From Rhodanobacter sp. C01 (GTDB lineage: Bacteria > Pseudomonadota > Gammaproteobacteria > Xanthomonadales > Rhodanobacteraceae): a stretch of DNA of 64,000 nt. Within the stretch, counting starts at the first letter, position 1; the number at the start of each line of letters is the position of its first letter. The notes beneath the pieces are model-generated. The model was not told the DNA's origin. It worked only from the letters and a program-made list of their open reading frames with translations, and made no database searches. This document shows positions 1 to 64,000 of the stretch, piece by piece. A program made the position numbers and the translations under genes. The stretch covers positions 186,001 through 250,000 of the forward strand of contig NZ_MUNR01000010.1 in the NCBI RefSeq assembly GCF_002001045.1. The letters are read 5' to 3'.

Positions 1-543
1 GATGGCGGCAGTGCCCGAGTACTGGCGGCAGTGCAATATCGCAGCGCGCCCGGCATGACGGACCGGCTCGCCGCGCTCACCATGCTGGTACACGGCCACG
101 CCGCACAAGCTGCCGCGGTGCTGGCGGATTATCGCGAACGCCATGCCGACAACGCGCTGGCGCTGGACAAATGGTTTGCCGTACAGGCGCAGTTGCCGGG
201 CGATGCCGCGCTGGAACGCGTACTGCTGCTGGAGCAGGACCCGGCATTCACGTTGAAGAACCCGAATCGGGTACAGGCGCTGTTCGGCGCCTTCGTGCGC
301 GGCAATCCCAGCGGTTTCCACCGCGCCGACGGCGCCGGTTATCGCCTGCTCGCCGAGCGCCTGCTCACACTCGATGCGCTCAATCCGCAGCTCGCGGCAC
401 GACTGGCCACGGCGTTCAACGGGTGGCAGCGGCTGGAACCGCAGCGTCGCGAGGCAGCACGCGTGGCGATTGCCGGACTGGCCCGACACGGCGCGCTTTC
501 GCGCAATCTGGCCGAGATCATCGGCAACGTGCTCAGTCACTGA
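1..543 (+). CDS. pepN: Aminopeptidase N, C-terminal part (gene cut by window start)
   Basis: Frame 1 is open from the first base to the TGA at 541-543, so only the last 180 codons are present. The end of the protein matches the C-terminal helical domain of the M1-family aminopeptidase PepN: a GNPSGFHRADGAGYRLLAE segment, then NPQLAARLATAFNGW and the terminal RNLAEIIGNVLSH. PepN is a cytoplasmic zinc aminopeptidase that removes N-terminal residues from peptides. Its HExxH zinc site and GAMEN motif lie upstream of the window and cannot be checked. The assignment rests on recalled similarity of the tail to E. coli PepN. The gene converges on the small minus-strand gene at 626-811, and I see no clear terminator between them. 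Confidence 0.88.
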   Translation, partial: DGGSARVLAAVQYRSAPGMTDRLAALTMLVHGHAAQAAAVLADYRERHADNALALDKWFAVQAQLPGDAALERVLLLEQDPAFTLKNPNRVQALFGAFVRGNPSGFHRADGAGYRLLAERLLTLDALNPQLAARLATAFNGWQRLEPQRREAARVAIAGLARHGALSRNLAEIIGNVLSH

Positions 544-625
544 GCGCCGGCAGGCCGTTCGCAAGGCGCCTGAGTATCTCCATCCGTGCGCGTGGCATGT
601 TCGCCGCGCACACGCCTCGCCGGAT

Positions 626-811
626 TCAGACGGCCAGATGGTCCAGTGCGTCGAGCAGGCTCTGCATGCGCGATTCCAGGTCCGGCTGCAGCGCAACGCG
701 CTCGTTGTCAGCACGCTCTTCCAGGCTGTCCATCGCCATTTCGATCTGGCCAATCTCGATCATCAGATCATGGCGTGGATAAACCGGCTCGAAGTTGAAG
801 TTCATGTCCAT
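626..811 (-). CDS. Small acidic hypothetical protein (61 aa)
   Basis: I do not recognise this protein. I chose the ATG at 811 because an AAGGGGAC Shine-Dalgarno-like stretch lies 6 bases upstream; a longer reading from 871 lacks such a site. The product begins MDMNFNFEPVYPRHDLMIEI and continues as a predicted amphipathic, acidic helix rich in E, D, L and M. It has no signal peptide, membrane segment or cysteine. It resembles a small soluble coiled-coil-like protein. It converges on pepN, and about 600 bases of gene-free DNA lie upstream of it. No function is inferred. Confidence 0.5.
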   Translation of the reverse strand: MDMNFNFEPVYPRHDLMIEIGQIEMAMDSLEERADNERVALQPDLESRMQSLLDALDHLAV

Positions 812-984
812 GGTATGTCCCCTTCGCATGGGTTCGTGTTGGTAAGCGGGAAGATGCATCGCCCGTGCCAATGTGTGATGTTCATCACAATCGATTCGCG
901 ATCCACATCGCGCGACTGACGCTGCACGTCATCTGCTGCCGCGGCCCGGCACAAACCCCCTTTTCAGTCACCCCTTGTTCACGC

Positions 985-1162
985 GTATTCGGTGAATATC
1001 CGTCCCTACGACGGGGCAGCGCTCGCTGTCTTTGCCAGCAGACTTCCGGTTTCTGGCGCTCGGCAATACGGTCATCCTGGATTCCCCCTGTTCCTGAGAC
1101 CGCCGGGCGCCAGATCTATCAGCACAAGGCTCCGCGGCCGCCGCCGCGGGGCCTTGTCTTTT
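985..1162 (+). ncRNA. Candidate structured small RNA with C-rich loop
   Basis: Three elements suggest an independent small RNA. A hairpin CCGTC/GACGG occupies 1000-1014. A long stem pairs 1052-1064 (TCTGGCGCTCGGC) with 1102-1114 (13 bp, one G-U), extended by GGTC/GACC (1070-1073 with 1098-1101). A 15-bp terminator stem with a T-run ends at 1162. The apical loop at 1074-1097 carries a CCCCC run, a feature of C-rich-loop regulatory RNAs such as Xanthomonas sX13 that pair with G-rich ribosome binding sites. I cannot show sequence homology to sX13 or to 6S RNA. The 5' end is a guess. Confidence 0.4.
1124..1162 (+). terminator. Rho-independent terminator of the candidate small RNA
   Basis: ACAAGGC, a T-G wobble and CCGCGGC (1124-1138) pair with 1143-1157 across a CGCC loop. 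This gives 15 bp followed by CTTTT on the plus strand. No protein gene ends just upstream, so it probably closes a non-coding transcript. Confidence 0.7.
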
Positions 1163-1189
1163 ATGCTTCCGAAGGTCTGCCGACCGCAC

Positions 1190-1220
1190 AAAAGGCGACG
1201 GCACCCCGAGGGGTGCCGTC
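1190..1220 (-). terminator. Strong hairpin, probable minus-strand terminator
   Basis: GACGGCACCCC (1197-1207) pairs with GGGGTGCCGTC (1210-1220). On the minus strand the stem is followed by GCCTTTTG, a short T-run; on the plus strand only TTGCTT follows. It therefore best ends a minus-strand transcript starting somewhere in 1221-1416, or acts in both directions. No minus-strand gene is visible upstream. Confidence 0.5.
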
Positions 1221-1241
1221 TTGCTTCCTTTCCTGGTACGC

Positions 1242-1265
1242 GATCGAACCCCTGTCCGTTCGATC
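1242..1265. repeat. Inverted repeat with C-rich loop upstream of mnmG
   Basis: GATCGAAC (1242-1249) and GTTCGATC (1258-1265) form a perfect 8-bp inverted repeat around CCCTGTCC. It could be an RNA hairpin in either direction or a protein-binding palindrome. A further GCGCG/CGCGC hairpin follows within 20 bases. Confidence 0.4.
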
Positions 1266-1416
1266 TCGGCGCGCGTGTTCGCGCAGCGTCTGCCCGTGAA
1301 AGTGCTGTCGGATTTAAGCATGGACCATGCCAGCCACCTCGATCCGCCGGCAAAGCTATTAATGGCGTTACCATGGCGCCCCGTTTTGTCACTTTTTGCA
1401 CGCTCAGGTCAGTTCC

Positions 1417-3291
<1,875 letters not shown>

Positions 3292-3388
3292 GCCTCTTCC
3301 TTCCCACGCCACAGGGACTTGTGGCATGCAGCATCCGGCGGTACTCATGGCATCATGCCCACTTTGACCAGCATGGGGAGTGTGCACG

Positions 3389-4168
3389 ATGGAAATCTGG
3401 ATTGGTCGGGACGGCGAACGGCACGGCCCGTACAAGGAAGAGGACGTACGTCAGTGGCTGCGCAGTGGCCAGGTCAGCCGCGACGACCTGGCCTGGTACG
3501 AAGGCCTCGCCGACTGGCAGCCGCTGTCGGTGCTGTTTCCCGATGAAATGCGCAGCGCGCCGCCGCCGGTCAGCAATTCTTATTCAGCACCCACTGCGCC
3601 GCGGCAGGCGCTGCCGCAAACCACCGCTGCAGCACTGGAAGACTACGCCGGTTTCTGGAAGCGAGTGGGTGCCTATATCCTCGATGCGATCATTCTGTAC
3701 CTGCCGAACATGCTCATCATGAAGGCCCTCGGTGGCGATGCGGCTCAAGCAGCGTTGAAGCAGGCGATGCTTGCCGCACCGGGTGATGCGCACGCAATGA
3801 TGGCAGCCTATGGCCAGTTCTACTCGTCGATGGCAACTGCATCGCTGATCACCACCGTATTGGCATGGTTGTACTTTGCCTTGTGCGAAAGCTCGGCCTG
3901 GCAGGCCACCGTGGGCAAACTGGCCCTCGGTATCAGGGTCACCGACCTGCAGGGCAACCGGATCAGCTTCCCGCGCGCGCTGGGTCGCTATCCAGCCAAG
4001 ATCCTCAGCGGCATCATCTTGTGCATCGGCTTTCTGATGGTCGCCTGGACCCAGCGCAAGCAGGGGCTGCACGACATGATCGCCAGCACCCTGGTGCTGA
4101 ATGGCCGCGCCAGCGAATTCAAGCCGACGCAGGCTTCGCCTGGCAGCAGCAATTCGTTCAGCGCCTGA
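3389..4168 (+). CDS. RDD-family membrane protein with N-terminal GYF_2-type domain
   Basis: 259 aa. Residues 1-50 (WIGRDGERHGPYKEEDVRQW ... DLAWYEGLADWQPL) match the GYF_2 (DUF4339) fold that often precedes membrane domains. From about residue 85 an RDD domain begins (YAGFWKRVGAYILDAIILYL). It carries the family's arginine and aspartates and about four hydrophobic segments, and ends with the RDD-like KQGLHDMIASTLVL. RDD proteins are inner-membrane proteins of mostly unknown role, and some act as ion antiporters. The start is the ATG at 3389, behind GGGGAGTG. A terminator follows, so the gene is probably monocistronic or shares the mnmG transcript. Confidence 0.85.
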   Translation: MEIWIGRDGERHGPYKEEDVRQWLRSGQVSRDDLAWYEGLADWQPLSVLFPDEMRSAPPPVSNSYSAPTAPRQALPQTTAAALEDYAGFWKRVGAYILDAIILYLPNMLIMKALGGDAAQAALKQAMLAAPGDAHAMMAAYGQFYSSMATASLITTVLAWLYFALCESSAWQATVGKLALGIRVTDLQGNRISFPRALGRYPAKILSGIILCIGFLMVAWTQRKQGLHDMIASTLVLNGRASEFKPTQASPGSSNSFSA

Positions 4169-4185
4169 TCCCGCGTTGTTCATCC

Positions 4186-4217
4186 ACGGCGCCACGACTT
4201 GGTCGCGGCGCCGTTTT
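4186..4217 (+). terminator. Rho-independent terminator after the RDD gene
   Basis: ACGGCGCC and CGAC (4186-4198) pair with GTCG and GGCGCCGT (4202-4214), with one internal mismatch and a 3-base loop, followed by TTTT. It lies 18 bases after the stop codon. Confidence 0.85.
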
Positions 4218-4326
4218 CGTTCGGGGCTCGCACGCGGCGATAAAGCTTCAAGCCCCTTGATATCATCACTGGCTTGATCTCATTCATCCGGCGCGGCGCG
4301 CCATCGCAAGGAACAGAAAGTCCCTC

Positions 4327-6651
4327 ATGCTCAGCATCGAACAACGCATTGCCCACGACATCGCCGCCAAACCCGAACAGGTGCGTTCGGCGGTAGAGCT
4401 TCTTGATGGCGGCGCCACCGTGCCGTTCATCGCGCGCTACCGCAAGGAAGTCACCGGCGGTCTTGACGATACCCAGCTGCGCCTGCTGGAAGAGCAGCTG
4501 CATTACCTGCGTGAACTGGAGGACCGCCGCAGCGCGATCCTCGCCAGCATCGAGGAACAGGGCAAACTGAGCGATGCGCTGAAGGGCGACATCTTCGCTG
4601 CCGACACCAAGGCACGACTGGAAGATCTGTATCTGCCGTTCAAGCCGAAGCGGCGCACCAAGGCACAGATCGCGCGCGAAGCCGGGCTGGAACCACTGGC
4701 GCTGGGCCTGCGCGAGGATCCCACGCTGACGCCCGAGGCATTCGCTGAAAAGTTTGTCGACGCGGAGAAAGGCGTGGCCGACGTGCGCGCGGCGCTCGAT
4801 GGCGCACGGGCGATCCTGATGGAATCGATCGCCGAGGACGCGCACCTGGTCGGCGAGCTGCGCGACTGGCTGTGGGCGCAGGGGCAGATCCGCGCCAAGC
4901 TGGTCGAAGGCAAGGAGAACGAGGGCGCGAAGTTCCGCGACTATTTCGACCATGTCGAACCGATCGGCAAGATTCCCTCACATCGCCTGCTGGCGCTGAT
5001 GCGCGCGCGCAACGAAGGCATTATCGAGCTGGAACTCGCACCGGCTGCCGACAGCGAACAAGGCCACATCGAAGGCGAAGGTCGTGTCGCCGCCCGCGCC
5101 AATATCCACAACCGCGGCCGTGCTGCCGATGCGTGGCTGCGCGAAACCGTGCGGCTGACCTGGCGGGTGAAGCTGCACCTGCATCTCACCCTCGACCTGT
5201 TCGGCCGCGTGCGCGAAGGCGCCGAGGACGAGGCGATCCGCGTGTTCGGCGACAACCTCAAGGATCTGATGCTGGCCGCACCGGCTGGTGCGAAGACCGT
5301 GATGGGCCTCGATCCCGGCATCCGTACCGGCGTCAAGGTGGCGGTGGTCGATGCCACCGGCAAGCTGCTCGCCACCGATGTCATTTATCCGCACGAGCCA
5401 CGCCGGCAGTGGAACGAATCCCTCGTGCAACTGGCGAAGCTGTGCAAGCAGCACGGTGTGGATCTGATCGCGATCGGCAACGGTACCGCCTCGCGCGAAA
5501 CCGACAAGTTGACGGGTGAGCTGATCAAGAAGTTGCCCGACGCCAGGCTGTCGAAAGTGGTGGTAAGTGAAGCGGGCGCCTCAGTGTATTCCGCCTCGGA
5601 AATCGCAGCGAAGGAATTCCCCGCCCTCGACGTGAGCCTGCGTGGCGCCGTCTCCATCGCACGCCGACTGCAGGATCCGCTGGCCGAACTGGTGAAGATC
5701 GAGCCGAAGGCGATCGGCGTCGGTCAGTACCAGCACGACGTGAACCAGATCAAGCTGGCACGTGCGCTGGATGCGCGCGTCGAGGATTGCGTGAATGCGG
5801 TCGGCGTGGATGTGAATACCGCTTCCGCCGCCCTGCTGTCGCGCGTGGCCGGCCTCAGCGCCAGCGTCGCCGAGAACGTGGTGAAGCACCGTGACAGCAA
5901 CGGCCCGTTCGCCAACCGCAAGGCACTGCTGAAAGTGCCGCGGCTCGGCGACAAGGCATTCGAGCAGTGCGCCGGCTTCCTGCGTGTGTCCAACGGCGAC
6001 AACCCGCTGGACGCCAGCTCGGTACATCCGGAAGCCTACCCGGTGGTCGAACGGATCATCGCGCAGTGCGGCCGCGAGGTGCGCAACATCATCGGCGACA
6101 GCAGCTTCCTGCGCGGCCTGAAAGCCGAGCAGTTCACCGACGAGAAGTTTGGCGTGCCGACCGTGCGCGACATCCTGAAGGAGCTGGAAAAACCCGGCCG
6201 CGATCCGCGGCCGGAATTCGTCGCGCCGAGTTTTGCCGAAGGCGTCGAGGACGTGAAGGACCTCAGGCCCGGGATGATTCTCGAAGGTCGCGTCACCAAT
6301 GTCGCCGCATTCGGTGCCTTCGTCGACATCGGCGTGCATCAGGATGGTCTGGTGCACGTCTCCGCGTTGTCGCACACCTTCGTCAAGGATCCACGCGACG
6401 CCGTGAAGGCCGGCGACATCGTCAAGGTGAAGGTGATGGAAGTGGACATCCCGCGTCAGCGCATAGGCCTGAGCATGCGGCTGGACGACGAACCTAGACA
6501 GGCGCGCGGCCGGCCGGGTGCAGACAAGGATGGCTCGCGCGGCCAGCCCGACTCGCGTCCTGCGCGCAGCGGCATCGGCAAGCCGTTGCCGGCAGCGGCC
6601 CCAAGCGGGAATGCTTTGGCCGAAGCTTTTGCGCGAGCCCGCAAGAACTGA
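4327..6651 (+). CDS. tex: Tex-family RNA-binding transcription accessory protein
   Basis: 774 aa, almost the same length as E. coli YhgF/Tex. Domains in order: the Tex N-terminal helical region ([17 protein letters not shown]), a YqgF/RNase H-like domain near residue 325 ([18 protein letters not shown]), a helix-hairpin-helix region ([19 protein letters not shown]), and a C-terminal S1 RNA-binding domain at about 650-720 ([31 protein letters not shown]). A basic, low-complexity tail follows. Tex binds nucleic acid and associates with transcription; its exact role is unsettled. The start ATG at 4327 follows AAGGAACAGAAAG. It stands alone between two terminators. Confidence 0.95.
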
Positions 6652-6662
6652 CGCAGGCAGAT

Positions 6663-6694
6663 GGTGCGCATGACCATGCGCACCCGCACGTTTT
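6663..6694 (+). terminator. Probable terminator after tex
   Basis: GGTGCGCAT (6663-6671) and ATGCGCACC (6676-6684) form a 9-bp hairpin with a GACC loop. TTTT follows after a 6-base gap, which is looser than usual. Confidence 0.55.
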
Positions 6695-6756
6695 CCGATA
6701 ATGTGACGCCCCTGTTACGAGGCCCTGTCCGGGCCGCCTTTCCGGGGAGTCAACAC

Positions 6757-8616
6757 ATGCTTCGCAAGCGTCATCTGGTCTCGGCGATCGTCGCCGCCAT
6801 GCTTCTGGCCACCACGGCACACGCTGCCGGGAGCGCGCCGTTCGACAACGTCGTGGTGTTCGGCGACAGCCTGAGCGATACCGGTCAGTTCTTCTCCACC
6901 TCGCTCAACGAATACTCCAAGTTCACCACCAATCCGGGAGAAGTGGCCGTGCAGATCGTTGCCGGTCATTACGGCTTCAACCTGCAGCCGTCGCGCGTCG
7001 GTGGCAGCGACTATGCCTACGGTGGTGCGGGCGTGATCACGGATGACGACGGTCCGGATCCCTCGATCCCGACCATCACCCAGCAGGTCACCGGCTATCT
7101 CGCCAACGGCGCCAAAGCCGATCCGCACAGCCTGTACATGGTCTGGGGTGGCGCGAACGACATCTTCTACCACTCCACCGAATACGGCATTGGCACGATC
7201 TTTCCGGGGGCCGGGGAGACCGAGGCACAGGCGACCGCCAACATCAATGCGGCCGCCACGCAGGAACTGGTGCTGATCAACCAGCTCAAGCAGGCGGGCG
7301 CCAACTATGTGGTGGTGTTCAACCTGCCCAATATCGGAGATACGCCCTCGGCACATGCGGACGAGGCGCTGGTGCCGGGCATCAGCAGTTTCCTCACCGG
7401 CGTGTCGCAGTCCTACAACCAGACGCTCAACGCCGGGCTGGGCTCGAACACGCTGGGAGTCAACACCTACGCCTTGTTCGAACAGGTCGTGGCCGATCCC
7501 GCCAAGTACGGCTTCACCAACATCAGCACGCCAGCCTGCACCACGTCGAGCTCGCATGACTGCGATGGCAGCACCCTGGTCGCTCCGGGTGCGGATCAGA
7601 CCTACCTGTTCGCCGACGGCGTGCACCCGACCACGGCCGCACACGCGATGCTGGCGCAAGTGGTGCTGTCCGAGCTGGCTGCTCCCGGTCAGATCTCGCT
7701 GCTCGGCGAGGCACCGCTGGCCTCGTCCACCGAACAGACCGGTGTCCTGCGCGCCCAGATGATGAAGGACAGCCTGGGTGCCACCCAGCGCGCCTTCGTC
7801 AATATCGACTACGCACAGCAGCGCTTCGACGGCAGCAGCAGTTCGCCACAGACCAGCAGCAACAACGTGAACCTCACGCTCGGCGGCGACATGCAGTTCG
7901 GCAGCAACCTGTCGGGCGGCATCGCTCTTGGCGTGGCACACAACAATGCCGGCGTATCCGGCGGTGGCGGCTACACGCTGAAGGACTACTCCGGGCTGGC
8001 TTATCTCACCTACCACGCTGGCGGCGGTTATGCCGGCGGTTATGCCAGCTATGGCAAATCCAGCTTCGACGACATCAACCGCAACTTTCAGGTCGGTGCC
8101 GCGAACGTCGCTGAAACCGGCAGCACCGACGGCTCGCATCGTGGCGTCGGCCTGACCGGTGGCTGGTGGTTCGATGTCGGCAGCAGTCTCAAGACCGGCC
8201 CGTACGCGAACCTGGAATGGCAGGACATCGATGTCGACAGCTACCACGAGGCCGGTAGCGACGCGACCGCCATGTGGTTCGGCAGCCAGCACCGCCAGGC
8301 ACTGATCTCCTCCCTGGGATGGCGCCTGCAGGGGCAGTGGCAGGTCAACAACCTGGTCATGACGCCGTATGCCGAACTGGCCTGGAACCGTGACAGCAAG
8401 GCCGACCCGCGCGAGATCAGTACCGGCCTGAACACCATGAACGGCTCATTCGCGCTGGCCGGCTTCGTGCCGGACAAGACCTGGGGTACTGCCAGCATCG
8501 GCCTGTCCGCCCAGCTCACTCCCAGCGTCACCAGCTGGATCGGCTACGAGGGCCACTTCAGCGACAGCAGCCAGCGCTACAACAGCGTCAATCTGGGTTT
8601 CAAGATCGGCTTCTGA
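6757..8616 (+). CDS. GDSL-type autotransporter esterase/lipase
   Basis: 619 aa, cell-surface or secreted. A signal peptide spans residues 1-23 (cleavage after AHA). The GDSL hydrolase passenger begins at once: VVFGDSLSDTG holds nucleophile Ser38, WGGANDIF is block III, and DGVHPTTAAH supplies Asp287 and His290. From about residue 360 the protein becomes glycine-rich beta strands typical of an autotransporter beta-barrel, ending NLGFKIGF with the usual terminal Phe. This is the EstA/ApeE layout: the barrel exports the passenger across the outer membrane, where it hydrolyses short-chain esters or lipids. The start is the ATG at 6757; an upstream in-frame ATG at 6661 would spoil the signal peptide. 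Confidence 0.93.
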   Translation: MLRKRHLVSAIVAAMLLATTAHAAGSAPFDNVVVFGDSLSDTGQFFSTSLNEYSKFTTNPGEVAVQIVAGHYGFNLQPSRVGGSDYAYGGAGVITDDDGPDPSIPTITQQVTGYLANGAKADPHSLYMVWGGANDIFYHSTEYGIGTIFPGAGETEAQATANINAAATQELVLINQLKQAGANYVVVFNLPNIGDTPSAHADEALVPGISSFLTGVSQSYNQTLNAGLGSNTLGVNTYALFEQVVADPAKYGFTNISTPACTTSSSHDCDGSTLVAPGADQTYLFADGVHPTTAAHAMLAQVVLSELAAPGQISLLGEAPLASSTEQTGVLRAQMMKDSLGATQRAFVNIDYAQQRFDGSSSSPQTSSNNVNLTLGGDMQFGSNLSGGIALGVAHNNAGVSGGGGYTLKDYSGLAYLTYHAGGGYAGGYASYGKSSFDDINRNFQVGAANVAETGSTDGSHRGVGLTGGWWFDVGSSLKTGPYANLEWQDIDVDSYHEAGSDATAMWFGSQHRQALISSLGWRLQGQWQVNNLVMTPYAELAWNRDSKADPREISTGLNTMNGSFALAGFVPDKTWGTASIGLSAQLTPSVTSWIGYEGHFSDSSQRYNSVNLGFKIGF

Positions 8617-8636
8617 TCCACGCTGGCGGCACAGCG

Positions 8637-8668
8637 AAAAGGCCGTCCACTTTCGTGGACGGCCTTTT
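8637..8668. terminator. Bidirectional terminator between convergent genes
   Basis: A perfect 10-bp stem GGCCGTCCAC/GTGGACGGCC (8641-8664) with a TTTC loop, flanked by AAAA on the left and TTTT on the right. It can end both the esterase transcript and the facing lipoprotein transcript. Confidence 0.92.
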
Positions 8669-8694
8669 CGTATCCGGAGTACGGCCGAGCCGGC

Positions 8695-9576
8695 TTACTT
8701 GTTCTTGCCACCGGTGGCCAGGTTCAGAATGTCCAGTGCCTGCTTGTGCAACTTCGCCGCCGTATCGTCGTCGAGCGTCTGCACGTCGGTGCCGACCTGA
8801 TGCTGCTTCAACACCAGCGTACCGTCATCGCTCCAGCCAGCGCGATCGATCGCACTCGGCTTCGCTCCGCTGCTGGCCATCGTCTTCTGTTCGATCGCCC
8901 ACGGCTTGCCATCTTTGTAGGCGTAATCGGTACTGGTGAAGCCCTTGTCGCCGTAGTCGACCAGTTCGCGGATGAACTGGATCTGGCCCGCCTGACGGAA
9001 CACCTGCCAGCCACGCGAGGCATTCGGATCGAGCTTGGTGCCGTGGCTCATCTTCATCCCACCGAGCTGCTTCTGATCGTCGATGAACGCGGCGAGCACT
9101 TTCTCGCCCGGCGTCTGCTCAGCCACCAGTTCGATCGCCACACCGTCATTCTTCTCGCCCTTGGCAAGCACCGGGGCCTGGATCTTCATCACGTAATGAC
9201 GCTCGCCATCGGTCAGGGTGGCTTGCACCACGTACAGGTCACCCGACTTCACCTCGGCCGGATTGAAGCTCAGCTGGAACGGCTGTGGGAAAGTACCGGC
9301 CGGCGACGTCTTGCTTGCAAGCGGGGCAGAACCCGCTGCCCCGGCCGACACGTCGACCAGGTTGATCAGCAGTTGGGCGGTGGCCGACGGCGGGGTGTCT
9401 CCGCGTACCGTGATCGTGCCGCTCACTTCATTGGCGACCTTGGTGGCCGCTGCCGTGTCCGCAGAGCTGGAGGAAGCCGCGCCGGTATCCGTCGACTGCG
9501 ACGGGGAAGAAGCATTGTTGCAACCGGCCAGGGCCAGTGCTGCAACCGACATCAGCGACAAAACCGTCTTGCGCAT
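8695..9576 (-). CDS. Lipoprotein with YbaY/YscW-type domain
   Basis: 293 aa. The N-terminus MRKTVLSLMSVAALALAGC is a lipoprotein signal peptide with lipid-attachment Cys19. A serine/threonine-rich linker follows. Residues about 50-150 (VSGTITVRGDTPPSATAQLLINLVDVS ... FQLSFNPAEVKSGDLYVVQATL) match the YscW/YbaY domain, named after type III secretion lipoprotein chaperones but common in general envelope lipoproteins. The C-terminal half (about 165-285) is soluble and I do not recognise it. Nothing nearby suggests type III secretion, so the name marks fold only. The gene ends at a shared bidirectional terminator. Confidence 0.8.
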   Translation of the reverse strand: MRKTVLSLMSVAALALAGCNNASSPSQSTDTGAASSSSADTAAATKVANEVSGTITVRGDTPPSATAQLLINLVDVSAGAAGSAPLASKTSPAGTFPQPFQLSFNPAEVKSGDLYVVQATLTDGERHYVMKIQAPVLAKGEKNDGVAIELVAEQTPGEKVLAAFIDDQKQLGGMKMSHGTKLDPNASRGWQVFRQAGQIQFIRELVDYGDKGFTSTDYAYKDGKPWAIEQKTMASSGAKPSAIDRAGWSDDGTLVLKQHQVGTDVQTLDDDTAAKLHKQALDILNLATGGKNK

Positions 9577-9801
9577 GGGAAAACCTCATAAACGTGAAAG
9601 CAAGCACGAAAGCTGTCAGGCGCCTGTGCGCCGCAACTCTACGCGGGGGAAGCTCCAAGCATAGCCCAAAAAGAGCAGTGCGGAAAAGTCAATCCATCCA
9701 ATGACCTACCATGCGCAAGCGTACGCAGGTTCTTGCACAGCCTTGGCCGCCTGTCTCCTGCTCGGTCGCACCACGAACCGACCGGAATCCGAAGAGCAGA
9801 A

Positions 9802-11085
9802 TCAACTGCGTCGCAGCGCCCTGTACGCAATGTCACGCCGGCAGAAGACGCCGTCATAGCGAATCTGCCCGACAGCCCTATAGGCCTGCTCGCGGGCAGC
9901 GGCAATGTCGCGGCCCAGCGCGCATACGGTCAACACGCGACCGCCTGCGGTGACAGCACGGCCATGCCCATCAAGCTGGGTACCCGCATGGAAAACCTTG
10001 GTATCGCTGTCGGTGACTGCATCCAGACCCTCGATCACGTCACCGCTGCGCACCTTGCCGGGATAGCCTTCGGCCGCCAGCACCACGCCGATCGCCGGGC
10101 GCGGATCCCAGCGCGCCGTCGTGTCCTTCAACCGGCCGTCCAGCGCGGCGTCGATCAGTTCAACCAGATCGGATTTCAGACGCAGCATGATCGGTTGCGT
10201 CTCCGGATCGCCGAAGCGCACGTTGAACTCGATCACCTTCGGGTTGCCGGCCTTGTCGATCATCAGGCCCGCGTACAGGAAGCCGATGAAGGGGGCTCCT
10301 TCGACGGCCATGCCATGCAGGGTCGGCTCGATCACTTGCTTCAGGATGCGCTGCTCGACCTCAGGCGTGACCACCGGTGCCGGCGAGTACGCACCCATGC
10401 CACCGGTATTCGGGCCGAGATCGCCCTCGTCACGTCGCTTGTGATCCTGACTCGAAGCCATCGGCAGCGCATGGCTGCCATCGCTCATCACAATGTAGCT
10501 GGCCTCCTCGCCGTCGAGGAACTCCTCGATCACCACCCGCGCCGAGGCATCACCGAAGCTGTGCGCGCCAAGCATGTCGTGCAGCGCCAGCTCGGCATCG
10601 GCCAGGGTCAGTGCGACCACCACGCCCTTGCCCGCAGCGAGGCCGTCGGCCTTGATCACGATCGGCGCGCCATGCTGGCGCACGTAGGCCAGGGCCGGAT
10701 TCAGATCGGTGAACACGGCATAACGGGCGGTGGGAATGTTGTGTCGCTGCAGGAAATCCTTGGCGAACGCCTTGGAACCCTCCAGCTGCGCGGCGATGGC
10801 GCGCGGGCCGAAGATGCGCAGGCCGGCAGCGCGGAAACGATCGACCACGCCGGCCACCAGGGGCACCTCGGGGCCGACCACGGTCAGGCCGACCTTCTCG
10901 CTCTTGGCCAGTTGCAGCAGGCCGTCGATATCGCCCATCGCGACATCGGCATTGCGCACACCGCGCTCATGCGCCGTGCCGGCATTGCCGGGAGCCACGA
11001 TCACCTCGTCGACCTGCGACGACTGCCTGAGCTTCCACGCCAACGCGTGTTCGCGTCCGCCGCTGCCGATCACCAGAACCTTCAT
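9802..11085 (-). CDS. purD: Phosphoribosylamine-glycine ligase
   Basis: 427 aa, standard for PurD. It joins 5-phosphoribosylamine and glycine with ATP in the second step of purine synthesis, in the cytoplasm. It opens MKVLVIGSGGREHALAWKL, the PurD N-terminal motif, then PGNAGTA. The ATP-grasp domain follows (IKADGLAAGKGVVVA, VIEEFLDGEEASY, the SQDHKRRDEGDLGPNTGGMG signature, EFNVRFGDPETQ). I chose the ATG at 11085 because the 16 residues encoded upstream are not part of the family. purH is not adjacent here. Confidence 0.96.
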   Translation of the reverse strand: MKVLVIGSGGREHALAWKLRQSSQVDEVIVAPGNAGTAHERGVRNADVAMGDIDGLLQLAKSEKVGLTVVGPEVPLVAGVVDRFRAAGLRIFGPRAIAAQLEGSKAFAKDFLQRHNIPTARYAVFTDLNPALAYVRQHGAPIVIKADGLAAGKGVVVALTLADAELALHDMLGAHSFGDASARVVIEEFLDGEEASYIVMSDGSHALPMASSQDHKRRDEGDLGPNTGGMGAYSPAPVVTPEVEQRILKQVIEPTLHGMAVEGAPFIGFLYAGLMIDKAGNPKVIEFNVRFGDPETQPIMLRLKSDLVELIDAALDGRLKDTTARWDPRPAIGVVLAAEGYPGKVRSGDVIEGLDAVTDSDTKVFHAGTQLDGHGRAVTAGGRVLTVCALGRDIAAAREQAYRAVGQIRYDGVFCRRDIAYRALRRS

Positions 11086-11184
11086 GCCTGCACTCCGAGA
11101 ACCACTCATGCGCCACGCGACGCAGGCGCGCATTGTAGCGGCTGCGACGGATCAGCCGCGCAGCATCCGATGGTTTCCCGGCCT

Positions 11185-12558
11185 TCAGTCGTGATGCTGC
11201 AAAAGCTCCAGCAGCGCCGCCCGCGGCAACTTGCCGGTCTCGTTGCGTGGCAGAGCCGTCACCAGGCGCAGTGGCCGTGGCAGGAACAGCGGGTCGATCG
11301 CACGACGCAACGCATCGAGGATGACGTGTTCGTCCAGCCCCGGCGCCACCGCCAGCGCAGCAATCCGGTGCACATCGAGTGCATCGCCGCCATCGAGCTG
11401 GAACACCACCCCGTCCCGCACACCCGGGATCGCCAGCAGACGACGGGTGAGGTCGCCGAGCGAAGCACGCTTGCCGGCGATCTCCAACATGTCCGCATGA
11501 CGGCCGCGCAGGCGGAAGCGGCGCCCACCGTCGGACAGACTGACGATATCGGCCAACGTGATCGGCACCTCCAGTTGGGGTGCCTCGACGGCGGTGCCGT
11601 CCGGCTGTGGATGAAGGAAAACGTCGTCATACAGCAGCCAGTCCTCGTCCACAGTGGGACGCCGACTGGCGAAAACGCAAGTCTCGGTGGAGCCGAATAC
11701 CTCCAGCAGCGGAGTGCCGAAGCACCTTTCAGCAGCCTGTGCCAGCTCGACTGGCAGCGGTGCGGTCGCCGAAACCATCGCGGCAATCGCTGGCAGCGCA
11801 ATGCCGGATTCAACCAGCGCACGCAGATGCACCGGCGTGGTCACCAGCACCCGCGGCGGCGGCACCGCAGCCAGTGCAGCCGCTACATCGGCCGGGAAGA
11901 ACGGCCGCCCGGCATGGATGCCGGCGCCACCGAGCAACGGCAGCAACACTGACATCTCCATGCCGTACATGTGCTGGGACGGCACCGTGGCAACCACCGT
12001 GAAATGCTCTCCGACGGCCGCCTGCAGCATCGCCAGATTGCCCGCATTGCTGGCGTGAAAACTCTGCCAGGTCTTCCTGTTCGCGCTGGGCACCCCGGTG
12101 GAACCGGAGGTATAACCGATCGCCACCACCTGATTGGCGGGAATCATCGGCCACGGTGCGTCCACTTCGGACAGCGGCGCGGACTCAAGCACCGGAAGGC
12201 GGTAATACCCATGCGGCGCCGGAGCCAGCGCCTGTTCGCCCAGCGCATAGCAGCCCGGGTGTGCCGCCATCACCTCATCCACCGCCTGCGGCGCACGCGA
12301 GGAGGGCAGCAGGTTGGTCTGCCCGCGCAGCACGATCGCGCAAAACGCGACCAGGAAGGCGTAACGGTCCTCACACAGGTTCACGGCAGCGGTGGCCGCG
12401 GGCAACTCGGCCGCCACGACACGCACATGCGCCAGAAACTGTGCGGCACTCACTGCATGACCATCGCGCCACGCCAGCACCCGCGCAGAGTCGATCGCGC
12501 TCAGCAACGGCAGGCGCGCCGGCGCCTCAAGCTGATAGGTGTCGTAAACGATCGCCAC
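11185..12558 (-). CDS. AMP-dependent acyl/aryl ligase, aryl-polyene or xanthomonadin type
   Basis: 457 aa, a member of the adenylate-forming (AMP-binding) superfamily. The P-loop-like motif GYTSGSTGVPSANRKTW is at about residues 150-167, followed by the SATAPLP and FGSTETCVFASRRP motifs and a shortened C-terminal domain ending NETGKLPR with the family lysine. It opens like the ligases of aryl-polyene and xanthomonadin clusters (CEDRYAFLVAFCAIVLRGQTNLLPSSRAP), which activate an aryl or acyl acid for loading onto a carrier protein. No carrier protein, ketosynthase or dehydratase lies nearby, so the pathway is inferred from likeness alone. The gene sits behind purD and before tsaC on the minus strand. 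Confidence 0.72.
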   Translation of the reverse strand: MAIVYDTYQLEAPARLPLLSAIDSARVLAWRDGHAVSAAQFLAHVRVVAAELPAATAAVNLCEDRYAFLVAFCAIVLRGQTNLLPSSRAPQAVDEVMAAHPGCYALGEQALAPAPHGYYRLPVLESAPLSEVDAPWPMIPANQVVAIGYTSGSTGVPSANRKTWQSFHASNAGNLAMLQAAVGEHFTVVATVPSQHMYGMEMSVLLPLLGGAGIHAGRPFFPADVAAALAAVPPPRVLVTTPVHLRALVESGIALPAIAAMVSATAPLPVELAQAAERCFGTPLLEVFGSTETCVFASRRPTVDEDWLLYDDVFLHPQPDGTAVEAPQLEVPITLADIVSLSDGGRRFRLRGRHADMLEIAGKRASLGDLTRRLLAIPGVRDGVVFQLDGGDALDVHRIAALAVAPGLDEHVILDALRRAIDPLFLPRPLRLVTALPRNETGKLPRAALLELLQHHD

Positions 12559-12706
12559 GCGCTGTCTCCCTAGCTATTCGATGCCTTGCGTCGGGATACA
12601 GCATCGCGCCAGCCAATGAACGCCGACGTGAATGGCGAAGACTGTCGTCCCGCAACGGTTCAGCTGTCGCGTGGCGATTTTCGACCCGTGGCGTTCCCCT
12701 GGACGC

Positions 12707-13279
12707 TTAACCACGGATGATAGCGCCCGACAAGGCGTCGCGGATCATCGTGGGGCTGCCTTGGCCGCCCAGTGGGGCATCCAGCACCCCATCCAGCGCA
12801 TCGCCGAAGTAATCCCTCACGGTCCGCGCCGCGCGCGCCGGCGGCTGGCCATGCGGATTCGCGCTGGTCGACACCAGCGCACCGTCAAAGGCCCGGCACA
12901 AGGCAGCAGCAGGCTCATGCGCGGTGACCCGCAGCGCAATACCCGCATGTGCACCGGCGACCCATGCCGGTACCTCTGCCGAGCGCGGGAACACCCAGGT
13001 GTGCGGCCCCGGCCAGCTGCTCCGCACCTGCTGCATCACCGCTGCGGGTACGTCGGCCAGTTCGATGTAACGCTCGACTTGGGCAAGATCGGCGGCGATC
13101 AGCAGCACGCCCTGCGTCGACGGGCGCTGCTTCAGGGCAAACAATCGTTCGAAGGCCTCGCGATCCTGCGGATCGCAGCCGAGGCCGAACACCGCCTCGG
13201 TCGGATAGGCCAGCACGCCACCCCCACGCAGCAGCCGGGCAGCGGCATCGAGATCGGCGAGGGTGAAGCTGCGCAGCAC
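12707..13279 (-). CDS. tsaC: L-threonylcarbamoyladenylate synthase
   Basis: 190 aa, single YrdC/Sua5 domain. It makes threonylcarbamoyl-AMP from threonine, bicarbonate and ATP for the t6A modification at position 37 of ANN-reading tRNAs. Seen: GGGVLAYPTEAVFGLGCDP, the KQRP motif, and ALVSTSANPHGQPPA near residue 140. Its GTG start at 13279 directly follows the TGA of topA with no intervening base, so translation is probably coupled. The product is also needed for the tRNA-Ile encoded later in this window, whose anticodon loop has A37. Confidence 0.93.
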   Translation of the reverse strand: MLRSFTLADLDAAARLLRGGGVLAYPTEAVFGLGCDPQDREAFERLFALKQRPSTQGVLLIAADLAQVERYIELADVPAAVMQQVRSSWPGPHTWVFPRSAEVPAWVAGAHAGIALRVTAHEPAAALCRAFDGALVSTSANPHGQPPARAARTVRDYFGDALDGVLDAPLGGQGSPTMIRDALSGAIIRG

Positions 13280-15778
<2,499 letters not shown>

Positions 15779-15912
15779 GAAGCAGGATTTCCGGAAGCGA
15801 ATCACCGGCGCTTGCGGCGCCGGACATATATATAGTTGAAACCACGTCGTGCCAGCGGCTGTCAAGCCCGAGCCATCCGTCAACGCACTCCGGTCCATGC
15901 GGACAGGCACGC

Positions 15913-17088
15913 TCAATCATGCAGCGATCCTGTCGGCAGCCGCTGGTAGCGATTGCCCGGCAGGCTTTCGATCATGCCCTCCAGTTCCAGCATCAACAAC
16001 ATCGAAGACACCGCCGCCGCAGACTGGCCGCCGCGCTGGACAAGTTCGTCCAACGTCGCCGGATCATGGCCAAGTTCAGCCAACAGCTGCTGATACTCCG
16101 GATCGACAGACCATCGGGAAGAGCTGACCGAACCGTACACTGCGGGCCTTTCCGCGGACTGTCCCGGCTCGCCGCCCACGGCCAGCCGCAGAGCCAGTTC
16201 GCTGCCCAGCATGCGTGCTGCCGGTGTCAGTGCTTCGATGATCTCGGTGGCGTTCTCCACCAGCCGTGCACCTTCGCGAATCAGGCGATGGCAACCACGG
16301 GCAAGTGGATTATGGATGGAACCGGGCAGCGCGAATACTTCGCGCCCCTGCTCGACGGCCAGCCGCGCGGTGATCAGCGAGCCCGACTGGAGCCCGGCCT
16401 CGATCACCAGCGTGCCCAGCGACAGACCGGCGATGAGCCGGTTGCGCCGCGGGAAGTGATCGGCCCGCGCTGGTGTGCCGGGTGGAAACTCGCTGACCAG
16501 CGCACCCTGCTCGGTGATACGCCGGGCCAGTGCATGATGCTTGCGCGGATATACCCGATCCGGCCCGGTACCGATCACCGCCAGCGTTGCTGCGCCGGCA
16601 TCCAGCGCCGCCGCATGGGCGGCACCGTCGACACCATCGGCCATGCCGCTGGTGATCACGAAACCGGCCTGCGCCAGCGCACCGGCAAATGCGCGGGCAT
16701 GCGTCAGTCCGGCCATGCTGGCGCTGCGCGCGCCGACGATGGCGACCTGTGGATGGAGCAGCAGGCTGGCATCGCCCGCCACGAACAGCGCGGCCGGCGG
16801 CTGCGGAATGTTTTCCAGCTGCGGCGGGAAATCCGCTTCGGTGCAGCACAGCAGTCGGTGGCCTGGCACGGCCAGCCATGCAAGGTCGGCCGTGAGCTGG
16901 GACTCGTCCGGCTGCGCCAGCCACGCCTGCGCCGGCTCGCCAAGCGATGCGGCCTGGGACCGCAACTGTCCCAGAACGGCCTCGATGTCGCCACTGGCCG
17001 CGGCCAGGCGCTCGCGCAGGCCGCCGGGACCCAGCCCAGGTGTGCGCAAGGCGACCAGCCACGCGCGCAGTTCATCCATGACGTTCAT
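15913..17088 (-). CDS. dprA: DNA-processing protein DprA (Smf)
   Basis: 391 aa. DprA binds incoming single-stranded DNA in natural transformation and loads RecA. Layout: a short N-terminal SAM-like region, then the extended Rossmann fold (VAIVGARSASMAGL, FVITSGMADGVDGAAHAAALDAG, VIGTGPDRVYPRKH, SEFPPGTPARADHFPRRNRLIAGLS, the last two being diagnostic), then a C-terminal winged-helix region (DPATLDELVQRGGQSAAAVSSMLLMLELEGMIE). The ATG at 17088 is chosen; a second ATG at 17079 is possible. It sits between topA and the LysM gene, the usual order in Xanthomonas relatives. Confidence 0.94.
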   Translation of the reverse strand: MNVMDELRAWLVALRTPGLGPGGLRERLAAASGDIEAVLGQLRSQAASLGEPAQAWLAQPDESQLTADLAWLAVPGHRLLCCTEADFPPQLENIPQPPAALFVAGDASLLLHPQVAIVGARSASMAGLTHARAFAGALAQAGFVITSGMADGVDGAAHAAALDAGAATLAVIGTGPDRVYPRKHHALARRITEQGALVSEFPPGTPARADHFPRRNRLIAGLSLGTLVIEAGLQSGSLITARLAVEQGREVFALPGSIHNPLARGCHRLIREGARLVENATEIIEALTPAARMLGSELALRLAVGGEPGQSAERPAVYGSVSSSRWSVDPEYQQLLAELGHDPATLDELVQRGGQSAAAVSSMLLMLELEGMIESLPGNRYQRLPTGSLHD

Positions 17089-17116
17089 GCCTTGCAGTTT
17101 AAGGAGCTGGCGCAAA

Positions 17117-17145
17117 CGAAAACGGCGCGGTGTTGGCCGCGCCGT
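17117..17145 (-). terminator. Terminator after the LysM gene
   Basis: ACGGCGCGG (17122-17130) and CCGCGCCGT (17137-17145) form a 9-bp stem; read on the minus strand it is followed by TTTTCG. It separates the LysM gene from dprA. Confidence 0.85.
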
Positions 17146-17175
17146 GCTGTAGGAAAGAGCCGATACCGACCCGGA

Positions 17176-18342
17176 TCAGTCCGGTGCGCGCAGGTGCCCG
17201 CCGATATGTACCGGGCGCAGGCCGTCCATGATCAGGCCATAGCTGACCCGGTCGAACGTACGGAACACCATCACGTGGGCGACGTATTCGTCCGGCAGCT
17301 TGACCGTCTTGCCGATGCCCCGGTTCCAGCTGTTGCTGGCGACATCGTCGTGGATGGTTTCGCCGGGCTCGTAGATGGAGAACGTCTGCCCATTGTCGAC
17401 CCCGTCCCTGGCGCCGATCGACAGCAGGATCACCTGGCGCGAACCGGCTGCGTCCATCGCATCGGCAAACCCGATCACATTGGCATTGGGCGGCACCGAC
17501 TTCGGTGGGTGCGGATAGAAGTACGGATCGTATGGCGTGTCGTCGACCGGCATGATGCGATCGCCGCTACGGATTTCCATGGTCGAATCGAGCAGCAACA
17601 GGGTCGACGGATCTCCCATGCGCAGCGTCTCGGCCGTGCCGATCACGCTGACTTCGACGCCAAGATCGGCGCCACGACCATGATGCCCGTCGCCAACCTC
17701 GACGCCGAGCTGGGCGTTGCCGCCGTAGTGCCCGTAGTTCTCGTCATCCTCGCGCCAGGGGGCATTCACCATCGCCGCATCGCTGTCCAGCTGGTGACCG
17801 ACCAGATCGGCCTTGGCCGGATCGTTCTGGTCGAAGCCGCGGAACACATGGGTCGGCCGCACGATTGCCCAGCGCTGACCCGGTGCACCCTGCAGGCCGC
17901 GCACATAGATGTTCTGACCCACCGTGCCACGCAGACGCGCTTCCTCGAGGCCGACCACATACGGTGCCGAGCTGACGGCATTGGAATCCATCACCCGCAT
18001 GTCCTTGAGGAACATCTTCAGCTCGGACAACGGAATCGCCGGCACGGCATCGCCTTCGCGATGCACACTCGGCTCCAGCCCCAGGCGCGGACCGTTGATG
18101 AAGGACAGGTTGAGCACGTCGCCCGGATAGATCAGGTGCGGATTGCGTACCTGGGGATTGGCCTGCCAGATTTCCGGCCATAGCCACGGCTTGGACAGGA
18201 ATTTGGCGGAGATGGCCCAGAGCGTGTCGCCCCGGCGCACGGTATAGCTGTCGGGGTGATCGGCTCGCAGTTGCGCGCCCGCTGCGTACACGGCCACGGT
18301 GACCAGCATGCCGGCCACCAACACGAATAGCTTTCTGATCAT
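17176..18342 (-). CDS. Exported LysM-domain protein
   Basis: 388 aa. A signal peptide or anchor spans residues 1-20 (MIRKLFVLVAGMLVTVAVYA). A single LysM peptidoglycan-binding domain follows at about 30-80 (YTVRRGDTLWAISAKFLSKPWLWPEIWQANPQVRNPHLIYPGDVLNL). The remaining roughly 300 residues are a conserved but uncharacterised extracytoplasmic region seen in homologues that neighbour dprA and def in Xanthomonas-type genomes. It probably binds cell-wall glycan in the periplasm. It is divergent from def, and its own candidate promoter lies at 18376-18403. Confidence 0.88.
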   Translation of the reverse strand: MIRKLFVLVAGMLVTVAVYAAGAQLRADHPDSYTVRRGDTLWAISAKFLSKPWLWPEIWQANPQVRNPHLIYPGDVLNLSFINGPRLGLEPSVHREGDAVPAIPLSELKMFLKDMRVMDSNAVSSAPYVVGLEEARLRGTVGQNIYVRGLQGAPGQRWAIVRPTHVFRGFDQNDPAKADLVGHQLDSDAAMVNAPWREDDENYGHYGGNAQLGVEVGDGHHGRGADLGVEVSVIGTAETLRMGDPSTLLLLDSTMEIRSGDRIMPVDDTPYDPYFYPHPPKSVPPNANVIGFADAMDAAGSRQVILLSIGARDGVDNGQTFSIYEPGETIHDDVASNSWNRGIGKTVKLPDEYVAHVMVFRTFDRVSYGLIMDGLRPVHIGGHLRAPD

Positions 18343-18375
18343 TGGTGGGAATCCCCCTTCCCCAGAGCTCGGTCG

Positions 18376-18403
18376 AGTGTAACCGAATGGTTAACGTGCG
18401 CAA
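18376..18403 (-). promoter_or_regulatory. Candidate promoter of the LysM gene with internal palindrome
   Basis: On the minus strand, TTGCGC (18398-18403) and TACACT (18376-18381) are 16 bases apart. The spacer and first bases of the -10 hold a palindrome TAACC-GAAT-GGTTA (18380-18393), a possible repressor site. Confidence 0.4.
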
Positions 18404-18530
18404 CAGGTTTCAGTTGGCAAAAATCGTCTGCGCTCGGATGTTTGCCGACGTACAATAAGGCACATTCTAGATCGCGCCCGGGGGTGGTTTTTACCAAACC
18501 GCCCGCATTTTCGGCGCCGAGGCAAAATCC

Positions 18531-19040
18531 ATGTCCGTACTTTCCATCCTTGAATTCCCAGACCCCCGCTTGCGTACCCGCGCCGAACCCGTGCGCGTGT
18601 TCGATGCCGAACTGAAACAGTTCGTCGCCGACCTGTTCGAAACCATGTACGACGCCAATGGCGTCGGACTGGCGGCGACCCAAGTCAATGTGCACCAGCG
18701 CGTGCTGGTGGCCGACATGAGCGATGACCGCAAGCAGCCGCTGGCCCTGATCAATGCGCAGATCCTCGAAAAGGACGGCTCGCAGGTCTATCAGGAAGGT
18801 TGCCTGTCGTTTCCCGGCCTGTATGCCGATGTCACCCGCGCGCTGAAGGTGAAGGTCAAGGCGCAGGATGTCGACGGCAAGGAAATCATCGTCGAGGCGG
18901 AAGGCCCGCTGGCCGTATGCATCCAGCATGAGCTGGATCACCTGGACGGCAAGGTGTTCGTCGACTACCTGTCGTCACTGAAGCGCGCGCTGTTGCTGAA
19001 ACGGCTCGACAAGCAGCGCAAACAGGCGGCGAGTGCTTGA
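18531..19040 (+). CDS. def: Peptide deformylase
   Basis: 169 aa, usual length. It removes the formyl group from the N-terminal methionine of nascent proteins. All three metal-site motifs are intact: GVGLAATQ (about 44-51), EGCLSFPG (about 89-96, Cys ligand) and HELDHLDG (about 132-139, two His and the catalytic Glu). The C-terminus is lysine/arginine rich. Its stop codon overlaps the TTG start of fmt by three bases, giving the classic def-fmt-rsmB order. Confidence 0.97.
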
Positions 19041-19978
19041 ATAGTCCAGGTTTGCGACTGGTCTTCGCCGGCACCCCGGAGTTTTCCGTCCCCTGCCTCG
19101 AAGCCTGCCGTGCCAGCGACGCCGAGGTGGTGGCCGTGTATACCCAGCCCGATCGCCCCGCGGGCCGCGGCCGCAAACTCACCCCGAGTCCGGTCAAGCA
19201 GGCCGCGCTGGCGGCCGGCATTGCGGTTGAACAGCCCGAGTCGCTGAAATCCGCCGAGGCGCAACAGACGCTGGCGGCGTACCAACCCGACCTATTGGTG
19301 GTGGTCGCCTACGGCCTGATCCTGCCGCGGAAGGTGCTGGCAATTCCACGCCTGGGCTGCTGGAACGTGCACGCCAGCCTGCTGCCACGCTGGCGTGGCG
19401 CCGCGCCGATCCAGCGCGCGATCCTTGCTGGCGACAGCGAAAGTGGCGTCGACCTGATGCAAATGGAAGCCGGCCTCGATACCGGTCCGGTCCTGCTGGA
19501 ACGACGCACCCCGATTGCCCACGCGGACACCGGCGGCTCGCTGCACGATCGCCTGTCCGCGCTTGGCGCCGACGTGCTCGCCGAAGGCCTGCGCCGGGTA
19601 CTGGCTGGCGAGACGCTGGCCGCCACGCCGCAGCCGGATGCCGGTGTCCTGTATGCGCACAAGCTGGACAAGGCCGAAGCGAAACTTGATTTCAGCAAGC
19701 CGGCGCTCGAACTGGAACACCAGGTGCGCGCCTTCGATCCGTGGCCGGTCGCCGAAGGCGAGATCGCGGGCGAGTCGCTGCGGATCTGGGCCGCACAGGC
19801 GATCGAACGCGATCGCCATGCCGCACCTGGCGAGGTGATCGCCGCCGGCCGTGATGGCATCGATCTCGCCTGCGGCCACGGCGCGCTGCGCGTCACCGCA
19901 CTGCAGCGCGCCGGCGGCAAGCGCATTAGCGCGATCGACTACCTCAACGCGCGCCCCGAACTGCGCCAGCTCCGATGA
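19037..19978 (+). CDS. fmt: Methionyl-tRNA formyltransferase
   Basis: 313 aa. It transfers a formyl group from 10-formyl-tetrahydrofolate to initiator Met-tRNA, the step that def later reverses. Motifs: [14 protein letters not shown] at the start, [21 protein letters not shown] with the folate-site SLLP loop, and [11 protein letters not shown]. The C-terminal OB-fold domain begins near residue 210. The start is TTG at 19037, overlapping the def stop; no ATG fits the family N-terminus. Confidence 0.96.
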
Positions 19979-20003
19979 AAAATGTTCCGATGAAGCACGC
20001 CCG

Positions 20004-21305
20004 ATGAAAACCGATACCCGCGCGCTTGCCGCCAAGGGTCTGGCCGAAGTCGCCCTGCGTGGCGCCTCGCTGCGCGACGTGATGGAGCGCAACGCGCCAC
20101 GACTCAGCGATCCACGCGATCGCGCCCTGCTGATGGCCCTGCTCAGCGAAGGCGCCCGCTGGTGGCTGCGCTTCGACGCCGCGATCGACGGCCTGCTGGA
20201 GAAATCCCTGCGCCACAAGGATCCGGCGATCCACGCCCTGCTGGTGCTGGGTCTGGTCCAGCTGGAAATCCTCGAGCTGCAGGATTATGCGGCGGTGGCG
20301 GCCACGGTCGAGGCGGTGCGCGCGCTGCAGCGGCCGCAACTGGCCGGACTGGTCAACGCCGTGCTGCGCCGCTGGCAACGCGAGCGCGAGACCCTGATCG
20401 CCAAGCTCGATGCCAAGCCGCAGACTCGCCACGCACATCCGGCGTGGCTGGCCGCGGCACTGCAACGCGACTGGCCCGAACAGGCCGAGGCGGTGATGAC
20501 CGCCGACAACCGCGAACCGCCACTGATGCTGCGTATCAATCACCAGCGCAGCGAACGGCAGGCCTTGATCGAGCGGCTACAGACTACCGGCCAGGTGGCC
20601 ACGGCCCATCCCTGGTTGAGTGATGCCCTGGTGCTGCCGCACAGCACCGACATCACCCGCCTGCCCGGTTTCGAGGATGGCCTGTTTGCGGTACAGGACG
20701 GTGCCGCGCAGGTGGCTCCCGACTTGGCCGACCTCAAGGATGGACTGCGCGTACTCGACGCCTGCGCCGCGCCCGGTGGCAAGGCCTGCCATCTGCTGGA
20801 ACGCGCCGATATCGACCTGACCGCGCTGGAGTTCGACCCCACGCGAGCCGAACGCATCCGCCAGAACCTGATGCGGCTGCGACTGAATGCCAAGCTGGTG
20901 ATCGGCGACGCCGGCGCGCCGAAAGGCTGGTGGAAAGGCCAGCCTTTCGATCGCATTCTGATCGACGCACCCTGCTCGGCCACCGGTGTGTTGCGCCGTC
21001 GGCCCGATGTCCGCCTGCATCGGCGTGAAAGCGACATCGCCGCCATGCACGTGCAGCAGCGGCGAATTCTTTCAGCGCTGTGGCCACTGCTGGCCCCTGG
21101 CGGTCGGTTGCTCTACATCACCTGTTCCGTGCTGCGTACGGAGAACGAGGCGATCGTCAGCGAACTGCTTGCCACCCAGCCCGATGCACAGGCGGTGGCA
21201 TTCACGTTGCCGACAGGCCACGCCGCTTCGGTGGGCTGGCAGATCCTGCCTGGCGAGGGCGACCTCGACGGCATGTATTACGCAGTGCTGCAGAAGCGCC
21301 CCTAA
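20004..21305 (+). CDS. rsmB: 16S rRNA (cytosine(967)-C(5))-methyltransferase
   Basis: 433 aa, close to the E. coli length. Residues 1-140 are the NusB-like RNA-binding domain (VLGLVQLEILELQDYAAVAATVEAV). The methyltransferase domain shows VLDACAAPGGKACHLLE (SAM site), the LIDAPCSATGVLRRRPDV motif with one catalytic cysteine, and YITCSVLRTENEAIV with the nucleophile cysteine. The start ATG at 20004 lies 25 bases after fmt. It forms an operon with def and fmt. Confidence 0.95.
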   Translation: MKTDTRALAAKGLAEVALRGASLRDVMERNAPRLSDPRDRALLMALLSEGARWWLRFDAAIDGLLEKSLRHKDPAIHALLVLGLVQLEILELQDYAAVAATVEAVRALQRPQLAGLVNAVLRRWQRERETLIAKLDAKPQTRHAHPAWLAAALQRDWPEQAEAVMTADNREPPLMLRINHQRSERQALIERLQTTGQVATAHPWLSDALVLPHSTDITRLPGFEDGLFAVQDGAAQVAPDLADLKDGLRVLDACAAPGGKACHLLERADIDLTALEFDPTRAERIRQNLMRLRLNAKLVIGDAGAPKGWWKGQPFDRILIDAPCSATGVLRRRPDVRLHRRESDIAAMHVQQRRILSALWPLLAPGGRLLYITCSVLRTENEAIVSELLATQPDAQAVAFTLPTGHAASVGWQILPGEGDLDGMYYAVLQKRP

Positions 21306-21334
21306 GCCAATCCTCAGCGGGCCACGGAACTCTG

Positions 21335-21356
21335 TTTGACATCTCTTTGACATCTC
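21335..21356 (+). promoter_or_regulatory. Tandem 11-bp repeat upstream of the ArnT-like gene
   Basis: TTTGACATCTC occurs twice back to back (21335-21345 and 21346-21356), giving TTGACA-N5-TTGACA. Direct repeats with an 11-bp period are typical of OmpR-family response-regulator sites. One copy could also be a -35 element, but no good -10 sits 16-18 bases downstream. Confidence 0.4.
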
Positions 21357-21442
21357 TGCGTTCGCGCCGAGTTTCCGGGCGCCGGGCTATGCTTGGCCAG
21401 CCTGATCGTCCTTACTTTGCTGATGACTGAAACCGCCGAACC

Positions 21443-23164
21443 GTGAAACATCGCTCCCCCGTGTCCCACGCCCGCCCGTTGTGGTTGCGCAACGCCCGCC
21501 AGGAGTTGTTCCTGTTCGGCGTGTTTGCGCTGCTGCTGCTCGGCCTCGGCATTGGCCTGCGCGATCCGTGGCCGTCCGACGAGCCGCGCTTCGCACTGGT
21601 CGCACAATGGATGGTCGAGCACGGGCAGTGGCTGTTCCCGCACCGCGGCCATGAGCTGTATCCGGACAAGCCGCCCGTGTTCATGTGGCTGCAGGCACTC
21701 GGCTACCTTCTGGTGCGCAACTGGCGGATCGCGTTCCTGCTGCCGTCGCTGGCCGCCGCGCTGGGCGCGCTGGCGCTGGTCTACGATCTCGCGCGCCGGC
21801 TGTGGAATCACCGCAGCGCCCTGCTTGCCGCAGCCACGCTGCTGGTCACGATTCATTTCAGCTATCAGATGCGCAACGCGCAGATCGACCCGCTACTTCT
21901 GGGCTGGATCACCCTGGCCAATTACGGATTGCTGCGTCACTTGCTGCTGGGTCCGTCCTGGCGCTGGTTTGCCGCAGGCTGCTTCTTTGCCGGCGTTGGC
22001 GTGGCGACCAAGGGTGTTGGCGTACTGGCCTTGCTGATGCTTGTCCCCTACCTGGTTGCACGCCGTGGTCACTGGCATCAACTGGCGCTGCCGCACGGCG
22101 GCTGGCGCTGGGCTGGTGGACTGATGCTGTTCCTGCTGCCGATCCTGGCGTGGCTGCTGCCGATGCTGCTGGTCGCGCGCGCCGACGGCGATCCGCAGCA
22201 TGCCGAATATGTGCAGAACATCCTGTTCGGGCAGACCGTGCATCGCTACGCCACGCCGACCGGGCATATCCATTCGCCGTTCTATTTTCTCGGCATCATC
22301 GTGGTCGACTGGTTGCCGCTATCGCTGCTCTTGCCCTGGGCGCTGCCGGCATGGTGGCGTCGGCTGAAACGACGCGACGCGCGCTTCCTGCTGCCGTTGG
22401 GCTGGATCGTGCTGGTACTGCTGTTCTTTTCATTCAGTCCCGGCAAGCGTGATGTATACATCCTGCCGGCACTCCCGATCACCGCGCTGGCGCTGGCACC
22501 GCTGCTGCCCGGCCTGTTGCGCAAACAAGGCGTGCGCGTGGCGGTGTTTGCACTGACCCTGTTGCTGGCCATGGCGCTGACCGCCGCTGCGTCGCTGGCG
22601 CTACACGCGCATCCGAAATGGGCGATCCAGCTGGAACAAAGCCTGGACCCGAAGATCTGGTGGCTGTTCCTGAGCATGGGCATAGCCGGCCTGCTGATCG
22701 CCGCGTTCACGCGGCTGCGGTACGCGCCGCTGGGCTGGCTGCTGTTCGCTTTCGTCCTGTGGGGCATGTACGGTCTGTGGGGTTACCCGATGCTCAACGG
22801 TGACCGCTCGGCGCGCGACGTGATGCTGCACGCACGCGCCATCGCCGGACCTGACGCAAGCATCGGCCTGCTCGCCTGGAAGGAACAGAACCTGCTCATG
22901 GCACAGGGGCCGGTCACCGAATTCGGCTTCCTGAGACCGTGGCCGCAGCAATACGCCGAGGCAATCAGCTGGCTTCAGCAAGATCCTGCGAATCGCTGGA
23001 TCTTCGGCCTCGACGATTCCATGGGGGCCTGCGTGGATCGTCATCATGCCATTCATGTCGGCCGCGCCAATCGCCGCGAGTGGTGGATGTTCAGGATCGA
23101 TGCGGTGGTCCCCGGCTGCACCCCTCGCATGAGCGAAAATGCCGACGACAACACTGAATACTGA
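21443..23164 (+). CDS. ArnT-like glycosyltransferase family 39/83 membrane protein
   Basis: 573 aa integral membrane protein with about 12 hydrophobic segments. After the first one, WPSDEPRFALVAQWMVEHGQWLFP carries the Asp46-Glu47 pair used by ArnT/PMT-type enzymes to bind metal and lipid-linked donor; PDKPPVFMWLQALGY follows. Such proteins move a sugar from undecaprenyl phosphate to lipid A or another periplasmic acceptor. Substrate is not predictable from sequence. The start is GTG at 21443. A 7-codon reading ATG...TGA at 21423-21446 overlaps it by 4 bases and could couple translation. It begins a surface-glycan cluster. Confidence 0.85.
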   Translation: MKHRSPVSHARPLWLRNARQELFLFGVFALLLLGLGIGLRDPWPSDEPRFALVAQWMVEHGQWLFPHRGHELYPDKPPVFMWLQALGYLLVRNWRIAFLLPSLAAALGALALVYDLARRLWNHRSALLAAATLLVTIHFSYQMRNAQIDPLLLGWITLANYGLLRHLLLGPSWRWFAAGCFFAGVGVATKGVGVLALLMLVPYLVARRGHWHQLALPHGGWRWAGGLMLFLLPILAWLLPMLLVARADGDPQHAEYVQNILFGQTVHRYATPTGHIHSPFYFLGIIVVDWLPLSLLLPWALPAWWRRLKRRDARFLLPLGWIVLVLLFFSFSPGKRDVYILPALPITALALAPLLPGLLRKQGVRVAVFALTLLLAMALTAAASLALHAHPKWAIQLEQSLDPKIWWLFLSMGIAGLLIAAFTRLRYAPLGWLLFAFVLWGMYGLWGYPMLNGDRSARDVMLHARAIAGPDASIGLLAWKEQNLLMAQGPVTEFGFLRPWPQQYAEAISWLQQDPANRWIFGLDDSMGACVDRHHAIHVGRANRREWWMFRIDAVVPGCTPRMSENADDNTEY

Positions 23165-23175
23165 GGATGGGCCCT

Positions 23176-23204
23176 TTGCAGGAAGCATTGCCGCTCTCTA
23201 AAAT
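23176..23204 (+). promoter_or_regulatory. Candidate sigma-70 promoter of the O-antigen ligase gene
   Basis: TTGCAG (23176-23181) and TAAAAT (23199-23204) are separated by exactly 17 bases. They lie about 80 bases before the ATG at 23283. Confidence 0.55.
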
Positions 23205-23282
23205 CACAGATGTTTGTGGCCCCACGTTGAGCCCTGCGTCGGCCAGCATGTCAGTCACCGCGTATGTCTGCAGGTGACCCCG

Positions 23283-24563
23283 ATGAACACCCACGCCAGC
23301 CGCCTCACCCGCATGCGCGACGCGATGTCCGCCGCAGGGCGATGGTGCGCCGTCGCCAGTCTTTTTGTTGTACCTCTGAACAAGCCTGCCACCAATGTCG
23401 CGATTGGGCTGACCCTGATCTTCTCGTTGCTGGGCACTGACGTGCGCCGGCGGTGGCTGGCGGCCGCGCGCCATCCAGTGGCGCAGGGTGCCCTGCTCTG
23501 GTGGGCTGTGCTGATGCTGAGCGCGCTGCACACCTGGTACGCCACTTCCACGCTGCCGTTGGGTGGCTCCTTTGTGTGGGCGTGCTGGTATCCCCTGGTG
23601 CTGGGCTCGCTGCTGCAGACATCGTCATGGCGCCGTCGTGCACTTGTCGCCTTTGCGCTGGCCGTGGGACTGGTGTTGCTGATCTCCTGTGGCATGGATC
23701 TGGGCCTGATTTCCCAGCGTTCGCTGGTCCACTCAGATCCGACCATGCGCAATACCGTGTTCAAGGAATACACCCAGCAAGGCGTGGCTTTTCTTGTTTT
23801 CGGATCGATGGCGATGGCCATGGCCATCAGCACACGATCCACAAATCGAAGGATTCTCTACTCAGCGGCCGCCCTGTTGGCGCTGTGCAACATCGTGTGG
23901 ATGCTCGAAAGCCGTACCGCCTATGTGACGCTCATTCCGCTGCTGGGGTACTGGGTCTGGCGAATCTTCCTCAAGGGTCGCCCGATCTTGCGCTCCGCGA
24001 TGATTTCTTGCGCCTTGGCGGTCGCAGCTCTGGCCATCGTATGGTTCACGCCGCCTGTGCGGGAACGGCTTGTCGTATCGGTCACGCATGAGGCCGAACT
24101 CTATGCCAGCCAACGGACACCCACTTCCACCGGCATTCGCCTTGAACTTTGGCGGCGCACGCTTCCGATCATTGCCGCCGCTCCGGTATTCGGTCACGGC
24201 CTTGAACAATGGGCGCCACTGTATCGCCGGTCGATCGAGGGACTCCCGAATTTCAAGGCCTTCCTGATGGGGCATCCACACCAGGAAATGCTGCTTATCG
24301 TGGCAGAACAGGGATTTGCAGGTCTGCTGGTTTATCTGTTGTTACTGATAGCGCTGGCACGCTACACGGCGCGCCTGGGTCAGCCTGAGCGGGATATCTA
24401 TGCCTGCATCATGTTGATCTATCTGACCGCGGGGCTCGTGAACTGCCTCTGGGACGATTTCTCACATCGTCATCTGTTCATTCTTTTGCTGGCTTGCATT
24501 CCACTGATCGAGAGACCCGCGTCACGTCAAGGCGCCGCGATGACCAACACGCTCCATTCATGA
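23283..24563 (+). CDS. O-antigen ligase (WaaL/Wzy_C family)
   Basis: 426 aa with about 11 predicted membrane segments. The large periplasmic loop lies in the second half and contains the ligase-type motif RLELWRRTLPIIAAAPVFGHGLEQW and MGHPHQEMLLIVAEQGFAGL, with the conserved Arg and His of the Wzy_C domain. Such enzymes join undecaprenyl-linked O-antigen to lipid A-core at the periplasmic face of the inner membrane. Wzy polymerases share the fold, so polymerase is possible. I chose the ATG at 23283, 5 bases after AGGTGA; an upstream in-frame ATG at 23214 adds 23 unlikely residues. Confidence 0.85.
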   Translation: MNTHASRLTRMRDAMSAAGRWCAVASLFVVPLNKPATNVAIGLTLIFSLLGTDVRRRWLAAARHPVAQGALLWWAVLMLSALHTWYATSTLPLGGSFVWACWYPLVLGSLLQTSSWRRRALVAFALAVGLVLLISCGMDLGLISQRSLVHSDPTMRNTVFKEYTQQGVAFLVFGSMAMAMAISTRSTNRRILYSAAALLALCNIVWMLESRTAYVTLIPLLGYWVWRIFLKGRPILRSAMISCALAVAALAIVWFTPPVRERLVVSVTHEAELYASQRTPTSTGIRLELWRRTLPIIAAAPVFGHGLEQWAPLYRRSIEGLPNFKAFLMGHPHQEMLLIVAEQGFAGLLVYLLLLIALARYTARLGQPERDIYACIMLIYLTAGLVNCLWDDFSHRHLFILLLACIPLIERPASRQGAAMTNTLHS

Positions 24564-24718
24564 TTGCTGCGTTACAAATAGGCCAAAGATGATAACCAGC
24601 TTTCGCTCGCAAGCACGCTGCCTTTGCCTGCCGACACCAGAAAACAGGCATCGATGCAAAACTCCCAAGTCAGGATGATGCTCATGGGGAATCAGGACGA
24701 GACGCAAATGAGACCTCG

Positions 24719-25669
24719 ATGATGGATAGCTCTCTCTTCGAACAAGTGACGATCATTTGTGTCACCTATCAGAGCCGGACCCTGATCGAGTCCCTCGCTG
24801 ACACCTTGCGGCCCTTTCCCCATGTACTGGTGATCGACAATGCCAGCCAGGACGGCACGGTTTCGGCCGTACGCAAATGGCTGCCCCATGCCAGGATCAT
24901 CGAACGAACGGACAACGGTGGCTTCGGCAAGGCCAACAATGAAGCCCTAGCCCAGGTTCGCACTCCGCTTGCCTTGTTGCTCAATCCCGATTGCAGCATC
25001 GAGCCCGACGGACTGGTGACTCTGATGGATACGCTGCGCCGCTATCCTTCCGCGGGCGTCGTGGCGCCGCAAAGCTGGCGAAACGGCCAGAAGCCGCAGA
25101 AATGCTTTCGTCCTGCCTTTTACGAACCTCCGCTGAAAACTCCTTATCAGGTGGCGGATGCGACCTGCTCCGCGCAATGGCTGCATGGCTGCTGCCTGCT
25201 GATGCGGACGGACGCGTTCCGTCATGTCGGTGGGTTTGACGAAAGGTTTTTCCTGTTTTACGAAGATGATGATCTGTGCCTGCGCTTACAGAGGGCCGGC
25301 TTTGAATGCCTGCTTGAACCAGCAGCCAGTGCACGGCATGCCGGAGGGGTATCTTCCGCACCCAGCCTGAAAGTCAGCTTCACGAGATCCTTTCACTACG
25401 CGCGCTCGCGCCATCTGGCCATTCGCAAATACCTGGGCAATGGCGCCGGCAGGCGCTATCTCATCAAGATCATGCTGGCCGCCGTGCCGCTCACACTGGT
25501 CTACGCAATGCTGCTCCAGCGCAGGCATTTCATCAAATGGGTCGCATGGGGTTATTCGGCAACGGCATCTGCGCTTGCGCGTGACCCGGCCCTCGGCAGC
25601 GGCTTCGTAAAGGCCACCCCAGAGTCACCACGCGTCGCTCCTCCCCGAACCCGATCGGCACGGACGTAA
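24719..25669 (+). CDS. Family 2 glycosyltransferase (rhamnosyltransferase-like)
   Basis: 316 aa. GT-A fold: TIICVTYQSRTLIESLADTL at the start, VIDNASQDGTV, a GFGKANNEAL motif, and LLLNPDCSIEPDGL with the DxD-like metal site. WLHGCCLLMRTDAFRHVGGFDERFFLFYEDDDLCLRLQRAGF is the acceptor-side ED/EDD motif of WbbL-type enzymes. A hydrophobic segment lies near residue 255. It probably adds a deoxyhexose to a lipid-linked intermediate at the cytoplasmic membrane face. The ATG at 24719 is adjacent to a second ATG. The preceding 155 bases and parts of this gene look less GC-rich than the neighbours, which hints at acquisition. Confidence 0.85.
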   Translation: MMDSSLFEQVTIICVTYQSRTLIESLADTLRPFPHVLVIDNASQDGTVSAVRKWLPHARIIERTDNGGFGKANNEALAQVRTPLALLLNPDCSIEPDGLVTLMDTLRRYPSAGVVAPQSWRNGQKPQKCFRPAFYEPPLKTPYQVADATCSAQWLHGCCLLMRTDAFRHVGGFDERFFLFYEDDDLCLRLQRAGFECLLEPAASARHAGGVSSAPSLKVSFTRSFHYARSRHLAIRKYLGNGAGRRYLIKIMLAAVPLTLVYAMLLQRRHFIKWVAWGYSATASALARDPALGSGFVKATPESPRVAPPRTRSART

Positions 25670-25708
25670 CGCGGCCCCATGGATCGCCGGGATGCGGCTC
25701 TGGTTCGA

Positions 25709-26539
25709 CTATTTCGGCATTGAACGAAGGTCGGCCGGTGCAGTGATGAATTCGGCCAGATGCTGATCAAGGCCGAGTTCACAACGGATCAGTTGGCGCG
25801 TCCGCGTGTCGTCCACGATGCGGTCATTCGGATTGTCGACGATGTGCTTGCGGGTGGGATGGTGCAAATGCACTGCCAGCGCGCTGAAGCGAAGATCGCT
25901 CCGAAGCAGGCCGGCATGGAAGGCACGGGCCGCCAGCTCGGTATCCTCGCGGCCCCAGCCGGTCATTGCCTCATTGAAGCCGTTGACGCGCAGCAGGTCG
26001 TCGCGCCAGAACGCCATGTTGCAGCTCTTGATGCCGCGACGCTTGGTGCTTGGACGGGCATACCAGCGCGCCAGCAGCGGCATGTGCAGCGTATGCCGCC
26101 GTCGCTCGATGCCTCGGCTGAAAAAGCCCGGCATGACCAGATCGTGTTCCAGCAGGTGCCGGGTCAGTCCCGCATCGGTCAGCACGCGCGAGCCCTGCGC
26201 GAAACAGCCGCGGCGCGCGAACGCGTGGTGATCGGCGATGAAGTGCCGCTCGACCACCATGTCACCATCGAGCAGGATGATGTAATCGCCCTGCGCGGCG
26301 GCGATCGCGCGATTGCGTGCCCGGCTCATGCGCGCACCATCGTCCGGTTGCCACAAATGCACCAGACGCACCGGATAGTCCCGCGCTACGCATTCCAGAA
26401 GTTCGCGCGTCGCCGGCTGCGAGCCATCGTCGGTGACGATCACCTCGAAAGGCAGCTCACTCTGCACCGCCAGCGCACGCAACACTAGTTCCAGCGCCGC
26501 AGGCCAGTTGTAGGTGATCACGGCGACACTGATGCGCAT
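25709..26539 (-). CDS. Family 2 glycosyltransferase with galactosyltransferase-type C-terminus
   Basis: 276 aa. It opens MRISVAVITYNWPAALELVLRAL and has VIVTDDGSQPATRELL, then IILLDGDMVVERHFI with a DGD metal site. WRDDLLRVNGFNEAMTGWGREDTELAARAFHAGL is the Glyco_transf_7C motif with the GWGxED signature. It is presumably a surface-glycan enzyme. The ATG at 26539 is preceded by GGGGAGG; a GTG at 26578 would overlap the upstream gene by 8 bases and is less likely. It converges on the gene ending at 25669. Confidence 0.85.
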   Translation of the reverse strand: MRISVAVITYNWPAALELVLRALAVQSELPFEVIVTDDGSQPATRELLECVARDYPVRLVHLWQPDDGARMSRARNRAIAAAQGDYIILLDGDMVVERHFIADHHAFARRGCFAQGSRVLTDAGLTRHLLEHDLVMPGFFSRGIERRRHTLHMPLLARWYARPSTKRRGIKSCNMAFWRDDLLRVNGFNEAMTGWGREDTELAARAFHAGLLRSDLRFSALAVHLHHPTRKHIVDNPNDRIVDDTRTRQLIRCELGLDQHLAEFITAPADLRSMPK

Positions 26540-26570
26540 CGCCACAGCCTCCCCGCGCATGGCATCGGCA

Positions 26571-27578
26571 TCAGCCACGCAACCTCCAGCCGCGCCGCAG
26601 AATATTCAGGGCACGCTCCCATTTCCGCCACGGCGAAATACGCCGCATCATCACCAGCCTCGCGTAGCGCTTGGTTTCGCTCCAGGGCGGCTGGGGCTTG
26701 GTCATGAATTCCAGCTTGGTGAATTCGATGCATTCCGGACCCATGCCGACCCTTGCAGCGTAGTGCCGGATCAGCGCGCTGGAAGTCATCTTGTTGACGT
26801 ATTCGATCCGCGGCGACTGGTTCGACCACCAGCCATTCTTGCCGTGGATGCGATAACGCACGCAGCCCGTCGGCAGATAGTACTTGTGCGCACCGAGCAC
26901 ACTGCAACCGAACACCAGGCAGTTGTCGGCCGACAGCCGCCAGGTACGCTGGAACGATCCGGGAAGATCCAGCACCTGCAGCGCCCACGACATGCGCATC
27001 GACAACGCGGATGTGGGCGCGCCGTACCATTGCGTGAGTACATAGGTGCTGATCGCGGTATAGCCGAGATCGACCGCACGATCGTGAAACCTCATGACCC
27101 GATTCTGCTGGTCGAATAGCTGCAGGTCAGAAAACACGAAGTCGATGTCCGCCCGCACATCGTACAGCTCGCCGAGGCGGGCCAGATACTCCGGCCCCCA
27201 GCAATCATCGGAATCAAGAAAGCTCACCACATCTGCACGTGCCGCATTCACGCCATGTTGAAACGCGCTGAGCTGACCGCCGTTGACGCTGCTGATCAGA
27301 GTGACGCGCTCGTCAGCGCCGTAGCGCTCGCGCAGCAATATGTCTGAGCCATCGGTGGAGCCGTCGTCAACAACAATGACTTGCGCCGCCTTGCGGGTCT
27401 GCGACAGCGCGCTTTCCACCGCTTCCAACACGAAGTCGCGATAGTTGTAACTGGTGATGACAACGGCAAACGTGGTCGCCTGCACCTGCAGGGCGGCAGC
27501 CCCGTCGCGATCCGCGGGTGTCCGTTCGACTGCAGCCTCTTTCGGCAAGGGCGATTCCGTCAGGGCATCATCACTCAC
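26571..27578 (-). CDS. Family 2 glycosyltransferase
   Basis: 335 aa. The first 35 residues are low-complexity and polar. The GT-A domain follows: FAVVITSYNYRDFVLEAVESALSQTR, VIVVDDGSTDGSDILL, then VVSFLDSDDCWGPEYL with the DSDD metal site. The C-terminal 100 residues (CVRYRIHGKNGWWSNQSPR) are of the type seen in O-antigen-modifying transferases. The start is a GTG at 27578 without a strong ribosome binding site, so a later start is possible. It is upstream of, and probably co-transcribed with, the gene at 25709-26539, and divergent from the gene at 27783. Confidence 0.82.
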   Translation of the reverse strand: MSDDALTESPLPKEAAVERTPADRDGAAALQVQATTFAVVITSYNYRDFVLEAVESALSQTRKAAQVIVVDDGSTDGSDILLRERYGADERVTLISSVNGGQLSAFQHGVNAARADVVSFLDSDDCWGPEYLARLGELYDVRADIDFVFSDLQLFDQQNRVMRFHDRAVDLGYTAISTYVLTQWYGAPTSALSMRMSWALQVLDLPGSFQRTWRLSADNCLVFGCSVLGAHKYYLPTGCVRYRIHGKNGWWSNQSPRIEYVNKMTSSALIRHYAARVGMGPECIEFTKLEFMTKPQPPWSETKRYARLVMMRRISPWRKWERALNILRRGWRLRG

Positions 27579-27769
27579 GTTGTCACTGCCATTTGGTGTA
27601 CGTCCCCGGGTTCGCTGTCACCTGATGTGCCAATACATTCAATGCACTAGTTACACGCCTCCAATGCCGTTTCCCATCATATCGGACCGGAGCTTACATT
27701 CACCATCCCGGCCCTCCCACTCTGACAATCGCTGGCCGGTAGCGTGGCCGGACATCCGGAGGTATCGGC

Positions 27770-27775
27770 TAGAAT
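27770..27775 (+). promoter_or_regulatory. Candidate -10 element giving a nearly leaderless transcript
   Basis: TAGAAT ends 7 bases before the ATG at 27783, so transcription would start at or beside the start codon. No Shine-Dalgarno sequence is possible in that space. No clear -35 is visible. Confidence 0.35.
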
Positions 27776-27782
27776 CTGGCGC

Positions 27783-28598
27783 ATGCCATCCCTCCCGCTG
27801 ACCCTCGCCGTCATCACCCATAACGAGGCCGAGAACATCGCACGCTGTCTCGACAGTGTGTCATTCGCGGCCGAGAAGCTGGTGGTGGACAGTGGCAGCG
27901 ACGACGACACCGTGACAATCGCAAAAGCACACGGCGCCCGTGTGGTGCACCAGGATTGGCTCGGCTTCGGTCCGCAGCGCAACTTCGCAACCACCCAGTG
28001 CGCGCATGACTGGATCCTGGTTCTCGATGCAGATGAATACCTCACGCAGGAGCTGGCGGCCGAGCTGCAGCAACGCCTGCCGGAGTTGATGGCCAGCGGC
28101 ACACCGGCGGCGTACCTGCGCCGCAGCACGATCTACATGGGTCGACCGATGCGCTGGTATCGCCCGGCCGTGGGTGAACGCATGGCTCGCCTGTATCATC
28201 GCGGCCGTGCGCGCTGGAGTGATGCGCGGGTGCATGAATCGCTGCACTTCGAGGGTTCCGCACCTACGCTGCAAATGCCCTTCAACCACGTCAACAATCC
28301 GACCTTGCCGCACAAGCAGCTGAAGGTGCTGCGCTATGCCGAGCTCAAATGCCGCGACTGGCTGGACAAGCGCAAGCCGGTGCGGATGTGGCAGGCCCCG
28401 TTCGTGTTCATGCTGGCCTTTCTCAAGGACTACCTGTTTCGACTGGCCTTTCTCGATGGCTGGCGCGGCTTCATGATCGCGCAGACCGCGGCCAGCTACG
28501 CGCTGTACAAACGCATGCGCTATTACGAAATGGTCAACAACCCGGAGTCGGTGTCGCGCGCGGCGCACATCCTCACCCACCACGGCATCGATCGCTGA
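27783..28598 (+). CDS. WaaE/KdtX-like family 2 glycosyltransferase
   Basis: 271 aa. LTLAVITHNEAENIARCLDSV, KLVVDSGSDDDTV and WILVLDADEYLTQEL are the WaaE-type signatures; the DADE forms the metal site. The C-terminal half (KDYLFRLAFLDGWRGFMIAQ) is membrane-associated and typical of lipopolysaccharide core beta-1,4-glucosyltransferases. The likely role is addition of a core sugar at the inner membrane. The ATG at 27783 fits the family start. Its TGA overlaps the next ATG by one base, implying an operon with 28598-29644. Confidence 0.87.
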   Translation: MPSLPLTLAVITHNEAENIARCLDSVSFAAEKLVVDSGSDDDTVTIAKAHGARVVHQDWLGFGPQRNFATTQCAHDWILVLDADEYLTQELAAELQQRLPELMASGTPAAYLRRSTIYMGRPMRWYRPAVGERMARLYHRGRARWSDARVHESLHFEGSAPTLQMPFNHVNNPTLPHKQLKVLRYAELKCRDWLDKRKPVRMWQAPFVFMLAFLKDYLFRLAFLDGWRGFMIAQTAASYALYKRMRYYEMVNNPESVSRAAHILTHHGIDR

Positions 28599-29644
28599 TG
28601 AGCGGCAAGAAACCAGTTTCAATCAAGCATTACCTGCTGTACGGCTCCGAGCGCTATGCGCTGGCGATCCTGCGCCCGCTGCAGGAGGCGATCCGCGCGC
28701 GCGGCGACGAGGCTGCATGGTTCTTCGACGGGCCCGGCGCGGAGGATCTGGTCGAGGGTGAGCACCTGCTCACGGTTGCCGAGGTACGCGCATGGAAACC
28801 GATCGCGGTGATCACCTCCAGCAACGCGGTGCCGCATTTCTTTCCCGGCGTGAAAGTCGAGACCTTCCATGGTTTCGATGCCGGCAAGCCACGACACGTC
28901 TATGTGCGCGGCTTCTTCGACCTGTATTGCACGACCGGGCCGCGCGACACCGCCAAGTTCGGGGAAATCGCCGATCGCGTCGGCCATTTCAGCGTGATCG
29001 AGACCGGCTTTCCCAAGCTCGACCCCTTCATGAAGGAAATCAGCGGCCCACTGCCGCCAGTGCGCCAGCCGCCGGTGATTCTCTACCACTCGACCTTTTC
29101 GCCGTCATGGAGCGCGGCCGAGACGCTGTACGAGGAAGTGAGGCGGTTGTCGCGCGATGGCCGCTGGCGCTGGATCGTCACCTTCCATCCGAAGATGAAC
29201 CCGGAGACCACGGCGAAGTTCAAGGCTCTGCAGAACGAGCACCTCACGTTCGCCGAGAACGACAATATCCTCGAACTGTTCCCGCAGGTGGACATGATGT
29301 GCTCGGACACCTCCTCTGCACTCAATGAGTTCCTGCTCACCGGCAAGCCGGTGGTGACGTACAAGAATCGCCGGCCCGGCCCGCAGCTGATCGACATCGA
29401 CGAGCCGACGCAGTTCGAGCCAGCGATCGAACGCGCGCTGGCACGACCACCCGAACTGCTGCAGGCGATCCGCGACTATGCTGACGCCATCCATCCCTAC
29501 CGCGACGGCCGTTCCAGCGAACGCGTGCTGGACGCGATCGACACCTTCATCGCGGCCGGCGCGAAAAATCGACGCCGCAAGCCGCTGAATCTATGGCGCA
29601 AACTGAAGATCCGCCGCCGCATCGGCTACTGGGGGCCGGCCTGA
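28598..29644 (+). CDS. CDP-glycerol glycerophosphotransferase family protein
   Basis: 348 aa. The fold is of the TagB/TagF type: GSERYALAILRPLQEAIRARGDEAAWF, KVETFHGFDAGKPRHVYVRGFFDLYCTTGP with the catalytic-type His, then VILYHSTFSPSWSA, VTFHPKMNP and DMMCSDTSSALNEFLLTGKPVVTYKNRRPGPQLIDI. In Gram-positives these enzymes build teichoic acids from CDP-glycerol. In this LPS cluster the protein may add glycerol phosphate or another phosphopolyol to core or O-antigen; that is inference. No CDP-glycerol synthesis gene is seen. It is translationally coupled to the preceding glycosyltransferase. Confidence 0.8.
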   Translation: MSGKKPVSIKHYLLYGSERYALAILRPLQEAIRARGDEAAWFFDGPGAEDLVEGEHLLTVAEVRAWKPIAVITSSNAVPHFFPGVKVETFHGFDAGKPRHVYVRGFFDLYCTTGPRDTAKFGEIADRVGHFSVIETGFPKLDPFMKEISGPLPPVRQPPVILYHSTFSPSWSAAETLYEEVRRLSRDGRWRWIVTFHPKMNPETTAKFKALQNEHLTFAENDNILELFPQVDMMCSDTSSALNEFLLTGKPVVTYKNRRPGPQLIDIDEPTQFEPAIERALARPPELLQAIRDYADAIHPYRDGRSSERVLDAIDTFIAAGAKNRRRKPLNLWRKLKIRRRIGYWGPA

Positions 29645-29670
29645 GCACGTCCCGTACAGGCTCCATCGCC

Positions 29671-29697
29671 TTGCACGGAGATGGCGCGAGCTAGAAT
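29671..29697 (+). promoter_or_regulatory. Weak candidate promoter of the second ArnT-like gene
   Basis: TTGCAC (29671-29676) and TAGAAT (29692-29697) are 15 bases apart, shorter than ideal, and lie 30 bases before the GTG start at 29727. Confidence 0.35.
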
Positions 29698-29726
29698 CCC
29701 TTCCCAGTCCGCCGAGAGCCCGCCAC

Positions 29727-31454
29727 GTGTCCACCAGCGCCTATAGTCGTTCCGAACACCTGCGGGCCGCATGGCCATGGCTGCCGCTGTGGATGCTGGT
29801 GGCCTTGCTGGCGATCTTTTCGCACGGCCCGATGCCGCTGTACTCCACCCGCACGCTGGCAGTCGCATGGGAGATGTGGGCGCACGGTTACTGGCTGGTG
29901 CCGCATATCAACGGCCAGCCCTACAGCGAGAAGGCGCCGTTGCTGTTCTGGCTGATCCATGCCGGCTGGTTCGTGTTCGGCGTCAATGACGTCTGGCCGC
30001 GCGTACTCGAGGTGCTGATCGGCGGCAGCCAGTTGATGCTGATCTCGATGCTGGCGCGGCGCCTGTTTCCCAGCCGCCCGTGGATGGCCAAGGCGACACC
30101 CTGGATGCTGCTGGCGTTCGGCTATGCATTCTTGTTCGGCCTGCAGATCATGTACGACGTGCTGCTGGCCGTGTGGACGTTGGCCGCGCTGTTGTGCCTG
30201 ACCCCGAAACTGCATCGGGCCGAACCGCGCTGGCTGCTGTTCGGCCTGTGCATCGGCCTGGGCCTGCTGACGAAAGGTCCGGTGATGCTGCTGCACATCG
30301 TGTTCCCGTGGCTGCTCGGCCCGCTGTGGAATGACTGGGCAAGCCAGCATCGCGCGCGCTGGTACGGTGGCGGGGCGCTGTCCATCCTGCTTGGCGGCGC
30401 GATGCTGCTGGCATGGGCACTGCCGGCCGGGTTCTCCGGTGGCGAGGCCTATCGGCAGCGACTGTTCTTCACCCAGACTGCCGGGCGTGTGGTGAACAAG
30501 CTGGCTCACGGCAAGGATCTGCAGAACCATGCCGCACCGTTCTGGTTCTATCTGAAGTGGCTGCCGCTGCTGCTGTTTCCGCTCAGTGGCTGGCCACGCA
30601 TGTGGGCGGCCCTGGCCACCCTGCGCCGGCCGTTGGAGCCGGGGCTGCGCTTTGCCCTGTGCTGGCTGTTGCCCAGTTTCATCGTGTTCTCGCTAATCAG
30701 CGGCAAGCAGCTGTATTACCCGCTGCCGGAATTCGGTGGTATCGCCCTGCTGATGGCCGGCGCGATTGCGGTTCTGCGCGAACGTCAGCCGGCGCTCGCC
30801 GACAATCACTGGTTCGGCACCTGGCCGCTGGGCGTGGGCGGCATCGTGTTCGGGCTGCTGCTGCTCGCCTTGCCGACGCTGGTCGCCGGCAATCATCTGC
30901 ATGGGGAATGGCCGGATGCGGCAGCGCCCTACAGCCGTTATTTCAGCGTGGTGTTCCTGTTGCTCGGCGCCTTGCTGCTGCTGCGCGGCCGGGGCGAGCT
31001 GCGCCGCTTGGCGGTGGCCGGACTGGTCGGCGTATTCATCCTCAATACCCTGTTCACGCTGACCCTGTGGTCGCGCTATGACCTGCGTCCGACTGCCCGC
31101 CTGCTCGGCAGCGCAGAACAAGCGCAGCGACCGATCGGCTACCTGGGCAATTACGAGGGTGAATTCCATTTCGACGCCCGGCTGACTCAGCCGATCACCG
31201 AACTGTTCGGGGATCAGGCAGTTCAGGATTTCGCCCACGCCCATCCGGACGGCGTGATCGTGGTGCACCCGGGGAAACTCGACGCCAACGATCTGCGCTA
31301 TGCCTTGCTGGTGCAGCCGTTCCGCTCATCGTGGCTGGTGGTCTGGCCGGCCACTTCACTGGCCGACCTGCGCGCCGGCGTGGCTCCGCCGGAGCCGGCG
31401 CAACCGACCCAGATCTACCCGGCCGACATGTCGCGCTATCGCAACCAGCCATGA
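29727..31454 (+). CDS. Second ArnT-like family 39/83 membrane protein, atypical first loop
   Basis: 575 aa with about 12 membrane segments. The layout follows ArnT: a first periplasmic loop, then AVAWEMWAHGYWLVPHINGQPYSEKAPLLFWL, which matches ArnT's REM...GDWIVPH...YFEKP region. The Asp-Glu pair expected just before is replaced by Ser40-Thr41 (PLYSTRT). That pair is important in characterised ArnT/PMT enzymes, so the reaction or metal use may differ. The C-terminal 130 residues form a soluble periplasmic domain. The start is GTG at 29727. The stop overlaps the ATG of the TPR gene (ATGA), so the two are coupled. Confidence 0.82.
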   Translation: MSTSAYSRSEHLRAAWPWLPLWMLVALLAIFSHGPMPLYSTRTLAVAWEMWAHGYWLVPHINGQPYSEKAPLLFWLIHAGWFVFGVNDVWPRVLEVLIGGSQLMLISMLARRLFPSRPWMAKATPWMLLAFGYAFLFGLQIMYDVLLAVWTLAALLCLTPKLHRAEPRWLLFGLCIGLGLLTKGPVMLLHIVFPWLLGPLWNDWASQHRARWYGGGALSILLGGAMLLAWALPAGFSGGEAYRQRLFFTQTAGRVVNKLAHGKDLQNHAAPFWFYLKWLPLLLFPLSGWPRMWAALATLRRPLEPGLRFALCWLLPSFIVFSLISGKQLYYPLPEFGGIALLMAGAIAVLRERQPALADNHWFGTWPLGVGGIVFGLLLLALPTLVAGNHLHGEWPDAAAPYSRYFSVVFLLLGALLLLRGRGELRRLAVAGLVGVFILNTLFTLTLWSRYDLRPTARLLGSAEQAQRPIGYLGNYEGEFHFDARLTQPITELFGDQAVQDFAHAHPDGVIVVHPGKLDANDLRYALLVQPFRSSWLVVWPATSLADLRAGVAPPEPAQPTQIYPADMSRYRNQP

Positions 31455-31777
31455 ATGCGGCCTTGATCGCGAGCCTGCGCCAACAATGCGACGGCCCGCG
31501 CGATGGCGCGCTGCTGCGCTTCTCGCTGGGCAACGCCTTGCTGGGCCATGGCGAGATCGACGCCGCTATCGGCGAACTGCAGCGAGCCGTGGCCTTCGAC
31601 CCGACCTACTCGGCGGCGTGGAAGCTGCTTGGCAAAGCCAACCTGGAAGCCGGCCAGCTGCAGGCTGCCGCCACGGCCTGGCGCAACGGCATCGCCGCCG
31701 CCGCGCAACGCGGCGACAAGCAGGCCGAAAAGGAAATGACCGTGTTTCTGCGCCGGCTGGAAAAAGAAAAAACGTAG
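31451..31777 (+). CDS. Small TPR-repeat protein
   Basis: 108 aa, no signal peptide. Two to three tetratricopeptide repeats: LLRFSLGNALLGHGEIDAAIGELQRAVAFDPTYSAAWKLLGKANLEAGQLQAAATAWRNGIAAA, with the typical A/G/Y/P spacing. TPR proteins mediate protein-protein contact. Its ATG overlaps the stop of the ArnT-like gene by 4 bases, so it may serve that membrane protein. Its TAG stop lies inside the palindrome at 31774-31800. Confidence 0.87.
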   Translation: MNAALIASLRQQCDGPRDGALLRFSLGNALLGHGEIDAAIGELQRAVAFDPTYSAAWKLLGKANLEAGQLQAAATAWRNGIAAAAQRGDKQAEKEMTVFLRRLEKEKT

Positions 31778-31800
31778 GAGCGCACAGGGTGCGCTCCTAC
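31774..31800. terminator. Palindrome carrying both stop codons of convergent genes
   Basis: GTAGGAGCGCAC and GTGCGCTCCTAC form a perfect 12-bp stem with an AGG loop. The TAG of the TPR gene (31775-31777) and the TAG of the facing acyltransferase (31797-31799) sit at matching positions in the two arms. It resembles the GTAGGAGCG-type REP palindromes of Xanthomonadaceae and Pseudomonas, and may end both transcripts. A-rich sequence on the left supports leftward termination better. Confidence 0.75.
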
Positions 31801-32690
31801 CCATTCTCGCGATCGTAGGGACTGATCAGGCCATCGGCCGAATAACGCTTGTACTGCCACTGGTACTGCGCAAAGGCCAGCTCGACACAGTCCTGCACAC
31901 CTTGGTTCAACGCAGTACAGGCGACGACCGGGTCGGCATCGTCCAGTCGCGCCGGTGCCGGCAGCAAATGAATGCGGTAACCGGTTCCGCGCGGCAACCG
32001 TTCGGCAAACGCAAACAGCACGGTCGCGCCGGTACGTGCTGCCAGCCGCGGCAACAGCACCATGGTCAGCGCTGCGCGGTCGAAGAACGGTGCGAACTCG
32101 CCCTCGCCGGCACGCGGCTTCTGGTCCGGCAGGATGCCGACCGTCCCGCCCGCTGCCAGGCGCTTGTACAGGGTACGCACGCCGGCACCATCGGCACGTA
32201 CCTGTTCCGGCGCGAGCGCGCCACGCACCTTGCGCAGCAGCTGCTCGACCGCGGCGATCCGCGGCGGCCGGTACAGGATCGCCATCGGCGTCTTGCGGCA
32301 CAGCCAGTAATTCAGCAGCTCCCAGCATCCCAGGTGCGGCGCCGCGATGATCACGCCCTTGCCCGTGGCCAGCGCGGCATCCAGCAAGGCCTCGCCGCGT
32401 ACTTCGTGGACCAGCGACAGCGCACGCTCGGCACCGGCGCCCCAGACCTTGATAATCTCGCTGACCGACTTGCCGCTCTCGATCACCACCTCGTGCAGCA
32501 ACGCCGCCTGCGCGGCATCATCCAGCGACGGCCCCGCGATGCGCAGGTTCGCTGCGGTGTTCTGCACCATCTGGCCACGTTGCCACAGCAGCAAGCGACC
32601 CAGGCCGCCGCCGATGGCGTGCAGCGCACGCAAGGGCAGCAACGCCATCAGGCGCAGCAGCAGATAGAGGAGGTAGATGTCGGCACGCAT
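31797..32690 (-). CDS. Lysophospholipid acyltransferase family protein (LpxL/HtrB-like)
   Basis: 297 aa. One N-terminal hydrophobic segment (YLLYLLLRLMALLPLRALHAIGGGLG). The catalytic His/acid motif is in VIIAAPHLGCWELLNYWLC, followed by the substrate-binding PILYRPPR-like stretch (AILYRPPRIAAVEQLL), GGTVGILPDQKPRAGEGEFAPFFDRAALT and a C-terminal YQWQYKRY. LpxL/LpxM enzymes add secondary acyl chains to Kdo2-lipid A at the inner membrane. This fits the neighbouring LPS cluster, though which acyl position is used cannot be told. The ATG at 32690 is preferred over a GTG six bases upstream. Confidence 0.88.
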   Translation of the reverse strand: MRADIYLLYLLLRLMALLPLRALHAIGGGLGRLLLWQRGQMVQNTAANLRIAGPSLDDAAQAALLHEVVIESGKSVSEIIKVWGAGAERALSLVHEVRGEALLDAALATGKGVIIAAPHLGCWELLNYWLCRKTPMAILYRPPRIAAVEQLLRKVRGALAPEQVRADGAGVRTLYKRLAAGGTVGILPDQKPRAGEGEFAPFFDRAALTMVLLPRLAARTGATVLFAFAERLPRGTGYRIHLLPAPARLDDADPVVACTALNQGVQDCVELAFAQYQWQYKRYSADGLISPYDRENG

Positions 32691-32815
32691 CCACACAGTT
32701 TACGGGAGTCGCCCGGCCACACCGAGGGCGGTGGCGCCGTTCACCGCACGCCGGGACATCTTTCACGACCTGCGGCCGCACCGTAAGCTAGCCGTACCCT
32801 GCTCATCGTGCCGCC

Positions 32816-33256
32816 ATGATTGCCCTGATCCAGCGCGTCCTTTCCGCCCGCGTCGATGTTGGCGAGGAAACCATCGGCGTCATCGGCCCTGGTTTGCTGG
32901 CGCTGGTGGCGGTGCAGCCGGACGACGGCGAGACGCAGGCGAAGCGCATGCTGGAACGCCTGCTCGGCTACCGCGTGTTCGCCGACGACGCCGGCCGGAT
33001 GAATCGCTCGCTCGCCGACACCGGCGGCGGCCTGCTGCTGGTCAGCCAGTTCACCCTGGCCGCCGACACCCGTTCCGGCATGCGTCCGAGCTTTACCCGC
33101 GCCGCGCCGCCCGAGCACGGCCGCCGCTGGTTCGAACGCCTGCTCGAACTTGCACGCATTGCGCATCCGGGGGTGGAAACCGGGCGTTTCGGTGCCCATA
33201 TGGTGATCCAGCTGGTCAACGATGGGCCTGTTACTTTCTGGCTCGACACCGGCTGA
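32816..33256 (+). CDS. dtd: D-aminoacyl-tRNA deacylase
   Basis: 146 aa, standard length. It opens [37 protein letters not shown], with the family [21 protein letters not shown] motif (SQxT) in the middle and [23 protein letters not shown] (the Gly-cisPro-like GANM/GAHM region and NxGPVT) at the end. It hydrolyses D-aminoacyl-tRNAs and mischarged Gly-tRNA(Ala). It is divergent from the acyltransferase. Here the expected Met of GAXM is present after His. Confidence 0.96.
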
Positions 33257-33365
33257 GCAGGCAACCACGAACCGTGCGCGGCCCGTGGCTTGCAAAAGCA
33301 TCGCAAGGCCGCGATCTGGCGTGATTTTTGCGTGCCTTGCCGAAACTTTCTCTCACTTGAAAACT

Positions 33366-33394
33366 GGTCAAAAAAGCAGCACATCGCTATAATG
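33366..33394 (+). promoter_or_regulatory. rpoD: Candidate rpoD promoter
   Basis: A consensus TATAAT (33389-33394) has TGGTCA (33366-33371) 17 bases upstream, and the ATG is 37 bases downstream. The short leader contains a GGTTC-TT-GAACC palindrome at 33399-33410. Confidence 0.6.
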
Positions 33395-33430
33395 TCCGGT
33401 TCTTGAACCCCTGCGGCGGTCGGTTAATTA

Positions 33431-35308
<1,878 letters not shown>

Positions 35309-35328
35309 GCCAGGCCACATCGGTATCG

Positions 35329-35363
35329 ACATCAAAGGCCGCGTTTGCGGCCTTTGATGTTTT
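35329..35363. terminator. rpoD terminator, overlapping the 3' end of the HNH gene
   Basis: ACATCAAAGGCCGC (35329-35342) pairs with GCGGCCTTTGATGT (35347-35360) around GTTT, a perfect 14-bp stem followed by TTT. The minus-strand HNH reading frame uses the left and right arms as its last codons; its TGA is at 35332-35334. Confidence 0.9.
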
Positions 35364-35751
35364 CAGCGTGGACAGCCGCTGGCGTCAAACCAGGGAAGTG
35401 TTCTTCCGCATGACAATTCGCGCAAAGCAGAACACATTTCGCGACTTCTGCCTGAACATCAGTATGGCTGCGGTTCGATATGGCACGAACATCGAGGTTG
35501 AACGACTTCACTGCCGGGTCGATGTGGTGCCATGTCAGCGCAGCCAGATTCCTGCGATATCCGCATCGCGTGCAACGCCCACCGGCTTCCATGATCAGCT
35601 GCCACTTGCGTTGCAGACCGCGTGCCTGCTGGCAGGCGTAACTCTGGTGGCGATTGTTGGTGTCTTTGTTTTTGCAGCCTCTGGAACAAAACCTCCGCTG
35701 TCTGCCCGTCAAGGAACTCCGGCATACCACACAGCGCAATTCGGATTTCAT
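35332..35751 (-). CDS. Free-standing HNH endonuclease
   Basis: 139 aa from the ATG at 35751 (a TTG at 35769 would add six residues; neither has a good ribosome binding site). N-terminal Cys pairs C7xxC10 and C22xxxC26 form a possible zinc finger. A basic linker follows, then an HNH domain: C60xxC63, TWHHIDP with His75-His76, and CANCHAEEH with Asn112 and His114 plus the C110xxC113 zinc pair. HNH enzymes of this kind cut DNA and often mobilise introns. It ends in the rpoD terminator and starts 68 bases from the intron-split tRNA gene on the opposite strand. It may be the intron's mobility enzyme, or an unrelated HNH protein. Confidence 0.8.
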   Translation of the reverse strand: MKSELRCVVCRSSLTGRQRRFCSRGCKNKDTNNRHQSYACQQARGLQRKWQLIMEAGGRCTRCGYRRNLAALTWHHIDPAVKSFNLDVRAISNRSHTDVQAEVAKCVLLCANCHAEEHFPGLTPAAVHAENIKGRKRGL

Positions 35752-35819
35752 CAAATGATGATAATCCAAAGCACATCAGCATGTGGTTTATGCATCACTC
35801 ATTGCTACCATGCGCATAT

Positions 35820-36153
35820 GGGCCTGTAGCTCAATGGTTAGAGCAGGGGACTCATCGAAAGGTGCCGCCGCGGCGAAATCCGCGGATGGGATCGGGATGA
35901 ATTCAGGGAAACCTCAGCGGCGCGCTTCGCGCGGACGGTGGCAACCCTGAGCCAAGCCGGCGGTACACCGCCGGAAGGTGCAGAGACTACCTGAGGGCTT
36001 CAGTGCCCTTGATCACAGGCTCGAGCGTCCCGCACCCCACCCGTTCACGCTCATTGCGGCGAGCGGAGGGTGAAGAGATAGTCCGCGCCGAAGGGAAACC
36101 TTCGGAACAAGCGAATCCCTTGGTTCCAGGTTCGAGTCCTGGCGGGCCCACCA
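35820..36153 (+). tRNA. tRNA-Ile(CAU), minor isoleucine tRNA, interrupted by a group I intron
   Basis: Exons are 35820-35855 and 36114-36153. Joined they give a full cloverleaf: acceptor GGGCCTG/CGGGCCC (one G-U), D stem GCTC/GAGC, anticodon stem GGGGA/TCCCT with loop CTCATAA, T stem CCAGG/CCTGG and an encoded CCA. The body closely resembles E. coli ileX (GTTAGAGCAGG, GACTCATAATC, TTGGT). It is therefore the AUA-decoding isoleucine tRNA, whose C34 must be converted to lysidine by TilS, not a methionine tRNA. The intron splits it between U36 and A37. A cell normally has one such tRNA, so splicing is probably essential. Confidence 0.93.
35856..36113 (+). ncRNA. Self-splicing group I intron (IC3-like) in the tRNA-Ile anticodon loop
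   Basis: 258 nt, no reading frame inside. P1: CAT of the 5' exon pairs with GTG (35862-35864), with the U-G splice wobble and a GAAA loop. P2 is 35868-35873 with 35880-35885. P3 is CGGGATG (35893-35899) with 36026-36032. P4 is TCAGGG (35903-35908) with CCCTGA (35945-35950). P6 is 35957-35963 with 35968-35974. P7 is GACTA (35985-35989) with TAGTC (36079-36083). P9 is 36088-36094 with 36099-36105, GAAA loop. Conserved core strings CCCTGAGCCAAGCC, GTGCAGAGACTA and AGAGATAGTCC are present, and the terminal G is 36113. The known Azoarcus ribozyme occupies the same tRNA site. Confidence 0.93.
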
Positions 36154-36168
36154 CTTCTCCATATCTGC

Positions 36169-36201
36169 CTTAAGCACTTCGTAAGCGGACTACCTGATAA
36201 T
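36169..36201 (+). promoter_or_regulatory. Direct-repeat operator and -10 upstream of the response-regulator gene
   Basis: CTTAAG (36169-36174), five bases, CGTAAG (36180-36185), then ten bases and GATAAT (36196-36201). Half-sites spaced by 11 bp that replace the -35 element are typical of promoters activated by OmpR-family regulators such as PmrA or PhoP. Matching sites lie at 39441-39457 and 45051-45067. It suggests autoregulation. Confidence 0.6.
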
Positions 36202-36253
36202 CCATTGGCATTGCAGTGCCTTCACGGGATGACGCGGCCGAAGGAGTCCGTTC

Positions 36254-36919
36254 ATGCATATCATCCTGGTGGAAGACGATCCCCAGCTTGGCGCCGCGAT
36301 CCAGCGCGCACTGGAGCGTCTTGCCTATACGGTGAGCTGGCTGCGTGATGGTCGCGAGGCATTGATTGCACTGCGCGACCAGACCGCAGATCTGGTGCTG
36401 CTTGATCTGGGCCTGCCCGGCAAGGATGGGCTGGACGTGTTGGTCGAGGCACGACGCGGGCACGTGAAAACGCCCGTCATCGTGATGACTGCGCGTGATG
36501 CCCTCGGGGACCGCGTGCTCGGCCTGGATGCCGGCGCCGATGACTACCTGGTCAAGCCGTTCCACCTCGATGAGCTGGGTGCGCGTATTCGCTCGCTGAC
36601 CCGGCGTGCCCATGGTCTGGCTGCGAACCGCATCGAGGCGGGTGCGCTGAGCATCGACCTGGGCACCTCCGAGGTGACTTTCCGCAACGAACACGTCGAG
36701 CTGACCCGGCGCGAGTTCTCCCTGCTGCAGATCCTGATGGAACGCGCCGGTCGGCTGGTGCGCCGCGAGAGCCTGGAGAATTCGCTGTACGGCATCGACA
36801 ACATGGTCGGCAACAGCGCGCTGGAAGTGCTGGTGCATACGCTGCGTCGCAAGCTGAGTTTCGACACGATCCAGACCGTCAGAGGGTTCGGCTACATGAT
36901 TCCCAGGGAGCCGAAATGA
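36254..36919 (+). CDS. OmpR-family response regulator (PmrA/QseB-like)
   Basis: 221 aa. Receiver domain at residues 1-115: acidic pocket EDD at 7-9, phospho-acceptor Asp51 in LLDLGLPG, Thr79 and Lys101 in DYLVKPFHLDELGARI. The winged-helix DNA-binding domain is at about 125-218 (HVELTRREFSLLQILMERAG, LEVLVHTLRRKL, IQTVRGFGYMIP). The layout is closest to the PmrA/QseB/BasR group. AAGGAG precedes the ATG. The stop overlaps the kinase ATG (ATGA). It probably binds the repeated NNTAAG sites upstream of itself, the beta-propeller gene and the efflux operon. Confidence 0.95.
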   Translation: MHIILVEDDPQLGAAIQRALERLAYTVSWLRDGREALIALRDQTADLVLLDLGLPGKDGLDVLVEARRGHVKTPVIVMTARDALGDRVLGLDAGADDYLVKPFHLDELGARIRSLTRRAHGLAANRIEAGALSIDLGTSEVTFRNEHVELTRREFSLLQILMERAGRLVRRESLENSLYGIDNMVGNSALEVLVHTLRRKLSFDTIQTVRGFGYMIPREPK

Positions 36920-38304
36920 GGCTGGCCAGCCTGCATGCCAGGTTGCGCTGGTTGATCATCGTCGTGCTTGTCGCCGTGCTCCTGCCACTCGGCGTGATGG
37001 GTTTTCGCCGAACCATTACCGAGGTGGACGAGTTGTCGGACGGGCGCCTCGCACAGTCGGCGCGGACCCTGCAGGTACTCATCGAACACGCCGGCCTGAA
37101 TGCGCTTCGCGGCCATGATGCGGCAGGGATGCTGGTACCGATCGAACACCCGAAGACCGGCTCGCTGAAAGGGCAATCTCATACGCACGAATCCGAGGTG
37201 GGCTTTCAGGTCTTCGATCAGTCCGGGCATGTGGCCCTGGCGACCGCGAACATGGCCGCGTTGCCGCCGCCCAGGGAAGGTGACGGCAACCTCCAGGATG
37301 TGCAGCAAGGAGGCTATCTCTGGCGTGTGTTCACCCTGCCCGACAAGGTCGATGGCGTGGTGATCCGCACCGCCGAGCGCTACGACAGCCGCCACGACAT
37401 CACCCACGCCGTGTGGCTGGAACACAGCCTGCCACTGCTGATCGGCCTGCCCTTGCTCGCCCTGCTGGTGGGCTGGGCAATACGGCGCGGCTTGCGTCCA
37501 CTCGAATCGCTGGCGCGCGTCCTGTCGGCAAGAGAGCCGGGCAACCGCGAACCGGTGGTGCTGGACGACGCGCCGCTGGAACTGCAGCCTGTGCTGACCG
37601 CATTGAACGGACAATTGGTACGCCTGGAGGACGCGCTGGAGCGTGAACGCCGCTTCAGCGCGGATGTCGCGCACGAGCTTCGCACGCCGCTGGCGTCGGC
37701 GATGATCAATATCGAGAGCGCAATGACGACGACCGACCCGATCGAGGTTCATGCGACCCTGGCCAGCGCCCAGCACGGGGTCGCCGCACTGGCCCGGCGG
37801 ATCGAGCAGCTGCTGGCGCTGGCCCGACTGGAATCGAGGGCGGCATCGGGCCAGCGCGCGACCATCGATCTGGTCGCCATCGCGATGGACGTGGTCGAGG
37901 AATTGGCGCCCGTGATTGCAGACAGTGGCGTGGAGCTCAGCGTGGCGCGACATGCCTCGCAGGTGATCATTCAGGGTTACGAGGCGGCGATTGCGGCGCT
38001 GTTGCGCAACTTGCTGGAAAACGCCCTGCGCCACGTGCCCACCGGCGGCCAGGTACAACTGTCCATCGAACAGGGTGAACACGATGCGCTGGTGAATGTC
38101 ATCGACAACGGCCCCGGCATTCCGGCAGAGCGCCGCGCCAGCGTGTTCGCGCGCTTCCACCGCGAAGCGGGTGGGCGTGGCGACGGTTACGGGCTGGGCT
38201 TGTCGATTGTGCAGCGGGCTGCGCAGCTGCATGGCGCCACGATCGATCTGCTCGACTCGCCCTACGGCCAGGGCTTGCAGGTACACGTAGCGATCCCGCT
38301 GTAG
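36916..38304 (+). CDS. Sensor histidine kinase
   Basis: 462 aa. Membrane segment 1 is near residues 12-32, a periplasmic sensor region spans about 33-168, and membrane segment 2 about 170-192 is followed by HAMP. The dimerisation domain carries phospho-acceptor His253 (RRFSADVAHELRTPLASAMIN). The ATPase domain shows LLRNLLENALRHVP (N box), VIDNGPGIP (G1) and GDGYGLGLSIVQRAAQLHG (G2). It is the cognate partner of the overlapping response regulator. The ligand is not predictable; the linked efflux pump suggests an envelope stress or toxic compound. Confidence 0.95.
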   Translation: MRLASLHARLRWLIIVVLVAVLLPLGVMGFRRTITEVDELSDGRLAQSARTLQVLIEHAGLNALRGHDAAGMLVPIEHPKTGSLKGQSHTHESEVGFQVFDQSGHVALATANMAALPPPREGDGNLQDVQQGGYLWRVFTLPDKVDGVVIRTAERYDSRHDITHAVWLEHSLPLLIGLPLLALLVGWAIRRGLRPLESLARVLSAREPGNREPVVLDDAPLELQPVLTALNGQLVRLEDALERERRFSADVAHELRTPLASAMINIESAMTTTDPIEVHATLASAQHGVAALARRIEQLLALARLESRAASGQRATIDLVAIAMDVVEELAPVIADSGVELSVARHASQVIIQGYEAAIAALLRNLLENALRHVPTGGQVQLSIEQGEHDALVNVIDNGPGIPAERRASVFARFHREAGGRGDGYGLGLSIVQRAAQLHGATIDLLDSPYGQGLQVHVAIPL

Positions 38305-38347
38305 TCGTGAGCGTTGCCCGCGACGACAGCGGCCCGACCATACCAGC

Positions 38348-39379
38348 TCAGTGACGCCCGACCGTAAGGATGCTGAAGCTGTCCGGCTCGATCGTGGGCC
38401 GGCCGTTGGCCTGCTTGGTGGTGCCCAAACGCGCGGCCGAGAGATACAGCACGTGCAGCTTCGGATCGAGCGCCAGCGTACGCGCGCTGGTCTGGGTGGG
38501 AATCGTCGCTGCCACGCCGAAGTGATCCGGATCGTTCTCGTGCACCGCGGTGATCGTGCCGCTTTCGCCATTGGAGCTGTAGACCATCGCCTCGGCGGCA
38601 TCGAACACCACCGCATCCGGGCCGTCGCCGATCGCGACGGTCGCCACCTGACGACCGTTCACGGCATCGGTGATCGCCATCGTGCGGTTGTCGCACACCG
38701 AGAACAGCCGGTGATGCGCGGCGTCGATGGCCAGGCCGCTCGGTGATTCGCACGGCGCCAGCGACCAGGTATGCAACACCTTGTTGCTGGTGGTATCGAT
38801 CTGTATCAGCTCGGACTTGTCCTCAATGTTCGCGTAGACGTGGCCCGCACCATCGGATACCGCGAACTCCGGCTTGCCGGGCAGCGCGATCGTGCCGATC
38901 ACCGCATTCTTGGCCGGGTCGATCACGCTGGCCGTGCCGCTCTTGCCGTTGAAGGTGAACACGTGATGCGAGGCGCTGTCGTACACGATCGCATCGGGCT
39001 TCTCGCCGGTGCCGGTGATCGTCGCCACGGTTTTCAACGTGCCCAGATCGAACACGGTCACCGACGCGCTCTTGCCGTCGCTGGTATAGCCGCGCTGCAG
39101 ATCGGGGTCGATCGCGATGCCGTGCACGCCCTGGGTGTTGGCGATCGTGTCGACCTGTTTTTGCTGGTCGACATCGATCACCAGCACGCGGTCGCCGCGG
39201 CTGACGAACAGATGACGGTGCTGTGCATCGAAACTCAGATAATCCCAGCCACCTTCTCCGGTCAGCGGCAGTCGCGACAGCACCTGATACGTCGCGCTTG
39301 GCGCAGCTGCTGCGGCCACATGCGGAAGGCAGGCCAGCGCGAGCAGCGCCGGAATGAAACTGCTTACGCGTAGTTGCAT
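38348..39379 (-). CDS. Exported YncE-like beta-propeller protein
   Basis: 343 aa. A signal peptide spans residues 1 to about 24 (MQLRVSSFIPALLALACLPHVAAA). The rest is a seven-bladed propeller of the YncE/YVTN type, with repeated units such as VIDVDQQKQVDTIANTQGVHGIAIDPDLQRGYTSDG and VFDLGTLKTVATITGTGEKPDAIVYD. It is periplasmic; family members bind ligands or DNA and their roles are mostly unknown. The start ATG at 39379 follows GAGGTG. It converges on the histidine kinase. Its upstream region holds one of three NNTAAG-N5-NNTAAG repeats, so it is probably co-regulated with the efflux operon. Confidence 0.88.
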   Translation of the reverse strand: MQLRVSSFIPALLALACLPHVAAAAAPSATYQVLSRLPLTGEGGWDYLSFDAQHRHLFVSRGDRVLVIDVDQQKQVDTIANTQGVHGIAIDPDLQRGYTSDGKSASVTVFDLGTLKTVATITGTGEKPDAIVYDSASHHVFTFNGKSGTASVIDPAKNAVIGTIALPGKPEFAVSDGAGHVYANIEDKSELIQIDTTSNKVLHTWSLAPCESPSGLAIDAAHHRLFSVCDNRTMAITDAVNGRQVATVAIGDGPDAVVFDAAEAMVYSSNGESGTITAVHENDPDHFGVAATIPTQTSARTLALDPKLHVLYLSAARLGTTKQANGRPTIEPDSFSILTVGRH

Positions 39380-39440
39380 GTTGACACCTCGCATGAACGG
39401 GGAAAGTGTGGAGCTCGCCACTGCAGGATGCTGGCACCAG

Positions 39441-39457
39441 CTTACGCGTGCCTTAGC
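39441..39457 (-). promoter_or_regulatory. Direct-repeat operator upstream of the beta-propeller gene
   Basis: On the minus strand GCTAAG, five bases, CGTAAG (39457 down to 39441). Ten bases on lies CATCCT, a poor -10 (three of six matches), as expected of an activator-dependent promoter. The site overlaps the TAA stop of the efflux permease gene (39453-39455). Confidence 0.5.
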
Positions 39458-42400
39458 CGACCTTTCCTGCATCGCGACGCCGCAACAACGAATACAGCAC
39501 CGGCATCACCAGCAGTACCAGCGGCACCTGCACCAGCAGGCCGGCGATGATCGCCACCGCCAGCGGCTGCTGCATCTGCGAGCCTTCGCCGACTGCGAAT
39601 GCCAGCGGCAGCAGGGTAAGGATTGCCGCCAGCGTGGACATCAGGATCGGTCGTGTACGGTGCTGGCCAGCTGCATGCAATGCATCGTGCAACGGCATCT
39701 CGGCGTTGGCCTGCTCGAATTCGGAGAAATAGAAGATCGCCACTTCGGTGACGATGCCGACGATCATCGTCATGCCCATCATCGCCGAGATATTGAGCTC
39801 GATGCCGGTCAGCCACAGCCCGGCAAACACCGCCGGGATCGCCAGCAACGGCATTGCCAGGATCGCCAACGCCACGCGAAAACTCTCGTACAGGAACAGC
39901 AGCAGGGTAAACACCAGTGCGATCGCCGCCAGCATCACGATGGTCAGGCCGCGGAACGCCTGTTGCTGTTGCTGGTACAGGCCACCGAGCTGGACGAACA
40001 TGCCTTTCGGCAGCAGGCCTGGCTGCGCCAATACCTTCTTGATGTCGACGATGGTCGCGCCGAGACTGCGCCCGCTGATCAGGCCGGTGACCGCATCCAT
40101 CCGCTTGAGATTGTCGCGGGTGATTTCCGGCTGGCCCTGCACCTGCTGCAGCGTGGCCACTCGTGACAGCGGCAGCAGGTGACCATCGCCCGCGCGGATC
40201 GGCAGCGCGGCAACCTGCTCCAGTCGCTGATGCGAATTCTCCGGCAGGCGCACGCGCACACCGACCATCCTGCTGCCTTGCGGCAGTTGCGCGGCCACCG
40301 TGCCATCGATCGCTGCAGCGACCTGATCGGTAACGCTGGTCGGATCGAGGCCTTCCAGCGCCGCCTTGGCCGGGTCGACCTGCACGGTCAGCGCATCGCC
40401 AGCCGGATTGATGCCATCGCGCACGCCCACCACGCCGGTGATCTTGCCGATCGCGTCGGCGACCTTGCCGGCAGTGGCCGCCAACTCCGCGGGATCATCG
40501 CTGTACAACTGGATCTCGATCGGCTGCGGCACCGCCACCAGATCGCCGATCAGATCCTCCATCAACTGTGACAAATCGATATCCAGCCCTGGCACCTTCT
40601 GCTCGACCTCGGTGCGCACCTGCGTCATCACCTCTTCGGTCGAGGGACGCGAGCCGCTTTTCAGGCGCACGAAAAAATCGCCATTATTCGCCTCGGTGAG
40701 ACCGCCGCCCAGCTGCAGGCCAGTACGTCGCGAGTAGGTATCGACATTCGGGTTCGCGCGGATGATCGTCTCGACCTGCCGCAGCAGGCGGTCGGTTTCC
40801 TCCAGCGAGGTGCCGGGCTTGGACAGGTAATCGAGGATGAAACCGCCCTCATCCATCTGCGGCATGAAGCCCGTGCCGACGCGGGTATAGGCCACGCCAC
40901 CGACCAGCAGCAGCGGCACCACCAGCAGTAGGATCAGCAACGGCCGCTGCAGCCCGCGCTGCAGCAGGTTCTGATAGCCATGCATCATGCGCTGGGTGAA
41001 ACGGCCCGGCGGATGCTCGATCCGGTGGCGCCGGTCGAGCGGGCGCCGATCCAATAGGCGTTGTGCCAGCAACGGCACCGCAATCCAGGTCAGCAGATAG
41101 GAAATGATCAATGCACTGGCCATGGTCAGCGACAGCGCCTTGAAGAAGGCGCCGGTGACGCCGGTCAGGAAGGCCAGCGGCAGGAAGATCACCACGGTGG
41201 CGGCGCTGGAGCCGGTCAGCGGACGAGTGAACTCCCATGCCGCGCCAGCGATGCGCTCGTGCACTTCACCGGCGCTTTGGTTGAGCCGACGCATGATGTG
41301 CTCGAGCATAACGATCACATCGTCGATGATCAGGCCGACCGCGGCGGCCATGCCGCCCAGCGTCATCATGTTGAAGCTCATGCCGAGCACGTAAAGCAGC
41401 AGCACGGTGATCGCGAGCACCGCCGGCACCACAATCAACGCGACCAGGATCACCCGCGTGTTGCGCAGGAACACGAACAGCACAAGACCGGCCAGCACGA
41501 TGCCGATCAGGATCGCGTCGCGCACGCTGCGGGCCGCGCCGGTCACCAGCTGGGTCTGGTCGTACCAGTTGGCGACCTGTACACCGGCCGGCATCTGCGG
41601 CGCGTAGTCGGCCAGCCGCTGCTTCACCTCACCGGCGATCTGCACGGTATTGCCGTCAGGCTGCTGATAGACCTGCAGCAGCACGGCGTTCTGGCTATCC
41701 GCATTGACGCGGATCCACTGCGGCACATGATCGAGACTGACCGCGGCTACATCGCCGAGATGCACCACCCCGGCAGAGCCAGCTCGAATCACGATGTCGC
41801 GCAGCGCGGCGACGGTGGCCGGCTGGTTATCGGCCAGCAGCAGGTACAGCTTGTAGTGGTCGGAAACGCGACCCATCGCCTGGATCGTGGCGGCATGACT
41901 GACTGCGCCGGCGACGTCGCTCAGACTGATGTTCAGCGCGCGCAGCTTGCCGGGATCGACATCGGCATGGAACTCGGCCACCTCGCCGCCTTGCACTTCG
42001 ACCTGGGCCACGCCACTGATTCCGCTCAGCAGCGGACGCAGCTGGTACTCGGCCAGATCATGCAAGGCACTCGGCGACAAGGTATGCGAACGCAGGCTGT
42101 AGGCCAGCACCGGGAAGGTGGTCGGATCCATCCGGCGGGTGGACAACTGCGTGCCCGCCGGCAGCTGCGGCAGGATCTGCCCGGCGGCCGAGTTGATCTC
42201 CTGCAGCGCCGCGCTCATGTCCGCGCCCCAGTCGAACGTCACCGCGACGTCCGCGCTGCCGCGACCGGTGGTGGAGCGCACGTCGCGCACGCCATGCACG
42301 CGCCGGATCACCTCTTCCACCGGTGTGGTCACCTCGATGGCCATCTGGTCGGCCGGACGATCGCCCGCATCCAGGGTCAGCTGCACGCGCGGGAACGCCA

Positions 42401-42518
42401 CGTTCGGGAACAGCGCCACTGGCATCAGCAACGCGCTGGCGATGCCGCCGATCGTCAGCATCAGGAGGAGGAACAACAGCGAACGACGATGCCGCTGCAT
42501 CCATGCGGTGATGCTCAC
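39453..42518 (-). CDS. RND-family efflux permease
   Basis: 1021 aa, full-length resistance-nodulation-division inner-membrane pump that drives export with the proton gradient. Twelve membrane segments: one at 13-32, two periplasmic porter domains, and the central block (AILIGIVLAGLVLFVFLRNTRVILVALIVVPAVLAITVLLLYVLG). TM4 reads GLIIDDVIVMLEHIMRR with the adjacent Asp-Asp of drug-efflux (HAE) pumps. Metal pumps of the CusA/CzcA type instead use spaced D...D...E, so a drug or organic substrate is favoured. The GTG start at 42518 overlaps the stop of the adaptor gene. It is the last gene of the operon. Confidence 0.93.
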   Translation of the reverse strand: MSITAWMQRHRRSLLFLLLMLTIGGIASALLMPVALFPNVAFPRVQLTLDAGDRPADQMAIEVTTPVEEVIRRVHGVRDVRSTTGRGSADVAVTFDWGADMSAALQEINSAAGQILPQLPAGTQLSTRRMDPTTFPVLAYSLRSHTLSPSALHDLAEYQLRPLLSGISGVAQVEVQGGEVAEFHADVDPGKLRALNISLSDVAGAVSHAATIQAMGRVSDHYKLYLLLADNQPATVAALRDIVIRAGSAGVVHLGDVAAVSLDHVPQWIRVNADSQNAVLLQVYQQPDGNTVQIAGEVKQRLADYAPQMPAGVQVANWYDQTQLVTGAARSVRDAILIGIVLAGLVLFVFLRNTRVILVALIVVPAVLAITVLLLYVLGMSFNMMTLGGMAAAVGLIIDDVIVMLEHIMRRLNQSAGEVHERIAGAAWEFTRPLTGSSAATVVIFLPLAFLTGVTGAFFKALSLTMASALIISYLLTWIAVPLLAQRLLDRRPLDRRHRIEHPPGRFTQRMMHGYQNLLQRGLQRPLLILLLVVPLLLVGGVAYTRVGTGFMPQMDEGGFILDYLSKPGTSLEETDRLLRQVETIIRANPNVDTYSRRTGLQLGGGLTEANNGDFFVRLKSGSRPSTEEVMTQVRTEVEQKVPGLDIDLSQLMEDLIGDLVAVPQPIEIQLYSDDPAELAATAGKVADAIGKITGVVGVRDGINPAGDALTVQVDPAKAALEGLDPTSVTDQVAAAIDGTVAAQLPQGSRMVGVRVRLPENSHQRLEQVAALPIRAGDGHLLPLSRVATLQQVQGQPEITRDNLKRMDAVTGLISGRSLGATIVDIKKVLAQPGLLPKGMFVQLGGLYQQQQQAFRGLTIVMLAAIALVFTLLLFLYESFRVALAILAMPLLAIPAVFAGLWLTGIELNISAMMGMTMIVGIVTEVAIFYFSEFEQANAEMPLHDALHAAGQHRTRPILMSTLAAILTLLPLAFAVGEGSQMQQPLAVAIIAGLLVQVPLVLLVMPVLYSLLRRRDAGKVG

Positions 42519-43582
42519 TGGGCGGACTCCCGCACCGCATCGCCATCATTGAGTTCATAGGCGCCGAGAACGATCACCTTGGCCTGCGCATCGAGCGCGC
42601 CTTGCACGCCGACGGTATCGCCATCCGGACTGCGCACTGTCACGCCGATGCGTTTGGCGTGGCCGTGTTCGACCTGAAACAGGTAGTCGCCATGCTCGTC
42701 ATGCAGCACTGCTGCACGCGGCACCGCCCAGGCGTTGAAGTCGTCCGTGCGGATCTGTGCATCCAGTGCCGCACCGGCCAGCAAGGTCGCGCCGGCCGCT
42801 GCGGGAAGCTCGACCTGTGCCGGCAGCAGATGCGTCTGCGGATCGATCGACTGCCCGAGCATGCTCAAGCTGCCGGCAAAATCCGTCGCGCCATAGGCGC
42901 TGCGCAATCGAACCGGCATGCCGACATGCAGCTTCGCGGCATCTTCGGGCTGCACGCCAAGCTGGGCCACGAGCGCATGCGCCGGTGTAAAACCCAGCAA
43001 CGGCGCATTCGCCGCGAAGCGTTCGCCCAGCCCCACACTGAGCGCGGTGATCACGCCATCGGCCGGCGCATCGACCGCCTCCTCGGCCGCGCCGCCGCCG
43101 AGCGCACGCTGCGCGTCGAGTGCCGCCTGCGCATCGGTCAGCGCCTTGTGTGCAGCTGCCAGCTGCGACTGCGTGACCAGCCGCTGGGCAGCCAGTTGCT
43201 CGGTGCGCTGGAGTTCGCCGCTGGCCAGGGTCAGTCCACTCTGCGCCTGCTGGTAGCTGCTGCGCGCCGCCGGATCGGGTGTGACCAGCAGCAATGGCTG
43301 GCCGTGTTTGACCGTCTGACCGCCTGCCACGTTCACGGCAGCCACCTGGCCGCCATGCGCGAGACTGATCGTGCGTGCGTGCTGTGGATCGCCGATCGCG
43401 CTGCCCCAGGCGTCCACGGTGTCGTGAAAAACCTGCTGCGTTGGCATCACCGTGGTCACCGCGACCTGCCCCGGCGGCGCCGTGGCATCGTCGTCATCGG
43501 CGGCGCCATGGCTGCAGCCGGCCAGCATGCCGAGCAGCAGCAGCAGGCCGCACAGCTTGGGCAAAGGGATTGAACGATTCAT
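42515..43582 (-). CDS. RND efflux periplasmic adaptor lipoprotein
   Basis: 355 aa membrane-fusion protein. The N-terminus MNRSIPLPKLCGLLLLLGMLAGC is a lipoprotein signal with Cys23. Then come a biotinyl-lipoyl-like half-motif (AWGSAIGDPQHARTISLAHGGQVAAVNVAGGQTVKHGQPLL), an alpha hairpin (about 100-160), its return half (PADGVITALSVGLGERFAANAPLLGF) and beta-barrel domains. It bridges the permease and the outer-membrane channel. The start ATG at 43582 overlaps the stop of the channel gene (ATGA), and its own stop overlaps the permease GTG, so all three are tightly coupled. Confidence 0.93.
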   Translation of the reverse strand: MNRSIPLPKLCGLLLLLGMLAGCSHGAADDDDATAPPGQVAVTTVMPTQQVFHDTVDAWGSAIGDPQHARTISLAHGGQVAAVNVAGGQTVKHGQPLLLVTPDPAARSSYQQAQSGLTLASGELQRTEQLAAQRLVTQSQLAAAHKALTDAQAALDAQRALGGGAAEEAVDAPADGVITALSVGLGERFAANAPLLGFTPAHALVAQLGVQPEDAAKLHVGMPVRLRSAYGATDFAGSLSMLGQSIDPQTHLLPAQVELPAAAGATLLAGAALDAQIRTDDFNAWAVPRAAVLHDEHGDYLFQVEHGHAKRIGVTVRSPDGDTVGVQGALDAQAKVIVLGAYELNDGDAVRESAQ

Positions 43583-45000
43583 GGCGTGACTGCTTTGACG
43601 GAAACAGGATGGACGGTGGCGAGATCGGTATTGCCGAGCAGGGCTTCCAGCGCAATCGCCTGGGTGGCCTGCTGCTGTTGCAGATCGAGCAGGTCGAGGT
43701 CGGCGCTCAGCGCGCTGCTGCGGATGGTCAGGTAGGTCGGCCAGTCCAGCAGGCCTTGCTGCCACCCCGTTTCGGCCGCACGCCGGGCCGCGTCCAGCTG
43801 TTGCGCGTGGGCGGCCAGTGACACGCGCTGTTGCTGCAAGGTGGCGAGATCGGCGACGAGTCGCTGCATGTCGCTGCGGGTATCCAGCACGCGCGCCTCG
43901 TAGTCGTCCTTCAACTGCTGCCGGGTGGCTTTCTCGATCGCGATGTTGCCGCGGTTACGATCGAACAGCGGCAAGGTGATGCCGATGCTGAAGCCGCGGG
44001 TGGACACGTCGGTGGTGTCGCGCGCTTTATTGAAGCCGACGTTCAGAGCCGGAAACTGAGCCAGCACGGCCGCGCGCAGCTGCGCCTCCTGCGACTGGTA
44101 GCCGGCCTGCAGCGCGAGCAGGTCGGGCCGCCGCCGCGGCAGGTCGGTCAACGCCTGCTGCACCTGCTCGGGCGTCGCGCTGGCCTGATACGGCGCACCT
44201 ACGAGATCAAGCCGCGCATTCGGCGCCAGTCCGAGCAAGACATGCAGGTCACTTTCCGCCTGATGCAGTGCGATCGCCGTGTCCGCCACACGCTTGCGCA
44301 CATCCGCACCCGCATTGAGACCCACACTGGCGGTGTCGTAAGTGAGATTACCCGCATGCAGGGCTGCGTGGATGGCGGGTTCGAGCCGTGCCAGCGCGGT
44401 CTGCTCGGACGTGAGTCGCGCCTGCTGCGCGCGCAGGGTCTGCACCTGATCGAACAGCAGTCGGGCCTGTGCGACGCTCTGCCATTCTGCCCACAGCAGG
44501 TCGAGATTCACCTGTTCGGCCTGGCTGCGTGCGGCCGCGCGACGTGACGAGCGCATCAACAACGCAGTGACGTCTTCGCTGAGACCGAGGTTGTACGCGC
44601 TGCTCAGGCCGGGGCCGGGATGGGTGAGATAGTCCTTGCCGAAATTCAGTTGCGGATCGGGCAGCAGGCCCGCGGCAAACGCCTGCGCGCGCGCGATGCC
44701 GAGCTCATCGCGCTTGACCTTCAAGGCCGGACTGTTGACCACCGCCAGCATCGCCACTTCGGTGACATCGAGCCCGCTCGAAGGATCGAAACGATGCTCC
44801 GGCATCGCCAGCGTCGGCATCGCCGCTGCCGGCGCCGTCAGTTGCCTCACGCTGGCTGCGCCCTGACCATCACCGAGTGGAGCCGGCGCGTAGGTGGCAC
44901 ATGCGGACAGCAGCAGGCCAGCGACGATGCTCATCGCCACCCTGAATGCATGGCGTCGTGGCACGGTCACGGTAAAGCGATATCGCCACACGGGCAGCAT
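43579..45000 (-). CDS. TolC-family outer-membrane efflux channel lipoprotein
   Basis: About 473 aa. Two TolC-type repeats with long helices are visible (SPALKVKRDELGIARAQAFAAGLLPDPQLNFGKDY and DLLALQAGYQSQEAQLRAAVLAQFPALNVGFN). A lipobox-like VAGLLLSACATY suggests a lipid-anchored CusC/NodT-type channel. The start is uncertain: an ATG at 45036 overlaps the likely -10 and is rejected; 45027, 45000, GTGs at 44970/44964 and an ATG at 44934 behind AGGGTGGCG remain. A start near 44970 gives the best signal peptide (TVPRRHAFRVAMSIVAGLLLSAC). It is first in the three-gene efflux operon. Confidence 0.88.
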   Translation of the reverse strand: MLPVWRYRFTVTVPRRHAFRVAMSIVAGLLLSACATYAPAPLGDGQGAASVRQLTAPAAAMPTLAMPEHRFDPSSGLDVTEVAMLAVVNSPALKVKRDELGIARAQAFAAGLLPDPQLNFGKDYLTHPGPGLSSAYNLGLSEDVTALLMRSSRRAAARSQAEQVNLDLLWAEWQSVAQARLLFDQVQTLRAQQARLTSEQTALARLEPAIHAALHAGNLTYDTASVGLNAGADVRKRVADTAIALHQAESDLHVLLGLAPNARLDLVGAPYQASATPEQVQQALTDLPRRRPDLLALQAGYQSQEAQLRAAVLAQFPALNVGFNKARDTTDVSTRGFSIGITLPLFDRNRGNIAIEKATRQQLKDDYEARVLDTRSDMQRLVADLATLQQQRVSLAAHAQQLDAARRAAETGWQQGLLDWPTYLTIRSSALSADLDLLDLQQQQATQAIALEALLGNTDLATVHPVSVKAVTP

Positions 45001-45034
45001 GTATCGGGGATGGTGGACATGATGCATGTTCCCC

Positions 45035-45067
45035 ATTCTGGACGCCGCGGCTTAGTTCTTTCTTAAG
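45035..45067 (-). promoter_or_regulatory. Direct-repeat operator and -10 of the RND efflux operon
   Basis: On the minus strand CTTAAG (45067-45062), five bases, ACTAAG (45056-45051), ten bases, then CAGAAT (45040-45035) as -10. Half-site spacing and distance to the -10 equal those at the response-regulator promoter (36169-36201). Confidence 0.6.
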
Positions 45068-45169
45068 AGGACGCCCTGGTCCATGGCCTGCAACCTCGAC
45101 TCGAGCGCCCGCGAAAACAGGGTAGAACCACCTTGCAGACAAATGGCCGGTGACGCCATCGGGGCTGCG

Positions 45170-46771
45170 TTACTTGACTGTGTTGTGCGTGCCGGCCGCC
45201 TTTTCGAAATAGCGGCGAATGAATCGTACCCACGTGCTTTCTGTCTGATTCGGGTCCCATACAAAAGTCGCCACGCTACGTGACGGCAATGCATATTCGA
45301 AAGATATCTTGCCCTGCATGACAGAAATACGACGCGCATCTTTATTGCTGTTCACCACCACCAGAACGATCGATCCGTCAGAGGCATTCTGGAATGCCAC
45401 GTTCTCGATTCCCTTGTCCGTGGCGGTGGATTGCACCCGGAAGGCACCCGGCAGGACGAATCGACTGAAATGGGCGAACGCATAGTACTCATCGTTGCGA
45501 CTCACCTCGCCGGTGCGCGAGTCTATCGTGACCAGCCCATTGCAGCTGGTGCACCCGCCGAAATGCGGACCATGGTGCTCATCAAGCGCCAGGTTCCAGT
45601 ACACGATCCCCCGCGCCCAGTTCCTGAGTCCGGCAAGTAGCAGATCACGCGAAAACCAGAGCAGCTCGCCGGTGTCGCCGTAGGCCCAGTCGCCACCGGA
45701 ACACTCGGTCACGTAAGCGTCCTTGCCTGGAAATGCGCGATGCACCTGGGTCTGCGCTCCGGGGCCGCCGCGGTAGCAGTGCCAGGCAACGCCGTCGATA
45801 TACCGCGCGGCGTCGGGGTCGGCCAGCACGCTCAACGGTTGCTCCGGCTCGTCCCAGTTGTGGTCCCAGTCAAGGATGAGTGTTCGTGGCTTGCGACTGG
45901 CCAGGGCCGGGCCGAGATACTGCGCGATGATCCGCGCCCGCTGGTCGGCGGACAGTTCCGTGCCCGGGTAGGTCACGGGCACGAAACCGGGTTCATTCTG
46001 CAGCGTCAATGCAAAGATCGGGATGCCGTAACTGCGGTAGGTGTCGACATATTTGACCAGGTACTGCGCGTAGTTGCTTTCGTACTGTTCAAGCAATGCT
46101 CCGCCAATCAGATTCTCGCTGGTCTTCATCCATGCCGGCGCACTCCACGGCGACGCGATGATCCGCAACTGCGGATTGACGGCGAGCGCCTCGTGCATGG
46201 CCGGTATGACATCGTGCAGGTTGGCCGAGACGTTGAAATGCTGCAGGGAGGGATCGGTATCGCCGAACGGGACATCATCCAGTGTGTACGGCTGCAGCGA
46301 GAAATCCGAGGCACCGATGGTCAGGCGCACCATGTTCAGATCGAGGCCGGGTGACGGACCGAACACGTCATTCAACAACGCACCGCGCTGCTGTTCGCTC
46401 AACTTGTTCTGGATCAACCATGCCGACGAATCCGTCAATGCCGCCCCGAAACCGACGATCGATTGATAGGTCTTGCGGGTGTCGATGACCACGTCGGCAG
46501 ACGACGCCTCATCCACATCCGTCTCGATGTCCGGCTGCCGTGCCAGACGCAGTGTGCCATCCGCCGTACTCAGCCAGAGCTGGACCACCGGCCCCAGCGG
46601 ATTCATCGCCGGAATGTTCGCGGGTACTGGCGCCGGCGACGCGCGGCGCGATGCATGAAGGGCCGCCAGTGCGAGCGCCGTGATCAGGGCAAGAGACGTG
46701 ATGGCCGCCCAGACAGGCGTTTCCCTCCGCTCACCCATGGTGCACGCAAGACAGATGACACGGGTTGCCAC
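45170..46771 (-). CDS. Glycoside hydrolase family 30 enzyme
   Basis: 533 aa from a GTG at 46771 (an ATG at 46738 is an alternative with a poorer ribosome binding site). One membrane or signal segment near residues 20-42 suggests export. The TIM-barrel motifs are those of GH30: SIVGFGAALTDSSAWLI, MVRLTIGASDFS, IIASPWSAPAWMKTSENLIGG, LTLQNEPGF with acid/base Glu260, and DAYVTECSGGDW with nucleophile Glu356, then a C-terminal beta domain (GAFRVQSTATDKGIENVAFQN). GH30 enzymes cut beta-glucosides such as beta-1,6-glucan or glucosylceramide. It follows the GH3 gene by 21 bases, so they are co-transcribed. Confidence 0.92.
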   Translation of the reverse strand: MATRVICLACTMGERRETPVWAAITSLALITALALAALHASRRASPAPVPANIPAMNPLGPVVQLWLSTADGTLRLARQPDIETDVDEASSADVVIDTRKTYQSIVGFGAALTDSSAWLIQNKLSEQQRGALLNDVFGPSPGLDLNMVRLTIGASDFSLQPYTLDDVPFGDTDPSLQHFNVSANLHDVIPAMHEALAVNPQLRIIASPWSAPAWMKTSENLIGGALLEQYESNYAQYLVKYVDTYRSYGIPIFALTLQNEPGFVPVTYPGTELSADQRARIIAQYLGPALASRKPRTLILDWDHNWDEPEQPLSVLADPDAARYIDGVAWHCYRGGPGAQTQVHRAFPGKDAYVTECSGGDWAYGDTGELLWFSRDLLLAGLRNWARGIVYWNLALDEHHGPHFGGCTSCNGLVTIDSRTGEVSRNDEYYAFAHFSRFVLPGAFRVQSTATDKGIENVAFQNASDGSIVLVVVNSNKDARRISVMQGKISFEYALPSRSVATFVWDPNQTESTWVRFIRRYFEKAAGTHNTVK

Positions 46772-46792
46772 ACACTTGCGACAACTCCGCGA

Positions 46793-49378
<2,586 letters not shown>

Positions 49379-49526
49379 GGGAAACCTCCTTTGCCTGGAG
49401 CAGATACCTGAGACTTTACAGGCAAGTGGCATCCACGGAAGCACGCTGGCTTCACCAATCTCCGTTTTCACAATGCACTATCGCGACGGTATCCACCCAC
49501 ATCACTCTGCCCATGCCACGCAAGGC

Positions 49527-49555
49527 GAAACGAGGCGCCGTGTGGCGGCGCCTCG
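49527..49555 (-). terminator. Terminator or attenuator after the TonB receptor gene
   Basis: CGAGGCGCCG (49531-49540) and CGGCGCCTCG (49546-49555) form a perfect 10-bp stem with a 5-base loop, followed on the minus strand by TTTCG. It would reduce read-through from the receptor into the glycosidase genes, a common way of setting higher receptor expression. Confidence 0.75.
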
Positions 49556-49574
49556 TCGGGTGCACGCTGGCGGG

Positions 49575-52538
49575 TTACAGCTTGTAGTTGATGCCGAACA
49601 GCACCGTGCGCCCCCAGGTGTCGTATTCCAGCGGGTTGGTGATCGGCACGTTGTTCGGCAGGGTGGAATACTGCGCGGTCTTGTCCGGTGCATTGCTCAG
49701 GTTGTTGACCTGCAACAGCAGCGACAACCCGCTCAAGCTTCCGCTGGTGAAGTCGTAGCCCAGCTGCAGGTCGGTCTGCCGGTTGGCCAGGATCGTGGTG
49801 TAGCCGAGTTGATCGAACAGAGCCACGGCCTCGCCGGTGAACGATGAGCGGTAACGCTCGGCAATGCGCACGGAGAACCCGTAGCGTTCGTAGTACAACG
49901 TCACATTGCCCACCTTGTGTGACAGGCCGGGCAACGTCTTGGGACCACCCGGGATCGACGAAATGGAACTGGTCGGGATGCGGCTGTTGGTCAACGAGTA
50001 GTTGGCCTGCACACCGAAGCCTTCCAGCGCATTCGAGATCAGGCCGCCTTCCAGCGCGCCGGAAAGTTCCAGACCGTCCATCGAGCCGCCCGTGCCGTTT
50101 TCGGGCAGCGTGTATGCACCGTAGTTGCTGGTGGGTACCAGGGTCGGCGTGTCGTTGGTGAAATGCGAAAAATCGTAGTCGAGAATGGTCTTGTTGTAGA
50201 TGTAGTTCAGCAGGTTCTTGTGGAACACCGCGACCGACACGTAACTCGCCTTGCCGAAATATTTCTCCCACGATAGGTCGGTACCCACCGCGACATACGG
50301 CTTCAACTGGGGATTCCCGCCGCTGCCAGACCAGAGCACCTGCCCCGCAGCCGGGCCGTCGGTAACTGTCGCCACGCCGGCGGACGAGGACACCTTCTCG
50401 TCGTCAATGCGGCCGCGCGCCATGGTCTTGGCCAGGCCGAAGCGCAGGTATTGCCCCTCGCCGAGCTTGGCGGCCAGGTTCAGGCTGGGCAGCACGTTGT
50501 TGTACGACGTGCCGCCGGTGAGCGTGCCTACCAGCGCGTTGCCGTTGCTCTGCAACGCGGTGGACGACTGGTCCGTATGCACGAACTGCACACCCGCATT
50601 GCCACGCACGGGAATGCCCGCTATGTCCGTCTCGATATTGAACTTGGCGTAGGCCAGCGGAACCTTCTCCTCCACCGAGTAGTTGCGGCTCCAGTCGCCC
50701 TGCTCGTTTTCCGGCGTCAGGTAGAACTGGTTGTACATGGCGCCCAGCACGTTGTAGTTGAGAATGCCGGGGATCCCGCCATAACCCAGCGAGGTCGGGT
50801 TGTACAGGAACGCCGGATTGACCGGTGTGCTGAAATGCGGAAGGTAGGTCGTGTCCGTGGAGCCATTGCCGTCCAGCCACGCGAAGTTCACATCGGCGTG
50901 CTTGGTCTTGGTGCGATCCGAATAAGCCAGGCCAAGATCCATGCTGCTGAAAATCCAGCCCAGCGGATGGCTCACCTCCAGGCGCACGGCGTGGATGGTG
51001 TCCTTCTGGCTGTCGAACTCCTCGCGGCCGTTGTAGCCGTAGTTGTTCGGGTCGGTGAAGACCACGTTCGAAGGATTGGCCAGATCGACGCTGGGCGAGA
51101 AGCTCGGGTAGCCGCCAAAAAACGCCGGCGTGTTGAACGCCACGTCGGTGGTGGCGCCATTGGCGAGGCCGGTGAACAGGTAGGCGTCGTGCAGCCGTAC
51201 CGTGGCGGAGGACGATGACAGGTCGGCCGTGGCGGTCCAGTCGCCGAGGTAGAACTTGTTGTTCCAGCCGATCGAATACAGCTTGTCGTGTTCCTTGTTG
51301 TAGTCGTTTTCCAGGATCGGCGAGATGCCGCTCATTACGCCCGAAGTCACGACCGGCAGCGGCAGCGCAGGCGTGGTGCCTACGTCGCTGTAGGAAATAG
51401 GTGCCACGTAGTTATAAGGACTGCTGTCCCATTGCACGCCGTTGGTGAACTTCTTCTTGTTGAAGGTGGAGTAGTACATGTCCAGCTTGGAGTAGTAGGT
51501 CTCGTTGGGCGCCCACTCCAGCACGGTCATCAAACCGTTGCGCTTCTCGTCCTGCGACTGCGCACGCAGCTGCATGCCTTCCTGCGAGATCACGTTGTCG
51601 GGCAGGCCCGGCGTATGCGGCCCACCCCAGTTCTGGTCGATGCCCGCCGAGCCGTTGTCCGCGCTCCACCACCAGGCCTGGTATTGCTTCTCCTGGATCG
51701 GCTGGTCGAGCTGGGCGAAGCCGATGGCCACGCCCAGCGTGTGGTCGAGGAACTGGTCGACATAGGAAAAGCTGGTGCGGTGACCGGTGGTCCCCGTGCC
51801 GGGATTGAGATTGCCGTTGCTGTTGCTCTCGCCACGCACGTTGAACACGAACGTGCGCTTGGACAGGTCCAGCGGATTGATGGTGTGAAGGTCCACCGTG
51901 CCGGACAGGCCTTGCCCGATCACGCTGGCATCGGGTGTCTTGTATACCGTGGCGCCATTGATCAGCTCGGCCGGGTATTGATCGTATTCGACGCCACGGT
52001 TCTCGCCGATCGTCGCTTGTTCGCGCCCGTCCAGCGTGGTGCCCGCGAAGTCGGGGGAAAGGCCGCGGATAGAGATCGCGCTGGCCTGGCCGTCGACCCG
52101 CTGTGTCGCCAGACCGGGCAGACGCGCCAGGCTGTCGGCAATGCTCACATCCGGCAGTTTGCCGAGGTCCTCGGCGGCGATGGCTTCGACGATGTCATCG
52201 GAGTTTTCCTTCACCTTCAGCGCGCTCTGGATGCTGCTCGCGATGGCGGTCACCTGGATCACGCTGAGGTCGTTCACGGGGGGCTTGGCTTTTTTGCTGG
52301 CCGCCGGCGGTGTCTTTGCATCCGTTGTGGCCGGCGTTTGCGTGGCAGCCACCGGTGTCGCCTGGGTCTGGCTCGACTGGGTCGGAGCCTCCTGCGCCAA
52401 CGCCGCGCCGGTTGCCATGCAGAAGGAAAATGCGGCTGCACATGCGATGCCCAGGACAGGCAAATGCAGATATTGCGAAGCGGATGGCGCAAGAAACACC
52501 CACGATTGACGACGACTCATCGATCTCTCCCTTGTCAT
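49575..52538 (-). CDS. TonB-dependent receptor of the Xanthomonas/Caulobacter carbohydrate type
   Basis: 987 aa. A signal peptide ends near AAAFSFCMATGAALAQ. A proline/alanine/threonine-rich stretch precedes a TonB-box-like region (VIQVTAIASSIQSALKVKENSDDIVEAI). The plug follows (LGKLPDVSIADSLARLPGLATQRVDGQASAISIRGLSPDFAGTTLDGREQ), then a 22-strand barrel ending WGRTVLFGINYKL. It imports oligosaccharides across the outer membrane using TonB. The ATG at 52538 is preceded by GGGGGAGG; a second ATG at 52520 also has a good site. With the GH3 and GH30 genes it forms a carbohydrate-utilisation locus. Confidence 0.94.
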   Translation of the reverse strand: MTRERSMSRRQSWVFLAPSASQYLHLPVLGIACAAAFSFCMATGAALAQEAPTQSSQTQATPVAATQTPATTDAKTPPAASKKAKPPVNDLSVIQVTAIASSIQSALKVKENSDDIVEAIAAEDLGKLPDVSIADSLARLPGLATQRVDGQASAISIRGLSPDFAGTTLDGREQATIGENRGVEYDQYPAELINGATVYKTPDASVIGQGLSGTVDLHTINPLDLSKRTFVFNVRGESNSNGNLNPGTGTTGHRTSFSYVDQFLDHTLGVAIGFAQLDQPIQEKQYQAWWWSADNGSAGIDQNWGGPHTPGLPDNVISQEGMQLRAQSQDEKRNGLMTVLEWAPNETYYSKLDMYYSTFNKKKFTNGVQWDSSPYNYVAPISYSDVGTTPALPLPVVTSGVMSGISPILENDYNKEHDKLYSIGWNNKFYLGDWTATADLSSSSATVRLHDAYLFTGLANGATTDVAFNTPAFFGGYPSFSPSVDLANPSNVVFTDPNNYGYNGREEFDSQKDTIHAVRLEVSHPLGWIFSSMDLGLAYSDRTKTKHADVNFAWLDGNGSTDTTYLPHFSTPVNPAFLYNPTSLGYGGIPGILNYNVLGAMYNQFYLTPENEQGDWSRNYSVEEKVPLAYAKFNIETDIAGIPVRGNAGVQFVHTDQSSTALQSNGNALVGTLTGGTSYNNVLPSLNLAAKLGEGQYLRFGLAKTMARGRIDDEKVSSSAGVATVTDGPAAGQVLWSGSGGNPQLKPYVAVGTDLSWEKYFGKASYVSVAVFHKNLLNYIYNKTILDYDFSHFTNDTPTLVPTSNYGAYTLPENGTGGSMDGLELSGALEGGLISNALEGFGVQANYSLTNSRIPTSSISSIPGGPKTLPGLSHKVGNVTLYYERYGFSVRIAERYRSSFTGEAVALFDQLGYTTILANRQTDLQLGYDFTSGSLSGLSLLLQVNNLSNAPDKTAQYSTLPNNVPITNPLEYDTWGRTVLFGINYKL

Positions 52539-52742
52539 GAATACCTCCCCCGAGGACTGCGTGCGGCCTGATCCTGCCGCGACCGCAGGGCGATACTGCG
52601 CCGAGTGTGTGGTCATGTCATTCGGCAGCGCGACAACATCTTGCGTCTGCGATGCCGTCCACGCCTTTGCCTTCCTGCGCCGCGAAAACGGACTGCCCCC
52701 TTGATCTTGCGTCAGTTTCGCGCGGCCAGCTCAGCGGCTGGC

Positions 52743-55136
52743 TCAGTCCGCGACATCGAGTTGCAGCGAACTGAAGGCGCCGCTGCGCGCCAGCGCAGTG
52801 ACCGTGTGCTGCCCGGTTTGCTGCAGGATCAGCGACAGTGGGGCGGCGTCTTCGCTGGTGCCTTGCAGGCGCCCGTCCAGCAGCCATTGCACGGTGCCCT
52901 GCGCACCCAAGGCACGCAGCGTGACGTGCAGCGGCTTGGTGCTGTTCGGTGCGCGTCGCAGGGTGGCGCCGTTGCCAAGGCCGACAATGCGGATCGGCGC
53001 GGCGATATCGAGCGAATCGGCGGCGCAGCCGGGAGCGAGCGGCGGCAGCGCCGAACTGGCGCGGTCGTCCACGCTGAGCCATGGCGTCGCCAGTGCCGGC
53101 CAGCGCGCCAACTGGATCGTGTGTTCGCGGCGAGCATGACAAGCGCCGCTCAGGCGCTGGCCACTGGCGTTGACGCGCAAGCTGAGCAGACCGGATGCCC
53201 ATGCACCGAGATCGCGTTCGGCAAAGGTGGGCGGCAGCGCGTCATCGAGTACCCATGCGCTGCGACGCTGGCGACATAGGTTCGCCGGTGTGGCGGCAGC
53301 GGCAACGCCGAGTGGCCAGCAGATGTCGACCGCACGCACGCTGGCCGGCTGCACGCGGTGCACGCCACCGCGTTGCGGCAGCATGTCGGTGATCTGGAAC
53401 AGCAGCGGCAGCGCGGTCACCGCACCGTACTGGCCCGGCGACGGCGTGCCGTCCGGACGACCGATCCACACACCGATGGTCCAGCGGTCGGTGACACCCA
53501 TCGCCCATGCATCGCGATAGCCGTAACTGGTGCCGGTTTTCCAGGCGACCGCGGCGTGTCGGTTGATGGCGCCTTCCAGCGGCGCACCTTCGACGTCCGC
53601 CGGATTGTGTGCGAGCACATCGCGAATGATCCACGCCGCGCCCGGCGAGAGCAGGCGTCGCGGTTGTGCCGGCTGTTGCGGCGTGTAGCGTGGCGTGCCG
53701 GCGACGCCGCCGTTGGCAAACGCGGTATACGCGCCGACCAGGTTCTCCAGTCGGGTCGACGCACCACCCAGGATGATCGACAGATTCGGTTTCGCGCCAT
53801 CGGGCAGGCCGAGGTCGATGCCGCCATTGGCCAGACGCGCCACGAAACGGTTCGGGCCGACCCGGTCCAGCACGTCCACCGCCGGCACGTTGAGCGAACG
53901 CTGCAAAGCCTCGGCCACGCTGACCGGACCGCTGAATGCCTCGTCGAAATTGCCCGGCTTGTAGCCGCCAAAATCCTGCGGTGCATCGATCAACAGGCTC
54001 TGCGACGTGATCAGGCCATCGTCGAGCGCAAGGCCATACAGGAACGGCTTGAGCGTGGAACCGGGCGAGCGCGGCGCACGCACCATGTCGACATGGCCAA
54101 GCCGGAGCGGGTCGGCGAATTCCGCCGTGCCGACGTAGACGCTCGCTTCCAGCGTGGCATTGTCGACCACCAGCAAGGCGGCCGACGTGCGCGCCGGCAA
54201 TCGCGCGAGATAGGCGGTGACACGATCCTCCGCCGCACGCTGCAAGTCGGCATCGATGGTGGTAGTGATGCGTCGTGCCTGCGGTTGCTGCTGGTGCAGC
54301 CGCTCGGCCAGCAAGGCAGCCGACAACGGCGCGCGTAGCGAGCGTGCGACCACCGGCTCGATCGCAGCGTCACGTACCTGCGCAGCACTCCAGACACCAA
54401 GATCGCGCATGCGCCGCAACACCTTGTCGCGCGCCGCACGTGCCGCCTCGGGATGGCGATCCGGGCGCAACCGGCTCGGCGATTGCGGCAACACCGCGAG
54501 CAGGGCGGCCTCGGCGCGCGAAAGCTGGCTGGCCGGCTTGCCCAGATAGGCCCACGAGGCGGCATCGACGCCCTCGATCGGGCCGCCGAACGGCGCATGG
54601 TTGAGATAGAGGTCGAGGATCTGCGCCTTGCTCAGATGCGCCTCAAGCTGCAGCGCGCGCAGGATCTGCACCAGCTTGCCGCCAAACGTATGCGGGCGAA
54701 ACCCATCGGAGCCGGGTTCGATGATCCGCGCCACCTGCATGGTCAAGGTGGAGCCGCCGGAGACGATATGTCCGTGTAGCAGTCCACCCGCAAAACCGCG
54801 TGCCAGTGCATAGGGATTGATGCCGGGGTGGCGGTAGAACCAGCGATCCTCGTAATGCAGCAGCGCCGCGAGATACAACGGCGACACCTGCTTCGAGGTG
54901 ACCGGATAACGCCACACGCCATCACTATCGGCGAACGCGCGCAACGGCGTGCCATCGCGCGCCAGTACCACGGTGCTGCCGGTGTCGGGTGCCGGCAGGC
55001 GCAACGGAAAGAGCCGATCGAGCAGCACGACAATCAGCAGCAACACGGCCAGACCAACCACGCTGCCGCGTGACCAGCGCCACAAGCGCGAACGGTGCCG
55101 TGATTCGGGAGCGGATTCGGGGGATTCCGTGGTCAT
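52743..55136 (-). CDS. pbpC: Penicillin-binding protein 1C
   Basis: 797 aa bifunctional class A PBP. One N-terminal membrane anchor (about residues 22-42). Transglycosylase domain: ALLHYEDRWFYRHPGINPYALARG (catalytic Glu) and GGSTLTMQVARII. Transpeptidase domain: SPGSTLKPFLYG with Ser360 and Lys363, and WKTGTSYGYRDAWAMG as the KTG box. The last 90 residues form the BiPBP_C domain typical of PbpC. It polymerises and crosslinks peptidoglycan in the periplasm. The ATG at 55136 gives the usual short cytoplasmic tail. It lies 58 bases after the alpha-2-macroglobulin gene, its standard partner. Confidence 0.95.
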   Translation of the reverse strand: MTTESPESAPESRHRSRLWRWSRGSVVGLAVLLLIVVLLDRLFPLRLPAPDTGSTVVLARDGTPLRAFADSDGVWRYPVTSKQVSPLYLAALLHYEDRWFYRHPGINPYALARGFAGGLLHGHIVSGGSTLTMQVARIIEPGSDGFRPHTFGGKLVQILRALQLEAHLSKAQILDLYLNHAPFGGPIEGVDAASWAYLGKPASQLSRAEAALLAVLPQSPSRLRPDRHPEAARAARDKVLRRMRDLGVWSAAQVRDAAIEPVVARSLRAPLSAALLAERLHQQQPQARRITTTIDADLQRAAEDRVTAYLARLPARTSAALLVVDNATLEASVYVGTAEFADPLRLGHVDMVRAPRSPGSTLKPFLYGLALDDGLITSQSLLIDAPQDFGGYKPGNFDEAFSGPVSVAEALQRSLNVPAVDVLDRVGPNRFVARLANGGIDLGLPDGAKPNLSIILGGASTRLENLVGAYTAFANGGVAGTPRYTPQQPAQPRRLLSPGAAWIIRDVLAHNPADVEGAPLEGAINRHAAVAWKTGTSYGYRDAWAMGVTDRWTIGVWIGRPDGTPSPGQYGAVTALPLLFQITDMLPQRGGVHRVQPASVRAVDICWPLGVAAAATPANLCRQRRSAWVLDDALPPTFAERDLGAWASGLLSLRVNASGQRLSGACHARREHTIQLARWPALATPWLSVDDRASSALPPLAPGCAADSLDIAAPIRIVGLGNGATLRRAPNSTKPLHVTLRALGAQGTVQWLLDGRLQGTSEDAAPLSLILQQTGQHTVTALARSGAFSSLQLDVAD

Positions 55137-55194
55137 GCTTGAGGTGGCCCAAGGCACCCACGCGAAATCCTCCGCGCGGGTGCCCTCGTGATGG

Positions 55195-58100
55195 CTACGG
55201 CTCGACCACGCTGATCCGCGCCGGCTCGACCTTGCCGATGCCGCGCACGGCAGGCCGGTACATGTCCTCCACCAGCGGCGGCGGCACGTTATAGCTGCCG
55301 GGCGTGACCGCACGCACCAGATAGAACACGTGTGCCGCATCACCGCGGGTCAGGTTGAGTGCGGCCGCGTAACGATCATCGCGATATTCCTCGTGCACGA
55401 TGTTGGCCGCCGAGGTGTGCTGATCGAGATCGATGCCGTCGATCACTACGCCGGCCCACTGCTGTGCACCGCTCAGATTGAGGTTCTCCACTTCCAGGCC
55501 GCCGGGCAGCAGGTCGGTGACCAGTGCGTTGGGGAGGTCCATACGCGCCTCGATGGTCAGCTCGACGATCAGCGTGTCGCCCTCCTTCAACTGGTCGCCG
55601 GTCCACGGCTTGCCATCGGTGGTGAAGTAGCTGCGCCGCACGTCGATCTGGCTCGGGTCGGCCGCTGGTGCCTTCTGTGGAATGCCGGCCACGTCGAGCG
55701 TGGCGAAGATCGCCGCCTGGCTGGTGGGGGTCACAGTGACGCCCGCATTGAGCTCGGCCACACTGAGGTCGCGACTCCACATGCGTTGGTTGGGTGCCTG
55801 CTCGGTCTTGCCGTTCACCGTGATGGTGGCCGCAAGTGGGGTCTCGTCCTTCGCGTCGAAGGCACGGGCGACGCGGGCGATCGCCGCCTGTTCCTGCGTA
55901 CTGAGGTAGGACCACGACCAGCGGTAGTTGGCCTCCCTCTTCTGGCGTTCGACCACGTTGGCGGTGGCATTGCGGGCCCAGTCGACCAGCTTGGCGTCGT
56001 ACTCCGGCTTGTTCATGCCGTAGCTGTGGGTCAACGCGACCATCAGCGCGAGATCACGCAGATCCGAGCCGTAGTCGCCGACGTACCACGGCCGTTCCTT
56101 GTTCCATGCAAAGGCTTCGGCGATCGCCTTCTGCGCACGCTCGTTGTCGCCCATCAGCTTCAGCGCGATGCCCAGGTGCACCAGCGGCAGCGGCGCGACC
56201 AGCTTGCTGCGGTCGTTGTCGAAGATCGCCCGCAAGGTACCCAGCGGCGCCCGGTTGACGCGTGCCAGCACGAAACCGGAATAGGCCTCGTCGGCAATCC
56301 GCATGTGATCGTGATGCTCGTAACCGTAGTACGGATGGCCACCGGCGAGCAGGTCGTCGTTGAGGCGTTGCAGCGCCTTCTGCAACACATCCTGCGGCAC
56401 GGCGAAACCGGCATCGCGGGCATCGAGCATGAAGTCGACCACGTAGGGCGTGGTGAATGTCTCGACCGGACTGTCACCGCCCCAGAAGCTGAAGTGGCCG
56501 TTGCTGGCCTGGAACGAGGCGATCCTTCCCAGCGCACCTTCCACGGCAGCCTTGCGCACGTCGTCGCTCATCACCGGTGCGCCGAGCGCCTTGGCCGTCT
56601 GGCCGTCCAGAATGAGTGCCGCGTAGCCCTTGCTGGTGGTCTGCTCGATGCAGCCGTAGGGATAGTCGAGGATGCCGCGCAGGGCCGCCGCATAAGGCAG
56701 CGGCGGCAACGTGCTCAGGGTGATCTGCGCGCGCACGGTCGCCGGCAGCAGGCCCGCCACAACAGCGGCCCCGAAATGCTGCGGCTTGCCTGCCTCCAGC
56801 GCCAGCGGCGTGGTGCTGACGGTTTCGGGCCACGCCGGACGCACCGCGAACTCGAAGTGGCGGTCCACCTTGTAGTCGTTGAGCTCGGCATGAATATCGA
56901 CCTTCGCCACCGCAGCGCCCGCGGCGGCCGTGACCGGCATGTTGAGCGTGGTGCCGGCACCATCCTTGAGCGGCACGCTGCGATTGGCGTCGTCGATCGC
57001 GATCAGCCCGTCGCCCTTCACACTGACCTTGGCAACGCCGTCCTTGCCGGACAGGTTCTTCAGGTCGAGGCTGATCACGGCCTTGTCGCCCGCTGCCATC
57101 ACGCGCGGCGTACTCGGCTCGACCACCAGGGGCGCTCGCACGGTGACGCTGCCGTCGGCATTGCCGTAGCGCTCGTCGGTATAGGCCAGCGCGGCGAGGC
57201 GCAGGCTGCCATTGAAGTCCGGCACGGTCACATGCAGCGTGGCGTGGCCCTGCGCATCGAACGCGGCCGGACCGGCGAACAGGTCCACGATCTGCACCTT
57301 CGGATTGAGCCGCGCGGCCTTTGGCAACGCCTTGCCGCTCATGTCGCCGCCATAGCGCAGCTTGGCCTGCTCGCCATCCATCGCCTCGATGATGCGGCTG
57401 TACAGATCATACGCATCGATGCCGAGCGCACGCTTGGCGAACATCCATGTCCACGCATCCGGCACCGGATAGTTGGTGATGTTGAGCACGCCCTGGTCGA
57501 CCGCCGACAGCGTGACGAACGCCTGCTTGCCGGCCAGTCCGCTCGCCTGCACGGTGACATCGAGCGGGTTGCCCGGACGCATCATCGCCGGCGCGACGAG
57601 CTTGAGCGGGATACGCCGGTCATTGCGATCCATCGCCACGTATTCGATGCCCATCGCACGAGCCGGCGTGGTGTGCTCGTCCGCCTCGCCACCGCGGAAG
57701 ACCATCGCGGTGACATAGACATCGTGGCGCTCCCAGTCCTTCGTCACCGGGATGTCGAAGGTGGCACCGGCTTTCGCGTCGATGTTCTTCGTATAGAGCA
57801 GGTGGTCCGATTCCACCAGCAACACGCCCGGACCGTCATGCGGTGGCGTCACCGTGACCTTCATGGTGTCGCCGGCGTGGTAGCGCGCCTTGTCAAGCGC
57901 CAGCTTGACCTTGTCAGGCCGCGCCTCCTTGCCGAGGTTCTCGTCATCCCAGCTGTAGCCGGCGAAGAACGGGAACACCGTGGTCAACTTGGTTGCCGGG
58001 TCGTATACCTCGACCCGATAGCTGCCCCACTCGACCGGAAATTCGACATGGGTCGACTTGCCGGCGGCGACGTCGACATCCTTTTCCTCGATCAGTTGCA

Positions 58101-60192
58101 GGTGCTGGTTCGCATCCGACTTCCAGCCGCCGTCACGTTCGTACAGCCAGTAGAAATCGCGCAGCTCGCGCTGCAGGCGCACCTTCAGGTGGCTGCCGGC
58201 GACCAGCTTGCCATCGGCATTCGCACGCACGATCTCGAAACCGACCGGGCTTTCGCTCTCGGCGCCCTGCTTCGGATCGAACAACGGGCGCACGCCGGCC
58301 AGGGTATCGGCTGGCCAGTAGGTACGCTGCAACAGGCGGGTGACTGCACGACCGCCGCTCTCGTAGACGCTGCCGGACAGGGTTACCGCCAGCGGCGCGA
58401 CCGGCTTGACGTCATCCGGCAGCGGCACGTCCTGCTGCAGCACGCCTTGTGCATCGAGCTTGGCGTCGACCACGTTGTCGGCGCTCTTGGGCAGGTCGAC
58501 CAGCGGATTGCCGAAGAAGGTGTCCTTCATCGTCGCGATCGGGTGCACTTCCGGTGCCACCAGCAGGGTGGCGGTGAAGCGGTTGCCGTCGGCCGGCGCG
58601 CCGTAGAGATAGCTGGATGCGACTTTCAGCTTCAACGGTTCATCCGGCGCCAGCTGCTTTTGCGGGCTGGACAGATCGACCTTCAGCCGCTCAGGCAGGA
58701 ATTCCTCGACGTGGAACGGGAAGGCCTGCACCGATTCCTTGCTGGCTGGATCGAGGCGGAACTCCAGCTGCCAGAGGCCGGTCGGCGCATCGGCCGGAAT
58801 CAGCTGGCTCAGTTCGAAATAGTTGAGCTGCTGTGGCTGCAGCTGCTTCTCCACCAGGGTACGTCCGTCCGGTTGTTTCACCCGCACGAACAGCGACTGC
58901 GCCTTCATCGGCTTGCCGTCGTAATCACGCAAAAGCGCCGAGGCGCGCAGCGTCTCGCCGGGACGGTACAGGTCGCGGCCGGACCAGGCATACACCTCGA
59001 ACGGCGCCTGCTTGCGACCGGCGATGTCGAAGTTGGACACATCCAGCGCCGGCCGGTTGAACGGCAGCACCGAGACATCCTTGCCGTGCCGCGCGACCAG
59101 CACGTCGGACGACTTGACCTTGTACGCAACCAGCGCATTGCCGTCGGTGCCGGTCGTGGCCTTGAGGGTGGTACGCCCGTCGGCATCGCGGATCTCGACA
59201 TTGACCCCGTCGACCGGCGAGCCGTCACGCAGCGAAGCCACATGCAGCAGCACGTTGTCGCGGTATACGCGCAGGTGCAGGCCGAGGTCGCTGACGAAGA
59301 ACGTGGCGGTGTCGTAGCTGCCCTTGAAGGTGCCACCGGCCTTGACCACGGCCATGTACACGCCCGGTTCGGACAACTGGCGGATGTCCTGCACCGGCAG
59401 GTAGGTAACCGTGCGCTCGTTCGGGTCGCCGCCCAGCGTGTAGTGGTTGGCGTAGACCGAATCGGCGATGTCCGTGATCGGCCGCTTGCTGCGCTGGTCG
59501 TCGTCCTTGCCGCAGGTGTTGTAGCTGCTGACGTCGTGGTCGAGCTCGTAGCTGTCGCGCTGGCCGTTGCGCGGATAGGCGCAGAACAGGTCCGACAGCG
59601 CATCGTCGTGCACGCGGAAGAATTCCACGTCGGCATCGTGCACATTCACCGACACCAGCGGCAGGCCGCGCGTGCCGCGCGCCGGCAGCACGCTGCCATG
59701 CGAGGCAAAGCCGACCGCCGCCGGCAGATTGCCGGAGTAGACGTCATGCTTCACTTCATGGCCCAGCGTATGGCCATCCGCCGCCAGCAGGGCCGCCTGC
59801 ACCTGTACTGCATAGTGCGTGTTCGACTGCACGAACGGAAAATTCAGCGTCTTGCCGTCGTCCTGCAGGCTCCAGCTGCCGCTGACCACTTCGCCGTTCG
59901 GGCCGGTCACGGCAATCAGCGTGTCGAAGGCCTGCGCCGAAGCCAGCGCGGCATTGAAGCGCAGGGTCAGCGCGGTGCGCGAATCCTGGGCTTCGGAACT
60001 GGCCGAGACCAGCGCGAAGTCCGTCTTCGCTGTCGCGTGTGTCGAGGTGCTGCTGGCCGGCACTCCCTGCAAGGGCGGCTTGTCGCCTTCATGGCCACGA
60101 TGACAGGCGGCGATGGACAGGCACAGCAGCAGTGAAACGAAGGCGCGCAGTGTGGCGCTGCGCGAAAGGCACACGATCGGCGAACGTGACAT
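55195..60192 (-). CDS. Bacterial alpha-2-macroglobulin lipoprotein (YfhM type)
   Basis: 1665 aa, close to E. coli YfhM (1653). The N-terminus is a lipoprotein signal with Cys30 in LSIAAC. Macroglobulin-like beta domains fill the first 1000 residues, a bait region lies near the middle, and the thioester domain carries YGCIEQTTSKGY with Cys1181 and Gln1184, so the covalent trap is intact. The last roughly 150 residues are the receptor-binding-like domain. It traps proteases that breach the outer membrane and works with PBP1C, which repairs the wall. The ATG at 60192 follows GGGAGAGG. Confidence 0.95.
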   Translation of the reverse strand: MSRSPIVCLSRSATLRAFVSLLLCLSIAACHRGHEGDKPPLQGVPASSTSTHATAKTDFALVSASSEAQDSRTALTLRFNAALASAQAFDTLIAVTGPNGEVVSGSWSLQDDGKTLNFPFVQSNTHYAVQVQAALLAADGHTLGHEVKHDVYSGNLPAAVGFASHGSVLPARGTRGLPLVSVNVHDADVEFFRVHDDALSDLFCAYPRNGQRDSYELDHDVSSYNTCGKDDDQRSKRPITDIADSVYANHYTLGGDPNERTVTYLPVQDIRQLSEPGVYMAVVKAGGTFKGSYDTATFFVSDLGLHLRVYRDNVLLHVASLRDGSPVDGVNVEIRDADGRTTLKATTGTDGNALVAYKVKSSDVLVARHGKDVSVLPFNRPALDVSNFDIAGRKQAPFEVYAWSGRDLYRPGETLRASALLRDYDGKPMKAQSLFVRVKQPDGRTLVEKQLQPQQLNYFELSQLIPADAPTGLWQLEFRLDPASKESVQAFPFHVEEFLPERLKVDLSSPQKQLAPDEPLKLKVASSYLYGAPADGNRFTATLLVAPEVHPIATMKDTFFGNPLVDLPKSADNVVDAKLDAQGVLQQDVPLPDDVKPVAPLAVTLSGSVYESGGRAVTRLLQRTYWPADTLAGVRPLFDPKQGAESESPVGFEIVRANADGKLVAGSHLKVRLQRELRDFYWLYERDGGWKSDANQHLQLIEEKDVDVAAGKSTHVEFPVEWGSYRVEVYDPATKLTTVFPFFAGYSWDDENLGKEARPDKVKLALDKARYHAGDTMKVTVTPPHDGPGVLLVESDHLLYTKNIDAKAGATFDIPVTKDWERHDVYVTAMVFRGGEADEHTTPARAMGIEYVAMDRNDRRIPLKLVAPAMMRPGNPLDVTVQASGLAGKQAFVTLSAVDQGVLNITNYPVPDAWTWMFAKRALGIDAYDLYSRIIEAMDGEQAKLRYGGDMSGKALPKAARLNPKVQIVDLFAGPAAFDAQGHATLHVTVPDFNGSLRLAALAYTDERYGNADGSVTVRAPLVVEPSTPRVMAAGDKAVISLDLKNLSGKDGVAKVSVKGDGLIAIDDANRSVPLKDGAGTTLNMPVTAAAGAAVAKVDIHAELNDYKVDRHFEFAVRPAWPETVSTTPLALEAGKPQHFGAAVVAGLLPATVRAQITLSTLPPLPYAAALRGILDYPYGCIEQTTSKGYAALILDGQTAKALGAPVMSDDVRKAAVEGALGRIASFQASNGHFSFWGGDSPVETFTTPYVVDFMLDARDAGFAVPQDVLQKALQRLNDDLLAGGHPYYGYEHHDHMRIADEAYSGFVLARVNRAPLGTLRAIFDNDRSKLVAPLPLVHLGIALKLMGDNERAQKAIAEAFAWNKERPWYVGDYGSDLRDLALMVALTHSYGMNKPEYDAKLVDWARNATANVVERQKREANYRWSWSYLSTQEQAAIARVARAFDAKDETPLAATITVNGKTEQAPNQRMWSRDLSVAELNAGVTVTPTSQAAIFATLDVAGIPQKAPAADPSQIDVRRSYFTTDGKPWTGDQLKEGDTLIVELTIEARMDLPNALVTDLLPGGLEVENLNLSGAQQWAGVVIDGIDLDQHTSAANIVHEEYRDDRYAAALNLTRGDAAHVFYLVRAVTPGSYNVPPPLVEDMYRPAVRGIGKVEPARISVVEP

Positions 60193-60306
60193 GGAAACCT
60201 CTCCCTAGGCTTTGCAGGAGAGTATCGCCGGAATTCATGGCAACGGCGAGGCGCCGACGAGGCGCCCGGGTTGCAGAATCAATCCCGCGTCACGGACAGC
60301 GCTTGC

Positions 60307-61197
60307 TCATACCCGTCGCCCCAGCCAGTCGCCCAGTTGCATCAGCACCTGGCTGCGCCCGGGCTCGGCTTCGTTGAACAGCTCGTGATAGAGATTGGAA
60401 AAGAAGCGCGTGGTCAGCTGGCCGCTGGCAGCCGCCTTTCTGGCAAACGCGCGACTGCCGGACGGATCAACCAGTTCGTCGCTGTCGGCCACCAGCAGCA
60501 GGGTCGGGACCGCCAGCGTAGGGGCCTCGGTAATGCATGCCGCGCCTGCCTGGAAGATGAAATCGGCCAGCCGCGGCGTGATCCAGCCCGTGCACAAGGG
60601 ATCGTCGCGATAGGCCTGCACCACCTGCGGATCGTGCGAGAGCTTGTCGACCTTCAGGCTGGTACGCAGTGGCAAATTCGGCAGCAGCCGGCTCAGCAGA
60701 CGGGCCAGGCGCACCATCCCGGGTGACTCCCAGCTGCGCAGCGCCGGCGATGACAACAGCAGCGCCGGCGGCGTGATGCGGCCGTCCAGCACGGTACGCG
60801 CCGCGACCAACCCGCCCATGCTGTGGCCAAGCAGCAAGGGCGCATGCGGCAATCCGTTGGCGTAGTCGATGTAGACCGTGGCCAGGTCCTCCAGCAGATC
60901 GTCGCGATGGCGCAGTGCACTGCGCCGGCCCGGCGTCTGCCCGTGCCCGCGCTGGTCATAGCTGCGCACCGCGTAACCGCGCTGGTTGAACCAGGCTGCG
61001 AGCTGCTGATAGCGGCCGCTGTGTTCACCCAGTCCATGCACGATCAGCACCGCAGCGCGCGCCTGTGGCCTTGGCCAGTCGCGCAGGAACAGCTGCTGGC
61101 CATCGGCCATCGTCAGCCAGCTCGCATCCCGTGCCCCGGTTGCGTCGTCATCCTGCTGCGTCGATTGCCCTCGTTGTTCCACGTCTGTGCTCGCCAT
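60307..61197 (-). CDS. Alpha/beta hydrolase, lysophospholipase/monoacylglycerol-lipase type
   Basis: 296 aa. RAAVLIVHGLGEHSGRYQQLAAWFNQRGYAVRSYDQRGHGQTPGRRSAL is the family start, and LLLGHSMGGLVAARTVL holds the nucleophile serine. The acid is probably the Asp in LLVADSDELVDPSGSRAF and the base the His in FFSNLYHELFNE. It matches the Hydrolase_4 / PldB group that cleaves lysophospholipids or monoacylglycerols. No signal peptide is seen. I chose the ATG at 61197; a GTG at 61257 would extend it by 20 residues. It lies 114 bases upstream of the macroglobulin gene on the same strand. Confidence 0.85.
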   Translation of the reverse strand: MASTDVEQRGQSTQQDDDATGARDASWLTMADGQQLFLRDWPRPQARAAVLIVHGLGEHSGRYQQLAAWFNQRGYAVRSYDQRGHGQTPGRRSALRHRDDLLEDLATVYIDYANGLPHAPLLLGHSMGGLVAARTVLDGRITPPALLLSSPALRSWESPGMVRLARLLSRLLPNLPLRTSLKVDKLSHDPQVVQAYRDDPLCTGWITPRLADFIFQAGAACITEAPTLAVPTLLLVADSDELVDPSGSRAFARKAAASGQLTTRFFSNLYHELFNEAEPGRSQVLMQLGDWLGRRV

Positions 61198-61297
61198 CAG
61201 ATGTCCATGCGATACCTGCCCAACGCTGCCGCAGACGCCAGGAACTGTCTGCGGCACTAATCACTCTTCGCCATGCATCCCGGCGACGGCACCTCGA

Positions 61298-63316
61298 TCA
61301 ATGTTCCATGACCCGCATGTCCTTCATCAACAGGTCGAGCTTGCTCTTCATCTCGGCCTGCGGATGTGTGCCTTCGATGCCATAGAAAGCGGTGTACACG
61401 ATCGAGGGCGCATTGACGCCCGCAGGAGCGACCACGGCGTCGATCTTCATCAAGTCGTCCTCCTGGCGTGCCACGCCATTGTAGGGATATTGGCGCTGCG
61501 ACAACTTCTGCCAGCGACTCGTGAGGTCGTCGTCCAGTCCGGCCGGCGGCGTGGCGTAACGCTGGATGTTGACGTTGTTGTGGTCGTCGGAGGCGGTGGT
61601 TTTCCAGATGTCGATATCCGAGACGTCCCAGACCGGCTGGCCGTTGTCAGGGAAGAACCTGAAGCCGAGCCACAACATGTTGTCCGGCGTGATCGGCTGC
61701 ACATCATTCGTGTAGGAAAAAGCCACCCGCGATGATGCGTAGCTGAAACGGTGGCCATAATCGAAGTCGATGTGGATGCTCTTGAGCGCAGCCGGCTGCA
61801 AGGCAGGCTCGGCGAGGAATGCCTTCCATTGCGCCAGCGTGCCTTCGTAGGTGAGATAGACGAAGTTGCTCAGTTCATCCAGATCGAGCCTCGTGTCATG
61901 CACGCTGGCGGCAGGCACAAGCCGGCTCAGCATCACGCTGCCATCCGGCACTGGCAGCACATACAGCACGCCCACCGCGTTCGCATAGGGAAGCGGCCAG
62001 ACTTCGACATGCCAGGGGCGTTGCCAGCGGTCGATGTGCGTCGACTCGGAAGTCGGGTGGCCGAGCGAAGTGATCTTGACCTTCTCATTGCCCACTTCGC
62101 GCTGGAACATCCCGGTTCTGGCCAGCAGATCCATGCGCAATTTCGCATCGGCATAGAACTTCGCCGGGTCCACGCCGTCCGGGCGGCGCAGATGGATCAG
62201 GCCGTTGCGACCTGCCGCACCGGTATCCACATAACCGTTGCCATCTAGATCGAAATGCTGCGACCGCCCACCCGCACGGGCCCACTCTCCATTGCTGCCG
62301 CGCACGATCAATGTGGGGAAGTTGTTGAGTTGTGCCTGCTGATACAGCAGCCGCGCAGAACCTTCGCCTTTCGGAAACAGGTCGGCGGATGTCTTGGCAA
62401 GCAATGCTTTCAATTGCTCATCACTGTAATCATTGAAACGCGTCTGGAAGTTGCGATAGAAGTCGCCAAGGCTCAGCGGCAACGCGAACTGCGCCTTGAA
62501 GGTGCCGTTCTGGGTGGTGTCGAAAATATCGAGCTGATAGGCCCCGCGCGCGTCCATCACGGCCTGGCCGTCCGGTGCATTCAGCACCATGCTGATCGGC
62601 AGCGCGTAGTTGAGATTCTCGTTCTGCGATTTCATCAGCACGATGCCGATCAGCTTGCCGTCCTTGTCCAGCAATGGACCACCACTGTTGCCGGGCGACG
62701 CCGCTGCCGAGAAGCGCATCCACTTCCAGCGCCCATCCTGGTCTTCCGGCGTGTCGGAGGTATACAGGCCGTCGCGGATCACCACACCGGTGCCCAGTGC
62801 ATTGCCCACCGCGTAGACCACCTGGTTCAATGCCGGCTTGGCATCGATCTCCAGTGCCGTTGCACCAGCGGGCTGCGTGGCCAGCGAGAACACCACGAAA
62901 TCCTGCTGCAGCGAAAATTTCTCGATCTTGTCGATCGCGTACACGTGACCACTGACGTCGCGCAGGGCGGGCTCGCCCCACAGGCTGCCGTTGCCGACCT
63001 GCAGCACGTGCGCTGCGGTGACGTAGCGGTTGTTGCCGATCGCGAATGCCGTACCGATCGAATAGTACTTGTCGGTGCGCTCCTGATACGGCAGCAGCTC
63101 CAGCGGCAACGGCTTCTCGTAGGTCAGCGGGTCGTCGACCGGCTTGGCCGCCACCACCTCGAACGTGGCCGCCTGGATCTTCGGCAGCACGGCCGGATCG
63201 AGGCTGGCGGCTTGCGCCGTGGCGCCGCACGGGCCCACCAGCACAAGCAGGATCAGACAACCGAATGCCGCCGTCCGTGACGCGGCCTTGCGCAGAATCA
63301 ATGGCAGAACGTACAT
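61298..63316 (-). CDS. Secreted trypsin-like serine protease with unknown C-terminal region
   Basis: 672 aa. A signal peptide ends near residue 36 (GATAQAAS). The S1/HtrA-like protease domain is at about 70-250, with a complete triad: His103 in VTAAHVLQ, Asp139 in LQQDFVVFSL and Ser211 in AASPGNSGGPL. No PDZ domain follows. The remaining 420 residues are unfamiliar and include a calcium-loop-like DLDGNGYVD (356-364) that lacks the usual final Glu, and a domain rich in W, Y and D ending in TAFYGIEGTHPQ. It is probably periplasmic or secreted. The ATG at 63316 follows GAAGGAC; an ATG at 63331 is an alternative. Confidence 0.85.
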   Translation of the reverse strand: MYVLPLILRKAASRTAAFGCLILLVLVGPCGATAQAASLDPAVLPKIQAATFEVVAAKPVDDPLTYEKPLPLELLPYQERTDKYYSIGTAFAIGNNRYVTAAHVLQVGNGSLWGEPALRDVSGHVYAIDKIEKFSLQQDFVVFSLATQPAGATALEIDAKPALNQVVYAVGNALGTGVVIRDGLYTSDTPEDQDGRWKWMRFSAAASPGNSGGPLLDKDGKLIGIVLMKSQNENLNYALPISMVLNAPDGQAVMDARGAYQLDIFDTTQNGTFKAQFALPLSLGDFYRNFQTRFNDYSDEQLKALLAKTSADLFPKGEGSARLLYQQAQLNNFPTLIVRGSNGEWARAGGRSQHFDLDGNGYVDTGAAGRNGLIHLRRPDGVDPAKFYADAKLRMDLLARTGMFQREVGNEKVKITSLGHPTSESTHIDRWQRPWHVEVWPLPYANAVGVLYVLPVPDGSVMLSRLVPAASVHDTRLDLDELSNFVYLTYEGTLAQWKAFLAEPALQPAALKSIHIDFDYGHRFSYASSRVAFSYTNDVQPITPDNMLWLGFRFFPDNGQPVWDVSDIDIWKTTASDDHNNVNIQRYATPPAGLDDDLTSRWQKLSQRQYPYNGVARQEDDLMKIDAVVAPAGVNAPSIVYTAFYGIEGTHPQAEMKSKLDLLMKDMRVMEH

Positions 63317-63455
63317 GGGAGTCCTTCGCATGAGAGCCGCGCCGGATTCCCCAGCGGGGCCCCTGACCTGCGACGGCCGTACATGAATAGTGACATGCCG
63401 AAACGGCATCTGCACCGTCAGCCATATCCCCATTTGGGGCGGATTCGATGGCGGA

Positions 63456-63485
63456 TTGCGTGGCTTGCCGGCATCCCCATATAAG
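63456..63485 (+). promoter_or_regulatory. Candidate sigma-70 promoter of the helicase gene
   Basis: TTGCGT (63456-63461) and TATAAG (63480-63485) are 18 bases apart and lie about 40 bases before the ATG at 63527. Confidence 0.5.
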
Positions 63486-63526
63486 ATCGGGTGTCTTCTC
63501 TCGCTTCGCCGCACGGGCAACCACCG

Positions 63527-64000
63527 ATGCGCCTGGATCGCAGTCCGCTTGACGATTTCCACCCGGCTGTCGCCGGCTGGTTTCGTCGCACCTTCAGTGC
63601 ACCCACCTCGGCGCAATCCGCGGCGTGGCCATCGATACGTGCCGGCAACCACACTCTGGTCGCCGCGCCGACCGGCTCGGGCAAGACACTGACCGCGTTT
63701 CTGGCAGCCATCGACGCGCTGGTGCGCGAGGGCGTGGCGCATGGCGGCGTGCTGACGGATGCCACCACCGTGGTTTACGTGTCGCCATTGAAGGCGTTGT
63801 CGAACGACATCCACATCAACCTGGAAGCCCCGCTGGAAGGCATCCGCGTCGAACTGGAGATGCTCGGCCTGCCCGATGTGGCGATCCGTACCGCCGTGCG
63901 TACCGGCGACACCCCACAGGCGGAGCGCAACCTGCTGCGCAAGCTGCCGCCACACATCCTGGTGACCACGCCGGAGTCGCTTTACGTGCTGCTCGGTTCG
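63527..64000 (+). CDS. lhr: ATP-dependent helicase of the Lhr type, N-terminal part (cut by window end)
   Basis: 158 codons open to the window end with no stop. The protein begins [19 protein letters not shown] and carries the Q-motif-like [12 protein letters not shown], Walker A motif [17 protein letters not shown], motif Ia [12 protein letters not shown] with the following [10 protein letters not shown], then [33 protein letters not shown] (motifs Ib/Ic). This order is diagnostic of the Lhr superfamily 2 helicases, which act in DNA repair. The DExH box and the rest lie beyond the window, so whether it is the long (about 1500 aa) or core form is unknown. Confidence 0.92.

Follow-up and report, generated by a model that had tools for sequence, protein, structure and literature searches.

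For the OmpR/PhoB-type response regulator BasR/PmrA, a solved complex is described in which tandem half-sites are bound head to tail, with the -35 element at half-1 (available text of PMC4660055 and PMC3973317), and the half-site consensus is given as (C/T)TTAA(G/T) in the accessible part of PMC10729948. AgrR of Cupriavidus metallidurans, a regulator of the OmpR type, is described in the accessible part of PMC7380067 as positively autoregulated, with a proposed type II activator position. Literature searches returned no paper joining Xanthomonas, PmrA, box, response regulator and TTAAG, and no paper joining Rhodanobacter, two-component system and RND efflux.

The window analysed here, the whole stretch of 64,000 nucleotides from Rhodanobacter sp. 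C01, contains a two-component system, a beta-propeller gene and an RND pump operon, each preceded by a direct repeat of the form NNTAAG-N5-NNTAAG (box), with the following features:

36169..36185, plus strand: box 1, CTTAAG-N5-CGTAAG, upstream of the response-regulator (RR) gene and kept upstream of RR orthologues
36196..36201, plus strand: -10 element GATAAT, starting ten bases after box 1
36254..36919, plus strand: OmpR/PhoB-type RR (REC plus winged helix), 221 aa, top NCBIfam score PmrA, under the cut-off
36916..38304, plus strand: sensor histidine kinase, QseC/PmrB-like, 462 aa, overlapping the RR gene by 4 bases
38348..39379, minus strand: YncE/YVTN-type beta-propeller protein, 343 aa, signal-peptide-like start (by eye)
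39425..39430, minus strand: -10 element CATCCT, starting ten bases after box 2
39441..39457, minus strand: box 2, GCTAAG-N5-CGTAAG, upstream of the propeller gene, first half containing the RND stop codon
39453..42518, minus strand: RND permease, 1021 aa, with a GLIIDD motif (read by eye)
42515..43582, minus strand: periplasmic adaptor (HlyD/RND_mfp), 355 aa, from profile matches
43579..45027, minus strand: outer-membrane efflux protein (OEP), encoded first in the pump operon, start moved from 45036 to the ATG at 45027
45035..45040, minus strand: -10 element CAGAAT, starting ten bases after box 3
45051..45067, minus strand: box 3, CTTAAG-N5-ACTAAG, upstream of the pump operon

Both domains of the RR scored above cut-off (PF00072, 91.1 bits; PF00486, 69.3 bits), which places it in the OmpR/PhoB type. 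Permease, adaptor and outer-membrane factor lie in one gene cluster, as in a tripartite RND system (PF00873, 710.3 bits; RND_mfp, 142.3 bits with a cut-off of 94.9; PF02321, 74.1 bits). From the DD of the GLIIDD motif, which we take to be a sign of the drug type, the substrate would be a drug rather than a metal. Alignment of the kinase sensor part showed conserved stretches and gave no clue to the signal. The listed start codon of the pump operon (45036) falls within the -10 of box 3; the likely start is the ATG at 45027, which begins 8 bases past the last base of this -10, and a leaderless pump mRNA is predicted. For the leaderless analysis, the 47 pump promoters with a -10 at the fixed offset were used; the control slots of equal width held in-frame starts in 15 (+60 to +64), 13 (+66 to +70), 4, 3 and 0 rows.

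The repeats were confirmed in the sequence at the coordinates and in the orientation reported by the first-pass annotation, i.e. 36169-36185 (+), 39457-39441 (-) and 45067-45051 (-), and these are all the exact copies of TAAG-N7-TAAG in the window (n = 3). Dinucleotide shuffles gave a chance expectation of 0.10, with three copies reached in 0 of 100 shuffles, and the window's own base use (G+C 64%) gave 0.43; these values replace the figure of about two expected matches, calculated earlier at equal base use, while the accompanying judgement that three copies are notable stands. Among 1,224 tetramer/gap combinations, TAAG-N7-TAAG ranked third by Poisson p (2.5e-7), behind CAGC at gaps 8 and 11, and the rest of the top 12 had gaps of 5, 8 or 11 throughout, i.e. 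were codon-periodic. A motif scan of the whole 3.98-Mb genome found six exact sites, three of them within 9 kb, and 32 matches to the reversed pattern, which as a different word is a rough control only. Of the three exact sites beyond the cluster, placed by eye from neighbouring ORFs, one falls within a MocR-type regulator gene, another in the gap separating rarA from a TonB-receptor gene, and the third in the gap separating two outer-membrane-protein genes; in the TAAG reading none of the three has the -10 geometry, and no lipid A gene was recognised by eye beside them. The inspection of exact sites outside the cluster in relatives covered 9 of 9 in G136, 5 of 5 in G067, 2 of 2 in G105, 4 of 6 in G018 and 0 of 8 in G039.

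All three promoters share a -10 (xAxxxT) ten bases past the box. The first-pass annotation had described this exact distance for boxes 1 and 3, correctly, and had overlooked CATCCT at the middle box. Across the promoters compared, A at +26 and T at +30 were found in 15 of 15 RR promoters with an exact box and in 9 of 9 boxed propeller promoters, and at the pump sites (n = 47) in 94% and 91%, respectively. The window genome holds 18 WAAG-type sites, and the -10 geometry is present at four, the three described here and one before an acyl-carrier-protein operon; the combined box-plus-minus-10 pattern with W at the first base thus occurs four times, versus three for the reversed pattern, i.e. without genome-wide enrichment. 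The additional site, AAAG-N7-TAAG with a -10, precedes the acyl-carrier-protein/ketosynthase operon in 9 of 10 same-genus genomes. The first half of this site runs into the start of the divergently oriented gene, so that the operon remains a candidate fourth target only.

Conservation was assessed in relatives, including the check for boxes lost where gene order is kept. Five of six such relatives, all of the same genus, keep all three boxes (L071-L075), and the sixth (L095) lacks the propeller box alone. One of the relatives, G126, has these three exact sites and no others in its genome. G093, of the same genus, has TAAG-N7-CAAG at the RR and only TAAG-N7-AAAG at the pump, with the propeller box absent. 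As a spacing control, exact TAAG-Nk-TAAG was searched on the sense strand with k from 2 to 14: RR promoters (at least 70% identity) matched at N7 in 15 of 20 cases and at other spacings in 0 or 1, propeller promoters at N7 in 9 of 18 (the box being absent at the other 9 of these 18 loci) and at other spacings in 0, and pump promoters at N7 in 26 of 70 and at other spacings in 0-2. With A allowed at the first base, pump promoters matched N7 in 45 of 70, N3 in 9 and N10 in 4. The five RR loci without an exact box carry TAAG-N7-AAAG (1) or TAAG-N7-GAAG (4), and in genus g4 both RR and pump have TAAG-N7-GAAG (4 of 4 genomes). At loci with a propeller gene and a pump operon in divergent orientation (L061, L063, L098), each promoter has a separate box. 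In genus g18, probably Dyella, the RR lies far from the pump or on another contig; in genomes with both, the pump box is CAAAG-N6-CTAAG in 10 of 10 and an exact box precedes the RR in 9 of 10, G092 having a box at the pump and none at the RR promoter. G017, the sole g18 genome in which the pump occurs without an RR match, lacks a pump box also when one mismatch is allowed. Together, spacing specificity, -10 geometry and conservation support the activator-type OmpR-family promoter layout proposed in the first-pass annotation.

At order level the regulator was matched (E <= 1e-70) in 23 of 200 genomes, all of family f1, so that conservation could be followed within this family only. Among more distant PmrA/QseB-like regulators (L107-L144, 38 of 80 loci), an exact box lies upstream in 2 of 38, and the box is therefore not general. 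An exact pump box also persists in 16 genomes without a match to this RR (E <= 1e-55; genomes outside the list of 68 matching ones), and the box alone is thus no proof of this RR; the 16 include three further exact pump boxes (L035, L040, L045), which are outside the 26 of 70 since their start was extrapolated.

We consider, with a probability of about 0.84, that boxes over the -35 region allow the local RR to activate the regulator operon as well as the pump operon and the propeller gene. The first-pass annotation had already proposed the local regulon, which draws support from box conservation, the specific spacing and the -10 geometry, and also from the parallel change of RR and pump boxes in genus g4; binding by the RR is the presumed step. 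It is unlikely that a different OmpR-family regulator reads the boxes and that the neighbouring pair is one client only. The window genome does hold an RR paralogue, 68% identical, and the 16 genomes with an exact pump box but no close relative of the local regulator (genera g6, g13, g22 and g24) offer a more distant one: 8 of 8 tested hold another regulator, about 40% identical to the local RR, and in 7 genomes a box faces the divergent neighbour of this regulator. However, the promoter of the 68% paralogue has other letters, AAAG-N7-CAAG in the same geometry, in the window genome and three relatives; the regulator of about 40% identity had no match (E <= 1e-60) in any of the eight same-genus genomes tested, the window genome among them, and its own promoter has no sense-strand box in any scanned locus, whereas the box stands at the local regulator's own promoter nearly throughout its subfamily.

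Repression by the local regulator, with the box blocking RNA polymerase, or autoregulation alone is likewise unlikely; a protein bound over the -35 region might block as readily as recruit, but the conserved -10 and the box in place of the -35 are the layout of an activator-dependent promoter, and the box position is the same as that reported for PmrA at pbgP (available text of PMC4660055). That the repeats arose by chance or belong to ordinary constitutive promoters would gain something from the middle box, whose first TAA is the RND stop codon, so that part of its letters is constrained anyway. Nevertheless, propeller boxes remain where the gene is not behind the RND gene (L061, L063, L098), and a chance origin was rejected on the shuffles, the genome count, the spacing control and the tetramer/gap ranking, with G126 in agreement, which leaves this reading a negligible probability.

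If the local RR is the activator, the partner kinase (36916-38304) would phosphorylate it (36254-36919), and the phosphorylated RR would bind the NNTAAG-N5-NNTAAG boxes as a head-to-tail dimer. The boxes would stand in for the -35 element at three sigma-70-type promoters, where the bound RR may recruit RNA polymerase, so that transcription of the RR operon, of the three RND pump genes and of the propeller gene would be switched on. Regulator, pump and propeller protein would then form a compact regulon with promoters legible from sequence, which could help to identify the signal behind an uncharacterised efflux pump.

Across the paralogous RRs the geometry is constant and the half-site letters differ. 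Promoters were compared by residue 187 after merging identical last 100 bases and dropping regulators below 64% identity (76 kept). For 13 of 13 RRs with Arg187, half-site 2 reads AAAG, CAAG or GAAG; RRs without it have TAAG/TAAG in 40 of 43 and a non-T at half-site 2 in 3 of 43; with Asp187 the NAAG box is absent in 10 of 11. For the tree and pair test, rows below 50% identity and six named distant rows were dropped (81 kept), and as Arg187 has just two origins on the tree, the pair test of residue 187 against the half-site is without power. A tentative joint reading, in which we place less than even confidence as a whole, is that, within this bacterial family, duplicated PmrA-like RRs share a rigid layout (half-site, 7 bases, half-site, 10 bases, -10) with paralogue-specific letters, that residue 187, where the recognition helix begins, might help to set the first base, that some genera may have replaced the pump regulator by a distant one while keeping the box, and that the TAAG-type pump mRNA would be leaderless. 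Such a natural series, with varying regulator and site letters at fixed geometry, offers a means of studying how duplicated OmpR/PhoB regulators stay apart.

With PmrA/PmrB (BasRS) of Enterobacteriaceae, the locus shares an OmpR/PhoB regulator and 6-bp half-sites with 5 bp between them. The resemblance to PmrA boxes noted in the first-pass annotation thus holds for geometry, read from sequence, with tandem half-sites 11 bp apart and half-1 replacing the -35, and fails for identity: YTTAAK fits 2 of 6 half-sites, both CTTAAG, the others being CGTAAG (twice), GCTAAG and ACTAAG, and the invariant core is TAAG rather than (C/T)TTAA(G/T), the consensus in the available text of PMC10729948. A Klebsiella PmrA half-2 site, CCTAAG, has the same core in the portion of the source available. 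The RR aligns to BasR/PmrA 1-217 without gaps, and the base-contacting Asn188 and Asn196 of PmrA are Ser and Thr. PmrA orthology is ruled out by the NCBIfam cut-offs (PmrA, 219.2 bits versus 330; PmrB for the kinase, 198.1 versus 314), and owing to these curated cut-offs and the TAAG core, as opposed to TTAA, the RR was not filed as PmrA. PmrA/PmrB controls lipid A modification genes; the proposed targets here comprise an RND pump and a propeller protein, and as no lipid A gene was recognised at exact sites, these sites lend a lipid A regulon no support. The QseB/QseC equivalogs likewise remained under cut-off (190.3 versus 345 and 219.6 versus 475 bits), although QseC gave the top kinase score, and the QseB consensus quoted in the accessible part of PMC10729948 is unlike the boxes here. 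Finally, AgrR, as presented in the available text of PMC7380067, resembles the system proposed here in its OmpR-type regulator, positive autoregulation and proposed type II activator position; the core of the AgrR site, ATKACA-N4-TGTMAT, is an inverted repeat to which further direct repeats are added, and the AgrR targets are metal-resistance genes, whereas the boxes described here are pure direct repeats before a regulator, a propeller protein and an efflux pump.

The exact pattern TAAG-N7-TAAG occurs three times in the window against 0.10 expected, and all three matches lie where the first-pass annotation had placed its repeats: at 36169-36185 (plus strand) ahead of the regulator gene, at 39457-39441 (minus strand) ahead of the propeller gene, and at 45067-45051 (minus strand) ahead of the pump operon. 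The window spans bases 186001-250000 of contig C9 in a genome of 3.98 Mb, and the genes concerned are:

36254-38304, plus strand: response regulator and histidine kinase
38348-39379, minus strand: propeller gene, convergent with the regulator-kinase pair
beyond the propeller gene, up to about 45027, minus strand: RND permease, adaptor and outer-membrane factor of the pump

As the motif had been chosen after reading the sequence, 1,224 tetramer/gap combinations were scanned; only CAGC, at two gaps, ranked above it, leaving it in third place with a Poisson p of 2.5e-7. Genome-wide, six exact matches were found, and 32 of the reversed pattern, which is another word and thus only a rough control; the promoter layout is absent at the three exact sites outside the cluster.

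Two further features of the window were recorded:

35332-35769, minus strand: small HNH-like ORF (PF01844, 20.9 bits, under the cut-off of 21.4)
35820-36152: tRNA gene, anticodon CAT, with a group I intron (Rfam RF00028, 62.6 bits)

The tRNA gene, which we take to be of the tRNA-Ile2 type, was called as tRNA-Arg by ARAGORN, with the intron misplaced. The intron of about 258 bases (35856-36113) is inserted after the anticodon; full-length intron-bearing matches occur in 15 of 45 genus genomes, window genome included, and the empty site, with both exon pieces directly adjoining, in 24 of 45. The adjoining HNH-like ORF could be a stand-alone homing endonuclease.

After alignment of the promoters by their boxes, positions +26 (A) and +30 (T), counted from the box start, proved nearly invariant in all three classes; the -10 element therefore begins ten bases past the second TAAG, as initially annotated for the first and third repeats. 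In genus g11, it lies one base farther off in eight regulator promoters. With transcription assumed to start about 7 bases past the -10, half-site 1 would span roughly -39 to -34 and half-site 2 roughly -28 to -23; the first then stands in for a -35 element, an arrangement also described for PmrA at pbgP in PMC4660055.

For the pump, 47 promoters with the -10 at fixed offset were compared, the first half being TAAG in 28 and AAAG in 19. An in-frame start codon 36-40 bases from the box start, a slot coinciding with the predicted transcript start, is present in 21 of the 28 TAAG-type promoters versus 0 of the 19 AAAG-type, where the first start lies at 31-71, mostly 56-71. Regulator and propeller promoters have it in 1/20 and 0/10 cases, respectively; other 5-base slots hold start codons in up to 15/47 pump promoters. 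In the window, the pump operon, with ATG 45027 as likely start codon, has a TAAG-type promoter, and a leaderless mRNA is therefore predicted for it from sequence.

Conservation was assessed at 70 loci around RND permease relatives (L031-L100) by mapping six proteins and scanning upstream regions. Of 20 loci whose regulator shows 70% identity or more, 15 have an exact box ahead of it, the others having TAAG-N7-AAAG (1) or TAAG-N7-GAAG (4); on the sense strand of these 20 loci, each other spacing from 2 to 14 was seen at most once. The propeller gene has the exact box in 9/18 loci and the pump in 26/70, rising to 45/70 with A allowed as first base, a scan in which N3 (9) and N10 (4) turn up too. 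The first-pass annotation had staked its reading on retention of the repeats where gene order is kept: all three are present in five such loci (L071-L075), and a sixth, L095, has lost only the propeller box. Exact genome-wide counts within the genus are 3 (G126), 5 (G105), 8 (G067), 8 (G018), 11 (G039) and 12 (G136), with three sites at the cluster in each genome, two in G018; in G126 these are all the sites there are. The worst fit among genus members is G093, and G146, of the same genus, has no match to pump (E <= 1e-100) or regulator (E <= 1e-55).

Several observations argue for the local regulator as reader of the box, which stands before the regulator's own gene almost throughout its subfamily. 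The regulator gene is not linked to the pump in genus g18, where the ten genomes with both have a pump box (CAAAG-N6-CTAAG) in 10/10 and the exact regulator box in 9/10 (not G092); G017, with pump and without regulator match, lacks the pump box. In genus g4 (L078-L081), regulator and pump boxes are changed alike to TAAG-N7-GAAG in 4/4 genomes; its propeller promoter is without a box. Against this reading, sixteen genomes without a regulator match (E <= 1e-55) retain an exact pump box (G012, G024, G041, G042, G048, G054, G055, G063, G070, G074, G077, G082, G083, G096, G118 and G137). As all eight tested of these encode a different regulator, about 40% identical to the local one, the regulator may have been exchanged in some genomes and the box kept; a search for this second regulator in the window genome and in seven others of the genus gave no match (E <= 1e-60). 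The window genome also encodes a 68% identical paralogue. Ahead of the paralogue's gene stands AAAG-N7-CAAG, followed by a -10 at the same offset, and this argues for another site being recognised by the paralogue.

Half-site letters were compared over 76 distinct promoters of regulators with at least 64% identity. NAAG-N7-NAAG-N11-A-N3-T is present in 56, eight more combine an exact box with a -10 displaced by one base, and 12 have neither form; other spacings from 2 to 14 occur at most once each. With Arg at residue 187, the first base of half-site 2 is non-T in 13/13, and with other residues the box is TAAG/TAAG in 40/43. Since Arg187 arose only twice on the regulator tree, we regard the link between residue and base as a lead; the matching PmrA residue, Thr187, is reported to contact bases (PMC4660055). 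No NAAG box was found upstream of the regulator gene in the Asp187 paralogue group (L105, L106, L219-L224, L246), where several promoters, by eye, have TTACCC- and GTCAC/GTAAC-like stretches instead.

Three sites elsewhere in the genome were noted, their genes being named by eye. AAAG-N7-TAAG with a -10 TAGACT precedes an acyl-carrier-protein/ketosynthase operon (L307 3048-3078, G000:C12:122047-122077), a candidate fourth target; GTAAGC and TAGACT are kept in 9/9 aligned same-genus promoters, and the first half overlaps the start of a divergent gene. The gap separating rarA from a TonB-receptor gene (L102, about 1002-1016, G000:C7:58501) holds GCTAAG-N5-NCTAAGCTTGGTAAT, which is kept in G136 and G105, with differing inner bases in G105, and has no -10 at the usual offset. 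On the other strand of L103 (971-985, G000:C13:200770), CTTAAT-N5-CTTAAT, a perfect classical PmrA box, lies between two small outer-membrane protein genes.

Known systems were compared through PMC3973317, PMC10729948, PMC7380067 and PMC4660055. Scores under the curated cut-offs and a different box core speak against classing the system as PmrA or QseB. The likeness to PmrA suggested by the first-pass annotation thus holds for geometry and probably for mechanism, not for identity; its reading of a local regulon, with putative targets, is otherwise largely right. The finding is real, and points to a putative small regulon of a kind already known, in which an OmpR/PhoB regulator would control its own gene and an efflux pump.
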